Shown piece after piece: positions 1 to 64,000 of a stretch of 64,000 nucleotides of DNA. The DNA comes from Siniperca chuatsi (taxonomy: Eukaryota; Chordata; Actinopteri; Centrarchiformes; Sinipercidae), in assembly GCF_020085105.1 (NCBI RefSeq), contig NC_058046.1, positions 11,073,675 through 11,137,674 on the forward strand, read 5' to 3'. The notes below the pieces were generated by a model. The model saw only the letters and a program-made list of their open reading frames with translations. It made no database searches and had not been told where the DNA came from. How positions within the stretch are numbered: position 1 is the stretch's first letter; each line of letters opens with the position of its first letter. The position numbers and the translations under genes are program-made.

Positions 1-1163
1 CTTTACCCTCAGCTTCTTTAGCAAGGCACTAGTCGTCTTGGAGGTGTGTTTGGGGTCGTTATCATGTTGGAATACTGCCCTGTGGCCCAGTCTCCGAAGG
101 GAGGGGATCATGCTCTGCTTCAGTATGTTACAGTACACATTGGCATTCATGGTTCCCTCAATGAACTGTAGCTCCCCAGTGCCGGCAGCACTCATGCAGC
201 CCCAGACCATGACACTCCCACCACCATGCTTGACTGTAGGCAAGACACACTTGTCTTTGTACTCCTCACCTGGTTTCCGCCACTCACGCTTGACAACATC
301 TGAACCAAATAAGTTTATCTTGGTATCATCAGACCACAGGACATGGTTCCAGTAATCCATGTCTTTAGTCTGCTTGTCTTCAGCAAAACTGTTTGCGGGC
401 TTTCTTGTGCATTATCTTTAGAAGAGGCTTCCTTCTGGGACGACAGCCATGCAGACCAATTTGATGCAGTGTGCGGCGTATGGTCTGAGCACTGACAGGC
501 TGACCCCCAACCCCTTTAACCTCTGCACAATGCTGACAGCACTCATACATCTATTTCCCAAGCACAACCTCTGGATTTGACGCTGAGCACATGTACTTAA
601 CTTCTTTGCTCGACCATGGCGAGGCCTGTTCTGAGTGGAACCTGCCCTGTTAAATCGCAGTATGGTCTTGGCCACCGTGCTGCAGCTCAGTTTCAGGGTC
701 TTGGCAATATTCTTATAGCCTACTCCATGTTTATGTAGAGCAACAATTCTTTTTTTCAGATCCTCAGAGAGTTCTTTGCCATGAGGTACCATGTTGAACT
801 TCCAGTGACCAGTATGAGAGAGTGAGAGCGATAACACCAAATTTAACACACCTGCTCCCCATTCACACCTGAGACCTTGTAACACTAACGAGTCACATGA
901 CACCGGGGAGAGAAAATGGCTAATTGGCCCAATTTGAACATTTTCACTTAGGGGTGTACTCACTTTTGTGGCCAGCGGTTTAGACATTAATGGCTGTATG
1001 CTGAGTTATTTTGAGGGGACAGCAAATTTACACTGTTATACAAGCTGTACACTCACTACTTTACATTGTAGCAAAATGTCATTTCATCAGTGTTGTCACA
1101 TGAAAAGATAAAATAAAATATTTACAAAAATGTGAGGGGTGTACTCACTTCTGTGAGATACTG
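1..1163 (-). mobile_element. Tc1/mariner DNA transposon, truncated by the window edge
   Basis: The right end is a Tc1 inverted terminal repeat: the outer copy (about 1135-1163, read on the minus strand as CAGTATCTCACAGAAGTGAG) abuts a TA at 1164-1165. A second, similar copy lies inside at about 951-971, giving the IR/DR double-repeat design of many fish Tc1 elements. The transposase reads leftward from an ATG at 790-792. It begins MVPHGKELSEDLKKRIVALH, a paired-like helix-turn-helix, and the catalytic core further left includes WSDDTK (first Asp) and FQHDNDPKHTS (second Asp). The third acidic residue lies outside the window. The frame is disrupted near 420-470 and again before the core, so this copy is not expected to make an active enzyme. 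Confidence 0.93.
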
Positions 1164-1681
1164 TAAGCCTTTAGCTTTACACTCCACACCTTCACCTGCA
1201 AGATGCATCTGACTCACGCCCTGCTCATCCTGTTCCTCAGCCTCCAAGCCTTGAGTACTCACAAGTCTGGCATTTCTATTTTATTGAATTTTAAATCACT
1301 TCTTTTTCTAGAAAGCCTCCCATTTCCAGGATAACTTTGAGAATTATGCATGTCTGATTGATCAGCATCAGGGACATTGTTAATTTCATGTGATGTAAGG
1401 CCGTTTTTGAGATGTGATGTAGCTTTGTCTGAGATGTCTCATTGTGTCTCATAGTGTTGGGTTAGCGAGCTCTGTGGCAGTTCAGGGCGATGATCCTCTG
1501 TACCTGACAGCTGGCCAGTGCTGGACTACACTGACTATGGCTGCTACTGTGGGCAACCTGTTGATGAGCTCGACAGATAACACTGCTGAAGGTATATACA
1601 TTTGTGGTGTCTGTTAATGTTGCATGTGCTGTTTCTTCTTGTCCGCAAGTCCTCTCTTCCAAAGTGCAATCCAACTTAAAA

Positions 1682-1912
1682 GGTCAGTTCACCCAAATCA
1701 CAATTTCATTTTTTTTTCTGACCTACCTCCAGTGGTGTCGTTGCATACAGATAGTTTCCGTTTTATGTGCAGAGGTTGTGAAATATCTGCCTCTGAGACT
1801 CCTGCGGTGACTCCAAGACAATGGAGGTGAATGGAATTTTGTTTGTGCTGAAACAAGTTGTGAAGTTTGCATAGGGAGTATTTCTTCAGCAGAAAGTAGC
1901 TCTGGTACCACT
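1682..1912 (+). mobile_element. MITE-like fragment
   Basis: The stretch opens with AAAGGTCAGTTCACCCAAAT, close to the AAAGGGACAGTTCACCCC end of the foldback MITE at 37445-37944. It has no matching right end, so it is a truncated copy of a related non-autonomous DNA element inside an intron of the decayed phospholipase gene. Confidence 0.55.
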
Positions 1913-1930
1913 ATGTTCTTATATTTTTTG

Positions 1931-2263
1931 ATTTGGATTAATTGACCATTAGAGCTGAAAAAATAGTCAATTTATCAATCACCAAAAAGTCATTTTTTAA
2001 GCAAAAAGGCCAGAAATTCACTGGTTCTAGCTTCTTAAGTGTGAATATTTGCTGGTTTTCTTCTATGATAGTAAACTGAATATCTTTGGGTTTTGGACAG
2101 TTGTTCGGACAAACAAAGACATTTTTAAGAGGTCACCTTGGACTCTGGGAAATTGTGATGGACATTTTTCTGTATTCTTTGACATTTTGTAGACTAAACG
2201 ATTAATTGAAAAATGAATCAGCAAATTAACCTGTAATGTAAATAATCATTAGTTGCAGCTCTA
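1931..2263 (+). mobile_element. Non-autonomous DNA transposon copy (same family as 53535-53876)
   Basis: It shares long, diverged collinear sequence with 53535-53876 in the same orientation. Shared blocks include CACCTTGGACTCTGGG, AAACTGAATATCTTTGGG (ATGTC in the other copy) and an end of the form GTTGCAGCTCT / GTTGCAGCACT. No coding capacity is visible. The ends suggest a hAT-type MITE, but I cannot confirm the family. Confidence 0.6.
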
Positions 2264-3034
2264 CTTAAATTTAAAATCTCCTAAAACTGAAGAAATGATG
2301 AAATTACACCTCAGCAGTAGGTGATTTTGTTCATGATATATGGAAGGCGCTGTAATGACCTCTTTATGCTTTGTGTATGTTGTAGATGATGTCAGGTCCA
2401 CGACCAGTGCTGCAGTGATGCCATGCAGCACGATGAACGCTGGTGCTTCTTGGACAACCCGTACACTGAAGTATACAGCTACAGCTGCAACGAGGCCAGG
2501 AACGACACTTCCAAACACTGCAACTTTGAACAATTATCACACACAACTGAGTTTTCAGTAATTACATAACATGAAGTTGCAGATTTTCTAACTGGAATGT
2601 TAGAAAATCATATCATATCTTAAATTACTATGTGGATAACAAATTGTGTTGTCTCATCCCTGTTTTTTCCTCCTGTTCCCTCCCCTTCTCCCTCACTCTG
2701 CTGCTGCTCTCTTCTGTCATTCAGATGACTATGAGAACTTCATCTGTGAGCGTGACAGGAAGGCAGCCATGTGTTTCGCCAACGCAGATTATAATGAAGG
2801 AAACGGCCACCTTTCCAGTGACCGGAGAAAGAAGAAACACACCGCCAACACTGAAGAGTGTGTCTTTATTACAAATCAATAAAAGATCAATATTGTTTAG
2901 CCCTTTTTGTGACACTCATAACTATATAATCAAAAACATCATTTCCATCAGTTTTAATTTGACCCATTCATGTTCAACATGTCAGGCTTGTCATGTTAGT
3001 GAGGGTTCAGCAGCTCAGAAAGGTCCACTGTCTC

Positions 3035-5001
3035 TCATGCCCTGGTTTCACAGATGTACTGGTATGTCAGGTGACAGTCTGCGTCATTCCACAGCTTGCG
3101 TTTGCGTCTTTCAGAAGAATGAAGCTGCCCACAGTCCTCTCCGTTCTCTCTGTAGTCCCAGTTGTCAGGCTGATCTTCATCCCAGAAACTGAACACAAAC
3201 AGGGGAAAGAGGAGGAACAAGTGATTTATTATATATAGTGTAACATATCGCACCCACAACCATTTGTTTGTGCTCTTGGACATTTTTTTTATAGCTTCAT
3301 GTTTCTCTCACGTTGGGGTTGATTTGAAGTCAGTTCCGTCCACCCAGCTCCAGTGTCCCTCGTGTTCTCGCTCGACAAGTCCAATCCAATAGTTGTAATT
3401 GATTTCAACTATTTTTGAAATGTAGTCCTAGAAATGAAAAAAAAAGAAAAAAAAAAGCAACAGGTTATTTTTAAGCCTTTGTTAATTCTGAGAAATGTTA
3501 TGCTCTGATATGTGTGCTCCTTATCAGAGCCCTGTTCGTACACTGGAGCCTCACTGTAGCAAATGGACAGCTAAACTTAAAATATATGGAACCAAACTGG
3601 TGTAAACTTAAACCTCACCAGTTCCTCCACATTATTCAGAACCACCAGGTGTCCTCCGTGTGTTTGGCACTGCTCCTCTGCTTTGCCCCAGGTAACGGTG
3701 GTGGTGGATAGCAGGTAGCAGCTTCTCTGGAAAGACACCCATCCTTCCCTACATGTTCCTGGTGTGATGAAGATGAAGACAAGTCAAGAGAGTCTGATTG
3801 GGGGAAAAAACATAGAATTCTGATTTTATTGATATTAAAGTATTCAGTGTTTACCTCTAACTGGGACAATTGGCTGTAGGTAGACATCATGCACAGTTGT
3901 TGCACCTTTAGTTTGGAAAGTCACAAAAATAAATTAAAGTTGCATAGAAATTGTACGGCTGCGTCATTATATGCAGACCTGAAAACCATTTCCTGACCTG
4001 AAGTGGACGCTGATGTTGTTCCTCCCTTGCTGATTCTCTCAAGGTGAAGTTTGACATCAGTGATTCCCTTGTTTAACTGGGAGACTTTGAGATAAAAAAA
4101 GTGTTATATGATAAGACAAAGAATGTGAATTAGCTACATGAAAACTGTATTAATGAATCAGCTTCACTGGAGTGTTTAAAGTCGTACATCTTATCCCAGT
4201 GACCATCAGCAGGATTAGCAGCAGCACCACCAGGACTCCGTAGAGGACATAAGCCACCATACCCTTCAAACCTATAAACATTGACAGACATTTTTCATAG
4301 TTTAAGGTGACATCTTAAATTATTTAATCTAAATCAAATGACATGTGCCTGTTTTACCTGTTGTTCTGGTCATTTTGTGCTCTCCATGGCCTGAGCTGTT
4401 TTCAGGCGACCCAAACTGGTGATACTGAGACTCCATAACTGAAAGAGATCAGATTCTTTTGGTAAAGGCATGTTTTAGCAAACAAAGTTAGCAAAAGCTA
4501 ATAGTTCTAACTATACTGCTGTCATTTGTAATTTGGAAAAGACAAGCTTATAGTTGAGAATAAAAGTATTCAGTCCGTAGCCATTTTGAGATTCTCAGTG
4601 TGCAATGACAAATAAGAGGTCAACTAAATCTCCCTTGTTTCTTTTCAAGCCAAATATGTTAATTATTAACGGCTCGATAAATAAAAGAGAATTCTGCCGT
4701 TATATACTTTATAATATACAAGCATTTTCAAATATATGCAGCTAATTTTACTAAATGCATTACTAAATTTAAATTCTGATATTTAGCAGAATTTATTTCT
4801 AGACTACTCAGTATATAATTCATGGTGTCATTTGTACATGACAGTGATTAATGCCCATTTCTAAACATTTCTATAAATGTTGAAACGAATGATTACAAAG
4901 GAATTTCAAGAACAAACATACTCTGCCAACTAAGTGAACATTTATCACTTACCGTCATCAACCAGAATATCTCTGAATTTCTCTGGTTGGACTCTGACCA
5001 T
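3035..5001 (-). CDS. Type II transmembrane C-type lectin receptor, galactose-type QPD
   Basis: Eight minus-strand coding exons join in phase to 253 residues: 4953-5001, 4358-4438, 4188-4271, 3998-4084, 3855-3905, 3619-3758, 3312-3427 and 3035-3188. In order they give a cytoplasmic tail with MESQYHQFGS, a membrane span (VLYGVLVVLLLILLMV), a short amphipathic neck (SQLNKGITDVKLHLERI), and a C-type lectin domain starting at CREGWVSFQRSC and ending YICETRA. The domain has WIGL, a QPD motif followed by NW, and WND. QPD rather than EPN indicates galactose or GalNAc preference, as in asialoglycoprotein receptor and macrophage galactose lectin. Fish annotations often call such genes CD209-like or hepatic-lectin-like, so I give no symbol. 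The start used (ATG 4999-5001) is the first Met in the first exon found; a further 5' exon is possible. It converges on the decayed phospholipase gene with about 150 bp between. Confidence 0.88.
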
Positions 5002-5336
5002 GAGATCACAGAAAGTCCTCCCCTTTAAAGAGAAACACTTCTGAATTACACTTACAGAAAATGTTTTTTTAATGTGCCTACAATTATCCAGTTATTATCT
5101 ATCATTATCTGCTGTCCCATAATTAGACACAGGAATTAAGAGGTTGTTCCGTTCTCTGTGATGTGTGAGATGTTTACCTGACAGCAATTACAGGGCAAAA
5201 GGCTGAGAAAGTGTAGGTGATATAACAATTGCGGCACACACATTACACAAATTAATCTCCTTTTCATTATCATTGTAAATTTAAATTACCACTATGTTTG
5301 TCTGTGAGTGAAAACAGTCTACTCCATACCTTAGAA

Positions 5337-5677
5337 CAGTGGTTCGCAATCGATACAACTCTGTTTTGCTTGTGAGCTCTTATTACAAAGTAGTGTCTTC
5401 TTGCAATCTCTCCTCTATGAGGTATGCACATTTTATTCAAAGAGTGATTTTCCCTTCACAGACTGTTTTCTTTGGATCAGTGTTAGAAACCTGAAGATGT
5501 ACTAACTAGACGAAAAAGGCGACATTAGAGAAATGTCTGAAAAATCAACATGATTTTGTTTGGCAAAATGTAGTTTTTTCTTATTTTCTACACTGGTAAT
5601 TATCTTGTGACCACTTAGATTCATCTCGCGACCCCTTGAGTGGGACCTGACCCCCATATCTCAAATCCAGGACACCT
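5337..5677 (+). mobile_element. hAT-like non-autonomous remnant
   Basis: The sequence begins CAGTGGTTCGCAATCGA, like the CAGTGGTTCTCAAC terminal repeats of hAT elements. Near its end it has GCGACCCCTTGAGTGGGACC, a phrase typical of such elements. The right terminal repeat is degraded. It lies between the lectin gene and cox6a. The rest of 5002-5840 shows no gene. Confidence 0.45.
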
Positions 5678-5844
5678 CTTATTCCCTGCATATCACTGTA
5701 TTAATACTGGGATTGCAATGGTAAAACAAGTTAAATACCTTTGCATCAGTGTCTTTCACTTAGTTTTTTTCAGTCTGGCGCTGGCACTTTTACAGCGCAT
5801 GTGTTCACCCTAAAGGGGGCGTGGTCGTTCTGAAGACAGGGAAG

Positions 5845-5883
5845 TGACGTATGCCTGCTCTCATCTGTACATATTCCTTCCGG
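5845..5883 (+). promoter_or_regulatory. Probable cox6a promoter elements (CRE-like and ETS/NRF-2-like)
   Basis: A TGACGT core at 5845-5850 and a CCTTCCGG site at 5876-5883 lie just upstream of the cox6a start codon at 5908. ETS-type (GABP/NRF-2) sites near the start are characteristic of nuclear genes for cytochrome oxidase subunits. There is no TATA box. Binding is inferred from sequence only. Confidence 0.45.
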
Positions 5884-5907
5884 TCTCTGTGTCTCTCAGA
5901 AAGGAAA

Positions 5908-7950
5908 ATGGCGGCTCTCGGACGGCTCTCTCAAGTGTTGCTAAGGTCTTCTTTGACCCAGAGCCGGCGTCAGCTTTCTGCTGCTGCTGCCGGACACGGC
6001 GAGCAGTCAGGTAATTGTAGCACCTCATTTTAACCCAGTGGTTATGTTTAATGTAATTTATTTTTACGACAACTTGTTACGTTTTGGCAGTGACCTTGCT
6101 GAACCAGCGTTAGCTATTTTAGCATTAGCAGTAGCTTGACATCCTTGAGCGGAGAGCATGTAGAAGAAGCTGCCCAAAACATCAGCTTTTCATTTCAGCG
6201 TGTCACCTCATTAGAGCAATTACACAGTCACTCATAACGTCTAAGTGTAGTTTAAATTTACTTTAGTTTATTTACATGGATTAAAAATGGAGCAGTGTCA
6301 AGATCAATACGTCCTGCAAGCTAAAGAACAACATCAGGTCACATCAGGTCAATGGAAATTCCAAACGATATCTCTGGTATTTGTTTCTCCCTTATTTTAT
6401 CTGATTGAAAGATGTCAGGCATAAGAGAAGGGCATATACTTCAGAGAAGGGGGAAGAAAGTAAATTTAAAGTAACATGAGCAAGGCTAAAATAAATAGCA
6501 GTATCACGGGCAAAATAAATATAATGTTAAGAGAAAAGTAAAATAAGGTTTTACATATTAGTGTATGTTTTTTTTGTTTTGTTTTTCTATTCTCTTTTGA
6601 GATAAATGAGATGGAGAGGAAAACCCAGTAGGAATTAATTGAAGAGGGTGTTTTTGAGTAAATGTTTTACTGAGTAAAAGAATCAAAGCTTGGAGTTGGA
6701 TGTGACTTAAGTTAACAGTATGCTACAGTGGCAAAGTATGACTTAAGTTGGACCTTTTTTTTTTTTTTTTTTTTTCTTTTTTTAAATTTTTTTTTATAGA
6801 GGTCTTTAAGGTGTTGCGGTAAACTGGGTACAAAGTCTTGATCGGCTTGTTCAGCTGTGTGTATGCAGTTTACTGCCCCATGGCTGAATCATGTCCCTGA
6901 CCTACATGATCACCAAGATGCACATTCATTTAATCTAAAAGTAATAAAACTGCAATATAAATTAAACTCCCCACTGTTGTGTATTTTGATGTAAATTATT
7001 TTTTGGAACTGATGATGAACCTGTAATAAGATTATGACTTTTTATACAGTGAAAACATTTTGCATCACGCATGTAATCGGTGTCTTTTGCAGATAATGAT
7101 AGTGGAAATTGCACTGCTTTTGTTTGAAATATTGACGGTTTCGACCAGCCTTAACTGGGAGGCGAGAGATTGAATCTGGAATCTCTCCACCACAATACCA
7201 TTTGCATCATGTTGACAGTCAGTCCTTTTTAAAAGCCATCTCAGGGTTTATAAATCTGCTTTAAATTATGTGGGTCATTCCAAGCTTTGTTTTCTGTGTA
7301 TTTGTATGAATATTAGCTTCCAGTGATGTAAGCTGGTGACATTCCACATTTTAGTTATGGTAAAGAGCACACTCTGGGTAATAGCATAAGGCCTCCTAAC
7401 TAACATTTATATTGTCTAACATTTCCTAATGTCAAACTTGATGGGTGCAGATTCAAAACAATGTAAAGAAACTTAAATTTCTTCTGTCCCAAGGGGGTGT
7501 CTTATGTCTAAAGAGCACTTTTATTCTCAACAATCTTAATGTGGTTGGATTCATAATTGCTTTATTTGTTAAACTAATCATTATTGTCTTTCTCTTCCAG
7601 CCAAGACATGGAAGATCCTCACTTTTGTGGTTGCCCTACCTGGTGTTGCCGTGTGCATGTTGAACATGTTCTTGAAAGAGCAGAATCATAGCCACGAACA
7701 GCCAGAGTTTGTCCCTTACACCCACCTTCGCATTCGCAGCAAGGTCTTACTTTATGCGACTTAAATAATTCACATTCCAAAATGACCATCCCACTTTTAT
7801 CAATGTTTTGACTTAATTATGTGTTGTCTAATTTTATTATTATTTTTTTTATTCTTACAGCGTTTCCCTTGGGGTGATGGCACCAAAACTCTCTTCCACA
7901 ACTCTCATGTGAATGCCCTTCCTGATGGCTACGAGGGTCACGATGAGTAA
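5908..7950 (+). CDS. cox6a1: Cytochrome c oxidase subunit 6A, mitochondrial
   Basis: Three exons (5908-6010, 7601-7743, 7861-7950) give 111 residues, the usual length of COX6A precursors. The N-terminus ([20 protein letters not shown]) is an arginine-rich mitochondrial presequence. A single membrane helix follows ([20 protein letters not shown]), then the intermembrane-space tail with [20 protein letters not shown] and [17 protein letters not shown]. The subunit sits at the dimer interface of complex IV in the inner mitochondrial membrane and modulates its activity. The start is the only ATG that gives the presequence. A poly(A) signal AATAAA is at 8145-8150. The liver-type (6A1) assignment rests on the human neighbours PLA2G1B, CABP1 and MLEC; separating 6A1 from 6A2 needs a tree. 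Confidence 0.95.
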
Positions 7951-8150
7951 ACCCTCTCTCCAGACCTCATAACAGGGACCAGTCCTCCCTCAGCATTTGT
8001 TACTGGACCACACTTCCTTTCACAGTTTACTCTTCATTTTTGTTGTTTACCTCTGTGCTCTCAACATGCATGCGGGCACCCGAACCAACTGTTCCTTTGC
8101 TCTGGACCATTAAACAAAATGTCTGCTTAAACTGAATTAACATAAATAAA

Positions 8151-9393
8151 GTAACTATTATTACCTCCATTCATGTTTTCTTTCTTCCTTCTACGTGTTG
8201 ATGTGATGTAGTTTTTCACCTTCAAAAAAGTATTTTATTGACTGTTGTGACAGGTCACAGCAGTAAAAGCAAAGGTGTAAATAATAAATAAATAAATGAT
8301 GGCTGAATTCCAATTAGCTGCTTCAGTTTCAGGGTCCTGATATTATGCATGCTGGCTCACTGTCACCTTCATGTCATGGCTTACTGGGACAATTAAAACA
8401 ATGGAGGCATTGTTAATGTCATCAGTAACACCTGTGCTTTCCTACTATGACAAGTCATAATGTCTGCTATGAAAATGGCCTATGCACTAGTGTAAGCAAT
8501 CTCCCTTTCCATTTAATTTATTGGCCCTGCAGACCCTTGGTTCACCCACACAGGCGATTTCACTTATGCCTAATATGGCCTTTTTTCAGCACTGTAGTAC
8601 AGACTGATTGACATCTGTCATTCACCTGTCAGGGTGGGCCAAATTACACCTCATTTCATTAAGTTAATGGATTACATTGATTTTACATAATTCCCAGCCT
8701 TTAAATTCATGTGCTTTTTCAAAATTGAGTTGAAAATCACATACCAGCTCTTTGTGTATGAATGTAGAGGTCAGCGTCTGAAAATAAAGAGGCTAAATGT
8801 TATATTGAAAATATAGTGAATTCAACTGAGGCAAATAATCCCAAAGATTTACATTTTGCTGATCATTATACAAAACATTCTTTATAAGGGAAGAACACAG
8901 TTTAAGCCTAATGGGCCTTTTTCACAGCAGACATTATGCCTAGGAAACTAATAACATTAACGATGGCTCAGTTCTATTCAAATGTCCCATTGAGTTGTGT
9001 CCTTGTCAGTTATTCCACAGAATATTATTGTATGATTATTACTGCATCTGCAAGAAATGTCCCATGTGGAACAATGGTTAATATTATCTGGTATGATGCT
9101 CTAGACCTGTTACACGTGATTCGCTCTTTGTTTCAGACTCCACCTCTTTCACGTGAACGCGCCTTAAACCGAATTAGAAAATCCTGGGTTAACAAAGCTC
9201 GCTGATATCCAGCTTCATACACCGGTTATCTTTCCCCCGATTCCGTCGGTGAGACAGTCATTTATAATATGACGCGTGCCGTAACTATCTGTCGCATCTA
9301 TTAATCTCGGGGTTATTCCGTCTCACGACCGTGGGTTACGATTTGATTACTAAATCTTGCATTGAAACATCTCGGATAACTGCGCGCGCCCGC
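8151..9393. other. Intergenic stretch, no gene seen
   Basis: Between the cox6a poly(A) site and the Myb/SANT promoter I find no exon, RNA gene or clear repeat. The last 250 bases become richer in CpG (about 9150-9400), consistent with a promoter region. Confidence 0.6.
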
Positions 9394-9396
9394 TCC

Positions 9397-9404
9397 GCTA
9401 TAAA
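9397..9404 (+). promoter_or_regulatory. TATA box of the Myb/SANT-like gene
   Basis: CGCTATAAAGGGGAGG lies in a GC-rich setting about 45 bases before the start codon at 9444. The spacing suits a TATA box with a very short 5' UTR. Confidence 0.5.
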
Positions 9405-9443
9405 GGGGAGGTCAATCGCACACCGAAACCCGGATCACAATCC

Positions 9444-10753
9444 ATGAACACAGACAGAGGTGAGGAGACCTTGTTCAAGTTCTCATAGCATAACAAAAAA
9501 CTATTTTCTGTTGTTGTAAAGTTTTTGACTCATACATTCACATTTACAGTTCCTTTTTTTTGTTTTTCTAGATTTCCTGATGATGAAAAAACACGAGAGG
9601 GCACATTTTTTCAGCTCTAAAGAGCAGGAACTCATTTTGAAGTTGTATGAAGAAGAGAGAGAGATCTTGACAGCCAAGTCCAACACTACCAGCGCCTCTA
9701 AACTGAGAGAGGAAGCCTGGCAGAGAATTGCTGATAAAATAAATGCGTAAGAAGATGTATTCACATAAGTGCTGCTAATTGAACTTAATTTAAAATAGTA
9801 GTCACTCTAATATTTGGACTTGAACTTTCCAATAATGTCCCCATAACTGACACATAAAAACTGTATTATTTGTCATGACTTCCCAGGGTATCGGACAGCG
9901 GCTACAAAAGGACGTGGCAGCAAGTGAAAGTCAAGCATAAAAATATAGTGCAAACAGGTAGCCATGTTATTGCAAGTCTATATTGTCAGCAATATAATGT
10001 CCAGGCAGTGTTTTACCTCTCAAATCTCTCCTTATACAGCAAAAAGAAGAAGGGTCGAGGTGATGAGGAATGAGGGGGGGTCAGCAACCCCTTCGCTGAC
10101 CTCTGCAGAGGAGGATGTGCTGCAGCACAAAGACAACAGGCTGAGAGTGGAGGTCCTCCCCGGGGGTGCCTGTATTGAGCCCCTGACTGGATCTGACAGC
10201 TCTTTTATTAGTGGTAGGTGTACTTAATCTTTGACTGAAACCCCTTCAGGAATTTCCCGTAATCCAATTCAATGCCCCACTCCTACAGTCTCAGGCCATC
10301 CCGTCCTCCTCCTGCCTGTAACAAAGACTGAACCGGAGAGCTTGAGCAGTGACGAGACCGACGTCAGTGACACTCATTTTGAAGGGGTAAGTGCTTCATG
10401 CAACATGTATTGTTGTGGCATTTATCTTTGAATACTAATTAATGGTTATTTTTGGTAGGATGTGCACAGCTTCCAAGAGAGGGCCAACTCAACATGTGCT
10501 ACAACCGGTGGCAGAAGTGCAGAGGTGAGGTTTATGTGTCAGTAGCGGGCTATGGTAATGACGAAGAATGAGAACAATGTGAGCATGTGTTGTTTAATTT
10601 CTTTTGCAGAGGCAGACAGAAGACATACGAGCCCTTTACTGCTGCTACCTCAAAAAGGAGATAGAGAACCGTGAGCAGCAGATGGCATTCAGAGCACTTA
10701 AAATGAGGAAGTTGGAGAAAGAAATATTATTACTTGATAAGCAGCTGATGTGA
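9444..10753 (+). CDS. Myb/SANT-like DNA-binding protein of Harbinger type
   Basis: Seven exons join in phase: 9444-9459, 9572-9746, 9887-9957, 10040-10213, 10289-10386, 10459-10524 and 10610-10753 (247 residues). Residues about 15-90 form a Myb/SANT-like trihelix domain (FFSSKEQELILKLYEEE, then AWQRIADKINA and TWQQVKVKHKNI). This resembles the Myb_DNA-bind_5 family found in PIF/Harbinger transposons and the host genes derived from them. A basic patch AKRRR follows, then an acidic serine-rich linker and a C-terminal coiled coil (KKEIENREQQMAFRALKM). It probably binds DNA in the nucleus as a dimer. No Harbinger nuclease is visible in the window, and the intact multi-exon frame argues for a living gene. 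A 16-base first coding exon is unusual but is supported by the TATA box and a clean donor. I cannot assign an orthologue. Confidence 0.8.
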
Positions 10754-10799
10754 CAATGTAAAAAAAAAAGCCAACGTTTTTATGTTACTATTATAATAT

Positions 10800-10940
10800 G
10801 TTAAAACAATTTCTCATTGTTGCAGTATTGCACTGTGCAACTCTACACATGCAACTGTACACACACTATAGTGCAATCCTCAAGTCCCAGAGTTTCCCCT
10901 TGGGGATCAATAAAGTATTTCTGATTCTGATTCTGAAGAC
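10800..10940 (+). repeat. SINE/LINE 3' tail with ATTCTG repeats
   Basis: The sequence CTTGGGGATCAATAAAGTAT followed by a short tandem of ATTCTG is the standard 3' end of a common fish retroposon. It lies just after the Myb/SANT stop codon, and its AATAAA may serve as that gene's poly(A) signal. Boundaries are approximate. Confidence 0.55.
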
Positions 10941-11229
10941 TGAGACAGTATTGGAGTCTTCCCTTTAGTTGCCCAAAGGTCATTTGAGTTCCGTCATTGT
11001 CTCGCCAAGAGTTATCCCAAAGCTGGCTTGAGGCCCAGTGAGGGATCAGAGTAGGAGGGTCGTGAAGAGGGGCTTGTACTGTATGTGGAGCCCCCGTGGA
11101 GCTGCTGCGTAACCCGTGTGGCCAAGGAGGATTACATTATCACACGAGTTAATGCCTTTAATTTGAGGGCACTTATATCCACATCAGATGAGTGTTGGAA
11201 CTGTTGCTTTTTTATACATATTCCCACAT

Positions 11230-11610
11230 TTTTAGGAGACAATAACTGGACAAGTTAACAAAGAATGTCAATATATTTCACATTTGGTTGCAAATACTTT
11301 GCAGTCATTGACAGGCTTAGGTCTGTGACTGATGGACATCAGCAGACACTTAATACCTGCAGATGCATGCACTGCTGCCATCTTCATTTCTTGCTTATTT
11401 TAGAGGCTTTTTTCATGAAGTCTGGTCTTCAGCAAGTGAAACACATGCTCAGCTGGATTGAGGTCAGGTAACTTACTTTGCCAGTCAAGACCACTTTTTG
11501 ATTGCCTTGTCTGTATGATATGGACACAATGTGGCCAACCCCACATCACTTTGCTGAAACATTTGTAATAAGATGTGGAATCACAGGTAATGTGAAGCAA
11601 AAACACTGAA
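11230..11610 (-). mobile_element. Tc1/mariner transposase remnant
   Basis: Read on the minus strand, 11400-11606 translates to a piece with LPDLNPAEHVFHLLKTRL, which matches the conserved SPDLNPIEH block carrying the third catalytic residue of Tc1 transposases. The terminal repeats are not recognisable. It is an old fragment, unrelated in detail to the element at 1-1163. Confidence 0.7.
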
Positions 11611-13281
11611 ACTGATTTCTGCCACCAGCAGCACAGGCTACGTTATTCTTTGCATTAAAGAAGGAATTATTGCTCTAAGGCTACTTGTACATTTATGTCT
11701 TCCTATAATTATGTCTCTATTTAAATGGCAAGAGAAAATGTAATTGGTTTATATTAATTTTTAATTGTATTCATTTTAATTATCAAGTTTTTTATGTTTT
11801 CAACTGCCACATACTCTCTTTCTGTTCCATTTGTCTGCAAAGGAAGTTGTAAAAAACACTGTTTTAAATCATTTTACCGTCATCATCTCTTTTGGATTAA
11901 TCAAAACCAGACTTTTGTCATGTTTGAAAGCAATTTGGTATTGCTTCTATTTGTGCATTTTTGTCATTATTGTTTCTATTTTTGTATGGCCCAGACACAG
12001 TACTGAATAGTTTGTGAAATGTAAAACAAGATAATGTATCTCAAGGCTCATGGAAACAATAAAACATTTTTCAGTTGTTGAATATCTGCTATGTGGTCCA
12101 GAAAGCGCTTAAGATCATGGGGACATACAGTCCACAACACTAGTAGGCCTACATGATATTAAAAAACCTATTAGTAATGATGATGCTGGTTAAACATGAG
12201 TTTGGGTGGATTTTAAGAATACCCCATGGCAAGTCTGACTAAATTGCTTTGTGAAGCAGAATCTTATCATAACGTTCATCATACTATGCTGTTATTTCTA
12301 GTAAGATTAGTGTATTAGAAAATATGTTCCAGGTGTTATTCTAGAAAGACAGCTGCATTGAGAAATCCTGAACATGAAGTGAACCCCAGAGTGTCCACTT
12401 CTCGGTTTGCGCGTCCAAAGTCTCCGCTGGCAGCAGCAGGTTTCTGTCAGGGGGTCTGGACATCATCCAGCGACTCATGCACGGAGCTTTGGGCAAAGTC
12501 AAAATGGCGGACTGGTTAGCGACTTATTGGGAGAACATTTTTTTCCTCCTACGATTACGAGTCGATCTGGGGTATAGGCCTACAGTTGAATCCTGACTTC
12601 AGAATAGATGCGACATATGCGCAAATCTCTCTCCTGAGCAGCTGATTCCACTTTGATCGAGCTTGAATCCAGCCATTGGCTGACGGAGCTGCGCGCGTTC
12701 ACGGTCGACGTCTGAAGCCACCCTCAATCGAGCACTGAAAAAAGGATTCATCACTGCTTCAAAGAGAAATGTACTGCAAAGATTCATTTTTTATGCAGTC
12801 TCTTGCTCATTAAGGGCGCAATATGTTGTCGGTGTAAGCATGTGACATCCCCTGAAAATTGAAGGGCTGTCTGTGTATCCTTTCTTTTTTTAAATAGTTT
12901 TAAATAATGTAATAAAAAAAAAACAATTCAAACTGGTGATTTCTTTAATTGCCGTCCGTACAATCCCACCTTTCAGGTCAGCAGAGAAATAGGGAGCCAA
13001 TTCCCTCCAAGGCACACTCATCCCCTTCTGATTCAATATGTATTCTTATTATTTTATTCTTTTGAATCTAACCTTCAGCATACCACTGTGAATGATAATT
13101 GTTCCTCCTGCAGTTGAAGCAGAAGCCCACAACAGGCTGAAGAGTGACATGCATTTTAAAATGGTTCAGAAGAGCTTTCTGAAGTCATATCACATATTTG
13201 GCCACAGACTAAAATCATTCTTGTTGTCATGTTCTTGTAGCAGACAGTGGGTGGCCTTCCCACAAGATAATTAGGACATAT
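11611..13281. other. Intergenic stretch without a convincing gene
   Basis: An AATAAA near 12056-12061 could end a transcript, possibly that of the Myb/SANT gene. A CpG-richer patch at about 12400-12720 includes TCAAAATGGCGGACTGG. It looks like a first exon or promoter, but no downstream exon could be joined to it. Short A- and T-runs are the only other features. Confidence 0.4.
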
Positions 13282-13761
13282 ACTGTATAAAGCTGAGCTT
13301 GTCTTTTCTTCAGTGCCACTGTCTCGATGTTGTACAGCTTAGAGACAGTGGCACTGAAGAAAAGACAAGAGGCAGAGCTGGAGGTAGCAGAGCTTAAGAT
13401 GTTGAGGTTCTCTTTGGGAGTGACGAGGACGGACAGGATCAGGAATGAGTACATCAGAGGGACAGCTCATGTTAGATGTTTTGGAGATAAAGTCAGAGAG
13501 GCCAGATTGAGGTGGTTTGGACATGTTCAGAGGAGAGACTGTGAATATATTGGTAGAAGGATGCTGAGGTTGGAGCTGCCAGGCAGGAGGTCTAGAGGAA
13601 GACCAAAGAGGAGATTTATGGAAGTAGTGAGAGAGGACATGAAGTTAATTGGTGTGAGTGAAGAGGATGCAGAGGACAGGGTTAGATGGAGGCACATGAT
13701 TCGCTGTGGCGACCCCCGAAAGGGAACAGCCGAAAGGAAAAGAAGACTGTATAAAGCTGAG
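13282..13761 (+). mobile_element. 5'-truncated RTE-type LINE insertion with target duplication
   Basis: The insertion 13298-13745 is flanked by perfect 16-bp direct repeats ACTGTATAAAGCTGAG at 13282-13297 and 13746-13761, a textbook target-site duplication. The body encodes the C-terminal tail of an RTE-clade reverse transcriptase polyprotein (VTRTDRIRNEYIRG, RLRWFGHVQRRD, RSRGRPKRRFMEVVREDM) in one open frame, ending in an A-rich tail. The 5' end carries a 28-base inverted duplication (see the hairpin at 13298-13369). The intact direct repeats and open frame suggest a fairly young insertion. It cannot move by itself because most of the LINE is absent. Confidence 0.88.
13298..13369. repeat. 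Perfect 28-bp inverted repeat at the LINE 5' junction
   Basis: Arm 13298-13325 is the exact reverse complement of 13342-13369, with a 16-base loop between (13326-13341). The left arm begins at the very edge of the target duplication, so the inversion was made during insertion. Confidence 0.95.
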
Positions 13762-14196
13762 CGAATGTAATGCTACTTCAAGCTTTTGGTATCTGACTGT
13801 GTCCATGTGTACATGCTGTACCAAGAACTTCTCTGAAATCAGATTTGTGTTGTAATAAACTATGAACAACTGAGGCTCATCGAGTTTATTCTTCTACTCA
13901 TTGAAGTGACGTTTTCCCACATCACTAATTAAACTGGTATGTGATATTACTTCATTGTTGTGAAATCATGACAAAGAAAATAAAGAAAGTCTGACTTTTT
14001 TTTTTTACAAGAAATAAGAATCAGTGACATTTGAGCACTAAAAGCTCTCAGTGAATGTACATGAAAGTGTATTCAACCTTCTGCTGTGAATGTCATTGTT
14101 CACAGTAAGTGTAGTTATACTGCAAGTGTGAAGATAACAGGGTACTCCAACTACCCTGGACCTGTGTGGTCCTTTTGAAAGCCGCTGTGTTATTAT

Positions 14197-14650
14197 CAGA
14201 GGTGGAAAGTAACAGTACATATACTCAAGCACTGTCGGCTACTTGTTCCATTATGCCACACTTCTACTCCACAACATTTTAGAGACAAATATTGTGCTTT
14301 TTACTACATTTGTCTGACAACTGCAGCCTACTTTGAAGATCAATATTTTACATAGAAAACAGAATCATAGCATGAAATGTGATCCATTACTCCAGATTGA
14401 GATACCCAAAAGTAAAGTAGTTGATATTAGCTTCACTTGACCAGCTGCTACATTAAAATGCTGCATACACAGTGATGCATCAGTAATAATACAATGTAAC
14501 ACTGTGACACCACTTAGGCTACATTTCAGTTAAATTACATTTCAGTTAAATTATGAATGCAGGAGCTTTTACGTGTAATGGACTTTTTAACACAGAGGTA
14601 GCGCGACTTTTACTTCAAGTAAAATATGTAAATATTTCCTCCACCACTTG
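14197..14650. mobile_element. MITE with CAGAGGTGGAAA / TTTCCTCCACCACTTG ends
   Basis: The left end CAGAGGTGGAAAGTAAC and right end TTTCCTCCACCACTTG form imperfect terminal inverted repeats around about 450 bp of AT-rich, non-coding sequence. This is a widespread type of fish non-autonomous DNA element. It lies in the hps4 upstream region. A related-looking end occurs at about 56587. Confidence 0.6.
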
Positions 14651-15025
14651 TTGATTGTTTCTGAATGGCGAACTAGTTTGTCCCTGTCGGCTTGCCATAC
14701 ATTCACATGACTTCACTGCGTGTGACTGACCTGCATTCCTCAAGTGGCACTAGTCCTCCGTAAAACTGACTCGTTTTAGTGGCGAACAGAAAAGAAGCTG
14801 TCGCGCTGTGATATGTAGTCTAATGCATCTTATTGTTAGCTGTACCAAACAGCTGATCTGAGTCTGCGGTGTCTCGGAAGATTTGGTAACTCGGAGTTGC
14901 AGCTAAAATATTCAGTTCTGCTTTTTGTCAAGAGTTCACCTGCAGCCTGTTGGGTTGGAAATTCATGGATACAAGATAACTGATGACTGAGGGACGTTTA
15001 GCTTTTTCTGGGCTGCGTGTCGCTG

Positions 15026-18000
15026 ATGGCTGAGCTTATGCCGCCAGACTTAAGAAGGTAAGATCAGCTGAGACCCAGTCCTGGTTCAGTCTGCTTCCAG
15101 TTTTACTGCGGAAACAAGCTACAGTCTGCGTGATGGACATTCATTCGCTCTGCTCACTGTTGTCCTGTGGTTGGTGAAATCAGACCAAATGAGCTGCTGG
15201 AGCATCACAACAGCCACTTTAATACATGTTTGGCATGTGGCTTTTCTTATCAAGCATATGAATGAACTGAAGGAATAAAACAACAGCATGTAGTATTAAT
15301 CCTCCAGTCTACATCCAGGGAAACCAAACCCTGCTCTGAAGCCTACGACAACAACAGCTGTGTTTGCTTTTTAGCCATTAAATGAAGAATTTAGACACAT
15401 GTTCTGTGTATTGATTTTGCAGGTGTACTTATTTCTTCCTGTATGATGGATCCAAGGTCCAAGGAGAGGGTGACCGTACAAGAGAGGGGATCTGCTACTT
15501 CTACCCTGAAGAGGTTCGACTTTCAGAAATTGTGACAAGTTTGGTTGTATTCCATAATGCTTGTTTGTGTGTTTCATACTATATTATATGTGTGTATGTC
15601 TCTCAGACCCCTTTAGATAGGCAGGAGCTGCTCTGTGGCCAGCTTGCTGGCGTGGGCCGCTGTGTCTCTGAACTTTCCTTTTCTCCTGTGCGCATACTGA
15701 GGCTGCACCGCAACAAGTTTGCCATCCGCATGAGAGATGACTTCTTTTGGGTGAGTGAGCACACAGGTGATCCAGCTGCAACTTTTCAACATGTTTTTGA
15801 CTAATAGTTATTTTGTCTCCCAGGCTCTTGGCTGCTCAGTGGAAGTCCCCACCGTCAGTGTCTGTGAACTCCTGGATCAGCTAATAAACCTCTTTTGTTT
15901 CTACAACGGCTCTGTCCGAAAGAGCTACCAGGTGCAGTCCTCAGTTGTCTAGTAGTCTTATGCCATAATAGTCTTGTTTTTTTAAAGTCTGGTTTGTCCC
16001 ACAGTTGCATCAAGTTGTAGAAGAGCAATCTACAAAAGCTAAGAGTAAAAGTTACATCAAAAAGAGAAACTAGGCAATAATTCAGTATCAGACCAGCAGG
16101 TCATTTGGTTTAGTTTGTTTTCATTTAGGTTGAGTTCATTCAAAATTGTGTATTTTACAAAAGTTGCATATAGTAATTGAAACTTTGTTTTGCGCTGTAG
16201 CTTAACAGTCAGGAAACTTTGGCTGCTCGATGGGCGCAGTACCTCTCACACCTGCAATCAGGATCCTCAGAGCTTCATCACATCTTCAGCTGCTTAAGGA
16301 CCATTGACTCAACTAATGTACGTACAAAATGTGGTCACAGTTCTACATTAAATCTGCAGTGGCTTTTCTAATGCTGCACATCAGACATTGTTCCTGTTCA
16401 GACAGGATATGACTGTCACAATGTCCTGTGGTATTGTGTAAGTGCTCAGTATGTCTTGACAAACACTCAAGAGGCAAATTTCTACATATTTATTGTACAT
16501 AGAGAATACATGTCAATTTGCACAAGCTGCCAACCAAATGCCAGTAAATCCTGGATATTTCTGGCCTGTTAGCCACTTGTAAGGTTAAATTACAAGGTAA
16601 AATCCCATCATTGATGCAATTTTGTAGCTTTTACAAAACACATACCAGAGATGCCAAGTCCATCACATGACACAGTAGATGACACAACATTTGCAAAAGT
16701 GTCTTGATGTAAAAATTTAACTGATACAGTTATTGCATTATACATTTTATATTTATCGCCTTTCAGTTAATGTGCTTTTACATGACCTGAAAGGTAACAA
16801 TTTTAATTCTTGCCCTCAGATTGACCCACTTCTCTTACTCAAAGCTGCCCTCATTCTTCAGGCCTGTCAGCGCTGCCCTCTAGTGTTAGCAGGCTGTATT
16901 CTTTTCAGAGGAAGGTGAGCTGACATTTTGACAATATCCACCTGCCAGTGCTGTCATAGCTTTTGTAAATAACAGGTTTTAAAATCTGACTTTTCTGCCT
17001 TTTCTCCACAGAGTTGTAAGCACACAGATGTCTCCAGAGCTCACAATGAAGGTGATGGTTCATGAGAGTGAAACCTACACCAAGATGATGGTAGGACCAA
17101 ATGCTGGCCTAAAGCTTTTCTCACCAAGAACCCCCAAACACCTTTACAATCTTTTGTACTCACTTTAATTGAACTAATTGGAATAATAAAACTTTTATTT
17201 TGCTGAGAACTAGCCTGGGACCCTTTTTAAAAGGCCACATAGTGGCAACCAGTAATTTGGACTACATAAGTGCTACATTTTAATGTAGCTTTACTAAAAT
17301 AGTTTGACATTTGGGAAATAAGCTTATTCGCTTTCTTGCCTTGAGGTAGCTGAGAAGATTGATACCGCTCACATTTCTATACTTTAAATATGAAGCTAGA
17401 GCCAGAGGCCGGTTAGCTTAGCTTAGCATAAAGACTGGAAACAGGGGGAAACAGCTAGGCCACCAGCCCTTCTAAAGCTCACTAATTGGCACGTTATATC
17501 TTGTTTGTTTAATCTGCACACAAACAACTATTTTGTGGGGGTTACATTACTATATCTTCAGAGCTAATGCTAGGTGAATTTTGTTATCTTTGGACCAGGC
17601 TAGCTAGGCTAAGCTAACCGGCACGACATGAGAGTGGTATTGATCTTCTCATCTAACTCTCGGCAAGAAAGCCAATAAGCGCTTTTGCCAAAAGATCGAA
17701 CTATTCCTTTAACAGAAAAAGTCTTAAGCCAGTGTTTCAATTTTGATTTAGGCCCAGAGGCCCAGTGGACAGAGTACCTCCAGCCCATTTGGCACTGTTG
17801 TCAGCTCCACTACTGTGTTCCTGACCATGTCTGAACTTCAGTACGTGCAATCCTACCCTGTCGACAAAGATTTCAGGTAGCGTCTTCCCTCACTGACTTG
17901 TACTGTCTTTGACTTACACAAGCTCCTTAAATCAGGATGTTTGTGTAACATTTTCAGAGAATGTCTCCAACTCTTTTCTACCCTCCAGTTCCCATTCTAC

Positions 18001-18829
18001 TCCATACAAAGACACTACCCCAACGAAGGCCCGCCTGTCAAGAACGTTATCTGACACGCCCTCCACTGAGTCAGAGCCATCTGATCCTGGTTGCTCCCAG
18101 TCGCCCCAGAAGTTGTTCTTCAGCCCTCACTTGTCAGACAACTCCGTGTTTAGCCCATTTCCATCACAGAGCACTGCTGATCCACTCAACCCCCCACCAC
18201 AGTCGCCCAAGCCTCCTGTCCCAAATGGAAAACACTCCCATGGAGCTGAGGAGGAGGCGCTGGAGGAGTCGTATTATCACAGTTTTCACAGCAACGGAGG
18301 TGGAGGCAGCCAGATACATAACGACAGAGACAGTTCAGCGTTTGAAGAAAACTCACGTCTAAATGGAGTTGGAGGAGGTGGAGACACGGCGTGTGGGACA
18401 GTGTTTGACTTCAGAGGGGCTGAGTCTGCGAATGAAGAATCACATGACGATAAGGTTTTGGAAGAGGCCAGCAGAGGTGGCCGTGGGAGTGCTCAAGGCC
18501 GCAAGGCAGAGATTCAAGATTCTCCTCCTTGCTCTGGTGCTTTGGACAGCCCAGAGGAGAGTCCGCTGATTCCCATGACGCTGTACCTGCACCGGGTTAA
18601 AGGCTTGGTGCTGGCTCTGCTGGTGGAGCCTCACTTCTTGAGTGACACAGCTTCTATAGAGGAAGTGGTGAGAAACAACAGCAACCCAGTTAAAAACTGG
18701 GATTGCTCTGATTTTTGTCACATTATGATATTGAAAGTTTGTGAGCACAAAACGGCACCTTTAGTTTCTGTTGGCGAGTGGAACAAAAAGATGCTTCATG
18801 ACACAGCTGATGTAATACATTCCATTATT

Positions 18830-18912
<83 letters not shown>

Positions 18913-19996
18913 GTGTAGCTCTTCCTTTATGGTTTGTATCCAGTATCACAGCAGCCTGGCGTCACTCAATGGACTGGAGGCCCATTTGAGGACCATCTCC
19001 CCAGTGGCCCCGGGCGCTCCAGGAACCTACATCTTTGCCCATTTTGACTGCATTCAGAGCACGCTGACAAGTGAGGCTCCCATAACACTCTCAAGTATCT
19101 CCTCTCTTCGTTCACTCTTGGACTCTGTTTGTGTTTATCTTCACTCGCTCTGCATCTGTCTTTTTTTTTTTTTTTTTTACATTTCTGATAATTCTGTCTT
19201 TTCCAGGTTTTAACTTTTCTTCTAGGGTGAGTATAAGCTCTTCTGCCCCACCATCTCTACCTGGGGACTGGGGGGTTTGGTTGTTTATATTTGTCTTTGC
19301 ATGAGCTAACGGCTAATTAGTAACACTGTGATCAGCATTCCTTTGTGCAGCAGGCATGCCTGTCCAGGTTAATGTGCCACTGTGGTACTGAGTCTCTTGT
19401 TATTGTGTGTCTCTGCAGCCAACCTGTCTGGTCGACCAGGGGGAGCCCCAGAGCGTCCCTTTGTGAGAGCCACATCACTTCTTCACTCGCATTTCTGTAA
19501 CACTGGAACTCTGCAGGAGGCTATTATCAGGTCAGTATGGCAGTGACGCGTCGGTGGTTGGGGGGTTTCTCGTACCTTTCATGGCTCCTCAAGTAGAAGT
19601 CGGGGGTGGGGGTTGGATCTGTCAGTTAATCGTGTCCATCGTCACATCCCACCAATCCCTAAATGTTCTTCCTCTTCTCGCGTAGATCACACTCCCAACA
19701 ACTCACATTTACTGGAAAATTGTTCTATTGTTTTATTTCTTTTTTGTGTCACGTTGCTCTTTCCTGTTGCATGTCATCACTCTGCATGCTTGAAATGTAA
19801 ATGCGTGGGACACTTTCACTGCAGGAGTGCTGGTGCTGCTGTGTATGGAAGCAGCAGTGTGGCCCAGGAGACTTACTTCCAGCAGCAAGGGGGATCACTG
19901 AGGAACTCGGGCATCCCTAACCACCAAGACAGTGCTTTCTCGCTGCCCAGCAAGGCCCGACACAGACTACTGAAACACGGGGTTAACCTGCTCTGA
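15026..19996 (+). CDS. hps4: HPS4, subunit of the BLOC-3 complex
   Basis: Twelve exons join in phase to 626 residues: 15026-15057, 15423-15513, 15607-15750, 15824-15931, 16201-16317, 16820-16914, 17012-17090, 17752-17876, 17989-18667, 18944-19070, 19419-19530 and 19825-19996. The N-terminal longin-type region ([35 protein letters not shown]) and the conserved end ([26 protein letters not shown]) match vertebrate HPS4. A long low-complexity exon 9 makes up the variable middle. HPS4 pairs with HPS1 to form BLOC-3, the guanine-nucleotide exchange factor for Rab32/Rab38, needed for melanosomes and other lysosome-related organelles. The exon 2 donor (GAG/GTTCGA) is weak but the phase fits. Intron 9 carries a long (TA)n run. 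An ATTAAA at 20838-20843 is the likely poly(A) signal. Confidence 0.95.
17295..17712. mobile_element. Palindromic MITE in hps4 intron 7
   Basis: The copy begins AATAGTTTGACATTTGGGAA and ends near GAACTATTCCTTTAA, with internal GGTTAGCTTAGCTTAGCA mirrored by GCTAGGCTAAGCTAACC. It belongs to the same family as 38785-39349, and parts recur at 30215-30660. Confidence 0.75.
18834..18910. repeat. (TA)n microsatellite in hps4 intron 9
   Basis: An almost uninterrupted TA dinucleotide run of about 75 bp, ending about 35 bases before the exon 10 acceptor. Its length is probably polymorphic. Confidence 0.97.
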
Positions 19997-20860
19997 CAGG
20001 ACAACATCCTGACATCTCCTCTCGATGTTCAAAAGGAGTATTTTGTTAAAAACTGTCCTGTGAGTAACCTTTAAAATCAACAGAGAAAATGTGAGAATAT
20101 GATTTAAAGCTTCTTCTGTTTCGTAGCTTGTTTACTTGTTCCTACAACAGATTGTATGATATTAGCATATTCTGTGCTGTGAAGCCTTATGACACTCATA
20201 TTCACTAGCAGAACTTAGTATTTTTTAAATTTGTATCATAACTATGAATTTGCTGTGACAGAGAAGATGGTTGGTAAAGGTTTCGTTTACAATGAGGTTT
20301 TAGTCATAGTTTCAGTTGTTTCAATGTTTGTTTGAATACAGTTTGTCCACATTTCATTTCTGTTACCTTTTGTATCCACAATTTTGCTGCATTAAGCTCC
20401 TGTTTGCACATTGCACTCATTTTGAAACCTTTTCACTTTACTGATATTTTCTGTTCAGTCAAATCCCCATGAATGGAATAATTCCTCTTACTTGTATTTA
20501 TTTATGTAATAGGAAATTTAGACTAAAGCAAGATTAAATCGTTATACTACTTAATGCATTTGTGCAGACGCAAGCTTTTCCTTGCTGCACATACTGCAAA
20601 ACTGTATTGGCTTATTACACAAATGTCTAAAATAACCCAAAATAGTTTTGATAAAAAATGTCTATTTATTTCAAATCGACTCTTTGGTAACAAAAAAAGT
20701 GTTATTTAACTATTCAGCTATTAGATCCACATCCCCCCCCCCCCCTTGAAAGTGTCATTTGTTAAAATAATGTATGTATTCTGAAGCTTGCTGAGAAGAG
20801 ATGCACTGTGGTATACTGCAGTGCATTATTAGTGGAAATTAAATGAATACATGATCCTCA
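19997..20860 (+). other. hps4 3' UTR (inferred)
   Basis: AT-rich sequence without other coding signs runs from the hps4 stop to ATTAAA at 20838-20843. A C-run of about 14 bases lies near 20732-20745. Confidence 0.55.
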
Positions 20861-21362
20861 CAGTGTTGAGTCTTGTGTGAGATACTTTTGTAAAAGCTTG
20901 TTTAAAACCACAGGGGCTACATGGCCTTATTAGGGCCATCGGCGGCCTGCATGTGACCCTGCAGACTGGCCCAATTGTTCTCCACCTCAGACTTAACGCC
21001 TCATCTCAAAATGGTTACAACTGGCCTGAAGAAGGAAGCGCGCAAGTCTATTTGAAAAGCCAAAGACGTGCTCATAAAATGCTATTTCTCATGTTCTGTC
21101 CGAATGTTTCTGTGCTGTATGTGTTGTAAGTAAGATCGTCCCTGATGATCCAAATATGGAGTCATTAGAGTCATTAGCTAAGTAGCTGAATTTGAATGGA
21201 TGGGGTCGGCGCTCTTTGGGGCGCCTCATTATGCAGGCGCATTAAAAGAAAGCAGTGGGGGGCAAATTGGTGGTTAAGGGCACGAACAAAAAGAGGGGCA
21301 GGGACTGTGAGGAGGGTCATGATTCAAATTCTAAGTGGTAAGATGTCCCCATTGTCAGTGGG

Positions 21363-21370
21363 GTATATAG
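21363..21370 (+). promoter_or_regulatory. TATA-like element upstream of the unrecognised secreted gene
   Basis: GGGGTATATAGCAGG lies about 115 bases before the chosen start codon at 21480. A start of transcription near 21395 would leave an 85-base leader. Confidence 0.45.
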
Positions 21371-21479
21371 CAGGCAGACCAAACTCTCCATCCGGCGAGT
21401 TTGTGCGAGTTGGCACAACAGAGAAGCTGCCTGTTATAACTCAGTGAAGATCCAAAACCCAGGAATTGGAAGAATCACA

Positions 21480-23503
21480 ATGGCCTCCTGGCACTGCAAA
21501 TGGATTGTTCTATTTCTTCTCTCGATATTGACAAGTGACATTGGAGTATTTAGTCGCGCAGTAGACACGCTGGGATTTCTGTCACAGTCGCCGAAAACTG
21601 CAGATGACTCCTCCGGACCAACTTTACGCATGGACGCGTTGAGACGGTGGAGGCGCGGGATCGCGGAGACGAACCGGGAGCGGTGCGCAGAGCTGGCGGC
21701 GCCTTGGCTGGAAAACACACAGCAAGCTCCTGAGGATAATGCAACACTGTTGCAGCTCCGCGTTAGGCCCTTTTCCCCGGGAGCCTCCCAGGGCCTGGTG
21801 TTCCCAGGAAAATCTCTTTTCAGCTTTGTCCGACGGGTTTACCACTGCTGTCAGGAGGGACTGAACTGCAGAAGCGTAAAAGGAATTCAAGGTCGCTTGA
21901 GAGGAGGTAAGACAAACTAGATCCGGCTAAAACACATGCGTTGTCATAATAAACTTTCTTCTACTATAGAATTGAAATGTTGGTTGTGTTGGGTTAGGCA
22001 TGGTGAGGCAAGGAGACACACATGTGTCCCCAATTGGCTGCTGAGCTCAGTCAGAAAAACTGAAGATGTTTAGGTTTATTTTCCATGTGGTTAATTCCAC
22101 TAAATGTAGCTCAATGCAACATATAAAAGTAGTTATTGTGACCACAGGCCTGGTGTCTCCACATGTGGACTGTAGACCCCAACCATCAGGAGGGCTTTGA
22201 GAGCCAAACCCCTAACAGTGGTGATAAATTCTCCAACTGCATCAAAACACATCATTGCTATTACTTTACATTACTTTGAATTTATTTCTCGACCATGAAA
22301 CACACTCATTCGATTTGAAATCAAGATATCTACAGCATAAAACGCTGCATGGGAATTAAAAGGTAATAATGTAAGTCAGAGGGAATGATTAGCCTTGCTC
22401 ATTAAAAGCATTTACATTCATTCAATATAGGAATGAATGAATGCATCTTTTAGCAGGAAAAAGATGCATTATAAACAGCCTTAAGCAGCCATATGCAAAC
22501 ATATATGGCGTTGAAAGAGTGACACTGTGCAGGACTGTCACAAGCTGTGGAAGTGAATGCAGAAGCAGTTGGGCGGACATTAATGACTTGATTAATGCAG
22601 CTGTATTGAGAACCATGGTATCTGCATACAAATGAGTCTTTGCTGGCTTAATGTCCCCTCCAAGAATAGTTGAGATATCCTGCTGCCAGATTAACAAGGT
22701 ATTAGGAGTGAAAACATCACCTCTGTGGTGGAGATCCTACTCTAATCCATGGGATTTATCAAACTGGAGCCTGACATGAGTGTATGTGCTGCTCTGTGAC
22801 ATGAAATTCTCCATCTGAAACTGTACTGTGACTCTGACAGACTCTTGACTGCCTCTCCTCCTCCTCCTCAGATACAGACGTGGAGTTTCTCCTCACCAGG
22901 GAGATTTTATCATTGACAGTGATGAGAGCCGAGCTTCACCTCCAACTTTCCAACCCACAACATCTGGATGTCCATCCTGTGCTTTCTTCTATGGCAAAGC
23001 GTGACCTTCCTACAAGGTAAAAACTCTTCTCTCAATATGTTCTGTACTTTGATTAATTTAGTGTTTTACACAAATTCTTAATTTCGGTCACTCTAGACTG
23101 ATGGCCTCTGGGAGTCTCAGGCCTGGTTGTAATCCTGTTGTCTCTCGCTTCCTTTAGGTACAGTTTGTGGTCACGGGGCAACACGATGGAGCTGAGAGTG
23201 GATCTGCTGTTCCTTTTCCAGAGTCTGCAGGAGGTAGCGGGTGGTGCCGGAGGGGGTCCCAGCTTGGTCAACATGCGGCGGGTGGTGTTTTCTTCCAGGG
23301 GGGATCCACCAAGAGAAAAGCCCACTTCAGGAGCTCTGCAGGACACTGATGGTGATGTGTGGGGGGATGGGGTCGCTAACACGCTGCCTGTTCTGGAGCT
23401 GGGCTTGGTCCTGGGATGCAGTCAGGCTGGATCAGGAGTGTCCTGTGGAACTGGCGGTGTTCACCTCTCACACACACCTTTCATGGCTCTGTACTACAGA
23501 TGA
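21480..23503 (+). CDS. Secreted protein, not recognised; possibly TGF-beta propeptide-like
   Basis: Three exons (21480-21906, 22872-23016, 23158-23503) join in phase to 305 residues. The first 20-25 residues are a signal peptide (CKWIVLFLLSILTSDIGVFS). One N-glycosylation site (NAT) follows, then a distinctive segment FSFVRRVYHCCQEGLNC, a predicted beta-rich stretch across the exon 2-3 junction (LTVMRAELHLQLSNPQHLDV, ELRVDLLFLFQSLQ), a glycine-rich linker, and a tail with GCSQAGSGVSC that stops at FMALYYR. I do not know the family. The alternating strands and length recall a TGF-beta superfamily propeptide, such as that of inhibin alpha, but no cystine-knot mature domain follows. That resemblance is weak and is inference only. 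The ATG at 21480 is preferred because it starts the signal peptide. A likely poly(A) signal ATTAAA is at 23716-23721. Confidence 0.75.
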
Positions 23504-24199
23504 AGTCAAACTGAGACTGGACTTCTGCACGGAAACATTTAATCTCTTGACTCACTCTTTTCTAACTGAAGAGACAGTCGTCTCAAAGCTTACAAGGAAA
23601 TGATGCACTTCAATGTCAAAACTATTAATTTATCAGTTTTTTTTTGTAAAAATATATATACATATGTAAATAGCAAATATGATATACTGTAACTTTATGG
23701 AGTCATTCTTTGGTTATTAAAGCTCAATCTAACAATGGCTCATGACGCAAGCGTTTTGCCATTTATTTCAGTGGCTGCGGTTCAGTCGACTTTATTCAGC
23801 TGTGCTCCTCTTTTGGATATTCTGGTACCAACACCTTTTATATATGTGCTTCTATTTAAAGAAGTTTTCACAGCTGGTGGGGAAAAAAAAACCACCTGGA
23901 CAAACAAAGGGCTTGTACATGTGCTGTGACGCTGCTGAACTGCGACTGACTACTCTATGAATTTGTCAGGAAATATTCTTAGACTGATATATTAGAGTTA
24001 AAAGGTATTTAAGCATTCGCAAAGTTGCATATAGCTCCACAATGCTTCACACTTTGGATGGTGTGGATTCACAGGCACAGTACTTGTCATAAGATCAAAT
24101 TTAACACAATACTGCTAAATACCAAATAATCTCACAAAGCACTCAACGGCAACTCAGTGATGTTGGAGTCGAAAAAAAAGCAACACGTTCTGATAAAAT

Positions 24200-27100
24200 A
24201 GCACATTTATTAAAAAGAGACAGCATTTATCAGCATTTCCCCATTTTGCAGACATATGCCACATCTGAGTAGGATCAGGGGTCTCAAATACATTTCTCAG
24301 TCCACCTGCTGCTGCCTACAGCCCTCAGAGGAGCATTTATTTATCCAACACATGTATGTCTATACAGTAGGACTCATATTTAAGCACACACTCACACTGT
24401 GCGATCGGTGGCAGACCTCGTTGTTTGTGTCTATGGACTGCTGCCTGGACGATGGACAAGTTGGCTGATGTTTTGCTGTTCAAATTTGTCTCAGTTTAAA
24501 TTCATCTCACATGTTCAGTTGCTTTGAAAATGAGAAACATAGAAAGATAGCGACAAGCTGACAATGGTCATCTCAAACAAATTTACATTAATCACAGAGC
24601 AATTAAAAGGACTCTTTTAGGATGAAAATTTCAAGAGGATGGGGTGTCACGGCAGGGGAGTAAGTGGTGACAATAACTCTGATGACAAGACATGATTAGA
24701 CAGGACACCTGGTTTACCAGGTGAGAAAAATTATGGTTTAAAAAGGTTCTTCATTTATGAGATAAATGAAGAACCTTTAGCATTATGTTCGGACACTGTT
24801 TAAGAATTTGGATGGAATGACGGCAATTCTTTGGTTTTCATGTGAAAAACCCCCCACTGAGAGCAGATCTTCATTCCACTCCAGTTCATTCAGTTGTGAT
24901 GTATTGTCAATAACAGGTCCGAAGTAGGCTGGTGAGGAGCTAAATACATAAGAGATACAACAGTTGGAAACAAGTGCTGGACATATGCATTTCACACAGT
25001 TCTCTTACAAACCTTTCCATTTGTTTTTGACTGGCTTTGCTCCTGGAAAAGTTGAGGTTACCGACAGGCTCAAGATATATTAACTCTACTGACAGAATCC
25101 TAACAAGGGTTGTTTGTGTGGAATGAAAATCTAGCCCTGAAAAGTGTGTTTAACAGAGAAAAAGGGGGAAAAAAAGGTTAATTTGATATAAGCAAACAAA
25201 AGAGCAACCTCAAGGCGAAAGATGATAAAGCACAATGTATTCAATAATTCAAGGCAACAAAGACGAACACACAAAAAAATTACATGATTTTAAAATACAT
25301 GAGGCAGTGCAAAATGTCACACCAATAAAATATCACGTTTTAAAAACGCAAAACAAAACAGATCCTGAGGAAAAAATTCAAACATATCCAAGCGTATTAT
25401 AAAATATCTCCAGATCAGCCCCACTCTGATTTAAATTATATATAATAGAATGGAAGATCCCACATTTTCAGACATAATCTCATTTATTTGACTTTCTGAC
25501 AGTCAGTTCATCTGGCTGCCTGTTAAATTTTTTTGTATTCTGTACCAACAACTGTTCCTCCCCAGAAGAAAGGCCACAAAGTCTTCCTCAGGAGACAAAA
25601 AACAAACAAACAAAAAAACCCCAAAACACCCTAACATCCCAGCTACAACACAAACGTGATGAGAACAAAACTGTTGTCACACAATAAAAAGTGTAATCTT
25701 GTACCTTATATACACACGCAACTGTGTAGACTTGCAGAGGAACAGAACACGGTGACTTTGGTGGAATTAAATGTACTTTTTGCATCTTTTCAGAGGAAAA
25801 AAAAGGTGCTTAAATATATGAGTTGAGTTTACAACTTAAGAGACAGAAAAAACAAAAACCCCAAAACCAACTAACCAAATATTTTCTGGCACTAACTTCT
25901 TACCCACAATCAATCAAAATGGGAAGAAGAATCGAGGAGTGAGGAAGGATCCACAACACCTGAATTATTAACCGTCAGGGGACATTTAAGACGCATTAGT
26001 GAAACAGGCAAAGTTACAAAAACGTCCTAGGAATAGAGCTAAGCACTTAAGGGAGGTAACTAGATACATAAATAGGAGGGATCACAACTCACACTAAAAA
26101 TGAAGAACAAAGCTGCTTTTCAGTCTGCATGGAACGCAAAGCAGGATATCATTGTCCAAAAGCAGAGACTAAAACACAAAGTGAACCTTTTTTTCCCCTA
26201 CATGGCCACATTATCAAAGATCAAATTTTGTCCCATTTGCTCAATCAATTCAAGGACCAGAACTCGTAGCTTAATTGCACTGAAAGTTCACACTGATTTA
26301 ACAAAATGGTACAGTCCACATTAAAAGTTTTAAGACAACAGATTTGAAAAGGCTGAGTGAAGAATGCGGAAAATGCAATAAATGTTGATTTATAACATCT
26401 GGTAAACATCATTTTCTCCTGACTGATATTGTGCTTTCTCATCTCTTACTGCAGGTAGATGAACTTGTGGTGCACGCAGAGCAACTTTGGGGATGTATGA
26501 AACAAGTGCATTGACTGGCACAGATTCTCATGATTTATTATATTAACATTGAGCTGCAGCGGCCTGTTCTCTCAGTTTCAAATAACATGAAGGACTGAAG
26601 TTCAGAGTCAACACAGCTTTCTGTTTTAAATCGAAAACACAAAATTAATGACACAAAACAAATACAACTATTACAGCTGTCCTCTCAGTTAACCGATGAC
26701 GACGATGATGATGAGGGTACTGCGTGTCCAAACACCTTCAATTTCATCCACTTGCCACAGAGGCATCCCAGAACTGTATTTTGCAAGCTATTAGTCAAAT
26801 TAAAACAGGCCACCAAGTTTTTCTTCTCTAATGACATAAAGAGAGACATTCTTTGGTGAGACAAAAAGGCAGGCATACATAATGAATGAATAGAAAAAGG
26901 CAAAGATCAGAGAAAAAACAGAAAATGAAAAGATCCTGACTCACTTGAGCTTAAGCATTTCACAGCTTCAACTTTGCCTCTCACTAAATGTGGCATCTCT
27001 TACTGAAAAAAACCGTAAGGTTCAATATTCTCACGTTGTAATGTGTGAATTAAAAAAAAAAAAAAAAAAAAAAAAGGACTCATCCTTGAAAACAAACAAA

Positions 27101-28013
27101 CAAAACCAAAAGGACTTTAAATTTGTGATCACTGTTAAGCACTTTTCATGGCCCTGGATCAGTATTTGATGGAACAATGCCAAAGTATGTATTACCACAC
27201 ATCAACAGATTTGTGAAACTTAACCTATATTTATGTAAAGGCAAACCGACTTAGACAGCAGACAGCAAATAATCCAGCTAGCTAGAGCTGGTTCAACACC
27301 AATTACTTTCGTCTTTCAACAACGTATGGCAAGTAGATGATGGCACGTCAACAAAGAACTAACTAGATCTGAGTGGAAAGACACAAAAACGCGACAAGTT
27401 GAGAAAAATGGGAGCCTCTCAGATGGCAACTGTACACCTGACTCATAGTTTCTATTCTATTTAACCAATTTCTAAGCAGCACCATTTCCAATTTGAAGGT
27501 ATCATGTCTGACCAGATGCTGAGCAGGAGTGTTAAACTTCCTTGCTACACCCAGTACAAAACAATGCTTTTTAGTTAATAAAACGGGCCCAGACCAATAA
27601 CTTCTACGGACCCCTTAGCTGCTGAATTGTGGTTTCAAACAGTGAAGACTGGCATCTGTAAATCCTGCCCAGTCTCTGAGTGGAAATGACTAACATTGTT
27701 CAAAAGGGTCAGCAGAGGTGGATGCGAAACACATTCACAAAGAAGCGCACAGCATACACTTCCTACATCTCCTTTTCTTTCCTCAACGGTAGAATGCGAC
27801 AACAGCGTTTGCTTCATCTCGTAGTGGCTTTCCGAAAAGTTGTCTCTTTTTGTCCTCTGTTGTCATGATTTTCTTCAAGCCTTCAAGCTCTCTCCTGCGT
27901 GTATGCTTTTACCTGTGCTGCTGTTGTCGACCCCCCCCCCAACCCCCCCCTCTCCTTCCCTCTCTTCATAGTCTGTCTGTCCGTTTGATGTCTCCTCGAT
28001 CACTAGTTGTAGC
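24200..28013 (-). other. mlec 3' UTR (inferred, about 3.8 kb)
   Basis: Downstream of the mlec stop there is no other coding signal on either strand for 3.8 kb. A minus-strand AATAAA (plus-strand TTTATT at about 24206-24211) is a reasonable end. Human MLEC also has a very long 3' UTR. The segment contains an A-run at 27050-27075 and a perfect hairpin at 24742-24778. Confidence 0.5.
24742..24778. repeat. Perfect 17-bp hairpin with a 3-base loop in the mlec 3' UTR
   Basis: Arm 24742-24758 (AAAGGTTCTTCATTTAT) is the exact reverse complement of 24762-24778, with GAG between. The stem does not extend further. Confidence 0.95.
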
Positions 28014-31000
28014 TCACAGCCGACAGAGGCAGAACAGTGTGGGGATGAACACCCCAAACGCCACAAGGATGGGAAACATTAGGCTGCTGTTGTCGGCTGC
28101 GTATGGGTTTGGTGTTCGGGGGCCTGACTGGACCCTGTTCTTGGAACCTATAGGGACCTTTTTCTTCCCACCTTCCTCGCCTCCCTCGCTCTCCTCCTCC
28201 TCTTCTTCCTCTTCCTCGTGCTTCTCCAAGCCAGGGTGAGGCTGAAGTTTTGGCACATCTGTCAAGTAAAAAAGTGTAAAGGAAGATGGGTGAGGTTGGT
28301 CCAAATCACACAGAAAGAAATTGGTACACAAATAGTCTGGATGTATCACTTGCGCATAACACTGCTACAACTAAGTCTACAACTACTGTAGTAAAATGCT
28401 GGTAAACTCTGGTTGAGCAAAATATTGTAATACTAATCAATACAGGGTATGTTTGCAGTCTCAGGACTCACCTTCTAATGTCCCCTTCATTACGTAGAGC
28501 GCGCAGACCTTGGGGTTGTCATAATAACCCTGAAACACAGAACATATCAGTAGAAGAGCAGGGACAACAGCGCCAAATGTAAGCAAAAGAAAAAGTAATA
28601 TAATACCATAGAGAAGTGATGATAATTGTGATTGTTTCTAACAATGATCTATTATCTTTTTTGCTTTCAAGAAACAATTAATGGTTGGAGCACCCTTATC
28701 TCTGTATGATGCTCAATTTGACACAAACAATATTAAAAATGTCTTCCTTCTTTGTTTTTATTCTATATTTAATCACTGTGATAAAAGAGAGAATCAACAT
28801 TTGGTGCAGGTGGATTTCTGCTGGACAAGTGGAGAGTGCAAAACAACCTGTGCGAGAGAGATTTGGTTATTTCATTGTTAGAATAGTTTTAACATTCACA
28901 AAAAGAGCCGACAGTGCATCCCACTTGTATCTTTTTAAAGAGAAAATGCAGAGAGGGCCAGTGAGCTACAAAAAATAAAAAGAAGAAAGAGGTCAAAGCA
29001 AAAAAACATTTCTGAAGTATGCCACCCTACAAATTTAGCCTATAGTCACATGTTCTACAAACCCACTGGCAAAATCTTTCATTTGTTAGAACCCGGGAAT
29101 AAAAAAAGAATACTAATCATGTTAGAAGGCCCCCCCCCCCAAAGTATTAATCCTAAGGACTGCAGCAACCTCATCAGTATTTGTGAGTAGTTCCCAAACT
29201 CCCAAAAAACAGAATCAAAAGGTAATCTGACTGTGATGTTCTGCTGTATTGGAAGTACTGTATTGGTGCAAATATGGGCTAAGTAAACAAGTATGCGTCA
29301 AACAAATGTTGACAAGATAATTCTAATTGAAAGAAATTCTATGGCAATAACTACTTAATATCACGTTTTTGTTTTGGGCATTTTATAAATTATTACTAAT
29401 ATAATTGTGGACATTTTTGCCAAGTTTTGCAGCAGGAGATTCAATTAAACCTCACAGTCAGATACACAGTCAATAGTTGCCTATCAGTCAATATAAAGCC
29501 ATGTCAATTGTAACAGAAGTACAGTATCATAGTATTATATGGTGCTGTACTGTTGGCAAGGAGGACAAAAAGGGAAATGTTATACACATCAGGTTGTAGG
29601 AAGTGTCTAAAAAGTAGAGTGATGGTGTTGGATAATGTGAAGGGGAGACACTTGAACCAAATTACCAACACCATTGCTGCTGCAGGCCTGTGGCAGGAGA
29701 TGCTAGATGTATTACCAGAGAGTAAATGTGACAAGGACCTTATCACAAAGACAGCAATAGATAAGAGGCTGTTTTTATTGGTTTAAGGGGATGGATAACA
29801 ACAGATTTTTTGGATGTCGCAATGTCCTTTCCTAACTCACAGTAACCAGCAATCGTATCTATGAGAAATGGAAACGAAAGGCAAGCGACCACTAACTTGA
29901 AGATGGAGTAAATAGAGAATTTGACACCGGATTCACAGACAGTAGTTGCTTGGTGCAAAGTTAATTTTATACGCTACATGCCAAGTAAACAAATATGATA
30001 AAGACCAACCAGATGTGGGACTGTAGTCAGCCAGTTGGAATGTGTGGGCCATACAATTAACTGTCAACAGCCCCTTTCAAACATGGAGTTCATTATGTAA
30101 ATGTATTGTTGATTTTACATGTCAGTCTCGTATTTGACAAAGTCCCAAGCATCACTTTTCTACACAAGTTATAATGGCAATTTCCCACACGGCTGAAGTT
30201 TGATGCTGTCATATTAAAAGGAACAGTTCAACATTTTGAGAAATACTCTTATTTGCAACAAATTAACTTCATTATATCTTGTTTGTTCAATGTAGAAAAA
30301 CAAAAATGTAAAAATTTCATTTTATAGTAACAGCTGAAGATAGACAGGAAAGGTGGGAGTGACCGCTGCGGTAAGGACTCAGCCTTGGTACATGAGGCGC
30401 ACGCTCCACTGGGTGAGCTACTGGGGTGCCCCCGTTTTTGTTGTACATTTGGGTTTTTACACAGATTAAACAAACAGGATATAATGTGTTAATTAGAGGC
30501 TCTGGTAGGCATTATTCCCCCCTTTCAAAAAATAAATAAATAAATATTTGGACAGTGCCCAGTTGCTGGAGGTTGTTTTATATTTAACAGGCAAGAAAGT
30601 GGTATGAATCTTCTCATCTAACTCTCAGCAAGGACGAGAAAAATGCAGATACAGACACCGCCACAAACTTCTACTGGGTCATACGTGATGATTGAGAGGA
30701 ATTATTTTTGTATCAGTGAGTCCATGCATTGTTTTTTTTAAGAAAATCCTACTCATTTTGCCTTTAAGTAATTTTAATATAAAGTAACATTACTGGTGTA
30801 ATGGCTATTCTCCCAACCCCTGTCCATTGCACATAGCTGCCCATTGTCACCTTAAAATAATAAAACATATTCCATAAAGAAAATAAATTAATAAATCAAG
30901 GCTAGGACACCACTTTTACTCACGTTTGGTTGAATAGTCTGATAAAAAAAGACATAAAATACATCTGTCTTTATCAAAACTCTTGACACTTTATTTTAAG

Positions 31001-32506
31001 AAACTCTCCACTGTTGCAACGTGACTGCCATGACATAACATGGATTTTTCATTTAAGCCAATAGTCTGTTCCTGCATTATGTTCAACCTCACCAACCTGT
31101 TTGAACAGCATCAACAAATCAAGGAAGTTGTCAAAGTGCTATTTAAAAGTGTCATGGTAAAATAAGCAAACTGACATTCCCTTTCGACAGACAATGACAT
31201 CTAGATATTTCTCAGATAATTTAAATAAAAACAGCTCACCTTTACAAACTCCACAATGAGCTTGCCGTTGAAAGTGGACACTTCTCCTTGCACACTCAGC
31301 TTGCCACGTTTAATAGAAAAGGGCACTATTTCATCATGAGCGGTACTGTGACCCACACGTTCAAAGATATCCAGGTCCTTCACCACCACATGGCCGTTTA
31401 GACGGACGTCAAACACCTAGAAAAACATATTCCCAAATCAGCAATGCCTAAAAGCTAATCCACACACACACACACAGCCATGGTGCCATCAATACAGTAC
31501 ACTGATGGCTATTCAACTCCCAGAGTACTGTCTAAACACTATATGAACTGTGTGTGTGTGTGGGGGGGATATAAGCACATGGAAAGTTTAAATGAAGCAC
31601 AAATAAAAAAATGCATACATTGTCCACTGATTCATTCATTTTCATACCTTTTGCTGTGACTGGGCGAAGTAAACTTCTGCATACTTCATAACTAGTATAT
31701 AGTCTCCTTCCTCACGAATGGGAATATCATATCCAAAAGTGTCCTCATTGTAGCGCTCTGTCTGATACAGAATCTGGTCCTCTGGACTGGAGCGCAGTAT
31801 TGGCAGACGCACACCATAATCAGATGCTACAAAGGAGAATAGCACCAGGTTCAGTTTGCACTTTGCACAAGACCATATTATTAGCTACATTATTGGAAAA
31901 GTGATCATGTTTTAAGTCAAGGAAAGTACCAAATTGCACATTGCGTAAGCCCTGACCGTTTCCTGCACTCAGTGTCCTTCTGTCTCAAATGGCAAGTTAC
32001 CACATTGTGTTCACTCCAACTTGGAATTACAGTATCTCTGCCTCATAACTGGAGCTAAGAATGACTCTACAGTCAATTTGATCATATCGTCACCTGCTTC
32101 CTCTACATGCTGAGAGGGGCGGAGCTGTAGTCCTCTATGCTGACTCCTCATTAGTTTGTGGTTACTTGCGGAAGCCAGACTATACAGAGGTTTCTGCTTG
32201 AAATGTCTGTTACTCTGAAAAACAGCTTTTACCTTCACAATGTCGTTGTCAGCAACACCTTACAGGTGAATATTAGCAGTTAACCGCTGATAACATCGAC
32301 TCACCTTTGCCAACCTTCCCTTCCAATGGGTCCTTTTTGAAGTGAATACCGTGCACGTCCACGTGTGCTTCACCCCCGGCATTAACAGCCCAGATAACCC
32401 GTTCAGCGAGGCTGGGGCCCCCGCCGTCCGCCCAACACTGCTCTGCCAGCAGCGACAGCACCACTGCGACCACTCCGACGACGAGCTGCGCCGTGACCCG
32501 CTGCAT
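28014..32506 (-). CDS. mlec: Malectin, ER carbohydrate-binding membrane protein
   Basis: Five minus-strand exons (32305-32506, 31648-31826, 31240-31416, 28472-28529, 28014-28258) give 286 residues, close to the 292 of human malectin. A signal peptide ([20 protein letters not shown]) leads into the malectin domain: [73 protein letters not shown]. An acidic stretch (residues about 225-245, mostly Glu) and a C-terminal membrane anchor ([20 protein letters not shown]) follow. Malectin binds diglucosylated high-mannose N-glycans and associates with ribophorin I in ER quality control. Phases at all four junctions agree. The start gives a proper signal peptide, although this N-terminus differs from the human one, as expected for a signal sequence. 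In human the neighbour is CABP1, as here. Confidence 0.96.
30215..30660. mobile_element. Palindromic MITE copy in mlec intron 4, split by a SINE
   Basis: The left end AAAAGGAACAGTTCAACATT and right part GAATCTTCTCATCTAACTCT match the family at 38785-39349. The centre is interrupted by a tRNA-derived SINE at about 30310-30434, so the MITE is the older of the two. Confidence 0.6.
30310..30434 (-). mobile_element. tRNA-derived SINE, internally shortened
   Basis: On the minus strand the head reads CCCCAGTAGCTCACCCAGTG, a tRNA-like A-box region, then GTGCGCCTCATGTACCAAGG. The tail has TTTCCTGTCTATCTTCAGCT. This is the layout of a common fish SINE with the B-box region lost. It is not a functional tRNA gene because the second half of the tRNA fold is missing. 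Confidence 0.7.
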
Positions 32507-33546
32507 TGCCACACACAGCCTGGTCCTAGATACAGAAACAGACAGCGTCGGTATCTGCTTGCTTGCAGCACCGACTGAGTTGCTGTACAGAAGTAACCTT
32601 TCCACAAGTAACATTACCCACATAAGGTTAGCTAGCCAGGTTGTCTGGATGACATGCAACATGATATCTGTTAGTTAGCCAGTATGCTAACGTTAACAGT
32701 ACCAATACCGGGTGTAGCATTAGCACAAAAGCACAGACACCCAGAAAATGACCCTAACCCTAATTATACCACTATTATACAACTACCCTAGCTTAGCGTT
32801 TACAGATTAATGAAATGCCGCCTCCATATTAAATCAGACAAACACTAAATAGATGACGAGAAATTAGCAGCGAGTAACGTTGGTCAATTAGGCTAGCTAG
32901 CTAGCTTGCTAACCTACCTGTCTAACCAGAAAAAGCGTTACTTGGTCTATGATGAGAGTTCGGCTAACGTTAATGCAAATGTGTCTTACCTTCCCCTCCC
33001 ACAAATCTCTTCAACCCGTCTCTTGCCAACGTGTAAGCTTTTCCCTGCAGATACAGTCTCACCAGGTGCCTATACACCGTAACTTAAGATAACTTTACTG
33101 AGTGCGGATATTCTCAGTTGCTGGTGGCCACAGCCTGCTACACCGACTTTCATTCAATGTGTGCATCCGAACTAACATCTGCTCTGCTAGCTACAGCGGC
33201 TGCCAGTTTGCAGGAGGCGGAACAGTGCTACCTAACCTTAGATTTCCCATGGCCAATGACTGACAGATACTCTGTCGAATCGCATTCACCTGTTAAGGTT
33301 TCCTGAACCATTAAACACACATTTCATATCATAAACCAATCATATCCTACTTTGTTGTAACAATGTACAAATGACAAGAATATCAGCGGTCATAACGTGT
33401 TCGGGTTGTAAACAAGTTTTGCCCATATCTAACCTTGATTGACAGAAACGGGCAAACTGAAGCCCTGTGTCCTTTTTCCACGTCAAGTGAGGTTTTGAGT
33501 ATTTCATGCCCTGAGTTTAGCCTCTCAGGCAGCAGTCTCACTTTGT

Positions 33547-33547
<1 letters not shown>

Positions 33548-33600
<53 letters not shown>
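33548..33600. repeat. (CA)n microsatellite
   Basis: An uninterrupted CA dinucleotide run of about 26 units. Confidence 0.97.
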
Positions 33601-33602
<2 letters not shown>

Positions 33603-34019
33603 CCTTTAGACAGGATGGCGGGCCAAACGTTAATCATATAAAACCAAGTTTATCATTTACATTCTGGAGTTAGTTTCGTTTTAAATTAAGAACAAAGTTA
33701 AAGATGTGAGTACAGGGATGAACTCAGGACAAGAAACCCACTGAACTTGAAAGAAACCACCAATATGCTAAAGAAAGGGTAGTTTGCAGTGCTATGGAGG
33801 CTAATTTTACTTATATTATTTATCGTTTGCCCTACACCATATATCTATGGCCTTATATTTTTATACAATAGTTTCCACCGGTTCAATCATCAATCACTCC
33901 AAACCTACAAGAGGGTATTTCTAGTGACCGGGGTCGAATCAGTTACCAGTTGTACTGACACTGACAGCCAAAGGTAAGATATCTTCAACATTATCTTACA
34001 TTATTATTCAAGGGACTGA

Positions 34020-34020
<1 letters not shown>

Positions 34021-34069
<49 letters not shown>

Positions 34070-34125
34070 AAATAGTAATATTTTACAAAGATGCATATAT
34101 ATATATTTAAAATAGTAATATTTTA
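34021..34125. repeat. (TA)n run with a local tandem duplication
   Basis: A TA run at 34025-34066 is followed by TTTAAAATAGTAATATTTTA, which recurs with its own short TA run at about 34098-34124. The duplication unit is about 40 bases, probably made by slippage. Confidence 0.9.
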
Positions 34126-35470
34126 AATATAGCCTACACACGTTCTTTAAGAAATCTTCACGCCCCCCTCTTTCCGGTAGGCCATGGTATGGTCCGAGTC
34201 TTGTCCAAACAGCAGAGTACAACGCAGCGCGCACACGCTGCAGTCGAGAGTTGACCAGAAAGGAGTGAATGAAGATAGTTGCTATGGCAACAGCAATACC
34301 TCTATGGATGACAGGTGTTTCATGATTGTTTTTTACGTAACAAAACATTGGTAAACATACGTTAAAATACCCTCTATCCTTAAAATGAAGCAAATATACA
34401 GCCTTGTATAGTTAAATTGTTTGCTACAGCTACGGTGCCGTGGATTTGTCGATATTTGCAATAAACTCCTCCAATGCCATAATGTTTCCACAGATGTACT
34501 TTACATAAGCATATGTGAAACATTTGTTGCTGCAGCTGCAGCTCTGCAACAATGTCTCCCAGAGGCAGCACGTAATTGTTCAGTTTTATCGTGGGCGTTG
34601 CTGTGCCTGTAACAACCTCCCCTATTCTTTCTAGATGCAAGCTAATTCTTGCACTGAGCATTTTCAAGGTACATTTAAGGTTCAAGGTACATTTGTTTGT
34701 CATTCTACAACACAGGGCTGCACAATGAAATTAAAGTTGTAGCCCCCTTCACGCTAGTTAATTATTAGTTAGTGTCAATGTGGTCATTTTTAACTGTTTA
34801 ACTGTAACTGCATTATTTTATAATGGAGCACATGTGTTACCAAATAGTTTTAGCTGAAGCTTAACAGTGAAATGAAATGACTGCAGTTGCTTGGTATAGA
34901 AAAGCATGTAAACACTGTCTTGTCACTGCTGCCCAAATAAAGCAAGGCATCTCTTTATGATACATTTTATGCATATTGCATAACCATATGATATGTCTTT
35001 AGTAATATGTGTAAAAGGAATATGTTTGTAGTATAAAACATTTGTCATCAAAGCAAAATTAGCCAAAGGTCACACAGGGACACAACACAGTTATTTAGTT
35101 ATTTTCATTTGATGACTTGCACAGTGATGGTTCTGCACTGTTTGCTGCAGGTGAGGCTTACCCAGCCACAGTCTTACCAGAGATATGAATGAATAATGGA
35201 TATTATAAGGAGGTTTGTCCTCAAGACATGCAGTGACAGCAGACAGTGTTATACTAATATACTGATAATGACATTTCGACATATGCCTTGTAGACAAACA
35301 GCAAAGATTAAGAAGTATAACATGAAATTTAAAGTCCAGACCAAAATAAGCTGCTGTCAACATGTTTTTGAGTATGTATCATTTCACACTGAAAACCATT
35401 TCTACTATATTGCGCTTGCATTTTCTTTGGCAATATCACCACAGAAAAAGGGGCTCAAATGTAAACACCT

Positions 35471-36417
35471 TTTATTTTTCTACAGTTAACCTGGCGAAAT
35501 ATTTTGTTTAGTTTGTTAGACAAAATGCAAATGTGCATACTGAATTTAATAAATTTCTTTCTTTGGCATGCATAAAAATTGCTTCGACAACACAGATGTG
35601 TGGACCGCTACCACAACTACAATCATACTGACATTGACATACAGTACAGGTACAACATAATCACATCCACTGTAAATACAGTTCACATATGTCATTCCTA
35701 CTGTATGATCTAAGGGCAATATGGATTTGGGCAAATAACATATATGAAATGTATTTCAGAGTTCTGTTTCTCATTAATATCAGAGATCTGCTTCTTCGTT
35801 GCATGTAGTTGTCAGACAGTGATGCTTTTACAGGACTTGACTGGCACATTGAAAAATCACAGATGGTCACACAGTTGCAATACAGGTGTAATATTGCCAC
35901 ATGGGTTCCTGGGTGGAGCACCAATGTCACACAAAGGACATTCCACTTACAATTTTTAATATAACACATACTGTGTGAAAACATAGTGAAGTGATCAACA
36001 GTGCACTGATCTTTCACATCTTTTCTACAGGCATTCACTCTCTCATCCTGACTTTCTTGTACATCAAAGGCGACATTTTGCAAGACACTTATTTTTACCA
36101 TGTAGAGGATGAGACAAGACACCAGCAATCTATCCACACAGGAAGTTATTTAGTGAGAATTAAAGTGCAAAAACACAAGTTGGACAATCATCAGCTAGGC
36201 TACAGCAAATTCTGCCTCAGTTGAACTGGAGACTTTTCAGGAAGAACACTTATTGATTGAAAGTGAGGTGACTCCTCGCTCCATAACATTCAAGGAGTTA
36301 TAATTCCAGTGTCGTTCAGATTTGGGTGGCTCAGAGATCTTAGCATGTCCTCGGTTGTACTTGGTCAAGTATAGCGAAGGACACAGCTTCACATTCAGGA
36401 CCGATCATTTTATGATC
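35471..36417 (-). other. cabp1 3' UTR (inferred)
   Basis: From the cabp1 stop (36418-36420) leftward there is no other gene. A minus-strand AATAAA (plus TTTATT 35471-35476) gives a plausible end about 950 bases downstream. Confidence 0.5.
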
Positions 36418-39400
36418 TTAGCGAGACATCATTCGTACAAACTCTGTGAAAAGAGAGGAGGAGGAGAATGACAAAATGCAACACTTGCTCTAAACTCCAC
36501 AGCATACCTTAAATAAGTAGTTTGTAAAAGGTGATTTACCTTCAAAGTCAACAAGCCCGTCACCATTCAAGTCAACATCCCTCAGGATATCTTCTACTTC
36601 CTTTAGACCCACCTGGGAACAAAAGGTTGGCAGCAGTTAGAGGAGCACCACACACAGTGGGTATTCATACAAGAATGGTTTAGAGACTCTGTTCTCTCTC
36701 TCTGATCCCATTCTTACCTGCTGGCCCAACAACTTCCTCATAGCATCTCGGAGCTCAGATGTGCTTATGGCACCATCTCCATTAGTGTCAAACTGAGAAC
36801 AAAAAGCAGAGGAACAACATTAAAAATGTAAATAGTAAAAATCTCACATGACCAGACCTACAGAAACCAATTATCTAAATATGAATCCAGAGACTCTTAC
36901 CTCTCTAAACGCGTCTTTTAACTCTTTTATTCCAATCATGTCTGCAGTTTCGGCGAGGAGTTTTGGGCCCATCAACTCTACAAAATCCTCAAAATCAACA
37001 TGACCTCCCACTTCAGAAAAAGAGATTTGGGCACAGAATTTCAAACCACAATACACATATAGGACACAACTATAATCATGACATATAGATACATAAGACA
37101 GTTAAGTCCTTACAGTTCATGTTTATCTGTTGGCTCAGTTCAATCAGCTCCATTTCAGTGGGCATGTATCCCATGGTTCTCATACAGTTTCCAAGGTCTT
37201 TACAGCTGATGAAACCGTCCTTGTCCTTGTCAAACTCTTTGAAAGCATCCCGCAACTCTGTTGAGCAATAAAGAAATATCATTAGGAATTGAATTGTATG
37301 GCTCTCATTTTACTTACATGCTATTTTGCTCATATAAATACAAACTCTGGCACCACACGTTAAAACTTGTCCTTCTTTTCATTTAATTTTACTCGTATGT
37401 TTGTTCTCTACAGCTGTGTTGTTTAATACATTTTGTTTGACTGCTTAAAGGGACAGTTCACCCCAAAATCAAAAATACATATTTTTCCTCTTTAACTGTA
37501 GTGCTATTTACCCATCTAGATTGTTTTGGTGTTTGAAGTGTTTTTTTTTATATAATGGGACTGTATGGCACAAAAAATTAAACATTTAAATAACTCATCA
37601 GCAATGTCTCTTTCCAGAAATCTGGTTACTCAAGATAATCCACAGAACTTGTTATAAGCAGTTTCATGTAGGAACTATCGGTAGAAAGAAAATAGTTCCT
37701 ACATGAAACTGCTCACAACAAATCTGTGGATTATCTTGAGTATTTCTGGAAAGAGACATTGCTGCTTTTTAAATGTAGTTTTTTGGCTATATGAGTCATA
37801 TAGTCCCATTATATTCAGAAAATGCAGACATCTCTACGGCCAGTATCTCCAAAACTCTGCAACTCACACCAAAACCATCTAGATGGATAAATAGCACTAC
37901 AGGTAAGAATGTCTTTTTGATTTAGGGGTGAACTGTCCCTTTAACTTCAGTAAAGAAAGATAAACTCACCATCCATTTCTTCTGGCCGCAGCTCTCTGTC
38001 CTATTAAGAAATGACATTCAATCATTGGTCTGTACAAAAACAAATTCACGACACATGAAAAAAGCAGTCATCATAATCACACATCTTAACAAACACACGT
38101 ATCTGTGTATGAGCTACACGCAAACATACCGCTGACAACGCTGTGACTCGAGTGATGCCCAAACCTAAATCGATCTTCTCCATTCTCCTTCTTTTTAACA
38201 GTGGACTGAGACTGTCTCACATCTTGATGACAAAACCTCAAAGTATAAATAGGCTGATCCCTATCAAGCATGACTGGGAACCATAAACCCCAGAGTTCAC
38301 AGAAGAATGTGGCTGTTTCTATTTTTTTCAGCGCTTGCCTACAATGAATGCAACCTTTAAAGGGCAGAGAGAGAGGCAGACATATCCCAGAACCCTCAGG
38401 GGTTAACAGCAGGAGCAGTCAGAAGTCTAAACACAACACTGAGTATTGACGTCAAGAACTGTGACCGGAACCGCTAACATAAAAAAATACAGGAGGCACA
38501 TGAGCCTAAGGAAGCATAACCAGTCAATCCAACATGCGTGCACCATCAGCACTTCAATCTGTCAATCCATCACTGTTAGTGCATCAACCATCATCGCTTA
38601 CATTGACATGTCCCAGGGCTGATTCATGATTCTCTCATGTGCCGCTCACTCTTTTCATGCAATTCACCTAACATCACTGTACATTGATTGATCCGTAACC
38701 ATACAATAGTGTAGACAAGGAGATACATATACACAGCTGTGGATTGTGCAGATGGGGTTGTAACTGAGTAAGGGGAAGTTGTTCTTAAAGGAATAGTTTG
38801 ACATTTTGGGAAATACGCTAATTCGCTTTCTTGCCGAGAGTTAGATAAGAACATCGATACCACTCTCATGTCTTCATGGTAAATATGAAGCTACAGCCAG
38901 CAGCCGGTTAGCTTAGCTTAGCACAAAGAGTGGAAACAGCTAGCCTAGCTCTGTCTGAAGGTAACAAAACCCCCCATCAGCATCTCTAAAACTCGCAAAT
39001 TAAGACGTCATATCTTGTTTCTTTACACGTCAGATATGACGTTGAGAAATAGTCCAGCATATAACCCTGTGAACCCTGTAAAACCACAACATGTCGTTTT
39101 TACACGGTTTTTGTACAGATTATACAAACAAGATATAACTTGTTGGTAGATGGAGTTTGCTACCTTTGTACAGAGACAGGCTAGCTCTTTGCCCCTGTTT
39201 CCAGTCTTACCGCTAAGCTAAGCTAAGCAGCTGCTGGCTCCAGCTACATATTTAACTGATAGACATGAGTCTGGTATCAATCTTCTCATCTAAGTCTTGG
39301 TAAGAAAGCGAACAAGCATATTTCCCTTAATGTCAAAATATTCCTTTAATATTTTGTGCATTCACTGTACAAAATACAGATATGCGAATCTGCGAGAGGC

Positions 39401-42400
39401 AACCTGTGGGACAAAGCAAAGATGCATCTGCAGCGCTACACCTGTTTAACCCGTGACCTGTTTAAGCCTGAAAGGTTGTAAACCGCTGATCTAATGTGAG
39501 TAACAAATGTAATGAATGCTGTTGCATTCATAGGCATTGCATTTTGCACAAGCTCCAAAACTTGTAGTCATTTGTGAGCTTTCAGGCTCAGTCATTTTCC
39601 AAACCTGTGTGTTCCCTACTGACAGCTGGCAAGATACCAGTAAAAAGCAGCAGGAGCGGAAATAGTAAAATATTATCTTAGACAATAATTGAAAGGCGGT
39701 GATAGTTGCTGTGGCAGCTTGTTTGGTAATGATAGAAATCGTATCCAGGTTAGCTATAATGCTGATATAAATACAGACAAATGAGGATAAAAAAGGATGT
39801 TTGTCCAGACTTACGTACAGCCTGCCTGCATGTGGCCATGCCTTTACTCAGGAAGACACAGGTTTGTCCCAGTATGTTGCTCACGAGAACACAGTTTTGT
39901 GTCATGGAAACAATGGACTCCTGATAAGGCCCAAGATACCCTGCCTGGCCCATCTCCTCACAGGACAGCACCCCTCTGAATCTCCTCTCAGCATCCTGGA
40001 GCATCTTTCCAGAGGGGTGCAGAGACAGTGTTAGACATCTGTAGCATTTCGGAGCAGAATGGAATAAAGATACAAGTTGAGAGAGGATGTATGACAGTCA
40101 ATGTAGACTCTCTATGTTCTTGAAAATAGGCAATAGATTAAATACTAACACAGAACTGTATTTCTCTATAAAAGTATTATGTGTCTGCAAGTATGTATGA
40201 GAGAGAAACAATGTCGAACATATGAAAACATGGCAGAAAGGTAAATGTATAAAAAAACAGCATGTTGCCAACTTTCCACTCATCGTTCATAACAGTTTAC
40301 TTTCCACGCTGTAGGGATGGCACTTCACACCTATACACTGTCACAGGAACAGTAAACACTCAGAAGCAGAGAAAAGACGAGCTAAACCACCAGGGAACAC
40401 GCTACATGTGTTGCGATCACAAAAGACATTATATGCTCTGAAGACATTAGGAAACATTTTCTTCTGTGGGACATGTACTTTGTAGAAAATAGTTCCTGTT
40501 GCACACCAAAGGTCTGCCAAAGTCTAAAGCCATTAATCTCACATGTTTAACAGAATGCACTCGAGAGCCAACTACAAGCAGTGCGGTTTAAGTTTCAATT
40601 CATAAAGTAATTTCCATTGCAAACCACCAACATTAAACAGTGTGGATATTAAAACTCCTAACTCCAAACTGATTCTAGCATAATCATGACCCATGCTGAT
40701 TTGGACTGTTTTTGTAAAGGCATGTCCCACAAAAATACACACATTCAGATAAAAAGTGTCTAAATCTTCTAGGGTTTTTGCAATATGATGACTGACCTCA
40801 ACATCCATGTGTGAGGTCGAGCACAAAGAACAAATGCAACTGCACACAACTCAACTACACAAAACCGCACTACTGTCCAGTTTCATTTACCAGTTTCAAA
40901 CGCACCACACAATCCACCAAACAAACTGACAGGGCAAAAAGGTAATGGGTGTAATAGTGCATCACACTGAAAACAATCCTACCGTTCTCAGAGGCCAGTC
41001 TAAGCAGTTTCCCATACCAAAGGAGAAAAGAGGCACTAAAAAGGACCATGAGGGCTTTTTCTCCTTTAAGTTTGCAGTTTGGATTTTGAGAGGAGTGCAA
41101 ACTCTGGTTTCAGCAAGACCCATGAAGACTGGGGTGCTAACGTACAGCTGGTTGAAAAAACAGTGAACTGCACTGTACTGCACTATCTGGAGTAAATGAA
41201 TGTAGCAATAATAAGAGCGCCAGTGACACACAGTAAGAGAGAGAGAGAGAGAGAGAGAGAAGAAATAAGAGTGAGGGTGAGAAACTAAATCAGAGAGGGA
41301 AGTGGGCCAAGGAGGGAAACAGAATTATGCCTATTAAAGGAAAAGAGGGTGATCCACTGTCTGCAAGATGTCACACTGACCAAACTGTTATAGTTATTCT
41401 GTGAACAACACAGACAACTCAACACAGATTCACAGGCACCAAACATAAGAATAAACAAGATATATGGGATAAGGGGTGCTGGCTTTCCTGCAGGAAAATA
41501 TAACTAATGTGCACCTAACCTTTGCTTCAGGGTCACACACATATTGTGAGGTGTTTGATCTTTCTAGGCTATATGAAAATCTGTACCAGGCAAGTTTACA
41601 AGGACACTCTGTAATGATCTATTTCCAGTCTTGCTGTCTTCCTCACCTGCACAAGTGCTAGACTAATTTATTTATTTGCAACCTTGAGATTGCATTTGAG
41701 TTATTGCACTTTATATTTCTGCATGTGCCTGCATGTTTTCTTGCCTTACACCCCCACACATCATCCTCTGCCCTCTGCCAGCAAAGACAAGGTCACTCTG
41801 ACCTACAGCAGCCACATGTCACCAAAGAGAAACACATAAAGACTGTGTGACTGTGTAAAGAATGGACTTACTGCATCTGTTACAGTGACATTTATATCTA
41901 CATGTGTGTATATATCTGCAGAAGGAAGACAAAATCAGAATACAGATAGCGAGCGAGGTAATCTTTCTATCTGCACAGAAAATTAGTGAGGAGGTTTCAA
42001 ACAATTCTAATCCCCAGGTATCCCCATGTATTTCCATTCTGGCTTGTCAAAACACTACTTGCAGCCAGAGCAGTAAAAATCCACTTTACTCTGAATGCAT
42101 TGTTCAGACAAAATGCCAAAGGCAGTGTGTGTATCTCTCAAACCATGCGTTACATTTCTGCCTGCCATTGAACTCCTCTCCATCTAGCTGTCTCATCAAA
42201 GACCTTTTTCAGGTCACGCTAATGTTTTCACAGAGCTGCCCGCAGACTGACTCACAGGTTATTTGTAGAATAGGCTTTCATACTATAAGTACAAGAAGAT
42301 TTTTCTCTTATCTTGTTCCCATACTGAACCCATTTTACGGCTGAGAGCTTCCTAATTCGGCAACATACATAAATCACCTCCTGATTCATGATCGGTTGAA

Positions 42401-44159
42401 AATCACCCTACATGGTAAGAACTAAACTCTGACTTCTGAGGAAGAGACTGGGAAAATGCCATTGATAAACAACATATTATCAGGAGTTTTAGCAATGTAA
42501 AACTAAAACTGGTTGCTTTAACTGCCTTTAGCTCTGTCAGACAAAATTATGCAAAATCACATCACTGATAAGAATCCAAGCATATTAAGCTGTGCTCTTC
42601 TCTTTTGTGTAAACAGATTTAAGGCTCAAAATAGAGCCTCCATCACCAACAGGAACATCAACGTGATTTCCGTCAAACACAACACAACAATCACTGCAGT
42701 GTTCCTGATTGAATGATGCAGGAACATTAATATATATCTATGTCTTTGACCAAATACACATTAGAACAGCTGAGATTTCCACCTCTCTGTAGAACATTTC
42801 ATCTGCCCCAGCACCATCCACTTCAATAAGAAAGGACTGCCTGATTGAGAAGGTCTGTAGGAGGTAGTACAGTATTTACAAATTATGTAAGAAATGATAG
42901 AAGAAGCCTTTCCCTCTATAGCCTGTCCAGAAATGACAGTGTTTGCAGACTGCATCGCAGAGCACATTAGCGTACATTAATTGTAAACAGGACATCAGTG
43001 GAGTCTGAAGCCACAATTAACCACTTTATCTGTGTGCACTTTTGTAGAAATACTAATAACAAAGCACTATAATCTGCATGGCAAGCTTGTGAAGTGAATT
43101 TAACATATTAGATTAGATGAAGCCTGCAGTAGTAGAGACACTAATATGTTGTCATCCATTCAAATTGGTTTATAAAACCAAATGATCCTTTGGCAATCCT
43201 TCTATTAGTCCAACCCATAGGCTCTACCAATTAAGTTTACATAGATTGGGATTTGGGTTTAGGGTGTCACAGTCACAGCTTGTCAGGGGCCCTAAAATTT
43301 CCAGGAACATCCCTGCACTTCACATACTCACTCTTTAAATGAATATAACCAATTGACCAATTTAATTCAGACACAAATATCTTAAACAACTGGCGTCTAT
43401 TGATTTCCCTATATTTCAGGGCCTTACCTGCCCAAACAGTGAATTGAGGATGGTGCGTAAATTGATATCGGATGAAGAAGATGCAGCGCTGGACCTCCGG
43501 GAGCGGCGAGAAGACCTGCTGGACAGCGGGACCAGGGAGCAGGAGGACGGGGATGGACTGATGACCAGACCGCCGCTATTAGCCAAACTGACCCCTTTAT
43601 GGTCTTTCGGCTCACAGAGAGGAGCCCTGTCGTCGTTGCTGTCCGATAGAGAGGGCACCCTGGGGACCGGGCGGGTGTGACAGCGACGGGGGTGCTCAGG
43701 TTCAGGTGGTCCTACTGCCGGAGGACGGTCCTCCCGGTTGTGCTTCCTGCGGTGGTGGTGCCGGTGTGTGGGTTTGGATGACCTGCAGCGCTCCCTCACA
43801 CCTCGGCCCGCCTCGCCGTTTGGCTCCGGCGGGTCGGGAACTTGGCTGTGAGGCGCATGTGACTTACACTTGCCCCGAGTGTCTGCATTATTACTACTGT
43901 CCTGGCTGCCGATGAGGGACGGATGGCACAGGGGTCTTCGGGCGCTGATGTCGCACTCGGCCGACCAGAAGGACTCCTCGGCTTTGCTGCTGCTCTGGAG
44001 TGCGGCAGGACGGTGATGATGCTGGTGCTGGTGCTGGTGCTGATGCTGACTTCTCCGGCTTTCTGCTGTGCGTTCAGGGAGGTGTGTTAGTCTCCTCGCC
44101 GCCGAGGATGATTTCAGTAAGGAGGTCGTAGATTCAGATTTTGGAAAGGAGGAGCTCAT
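36418..44159 (-). CDS. cabp1: Calcium-binding protein 1 / caldendrin (long isoform model)
   Basis: The caldendrin-type first exon 43428-44159 (244 residues, [18 protein letters not shown], with a His-Gln run and many Arg/Ser) ends in phase 0 at LNSLFGQ. It joins 37970-38000, 37114-37257, 36901-37010, 36718-36792, 36540-36612 and 36418-36443. The shared part is calmodulin-like: EF1 [12 protein letters not shown] is canonical, EF2 ([12 protein letters not shown]) lacks the ligands, and EF3 [12 protein letters not shown] and EF4 [12 protein letters not shown] are canonical. It ends FVRMMSR. That pattern, with EF2 inactive, is diagnostic of CaBP1. The protein senses calcium in neurons and retina and tunes voltage-gated calcium channels and IP3 receptors. 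Two further possible start exons (38130-38183 and about 39819-40004) imply several promoters, as in mammals. MLEC is its neighbour in human too. Confidence 0.94.
37445..37944. mobile_element. 500-bp foldback MITE in a cabp1 intron
   Basis: The element reads TTAAAGGGACAGTTCACCCC at the left and GGGGTGAACTGTCCCTTTAA at the right, perfect terminal inverted repeats. Inner arms are also mirrored: CAGTTTCATGTAGGAACTAT against ATAGTTCCTACATGAAACTG, and TAGTGCTATTTACCCATCTAG against its complement near 37875-37900. It is almost palindromic over its whole length and has no coding capacity. Confidence 0.9.
38130..38183 (-). CDS. cabp1: Candidate alternative first coding exon of cabp1
   Basis: Eighteen codons ([18 protein letters not shown]) run from the ATG at 38181-38183 to a GTATGT donor at 38129. 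The phase (0) joins exactly to the shared exon [15 protein letters not shown]-like block (minus strand CTATTTATAC, about 38240-38249) lies 60 bases upstream of the ATG, so this may be a separate promoter giving a short isoform without the caldendrin or S-CaBP1 N-terminus. No such N-terminus is familiar to me. The evidence is sequence context only. Confidence 0.5.
38785..39349. mobile_element. 565-bp palindromic MITE in a cabp1 intron
   Basis: Ends TTAAAGGAATAGTTTGACAT and ATGTCAAAATATTCCTTTAA are terminal inverted repeats. Inside, GGTTAGCTTAGCTTAGC is mirrored by GCTAAGCTAAGCTAAGC, and the sequence next to the left end (GAGAGTTAGATAAGAACATC) is mirrored near 39280. This is the fullest copy in the window of the family also at 17295-17712 and 30215-30660. 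Confidence 0.88.
39819..40004 (-). CDS. cabp1: S-CaBP1-type N-terminal exon of cabp1
   Basis: Minus-strand coding with [20 protein letters not shown] and KGMATCRQA matches the human S-CaBP1 segment around LAQNCAVMHNLLGPACIFLRKG. Phase 0 joining to DRELRPEE requires the GTACGT donor right after GCT (39819); a stronger-looking GTAAGT four bases on would break the frame. The upstream edge is uncertain. An ATG at 40002-40004 opens the frame, but mammals have a separate short myristoylated exon (MGN) before this one, which I could not find. Confidence 0.6.
40005..43427. other. First intron of the caldendrin transcript, 3.4 kb
   Basis: I see no convincing further exon. A (GA)n run lies at 41238-41263. 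A myristoylated S-CaBP1 start exon might be hidden here. Confidence 0.5.
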
Positions 44160-44886
44160 TGCTGCGGATCTAGTCTAGTCTGTCTCGGTGGGTTGATCAT
44201 TGACATCATAAACCGTTTTCTCGCCATTGTCGACCCATATTACCATAGCAGAGGCTGCACGCCTGAAGTTAGGCTACATTTCACCACCTGAATGCCGTGC
44301 GGCAGCGCGGCCGGAGCGCGCGCAGACAGCGGAACAGAGGGGCACACACGTAGCTGCAGAGCGCGTCACCTTTTCATTGATGTGAATGCTGGTCTCTGGC
44401 ATCTTGGCAATGACGTAGGTGGGTACGGTAATAAGATATAGGCTACCAGTGGTCGGCAAACTTTTCCATGACACAGACAGACCAAATGATAGACCAGATA
44501 GACATTACACCATGGACCCCCCTATAGATGAACATTTGCCTCATAAAGAACTGTTCAAATTATGTGGTTACAGAATTGAGATAGTGTCATCCACAGTATG
44601 AAAAAAGGAAATCGACAAAAAATATAATCATTCTGGGTGTAGACACAACATCCATTAAATATTGGAATCTAATAGGCTGCAGTAGGCCTGCCTGCAACAA
44701 TAACTACCTAATTTGTGTTAGGACAGTGGCAGCAACGTGTTAATTCAGCTCTATTTTTATGGTTTGTGTTGTTGTGATTTTCTGTCACTTTTGTCCTCCC
44801 AGTGGACAAAATGTCAGACACCATACCATTGTATTCTATCCAGGGCCACATTAACCTGCTATGGGGGCTCAGTGCAAAAATTAGTG

Positions 44887-45320
44887 TGTCATGGTTTTGG
44901 GTTTGTGTCTAGTTGCTTTCCTGTTTTATTTTGAAATACTCTCCTTCCCTCATGTGTCATGTGGTTTTGCTTCCTGTCCTTGATTGCTTTGATTGTTTTC
45001 ACCAGCGTCAATTAGTTTCACCTGTCTTGTTGTCTCCCCTCACTGAGTGTATTTAGTCTGTGTTCTTCCTTTGCTCTGTGTTAAGTGTCCTGGCATTTGT
45101 TTCCTGTGTTTATTTGGACCTCGCTGGATTTTGGATGTTCTGCCTGCTCTTTTACAGATTTGGTGCCTGTTCTGGACTGCCTTTTCTGAGTTTGCTCTCT
45201 ACCTGCCTGTCAAGCCATGTAAGCCCTTGTGCAGCCATTAAATCCCTGAACTGCATTTATCTGCCTCCGTTGTCTGCATTTTGGGTCCTACTCTTGTTTT
45301 CCTGGTTCCCCTGCTTGACA
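44887..45320 (+). mobile_element. Possible solo LTR (fossil), family uncertain
   Basis: A 434-bp block starts TGTCATGG and ends TTGACA, the TG...CA edges of an LTR. It has a TATA-like GTATTTAG about 160 bases in and a poly(A)-type CATTAAATC near the right side, in LTR order. A Ty3/gypsy origin is plausible. No internal region and no clear target duplication are visible, so it would be old. Confidence 0.4.
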
Positions 45321-48300
45321 AACTAAAACAGAGCGATGGGTCCCCATTGAGTCCCCCCACACACATGTTCCCTCAATCTACTTTGCCCAGAATCCTAATA
45401 ACCTAGACTGAAATGCTGCACCCATGCACCAGGTTCGCTGTATGTGAGTTAGTTTGTGATCATTTGATTAAAATTTAAAGATATGCAAGAAATATGAGAC
45501 AGGGCCTCAGATTGGGTAAAAATGCAGGAGCCACCATAGGGCCTTTTCAATTTCCATTTTGAATTGTGCTTTAGTGGTGCTTATTAGCAAACAATTTTGT
45601 AATTAAACACATTACCACAAAGTAATTGCCACACAGACAACCTGGGCCTTTAGGGGACCTGCAGGCCTGGGGCCCCAGGGCAGTTGCTTGCTTTTCCTGG
45701 TTGGTAGTTGAGCAACAAAACAACACAATTATGTTAAAATATTAACTCTACATAAACTGAAGATTATTAGCTTCGTCATTTGTTGCATGGCTGATGTATT
45801 TTTAATGACATTTCACAGGTGTTCATGCTGTTGTGTGTCTGCCCTATGTACATTCTCTGGTTGTACTGCTCGTCTGCATTTGAGTGACATTAAAGTCAAA
45901 TTAAACTATTCTTCACTTTGTCATGGGCACATAGGACCCCATCAGCTACACCTAGAGGTCCCTGGACCCCACTACAGCAAATCATCCCAATGGCTTATTA
46001 GAGAGACACATTTTATTACATTTCTACACCCATGGGCCGGTCTTATTATTTAAAATTCTGAGTTAGTGATGTCAATGCATATTGCTCAAAGGATAATCCT
46101 TGTGCATACACATGTATACCCGTACGAGCTTTAGATTGTTCTTCCCTCCCACCTTGCTACAGTATTCTGCTCTCTCTCTCTCAAACACACAGAGCTTCAC
46201 CCACACTGGTGTAATTACTATCCTAAGCAGTATTGTAACAACTACTATAGCCTACTGTAATAATTCAAGAGCTGTGGCACGGAAACAAAACAACTCTGTG
46301 CCCATAAAACATGCAGCTTATGAATACAAGCACTACGGTACATCTAAATTTATTGTGTTATTATTGGTGATTATTGGCATCAACCTCATATCAACATGTG
46401 CCTCCATCCACCAAAGCTACAGGCCTACAGATGTAGCAACACCTGTGCACCTTTAGAGAAAGTCAAATGCGATAAGAAGAGGCAAAGATTTTCCCAGTGA
46501 AGGCTGCCGAGTTGGGAATCCTTTTCTTCGACTGTGCAGACAGATGTAGGGCCAAATGATAACCCGTGTGTATATTCCTTATTAACCCAGCACTCATGAG
46601 TAATAAAGACACTACTGTTTTTATTTAACACGATGTTATTATTGCCTCAGCATTTTAGTGCCTCTGGCTCCATGTCCTCCAGAGGCAGTGCAGGTCTGAC
46701 AAGCAATAACTGCTGAGAAAACAGAGCAATGACAACATTATTGCATGCCTGCGCCTCCCTGGGCCACTGCTATATCTAATTTATTTTGTCCCCTTGCTTT
46801 ATATCGTACAGTGTATCATCAGTACCGGAGCAGCATTTCTGCAGGCTTTATTCTTCTCTACCACTGAACTATTCAGCTCCTGCAGTGTGTTTTAATCAGT
46901 ATTTGAGGTTCAGTGTAACAGAAGTCAGCTGTGTGAGACACAGTAGTTTAATGCAGAATGGACTAAAGAACATGCATACAGTGTGAAGTCTACCTCTTGT
47001 TTCAGATCTGTGATATCTGTGTAAAAGTGACACTTCTGACAACAGCTGGTTAAATAAGATACTCGACCATTTATTAAATGTACAGAAATACTGTTCAAAA
47101 TCCACACAAGAATGTGTTTAAGGACAAATCCTTAATCCAAATGTAAACAAAATGGTTGCCCCACCATATACTGTATATATAAAGCAAATGCTTTGGGAAT
47201 GACAGTTTTCATACTCTTAAGTGGATTAACAGCACTCTTGATTTTAATCCTAATTATGGACAGCTCAATGTGAGTGTCAGTGATGTCTGAGCTTGTAAAT
47301 AATCATACTTTTGTAAACATTAGAATTGAATAGATTGGTATCTTGAGTTGTGATGGACATGTAAAGCTGCTGAAGATTCATTTTCACTACCTTTTAGACT
47401 GCGCACATATATCCATGAAGTGCTGTTGAAGAATTAAAGATTGTGGCTTTAATAACGGATACCATATGGCGCTGCAAAATTACAGAGTGATTAAAAAGAA
47501 ATGCATCACAGAACAACAGAGATAGTACGTCATAAACATTTTACAGAATCTACAAATTGAATCTATCAAAATGATTTCATGGCTGACTTTTTGAGAACGG
47601 AGAATGAGATGCAATCGCTTTAGCTGTAAATCAAGACAACACAATAGTTATAGCATTGAAGACAATCATTTCAAAACATCTCAGACCGTTCAGTTTTTTA
47701 CCTCAACCCTATTTACAGAAATACAAACCTGATATCAAATACAACCAAATTACAAGAGTTTAGTAAATTTACCAAAAACGCTTCATCTCCAGTGTTACAG
47801 CACAGGCCGACTCACACAATTTGACCTAAAAATGTGCTTATCTAACCATGTCTCGTGAAAGCAGGACTGATTTTTCAAAGGGGAGCACAATAAACTACCA
47901 CACCGGCAGGAGTCATGACAGAGACATTAGCTGCGTCTGTAAACATTCATGTCATGAGCAACGCTGGACCTCAGTTATCAACACACATGCGGATGAATCT
48001 GCTCAGTGGTTGCTTGGATAATGATAGATGACATGATTTGAATTAATCATTTCTTTAGTTAATGTTATCATGCTGTTATAGCAATTTCTGCAACGCATTT
48101 AGTTTAGACATCTATCAACAGTTGCCAGTTTAGTCATAAGGCCCCAGTTGTGCATCCTGTAAGTAACTCAGCTAAAATGAGATTTCCAGAATGACAGTCA
48201 GTCAGTATCAATAATTTTTCACATCTGGCTTAATGTGTTTGTGAACAGTAGGCTTTAAAATCAACCAGCACTGTAGCAATGGGGACCCTTAGCTTTAGCT

Positions 48301-49109
48301 GTACTTTAGCTGTGATCTGATGTAAATAAGCACTACAGTCACTGAAAATGTGTCACCATTCTGCAAGCAAGAGATTTTCCACTCATTCATAAAAACTCAA
48401 GTCGAAAGTTTGTCCCACATTTGACAGTGAGTGTTTTGGAATTTGAATCTTCAGTGCAACTGGATATGTTAAGTAGCACACAAGCTGAATGATCACATTT
48501 CTTAGCCCTTGCAGAAATGTATGTAGGTGTTACAGTAAGTGTAAAAGAATTACTGATATGTGTGAGATGTTAAGCTGTACATAGAATCTTTTTGCTCCAG
48601 AATTGGCCCAAAGTTAGAGGGAAACGGAAATGTGAAGAAAAAAAAATATATAAAAAATTGGTGTGAAGTGTTTGCTGGGCAAAATTTTCACTGCTCAGTC
48701 ACATCATTCATCTATATGCAAATTCATTGAACATTCAATGATTTAAAATAAAATGACAATGACAAAAAAGCTAAAATGGCCCTGCCATGGTATTAATACA
48801 CATTAATAAAATGGCTGCATGAACAATTGCGCACCTACTAAGTTTTGAAAAATGTAAGTAAGTACTTTCAAGTGTGGCTGTCTTTTACACAACTATACAG
48901 GCAAAAACATGAACATGATTGATAAAAGAGGCCCAATGTTTGGTCATCTGCTAAGAAGAGTTATGAGAAATACTGTATGAGACTGAGAATTATGTATACA
49001 GTGAATGTGAGAGCTGGTCTGGAGGCAGAAAAAGAGTTGCTCCCCAATCCTACAGACACTTCCCTAAATGCCATCTGTCTCTTGGTCGGACATGGTTTCT
49101 CACTCACAC
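45321..49109. other. Intergenic region and probable asphd2 3' UTR
   Basis: No exon is supportable here. The right part, immediately downstream of the asphd2 stop on the minus strand, is likely 3' UTR. Minus-strand AATAAA candidates occur at about 47069 and 46619, so its length is unknown. Confidence 0.45.
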
Positions 49110-50897
49110 CTATTTCCCTTCCTTGTCCTCTAAGCGGCCTGGAGTAAAAATGTAGTCCAAGGCTTGTCTCTCAGCAGCGGCCACGTTGGGATGCCAGAGG
49201 TCCACCATGAAGACCACCCTGGGGCCGTCCTCTGCGCCGCCTGCATACACAGAAACATAGCAACAGAAAAATCAAGATCCCCATTTTGTCACGATCTTGA
49301 CCTGAAACCCCCATCGGACTCATCTTCTCAATGTTCTTTAGCGATATTGGATTATACCATTTTTAGGTCAATCCTCCTTTAAGGAATAAATAAAATCGGG
49401 AAAGAGTGCAATAAAAGATTCAATTTTAATCCCTTCTTACCCTCGTGGAAGGCCCTGTGGAGAAAGGAGTCATCAAAAAGCAGACAGCTGCCCTCAGACC
49501 AGCACTGTGGCTCTCCACCAACTACAAGCTCACAGGAAGGGGGCACTCTGAGACCTGCCAGAGAAAAATAACAAGTCCATCCATGTGTCGTTATGGGACT
49601 CACAAAATAAATGCATTTAAAAGCATTTTGTGTTGCTAACCGATCTCTCAGGTGACACATCTCAGACAAAATGCCCTGTTCTTAGAGTGTGCCGTGTTAT
49701 TACAGGATGCTGTTTCAAAGCAAAAGATCCTGCCTACACAATAATAAACATCAGTATTTATAGACATCTCACAGGGTACTGTTGGAAATAGAATCAAAAG
49801 CTCAGGTGCAGTGAAAACAATAACAATTATATCATAAGCCCCTAAATTTCAGCCACAGGCCATCATGACCCAAGAGGATGCAGATTTTCAGTCTAAACAC
49901 TACAGCAGCTGATTCCAGTTAAATGTTTATTATTGAAATCATCTGCTGTTGTGTCAAGCTGAATACACACTGAGCCTCAGACATCACATGGGCTGAATCA
50001 GTTTCAGCTCACTAAACAGTTCACTCTCTTACCCAGGTGGCAGCGCAGCCTGACATTTGTTGGACCGTAATGCTCAGTGATCAGAGCTCCAGGCGTCAGC
50101 ACAGAGAAGCAGGCGTTTCCGAACACGTTGTTGGCGATGAAGGTGCGTAACTGGCCCAGCACCCTCCACGCCCGCGGACACCTCCTGACATTAAGAACCA
50201 GAGGGGTGCCTTGGTTGACCAGGTAGTAGGTCCACCACTGGCCACGAGGAGTGCTGTTGGCTTTCCACCCTGGTGGGAGGGAGGAGCCGCTGCGGGCTGG
50301 AGGTTGGTGGTAGATGCTCTCAAACTCGGCCAGAAGGGCGGGGAAGCTCTGCTCCAGCAGCTCCACATCGTGTCTCTGTACTTCTCTGGAGAAGAAAGGG
50401 GCTGACGGGAGGTCTGGGAGGAAGAAGACCTCTGGCCGCTGGATGGTTGGACGGCTGTTAAGGTATCGGCCTTGATCGCGGACTCCTTTATGCACCCTGC
50501 CCATACCTGACCAGGTGTAGCGCTTGGCGTAATCCTGCAGGCTGTGATAGAGCCTCTGGTTCAGACTCTCTCCGGCGCTGGTACAACGGAAACACTCTGG
50601 TGACTGGCAGAAAGCGAAGCCGTTCTGCTCTTCTAGCATCGATCCATGCTTCCCTTTCCCCCTGCCACGGCAGTCTGAACTCATGAAGCCCCCCACAACC
50701 CCTCCAATCCGGCCGGGCCCAGCCAGATACCTCCCACGCAGAGGGCTGGTGCCATGCTCCCGGCCCACCCTGTAACAATACCACATAAACAGCAGCAGCA
50801 CACACATGGCTATGGCGAAAGCACAGATCTCACAGTCCCTTATAGACTGCATCCCTCCAGCCACCATCTCCCGCACACTCTCTAGTGACCACTCCAT
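49110..50897 (-). CDS. asphd2: Aspartate beta-hydroxylase domain-containing protein 2
   Basis: Three minus-strand exons (50033-50897, 49441-49554, 49110-49240) give 369 residues, as I recall for the human protein. Residues about 20-45 form a cysteine-rich signal anchor ([19 protein letters not shown]), so it is a type II membrane protein facing the lumen. The C-terminal half is an aspartyl/asparaginyl hydroxylase fold: [26 protein letters not shown] with the first iron-binding His, [11 protein letters not shown], and [16 protein letters not shown] with the second His. It ends [20 protein letters not shown]. The family are 2-oxoglutarate and iron-dependent oxygenase relatives; the substrate of ASPHD2 is not known to me. 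In human it lies next to HPS4; here the two are 30 kb apart with mlec and cabp1 between. Confidence 0.96.
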
Positions 50898-51546
50898 CTC
50901 AGCTCGTTTCTGGATTGCTGAATCTGACGGGAAAAAAAAAAAGTGCTGATGGAAGATCAGTTAACACGTCTTTTCTTGATCGTGATTGAAAGGGGCCTTA
51001 AACCACACACAGGGTGTTTGTGAGTCTAGTGTCAAGCAGCTCTTATCGCCCCCCCTAATGTAAACAGTCTTCTGATTTGATCTGACACACTTGCTCTTCA
51101 GTCCTAACATTTCAGCACTCTGCAACGAGGGAAGGTTTCTCCTTGCATGATGTCTGGCTGTGCGGTATTTGTGCTGCTCCCTCTCTCGTTGTTTCAGACA
51201 AATGCAGACAGACGCCGCGCCTTGGGGTAATCTGTTCTCTGAAAAACAAAGACAGAAGGAAAGAAAGAGGGATGAGGAGAAATGGAGGATACAGTAACTG
51301 ACATTAGGGGGATGCTGCAATTGATATTAATGCTCCAAACTCTGTTTACTGTTAATGTACTGGCATGAAGAATGAGATGCTGTTGTCAGGAGCATTACAC
51401 TTTGCTTTGTGTCTGTGAAACATATCTTCCTCCACAGAGTTTGACAGCAGATTCCCATCCTGTATGCACCTCATGTAAAACACACCTGCCGAAACTCACC
51501 CACACACTGTGGACTTCAAAATGACTGCGCCCTATGCGCGCGCGCG

Positions 51547-51585
<39 letters not shown>

Positions 51586-52845
51586 TGAACACAATTTGGG
51601 ATTCAGTTTTCCACACACACCCCTGTACTGCACTGTATAAAACCCATGAGTCATGGGCACATTGCTGCATTTAACACAAATCTCCTTTTATATTTTTGCG
51701 CACCACGCACACACCAAACAGTGAATTATGTAAACTTAAACAGTGCTGATACCCACCCACATTTATAATTGGCATTCATAGGTTTCTCAGCAGGAGCTGC
51801 ATAAATGGATCCTCAGGGGGAGGGAGGGGGCGAGCTGTGGTCTGTGTAATCGTATGCTGTTTAAGTAAAAAAAAAAAAGACTGGATTACATGAGTATGAT
51901 TATATAATGATAATGGACCAGTAGCCAAAACGCGAGGAGTGCAATGCGTCAACTGTGATCAGAACTCCACGATGCTCTCTCACCAAAAATGGTCGGGTAA
52001 TCCTGCTCCAATAGATCCTCCCCGACATCCTGTCTGACAGCATCAAGACGCCCCCACACACTCCCGCTGCTTTTAGGACAGACTGACCATGAAACCCAAC
52101 CACGAAGCCATCTAAAAACACACACCCTGCCTTATTCCTCCACTGTTTCCATATAATCTCGCCACTAGAGCTGCTGCCACCAGGGCCAAGCTGCCATACA
52201 AACTGATGGCCAACGTATTGATGAGCTGTAGCGTTCAATAAGCCACGGTAAACAAGCAGTAACCGAGCTCGTGTTTCCTCGCCTAGAGCTACGTGGATGT
52301 TTGGTGCGTCGGTTCGTGCACAGGTTCGCATCCATACCTACTCAACATTCATGACTGTGGCCAGTGGAGAGGAGAGGCGCACAGGTGTTTCTCCAGGCGA
52401 AGCTGCGCACCACTGCAGTGCACACGGTAGAAGGATATCAGTCGCCAACATATTAGGAAATATCCTCAAAATGCTCAAAAGAAGTCCTAACTGGACCCGA
52501 CACCCATCGTGTAGCGGGGAAAAATGAGAAAGATGTCCCACCGACGGTTTGACTCCCTGTCTGTCTGTGATGGACAGCAGCGTCGGGCAGGCTTTATTGT
52601 TGTAAATACTGAAGCTCCACCAGGGAAGCCACCCAACGCCAAGCCACCCGAGGAATACGCAACTATATTTCCGGTCGCACCTTTCAAAATAAACGTCTCT
52701 GCGAGGAGCGTGTTGACAGAGCGTATCTGTCAGCAAAAAGCACTCTAGCTGCCACAACTCCCAACCAATAACCGTGCAAGGCAATGGTGCAACAACTTCT
52801 AGCTAAAGGTCAATACGTTTTTAAGTCTTCACATTTCTGACTTCT
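50898..52845. other. asphd2 upstream region
   Basis: No coding exon is found. A C/G-richer part at 51780-52700 probably holds the asphd2 promoter and 5' UTR exon, but I could not fix a donor. Open frames here on both strands lack family resemblance. Confidence 0.4.
51535..51583. repeat. (CG)n/(CA)n compound microsatellite
   Basis: GCGCGCGCGC runs into GCACGCACACACA and a pure CA run upstream of asphd2. Confidence 0.95.
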
Positions 52846-53060
52846 TAAAGGAGTACTTCAGCAATTTAGTATATCACTTTCAAGACACAGATTTTAAACA
52901 ATAGTCAGTCATAATAGTAATAGCAGCACAAGGCAAGATATCCTGTAGGCTACCTAGTATGGATCAAGCTTCAAACATGCTGGATCCTACAATTCCCACA
53001 ATGCCACACGGTAGCATCTTTCATTATACCTGTTTCCCTGCCCTTTAAACCTAAAGCTCC
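52846..53060 (+). repeat. Interspersed repeat fragment
   Basis: TTAAAGGAGTACTTCAGCAA at the left edge has the same TTAAAGG start as the MITEs described above and resembles a common fish repeat. The right end is not visible. Confidence 0.4.
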
Positions 53061-53534
53061 CAGTTTATAACGCAGGTTTTCTGATATATACAAGTATTTG
53101 CATTTGAAGTCTCAACCATAACTCAAGTTATTTTGTCAGACTTTTGAAGGCTCCCTTCCAGAGGAGTTCCCCTTTCAGCATATTATCATGGTCCTCGTTT
53201 TGAAATAATTTCAGGACTATTTTTACGACACATATTGTTCATGCTCATACTTGCAGGGATCACCAATGATTTGCTTCCAACTTTACCTGGGCCAGTTCCA
53301 GAAAGCCTGAGTTTCAGGTTTGGGTTTGTTAAACCTGCTCTTTGGATTAGGCTGCTCCTCTGGCTGCCTTGATTCAAAACATTATGAGTTTTGGAGTCAA
53401 AGTAGCAGTGTGGCAGGGACTGGTAACCTGACCAACCAGTCAGAAACCAAAGGGTGATGTCACACTCACCTAATTCACAAGTGTTTGGAGAAAAGGGTAG
53501 CCTTTAACGTACACTAGCTGTATAGGTTACTATA

Positions 53535-53876
53535 GCTGAAACACTTGGTTGATGAACAGAAAATGAGTCAGCAAATATTTTTGATAATTGATTAATCATT
53601 CAGTATTTTTTTCAAGCAAAATGCCAAAAATCCACTTCTGCCAGCCTCTAAAATGTGAAGATTTGAGGCTTTTTGTTTTTTGTTTCTTTTTGGTCATTTA
53701 AGATATTAAACTGAATGTCTTTGGGATTTGGACTGTAAACGAGCAACTTGAATACATCACCTTGGACTCTGGGCAATCTGACAATTTATAGACAAATGAT
53801 AAATCGTTTAATTAAGAAAATAATTGGCAGATTAATTGGCAATGAAAATAATTGTCAGTTGCAGCACTACTAAAAG
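53535..53876 (+). mobile_element. Second copy of the hAT-like MITE of 1931-2263
   Basis: It is collinear with 1931-2263, sharing CACCTTGGACTCTGGGCAAT (AAATT in the other), CTGAATGTCTTTGGGATTTG and the GTTGCAGCACT end. Many substitutions separate the copies, so both are old. Confidence 0.6.
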
Positions 53877-54922
53877 CACAGAGATTCTGTTTTCCAAGCT
53901 TACCGCGGTCAATTCTTTACTCTTTACTCTTATTCTTTACATTGCCTTATATCCGGTATTGCTCTGATACTCTCTGGCTGACTTGACTCAGCTGAGAGCC
54001 TCCCTCTTCCGTATGTCTCATGGCTCCCCCGTCGACTACTGTTTGATATAACTGCAGACAACATTTCCCAAGATGCATTGCAGCTTGCCTTGATTGCGCT
54101 CATAGCAATCATACAGCAGTAGGCCTATGATGGTGATAGTTTATGACAAAGTACGACAGCATGGTCAACAACTTTTCAGGGCCCAACTGCAGATCTCACT
54201 CCTGGGGTCCCCACACTCCCTTCACTGGCTCTCAGACCTGGGGTCCCCAATGTCTGCAGTTGGACCCCTGCTTTGCATTTGTTCTACATCAGTCCATGAG
54301 TTTTCTTGATCATATAAATAACAAGTAGAGTTTTAAAAATTATCAGCAATTTTGTGCTTTTTTCAACTGATCGTAAAAATCGTAAAAAAAGCTGTTACTA
54401 CATAAGAGTCGCTGTTATCTGGAAGTTATCTGGAACTTTGCTGATTAAAATACAGAATCCCCTCAAATCTGGAACATGGAAATGGCGCAAAAAGACCAGT
54501 TTTTCTCAGCCAGGTTACCCCGATAATTCAGTACATTTCTGGAACTCATCCCTGAAACCATTTATAACTTTTGGATTGTTTGCATTTGTGTGGGTGCTAA
54601 ACACTCACTGTAAAAACGTGACTGCTCTCTGTGTCCCGAGTTAGGCCCACCACCTCGCTGTGTGAGCGCCACAGAGGCAGGGCTAGAGCAGGTTTTGAGG
54701 TGAAACCTCTTTAGGTTGGAATCAACAATTGGACCACATCACAACTTTCTTCTTCTCCTCTCTCGCCGCGGGCGGAGGGTGGAGCCAGGCTGCTCGGTGC
54801 ACGCCCCTTCTGATGGGACAACAGGACTCAGTCAGTGAAGTTGGAATATTCCAGCGGAGATAACCTGTAAAGGTCAGGTGAAACTTTAAAGATCCCCGCG
54901 GAGGTGTTGGATAATATCAGTC

Positions 54923-55118
54923 ATGGCGAGGTCTAAGGCGAGGGTGTACTCTTGTTGCGCACTGATACTGCTCTGCTTGGTTGCTATAATTGTGTGTATT
55001 GCTGTACTTGTGAGGCACAAGTGTCCAGATGACACTTTCTCAAGCGCTGCAGTGGCCGCAGACTCGGGGAAATGTTCAGAGATTGGACGGTGAGTGTCAT
55101 TTTACACTTTTGTTATGG

Positions 55119-55171
<53 letters not shown>

Positions 55172-58100
55172 TCCATTTGTTCTGGTCAGTAAGGTAGTTA
55201 TGAATGACCCACATCACGCACACATTACGCACAACACACACTGTCTATTTTTATGAGAAAACTTTAGGACTTACTAAAACTTTGAGATGTGATAGCCCGC
55301 ATAATCAAAACGTAAAAATCCGTTTATAGTGCTGTACTCTTACAAAACAGACTAATCACATTATAATAGTAAAGACCTCAGTAACGAGGTGACAACTTAC
55401 TTAAATTCTAAAACAAATATGCTTCATTGAACAAAATTCAAGTCTATAGAACATTTCATAAACAAGCAAACGGAGTGTGCTTTACATAACATCAGCCTAT
55501 GCAAAACATAAACACGCCATTTCCCGATAATGATATAGCATGGCTAATCTTTCAGGGACATCCTTCAAAGTGGAGGTTCAGCGGTAGATGGCGCCATTGC
55601 TGCGCTGCTGTGCACCTCCGTCATGAACCCACAGAGTATGGGCATCGGAGGGGGGTCCATATTCACAGTAATGGACAGCTCTGGTAACAGCCGCATTCAT
55701 TCAGCCCTTCAATGCAGCAGAACTAACGAGTGTCCTGCTGTGGAGACAAAGTTAATTGATAGTATCTCCTCTATCTTTTCAAAGGTAAAGTGAACATCAT
55801 CAACTCCAGAGAGACTGTGCCTAGGTCGTTTAAACCTGACCTGCTGAAGTCATGTTCCAAGACCTTAGCAGGTACTGCTCTGGCTCATAAGATCACCAAA
55901 GAACCGGTTTTCTTTCTGTTTTTCCTGCTGCTTCCTGTTGTGTTGGGTATAAAGTTACTCGATTACTGGGCTCTTGCATTGTCATGCTGGAGGAAGCAGG
56001 AATAAGCCTAAATACTTTGCTCTTTATATCAGACGAATTCCCTTTGAGCAATTCAGTATGGTTCACATCTGGGGAACTGTATTTACCACATAAGGGCACA
56101 AAGTTGAAAGATTTATGTCAGGTCTAGGGCTGAAGATACTGCCAGTCCTTTCTTGGACATGCGGATGTCTTTGTTTCTTCTTTGTCATGCTTGCTTGCCA
56201 TGCAGTAGAGTCTGATTGTATACACATTCAGGGCCCAACAGTCCTGACATAGGAACTGCCCATGAGCTGAGCTCTCAGCCAAGACCACACACACAGTGGA
56301 ACAGGAGTCCTAAACTAGCTATTGAGCTAGTTGCGACATTCAAGCCTATTTAAGTAGACGGGAAAGTACGATCTGTAACTGACATAATGAGAAAATGATT
56401 AGACAGGAAAAATCTTTGTTTTGTGTCAAATAAAAGAAGTATAAAGAGCAAAGCTAAAAACAATATTGTTGTAAAAAAATGGATAAAGATATCGGTGTGG
56501 AAAAGATTCCACAAATACATTTATGTTAGTAATCTAAAAGATGTTAATCATTATCTTTCTATCTACTATACCGACATACCTACCTCCGTGGTGGAAGAAG
56601 TACTCCGATCCTTAACTTAAGTAAATGTACCAATACATAAATGTAAAAAGTACATTTCCTGCATTAAAAAAGAAAGTATTATCAGCAAAATGATTAATGA
56701 TAAAACAACAACAAAGTTTTGTTAGACTTTTCTCTAATCTTTACTTTCTGTGAAATATTGGATAATTTGACCTTTCAGGCTTCAACAGTTATTTAAATGA
56801 AACAACGTGAGAAGTTTAGAGGGGAAATCTCTCTTTGGTGGAACGGCTGACAACTTGAAACGTGACCGCAGCTGTACTCTGCTATTTTGGGAGCCAAAAG
56901 GGTTGGAGGCCACTGGTTTAATCTGCAAATGTATTGCATTTTATAAGATTGTCATATAATCTTTTTAATGTAAAACAATCTGTAATGTACAAGTACCTCA
57001 AAACTGTACTTAATTACAGGACTTAAATGTAAATGTGCATAGTTAGTTTGACCCAGCTACCTATCCATCTATCCATCCAGGCAGCCAATGGATTGGGGTC
57101 CCAGGGGAAATTCGGGGTTATGAACAGGCACACAGGCTTTATGGGAAGTTGCCTTGGGCCACCCTCTTCAAGCCGACCATCCAACTGGCCAGAGAAGGGT
57201 TTCCTATTCCTCAAGTCCAAGGTCGATACCTCCCGTACATTGATACGAACGAGACCCAGTCACTACGGTACGAAGGGAACCCACAAAATGACGAACATTT
57301 CACCTTTTTACATTTAAGTGATATTCTCTTGTTTTGCATTTGTCCTTTAGAAAGTTGTTTTCAGATAAGAATGGGAACTTGCTGAAGACCGGCGATATTG
57401 TGAAGTTTGAGAAACTGGCCGACACGTTGGAGATTATTGCAAATCACGGGGCAGACGCTTTTTACACTGGAAGAATAGCAGAGGATTTAATCCGTGACAT
57501 ACAGGAGGCAGGTATTGTCAGACGGGTTCCATCATGCTCTCTTTTCCAACCATTTTCTATCTTTGCCTGCCACAATGATCTAATTACAAATGAACAAATC
57601 AATTGGGTCTGTAAAGCACTGCAGTGATCACTCACAAACTCCAGTGTGAGCTGCCTGAATCCATTAAAAGTCTTGATTATGTGGCACTGAGATGCATTTT
57701 GTTCAGTTTTGTTTAGAAGAGCAATTTGTTTCAATGTTTTTGCTCAGGAGGAACACTCACAACGCAGGACTTGGCAGCGTATAGAGTTACAGTGACTGAT
57801 GCGTGGGTTGTTCCTTTGGGAGAGTACAAGATGTACATACCCCCACCCCCTGCAGGAGGCATCATCCTCAGCCTCATCCTTAACATCATGAAAGGTTCCT
57901 GCTGTACACAGACTGCAGAGCTGCTGCTCATCCACACTTTCAAATCACATAATGAAGCTTGTTAGCCATGCCAAATGAACACTTTCATTGGTTGTTGCAT
58001 TCGAGTTGTTTACCTTAACGAGGAGACTGAATGATGGTGTGAATATGAGTGTCTGTGTTTCATGCTAGGGAAGCGTCTAGATACTGCACATCTTTGGAAG

Positions 58101-61100
58101 TGGGATACACTGGGAATTGAAAATGTAAAAAACCAAACACTTGTTTTTATTTACAGGCTATCACTTGAATTCAGCATCTCTGGTAGGTGAACAAAAGACA
58201 CGGACCTATCATCACTACGTTGAAGCTTTTAAGTTTGCCAATGGATTAAAGAAACACATCCATGATCCACAGTTCGGCTCAGATGAAGTAGGTTTCACAA
58301 AATTATCCGGTGAAAATCTCTGCACATTTCACACATTATTGCTGTATATATCGACATTATTTTTTAAGTAGTTAAGTCTAGTTATGGCTTATAACCAGTG
58401 GTGGTATTTAGACCCATAGCAGGGTCTTAGGTTAAAGTAGCAACGCCACAGTGTAACAGTAATACTTTATAAAAATGCATGCTATTTTATTTGTATATGT
58501 TTTGTATTTGTGTCACTCTCCTGAAGTGGGGGGAGGTACGGGTGTTGACCCCTGTTAGGTCTGAAAAGACAATGACATGGTTTAACTTGAGTAAAACTAA
58601 CCCTAAGCGAAGGTTTGTTGTTGCACTTTATCAGTTTTTGCCTGTGTTATGATGCTGTTGCAAGACCATAGTTGCTGTCACTTACACCAAAACCCCACAG
58701 ATTCTTTGGTTAGCTGGACTACTGTTCTGTAATCACCACCTTCAGATTTCTAATAAATGCATTGTATAACTGGGTGTTTCTAGGCAAACCAAAATTCTAC
58801 ATGCACTTAATCCATCATAAATCTTGACTGCAACTTTTCTCATCAAATGTTTGTTCATTTTTATATAGGACCAGTTATTCTGAAAGAGCATAGGTGCAAC
58901 GTTTGGAACAAATGAGAGAGTTCGAGAGGCAGATAAATAGAAGGAGTGCAAAAACTAGAACTGGAAGCAACTAGAAAGCTGAAATATGATCGTGACTTTA
59001 CCTGTGAAATGTATGTTATTAAATGCTCTGTACTTCTCACAGATGGCCAAGAAATTCACAGAGGATAGCTTTGCCAACCACATACGGAGCTTAATCAGCA
59101 GCGACAAGACTCACGACCCACAGTATTACAACATCACCCCGTATCTGGACAGCATGGGCACGACGCATGTGTCTGTGCTGGCTGAGGATGGATCTGCTGT
59201 GTCTGTCACCAGCACCATCAACCACATGTCAGTATTTGAAGCGTTCTGCTTCACAGTGAGAAATCCGCCATCAAATATTATTGTTGGTTTGAAAGTAGAG
59301 GATTAAGAAGATTTAAGAGATTTTGGAGCAAGTGTTTTTGTAAAAGGAATTTGAAAATACATCTCTCTTTTCATGAGACTCCAGTAACCACAGTCCAAAA
59401 GCTTTCTATAACAGCACAGTTAGTGTATAGTAAATATAATATTTTGCCTCAGTGTGTATTTCTCCAGTATAAAGAGTGCACCAGAATAGATCCAATTCTT
59501 TTCATGCATTTTCCTCACAGATTTGGCTCAAAGGTCTTCTCTCCGAGAACTGGAGTCATCCTCAACAACGAGCTGTCCGACTTCTGTGGGAGAGTCGATA
59601 ACATCTTTCCTGGTAATCAGATCAGCACGACATGTTTTCCATTTTCATTTAACAATTGTGAAATACAAGTAATACAGTTATGTGTCATAGAGTAAGTTAC
59701 TGTTTCTTATTTAACCAGGAAGGCTGATTATTTTCATTCATATATCTATTGATGACCAGGAAGGAGAATCTAGGAGCCCAATGCATACGTACACATTTTC
59801 ATTCCTAGGGGTCTCGCAAAGTTGTTCACTGGTACAGGGTTAAACACCTTGTCCAGAGGTACTTTGATGGTATTTACGTACTGCAGGAGTGGAGAGAGTA
59901 CCTGGTTTACTGTACCTGAGACCTCAGAATTTACAGTTTATGTTTTTGGTGAAGTTGCATGTTGATATCAAGGAAAGATCTTTGTACCATAACCTCTGAA
60001 GACATATTTAAGCTTACCAACCTCTTAGAAGCCATGTTCCTCTCAGGATAAATTGTAATTTTTTTTTTACAGTTTACAGTTTTTGGTTATTTGTTAAATT
60101 CGCCATCGTCAGGTTAGAATTAAAATTTGTCCAACACTTTGGTTTATGACCAAATTCCCACAAAACTAATAACATTCCCATCAGCCTCAGCTGTACTCTG
60201 TGTTAAGTGCTAATAAGCAAATATTTGCATGCTAAAACGCTAAACTAGGATAATGAATGGTAAACATTACACCTGCTAAACATCATCAAAGATGAAATCA
60301 TCATGTTAGCATTTGTCATTGTGAGCATGTTAGCATGATAGTGTTAGCATTTAGCTCAAAGCAATGCTATACCAAAGTACAGGCTCATAGAACCGCAAGC
60401 ACGGCTTTAGACTCTAGAAAATTACATCCTTTGTTTCCACCTCAATTGCACAAAATGATGACAGAGAACTCAATATTGCTAAATTGTAGAAGCACAATGT
60501 ATATAAAATAAACGGTTTTGTTTTTCTTTTGTTAATGTGGCACTTTATTGAGAATTTGCCATGTTTTATTATAAGTATGAACCATATGCAAAAAGAGGAG
60601 GTGATTTTTATGGAGAGAATGAAACATCCATGTTGTTTAACGTTCACTGCTGTCTGGTGTCAGCTGTTAAACAAAGGTAGTCACAAAGTCACATTTCAGA
60701 GTTGAATAAATGCCCTTCACTCTCTGATGCACGCCTGTGATTCACGTCATTCAAAGGCACTCCACTGATTGCATTTATAATCATTTTCTACTCGTTCTTC
60801 TCACTTTGACGAGTCTGAATTGTAGCCATCTGTCCCATCAGTCAAGGCTTTTGTTGTGCTCACAGGGGAGCAGCCTCCCTCCTCCATGGCCCCCGCTGTG
60901 CTGAAGTCTCAGTCGAAGACGCTGGTGATTGGATCGACTGGCGGGAGTATGATCACGACTGGGATCGCCTCGGTACGTGTCCAGGACCATCACACTGTCA
61001 TTAAGATAAATTGCTGCAGACTCACTGTTGTCATAGCAAGTCCTGTCTTCACAGGTGTCTTCACCACATCCATAATCCATTCTGTAATCATCAATTTCCA

Positions 61101-61480
61101 GCCAGGCAGATTGCACTTTATTGTTCTGTTTCTCTTCCAGGCTCTTATGAACCACCTTTGGTTTGGAAAGAGCCTCAAGGAGGCGATCGCTGCTCCGGTC
61201 GTTTATGTCGACTCTCAAAACGCAGTGAAGTTTGAACCCGCGTTTGATAAGGTAATACACTAAATACATTTATTTGCTAAAACATCACTTCATATTTGCT
61301 CCATCTGAGTCTCCTCTCCTCCTTGCCCTTCAGGATGTAATCGAGGATCTGAAAGCTCTGGGACACAAACGCGAAACTGCAAAACATTTCTACAACGTGG
61401 TCAATGCTGTGGAGAAGGAGGGCGGCTGTATCTGTGCAGTGTCTGATGCCAGGAAACTGGGCAAAGCAGCCGGTTACTGA
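54923..61480 (+). CDS. ggt5: Gamma-glutamyltransferase, GGT5-like (glutathione/leukotriene C4 hydrolase)
   Basis: Twelve exons join in phase to 549 residues: 54923-55089, 55556-55683, 55785-55871, 57081-57267, 57351-57511, 57748-57894, 58157-58287, 59043-59227, 59521-59612, 60866-60972, 61141-61251 and 61334-61480. The N-terminus is a signal anchor ([20 protein letters not shown]). Family landmarks are [13 protein letters not shown], the glutamate-binding Arg in [24 protein letters not shown], the self-cleavage site before the catalytic Thr in VTSTIN, NNELSDF, PPSSMAP and the oxyanion GSTGG; it ends [12 protein letters not shown]. The enzyme is a cell-surface heterodimer made by self-cleavage and transfers or hydrolyses the gamma-glutamyl group of glutathione and its conjugates. 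ETVP after Arg, LLKSC and PPPPAGG favour GGT5 over GGT1. A tree would settle the paralogue. Confidence 0.9.
55118..55169. repeat. (CA)n microsatellite in ggt5 intron 1
   Basis: An uninterrupted CA run of about 25 units, starting about 30 bases after the exon 1 donor. Confidence 0.97.
56587..57035 (+). mobile_element. Non-autonomous element in ggt5 intron 3
   Basis: The left end GTGGTGGAAGAAGTACTCCG followed by CTTAACTTAAGTAAATGTAC is a familiar fish repeat start. The right side has GTACTTAATTACAGGACTTA. It ends about 45 bases before the exon 4 acceptor. Boundaries are approximate. Confidence 0.5.
60170..60418 (+). repeat. Interspersed repeat with ATGTTAGCAT units, ggt5 intron 9
   Basis: Repeated ATGTTAGCAT and GTTAGCATTTAGCTCAAAGC phrases match a common fish interspersed repeat. 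I cannot name its class. Confidence 0.45.
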
Positions 61481-64000
61481 GACCAAGAGCCAGTGACCAT
61501 TGGTTATGCAGGGGGGCCTGAAGGTTACAGAGACCTTGCTGCAGCCACAAACCCACAAAAGCTGCAACAGATGGTGTTTGTGCTGCTGGAAAATCATTGA
61601 ACAGTGAATAACAGGCCTCTTCAGCTGAACACTCACAGTAACATGTAGCAGGTGAACACGTGGCCTCTGAACAGAACTGTAACAGTGACATGATGGATTT
61701 TACTGTGCAAGAAGAAACAACTATGACTGTATCTGACCTCCTGTGACTCTTCTGTTCAGCTTGTTTGTACACATTTGTAGCACTCCTACTCTTGTCTTTT
61801 TGCATCTTTCTAATGTAAAACTAAAACAAGTGGTGATACCTACAAATGTTCATTTATTCCATTATTTCACATCTTACAAGTGACTTTATAGTACATTCAT
61901 GTTAATATCTGAGACATAGAATACATAGCAGGCTATTTTAGACTGTCTCATTAAGTTAACTTGTTCATGGTTGGTTTTATCTGGTTATTCTTTCATATTT
62001 ATATGAGCTGTTTTAGTACTGTTTATTAAATAAACAGTGAATGAAATATAGATATTTGTAATATTCAAATAAAATATTTTCTCTTTTTACATGCTTCATA
62101 TACTGTAATGAATACTATCTTCCAAAAACATCCTAAAAGCTGCTTTTCAGGATGCAAATTTCCTGCACGAAATGTGTTAACTGTCCATACTTTGAAGGGC
62201 AATTAACAAAAATTGGTTAAAACTATTTTGGTTTTTGAAATACTATTTGAACACATTCAATAGAAACACATGGATGTCACAATCTGTGCCATTCTTAAAT
62301 TGCATTTACTGAGTTCAACACAATAACAGTTTGAAAGAAAAGTGCTTGAAATGGACTGCATGTGTTTTTCCCAGTAAAGGTGTTAAGTGACACAATGCAG
62401 GTGCAAAAATAGGAAAACAGAATAAGTGGATGAAGGGTTATATATAGGAATTATAACAAATAAAAGGACAAAAATAAATAGATCCTGGTTGCAATCTATG
62501 CCAAACAACCAAAATGGCAAGTGCTTTTTTTGGATGCACCTCAGCCGGCAGGTCAGTCCTTTAACCCGAGGTCACTGCTATTGAAATCTGCTCTGTAAAT
62601 CTATTCCTCTCTTCCATAATGTATTCTGAACAATCTGTGTGACTTCTCTGTGCTGTTTTTCACATATTATTTTTCATTTTGTGCTGGCGCATGCAGCAGC
62701 TGGAGCAAGATAATCCGATCAGATAGTGACTCATACAAATAGGAGAGCAGTTTCCTGAGAGAAATTTTGTGAAGAAATATGATGTACTTTATGTCTCCGC
62801 TCAAAGGCCTGCATGAGAAATGTTTTCAGTTCACACAATAAAGCAAAATAAATGGCTTTCTTTTTGTTATTTTACTCATCCAGGGAAATAAATCAATCCT
62901 GAAAGGAAAAGGTCAGATAATAAGATCCTGGTGATTTTTTGGGTGGCCTCCGTTGCCCTGTCACATGGTATTTAGACCTCGGGGGGTGTGACAGTCACAC
63001 TGTGCCCTGACCTTAGAGGGGCTACCTGTTGAAAATGCCACATTACCATGTCTGGCAGCAGGAACAAAAAGTTGCCAGGAGAGGATCATGGGTTGGGCCA
63101 CATGGCCGTTGACCAACCAGCTTTTCCCTGGCAAACGGCGGGACCTCAGCCGTTTCCCTGATACATGTAGCACACAGTGGCACAGATGATCTGCTGGCTC
63201 AGAAACAAGTACAGCACTCAACCAATCCCAAACAGCGCGGTCCGAGCTGATTTCTTTCATTGCCATATTTGCAGACTAATCCGCGTAATTAAATCCTCTT
63301 GTTTGTTTCTGTGGGCAGCTGTAGGTTGTGCTTATGACCCAGATGTTGCAACCATTCAATGCACTCTTTTTATTCTGGAGATCTTCAAAATAAAACAAAT
63401 CCAGACATCACTTCTCAGTTTGGTTCGGTTCTTTTATTGGCAGTCAGTGTTTGGCGTGAGACAAGTACACACAGGCTACAAGGAAGGGGCCGACGTTGAC
63501 ATACGAAACATAAAACTACGAACCAAGTGGACTGTGCTCTCCATCATTTGAGAGATTAAACATTCAACATAAAAGGCGTCCGCTCTGAGTGCAATTTACA
63601 TTTACTGAACTATTTTCTGCTTCATTGTATAATCACATTAGCCACGTCCCTATTTGTTTACTGTTCAAGCTTACAGTAGCAGGTCACTGCGCTCAGTTTC
63701 ATAGCCATTAGAGTCATTATCATAATTACAGAGTCAGACAAAAGACGAAACACCAAAACAATAACACAATTACAGCAGTAATCAGACATTTTACTGTTAC
63801 AAACACATATAACACACACACTTAAACACGTATTATATATCAGGTGATGCAGGTATGTTGTTTTCAATGATCCTTCTAACAATCATGAGCCATTTGGTCA
63901 TCATTTTACCTTAAAGAGGTATCTGTTCAGCTTCAGCTTTGTAAATATATCTAGCTATAAACAATGTACACAGAGTATATGCTATGGAGAAACTGAAATA
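61481..64000. other. ggt5 3' UTR and flanking sequence
   Basis: After the ggt5 stop, candidate poly(A) signals are the AATAAA near 62029 and the one near 62070. Beyond that I find no coding exon. A minus-strand AATAAA at about 63433 followed rightward by non-coding sequence could be the 3' UTR of a minus-strand gene lying past the window edge. Confidence 0.4.

Follow-up and report, generated by a model that had tools for sequence, protein, structure and literature searches.

The question raised by this locus of Siniperca chuatsi is whether a gene can encode a propeptide of the TGF-beta type without the ligand that normally follows it. A sequence-only reading had proposed such a propeptide, lacking a mature domain, for a three-exon gene at 11.095 Mb of contig C5. 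The gene was analysed within a window (the whole stretch of DNA examined, 64,000 nucleotides, C5:11073675-11137674). All coordinates in Table 1 are positions in this window.

The three exons join to a frame of 305 residues ending with ALYYR*. Both introns have GT-AG borders, and their phases are 1 and 2. When codon scores were calculated, the intended frame was the best of six in every exon (28.0, -0.3 and 33.8 bits for exons 1, 2 and 3, respectively). The background came from a presumed noncoding stretch at 33-43 kb, of which 1,500 samples were each scored in their best frame of the six. Its maxima were -23.0 at the length of exon 1 and -10.4 at the length of exon 3; exon 2 (144 nt) is too short for a decision, with -0.3 against a noncoding maximum of 9.4. 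The G+C content was 0.41 and 0.39 in the introns, and 0.59/0.49/0.57 by codon position in the coding sequence. A TATA box approximately 115 bases upstream of the ATG and a polyadenylation signal 213 bases downstream of the stop codon flank the presumed transcript, so that the gene appears compact and complete. The alternative that these are chance open frames without a gene was rejected as very improbable: the three exons are in phase and have consensus splice sites, a signal peptide is present, and exons 1 and 3 score far above noncoding DNA in codon use. The three-exon gene for a secreted protein is confirmed, and its exons join as cleanly as had been described.

Table 1. Features of the candidate gene and of its surroundings, in window positions
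Feature	Position	Strand	Basis or remark
Neighbouring gene hps4 (putative name)	to 19996	+	ORFs by eye
TATA box (GGGGTATATAGC), TATATA; putative core promoter	21364..21369	+	pattern scan
Exon 1, coding	21480..21906	+	signal peptide and N-terminal half (codons 1-142, plus one base of codon 143)
R-W-R-R, residues 56-59	21645..21656	+	pattern scan
N-glycosylation sequon NAT (N87)	21738..21746	+	pattern scan
Cysteine cluster VYHCCQEGLNC	21837..21869	+	translation, pattern scan
Exon 1 donor GAG/GTAAGA, phase 1	3' end of 21480..21906	+	
Exon 2, coding; beta1-beta2 of the arm (putative)	22872..23016	+	
Block A, FLLTREIL; putative beta1 region, invariant Phe unmatched in register	22886..22909	+	chain path, 4.2 bits
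Block B, TVMRAELHLQLS; putative beta2 (family AELRI/AEFRI/ANVWL)	22916..22951	+	chain path, 4.4 bits
Exon 3, coding; stop codon TGA at 23501-23503	23158..23503	+	
Block C, LRVDLLFLFQS; putative beta3	23192..23224	+	chain path, 2.0 bits
Block E, CSQAGSGVSCGTGG (family LSLRVSCPLCTEAG)	23417..23458	+	chain path, 1.2 bits
Block F, LSHTPFMALYYR (family SHRPFLVVxAR); putative last arm strand, ending at stop	23465..23500	+	13.3 bits
Polyadenylation signal ATTAAA	23716..23721	+	pattern scan
Neighbouring gene mlec (putative name)	~28.0-32.6 kb	-	ORFs by eye
Neighbouring gene asphd2 (putative name)	~50-51 kb	-	ORFs by eye
Neighbouring gamma-glutamyltransferase gene (putative name)	~57-61 kb	+	ORFs by eye

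The protein begins with a hydrophobic core at residue 6 that resembles a signal peptide (12-residue mean hydropathy 2.34; highest later 19-residue mean 1.27). N87 is the sole residue in an NxS/T context. Cysteines are present at positions 6, 69, 123, 124, 130, 278 and 287, six of them after the signal peptide. The signal peptide, the single N-glycan site, the Cys-Cys motif and the end of the frame at ALYYR had all been reported before and were found again. R-W-R-R at residues 56-59 was taken to be a furin-type site. A furin site separating a pro part from a mature part was not found; RxxR occurs only within residues 55-59.

The mature domain was searched for in two ways. All 2,849 window ORFs of 15 residues or more were scanned with an HMM built from five mature domains; the best score, at 55.0 kb, was 8.3 bits (E 0.52). 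A genome-wide search with PF00019 yielded 66 exon matches, none of them inside the window; the nearest on contig C5 are at 8.99 Mb and 18.98 Mb, the closest being approximately 2 Mb from the gene. A knot exon after the stop codon is therefore very unlikely, and the mature domain is missing as had been claimed. A complete TGF-beta ligand with an overlooked knot exon would fit the propeptide-like layout; given the two blank searches it was rejected, with hardly any probability left to it.

Searches of the protein against Pfam, NCBIfam and PDB sequences gave nothing relevant; the PDB search returned only two chance matches (E ~1). PF00688 (TGFb_propeptide), the expected fold if the propeptide reading is right, had 59 exon matches genome-wide, none of them at the candidate gene, and did not match the protein at E<=10. 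Three control sequences of this fish were submitted to Pfam: the inhibin-alpha propeptide, which had been joined by eye, and two arms of the INHB type. The inhibin-alpha propeptide matched no family, one arm matched only an unrelated weak family, and the other matched PF00688 with 24.7 bits, just under the cut-off. Because Pfam also misses the INHA propeptide and one INHB-type arm of this genome, its silence cannot exclude the activin/inhibin branch. Profile comparison with hhalign gave a probability of 2.1% against the inhibin set, where SCGTGGV..HLSHTPFMALY alone was aligned with the last strand, and of 0.3% against 14 arms. An arm domain was thus recognised neither by PF00688 nor by hhalign, and INHA of the same genome also fails in Pfam. 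The blindness of PF00688 to the inhibin-alpha propeptide and to one INHB-type arm of this fish implies, apart from the present gene, that TGF-beta family genes will be undercounted wherever the Pfam propeptide model is used to count them.

Family sequences were taken from the same genome, and 14 arms and 6 arms were aligned. The activin/inhibin beta loci (INHBA/INHBB type; L046, L062-L065) and the INHA loci (L053/L075) were named by eye. Six ungapped blocks of the 6-member alignment (five INHB-type genes and one INHA gene) were chained in order with free spacing. With these blocks, which had been marked only after the likeness had been noticed, residues 141-305 (exons 2 and 3) obtained a chain score of 10.3 (z 4.2). 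This score was reached by 0 of 2,000 and 1 of 3,000 shuffles, by 1 of 5,000 exon-wise shuffles, and by none of 193 E. coli segments taken from long ORFs, the best of which scored -1.1. With the chain model built without INHA, 0 of 2,000 shuffles were as good. Five of the six blocks were above 0 bits and in the expected order; block D (family SGWHTF) was poor on the chain path (-14.7 bits). As positive controls, 13 non-inhibin arms scored from -22.2 to 32.0, the candidate being higher than six of them, and INHA, when left out, scored 27.5. On the chain path the candidate shares four of the 13 invariant residues of the six arms (V21, C108, P137, F138). Those not shared are F9, W27, E68, W78, T80, L101, V103, C105 and L139, which include both tryptophans and the beta1 phenylalanine. 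The fit leans on the last block, without which 57 of 1,000 shuffles were as good, and it is weaker when the secreted protein is taken in full (44 of 3,000 shuffles as good). Taken from sequence comparison, a likeness of exons 2 and 3 to the arm domain is suggested.

Gapped profiles were compared with shuffled sequences and decoys. For the inhibin set, 4 of 1,000 shuffles and 0 of 69 decoys (34 E. coli CDS) were as good as the candidate; for all 19 arms, 14 of 1,000 and 2 of 69. When the profile was restricted to non-inhibin arms, 42 of 200 shuffles were as good, and INHA itself was equalled there by 13 of 100. Under nine gap settings, 1 or 2 of 200 shuffles were as good in eight and 17 of 200 in the strictest. 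The best gapped path with the inhibin set skips exon 2 and puts the middle of the protein on beta1, agreeing with the blocks only near the end. Ordinary HMMs and pairwise tests remained at or near noise. An HMM of seven human propeptides gave -0.6 bits (5 of 300 shuffles as good), and one of six fish arms was equalled by 85 of 1,000 shuffles. The beta1-beta2 hairpin HMM alone detected nothing (656 of 2,000). Global pairwise alignment with fish INHA resulted in z 2.1 (22 of 1,000 shuffles as good); against human INHA, 119 of 1,000 shuffles equalled the candidate and 0 of 1,000 equalled fish INHA. The alpha-1 helix (RIEAIRGQILSKLRL) was not found in the candidate (839 of 2,000 shuffles as good; 144 of 2,000 for the first seven columns), and INHA was no better on this block. 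Pairs of regular-expression motifs were matched by 13 of 20,000 shuffles; these motifs had been picked by eye and were not counted as evidence.

In all 11 genes of one family set (donor examined in 10, acceptor in 8) and in all 6 inhibin-type genes, the best-scoring splice site before beta1 of the arm is in phase 1, hence in 17 of 17 genes examined. Intron 1 of the candidate has the same phase. It lies 5 residues before F148, the start of beta1 as judged by eye (family gap 8 to 22 by count), and its place agrees with the family only if residues 146-150 are beta1. Phase 1 introns are common in vertebrate genes, and the family sites are consensus sites rather than sites taken from transcripts, so that the match adds modest weight. 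The second intron of the candidate splits the arm, whereas in the six inhibin-type genes the arm and the start of the knot are in one open frame.

Besides the phase-1 intron before the putative beta1, the candidate and the activin/inhibin beta propeptides have in common an LSL-V-x-x-A-x-x-x-L hairpin (by eye) and the putative last strand SH[RT]PF[LM]; a C-x(8)-C piece of the candidate is located where these propeptides have CxxC. Unlike them, the candidate has neither a furin site nor a cystine knot after the last strand, carries the extra intron inside the arm, leaves block D unmatched, has only the four invariant residues named above, and has no recognisable alpha-1 helix. Compared by eye with the INHA propeptide, the same elements were found in the same order: a short N-terminal part that is followed by an Arg-rich site, then [IL]-[IV]-FP, a cysteine, the hairpin, cysteines, and TPF[LM]. 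Both are blank in Pfam, but INHA keeps its mature domain.

The earlier proposal of a TGF-beta propeptide is thus retained in part. The ordered-motif fit, the intron phase and the nearness to activin/inhibin speak for it; it lacks a significant match in Pfam, PDB or hhalign, few invariant residues are shared, and no alpha-1 helix is recognisable. Our tentative reading is that the gene encodes a secreted glycoprotein in which residues 143-305 may be a diverged propeptide arm of the TGF-beta family, nearest to activin/inhibin, with no cleavage site and no cystine-knot ligand. We consider homology of the arm domain to be somewhat less than an even bet, and a new, unrelated secreted family to be about as likely. 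The latter, to which we give close to an even chance, would attribute the arm likeness to chance and to a leucine-rich composition; cleavage at RWRR (56-59) would perhaps release a product of 246 residues resembling a growth factor or a carrier. The silence of every database search (hhalign 2%), the different path of the gapped alignment, the 4 of 13 invariant positions, the absent alpha-1 helix and the lack of a genome paralogue at E<=10 agree with an unrelated family. Against it stand the block fit, which 1 of 3,000 shuffles and none of the 193 segments of real sequence equalled, an intron phase shared with 17 of 17 TGF-beta family genes examined, and a stop codon directly after the putative last arm strand. 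This last point holds only if block F is right, in which case the protein stops just after the strand (SHTPFMALYYR; family SHRPFLVVxAR).

It is improbable that the gene is a diverged inhibin-alpha-like or activin-like precursor which has lost its knot, leaving an expressed remnant in decay. In favour of such a remnant are the inhibin-like motifs and the position of the stop close to the pro/mature border, but splice sites, frame and codon use are intact, the gene is compact with its own TATA box and polyadenylation signal, and the 2,849 window ORFs (15 residues or longer) yielded no knot remnant.

Folding, latency and targeting are under the control of the pro-domain in the TGF-beta family. 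To our knowledge, such pro-domains have been described only within ligand precursors or as splice forms. If the propeptide-arm reading is correct, the product would be secreted as a free pro-domain. Its arm surface and cysteines would bind a mature dimer of the activin/TGF-beta family, a sister pro-domain or a co-receptor, and the bound product would restrain or present a ligand encoded by another gene; binding and regulatory effect are here inferred only. Since the inhibitory N-terminal parts of the myostatin propeptide are not visibly kept, a plain alpha-1 trap would be less likely than a mechanism in which the arm captures the ligand, the product pairs with a sister pro-domain, or a co-receptor is bound. 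That fishes possess a dedicated gene for a free, ligandless pro-domain of the activin/inhibin type, a propeptide-only branch regulating other family members, is less likely than not on present evidence. If true, it would show that evolution can make an independent regulator of a pro-domain, and an unlisted component would be added to activin/inhibin signalling in fishes.

In activin A, the affinity of the pro-domain for the mature part corresponds to a Kd of 5 nM, and the pro-domain covers the receptor and follistatin sites; the processed pro-activin A complex nevertheless equals the free ligand in activity (PMC4932183). A free pro-domain of the activin type therefore need not be a strong inhibitor. 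Follicular fluid contains free inhibin alpha subunit; products of precursor processing include alphaN, and competition for betaglycan has been proposed (PMC6930203). In flatfish, N-terminal parts of the myostatin propeptide are reported to suffice for inhibition (PMC6472743). A precedent in the way of working, likened by its description, is a sheep myostatin splice variant (MSV), reported as a pro-domain product that lacks the receptor-binding part (PMC3846833); MSV arises from a ligand gene by splicing, whereas the candidate is a separate gene. A search of one open library (titles and abstract starts) gave nothing on the present gene or on a separate knotless gene of the TGF-beta family.

The protein was searched against the 718.8-Mb genome (E<=10, best candidates scored), which resulted in three matches, all to the gene's own exons. 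A paralogue was accordingly rejected, and the gene is single-copy. Viral and prokaryote collections were searched with exon 1 only; the 2 and 65 pattern matches, respectively, were not confirmed by tblastn. Should the arm likeness fail, what remains between hps4 and mlec is a single-copy gene for a secreted protein that none of the searches performed here could name. Elsewhere in the window, an ORF at 418-1005 (- strand) has a sequence resembling the N-terminal helix-turn-helix of Tc1/mariner transposases (by eye). Another at 13297-13770 (+ strand), near hps4, looks like the last part of a reverse-transcriptase frame from a retrotransposon (RLRWFGHVQRR; by eye). An intron of hps4 holds a long (AT)n run at approximately 18835-18910.
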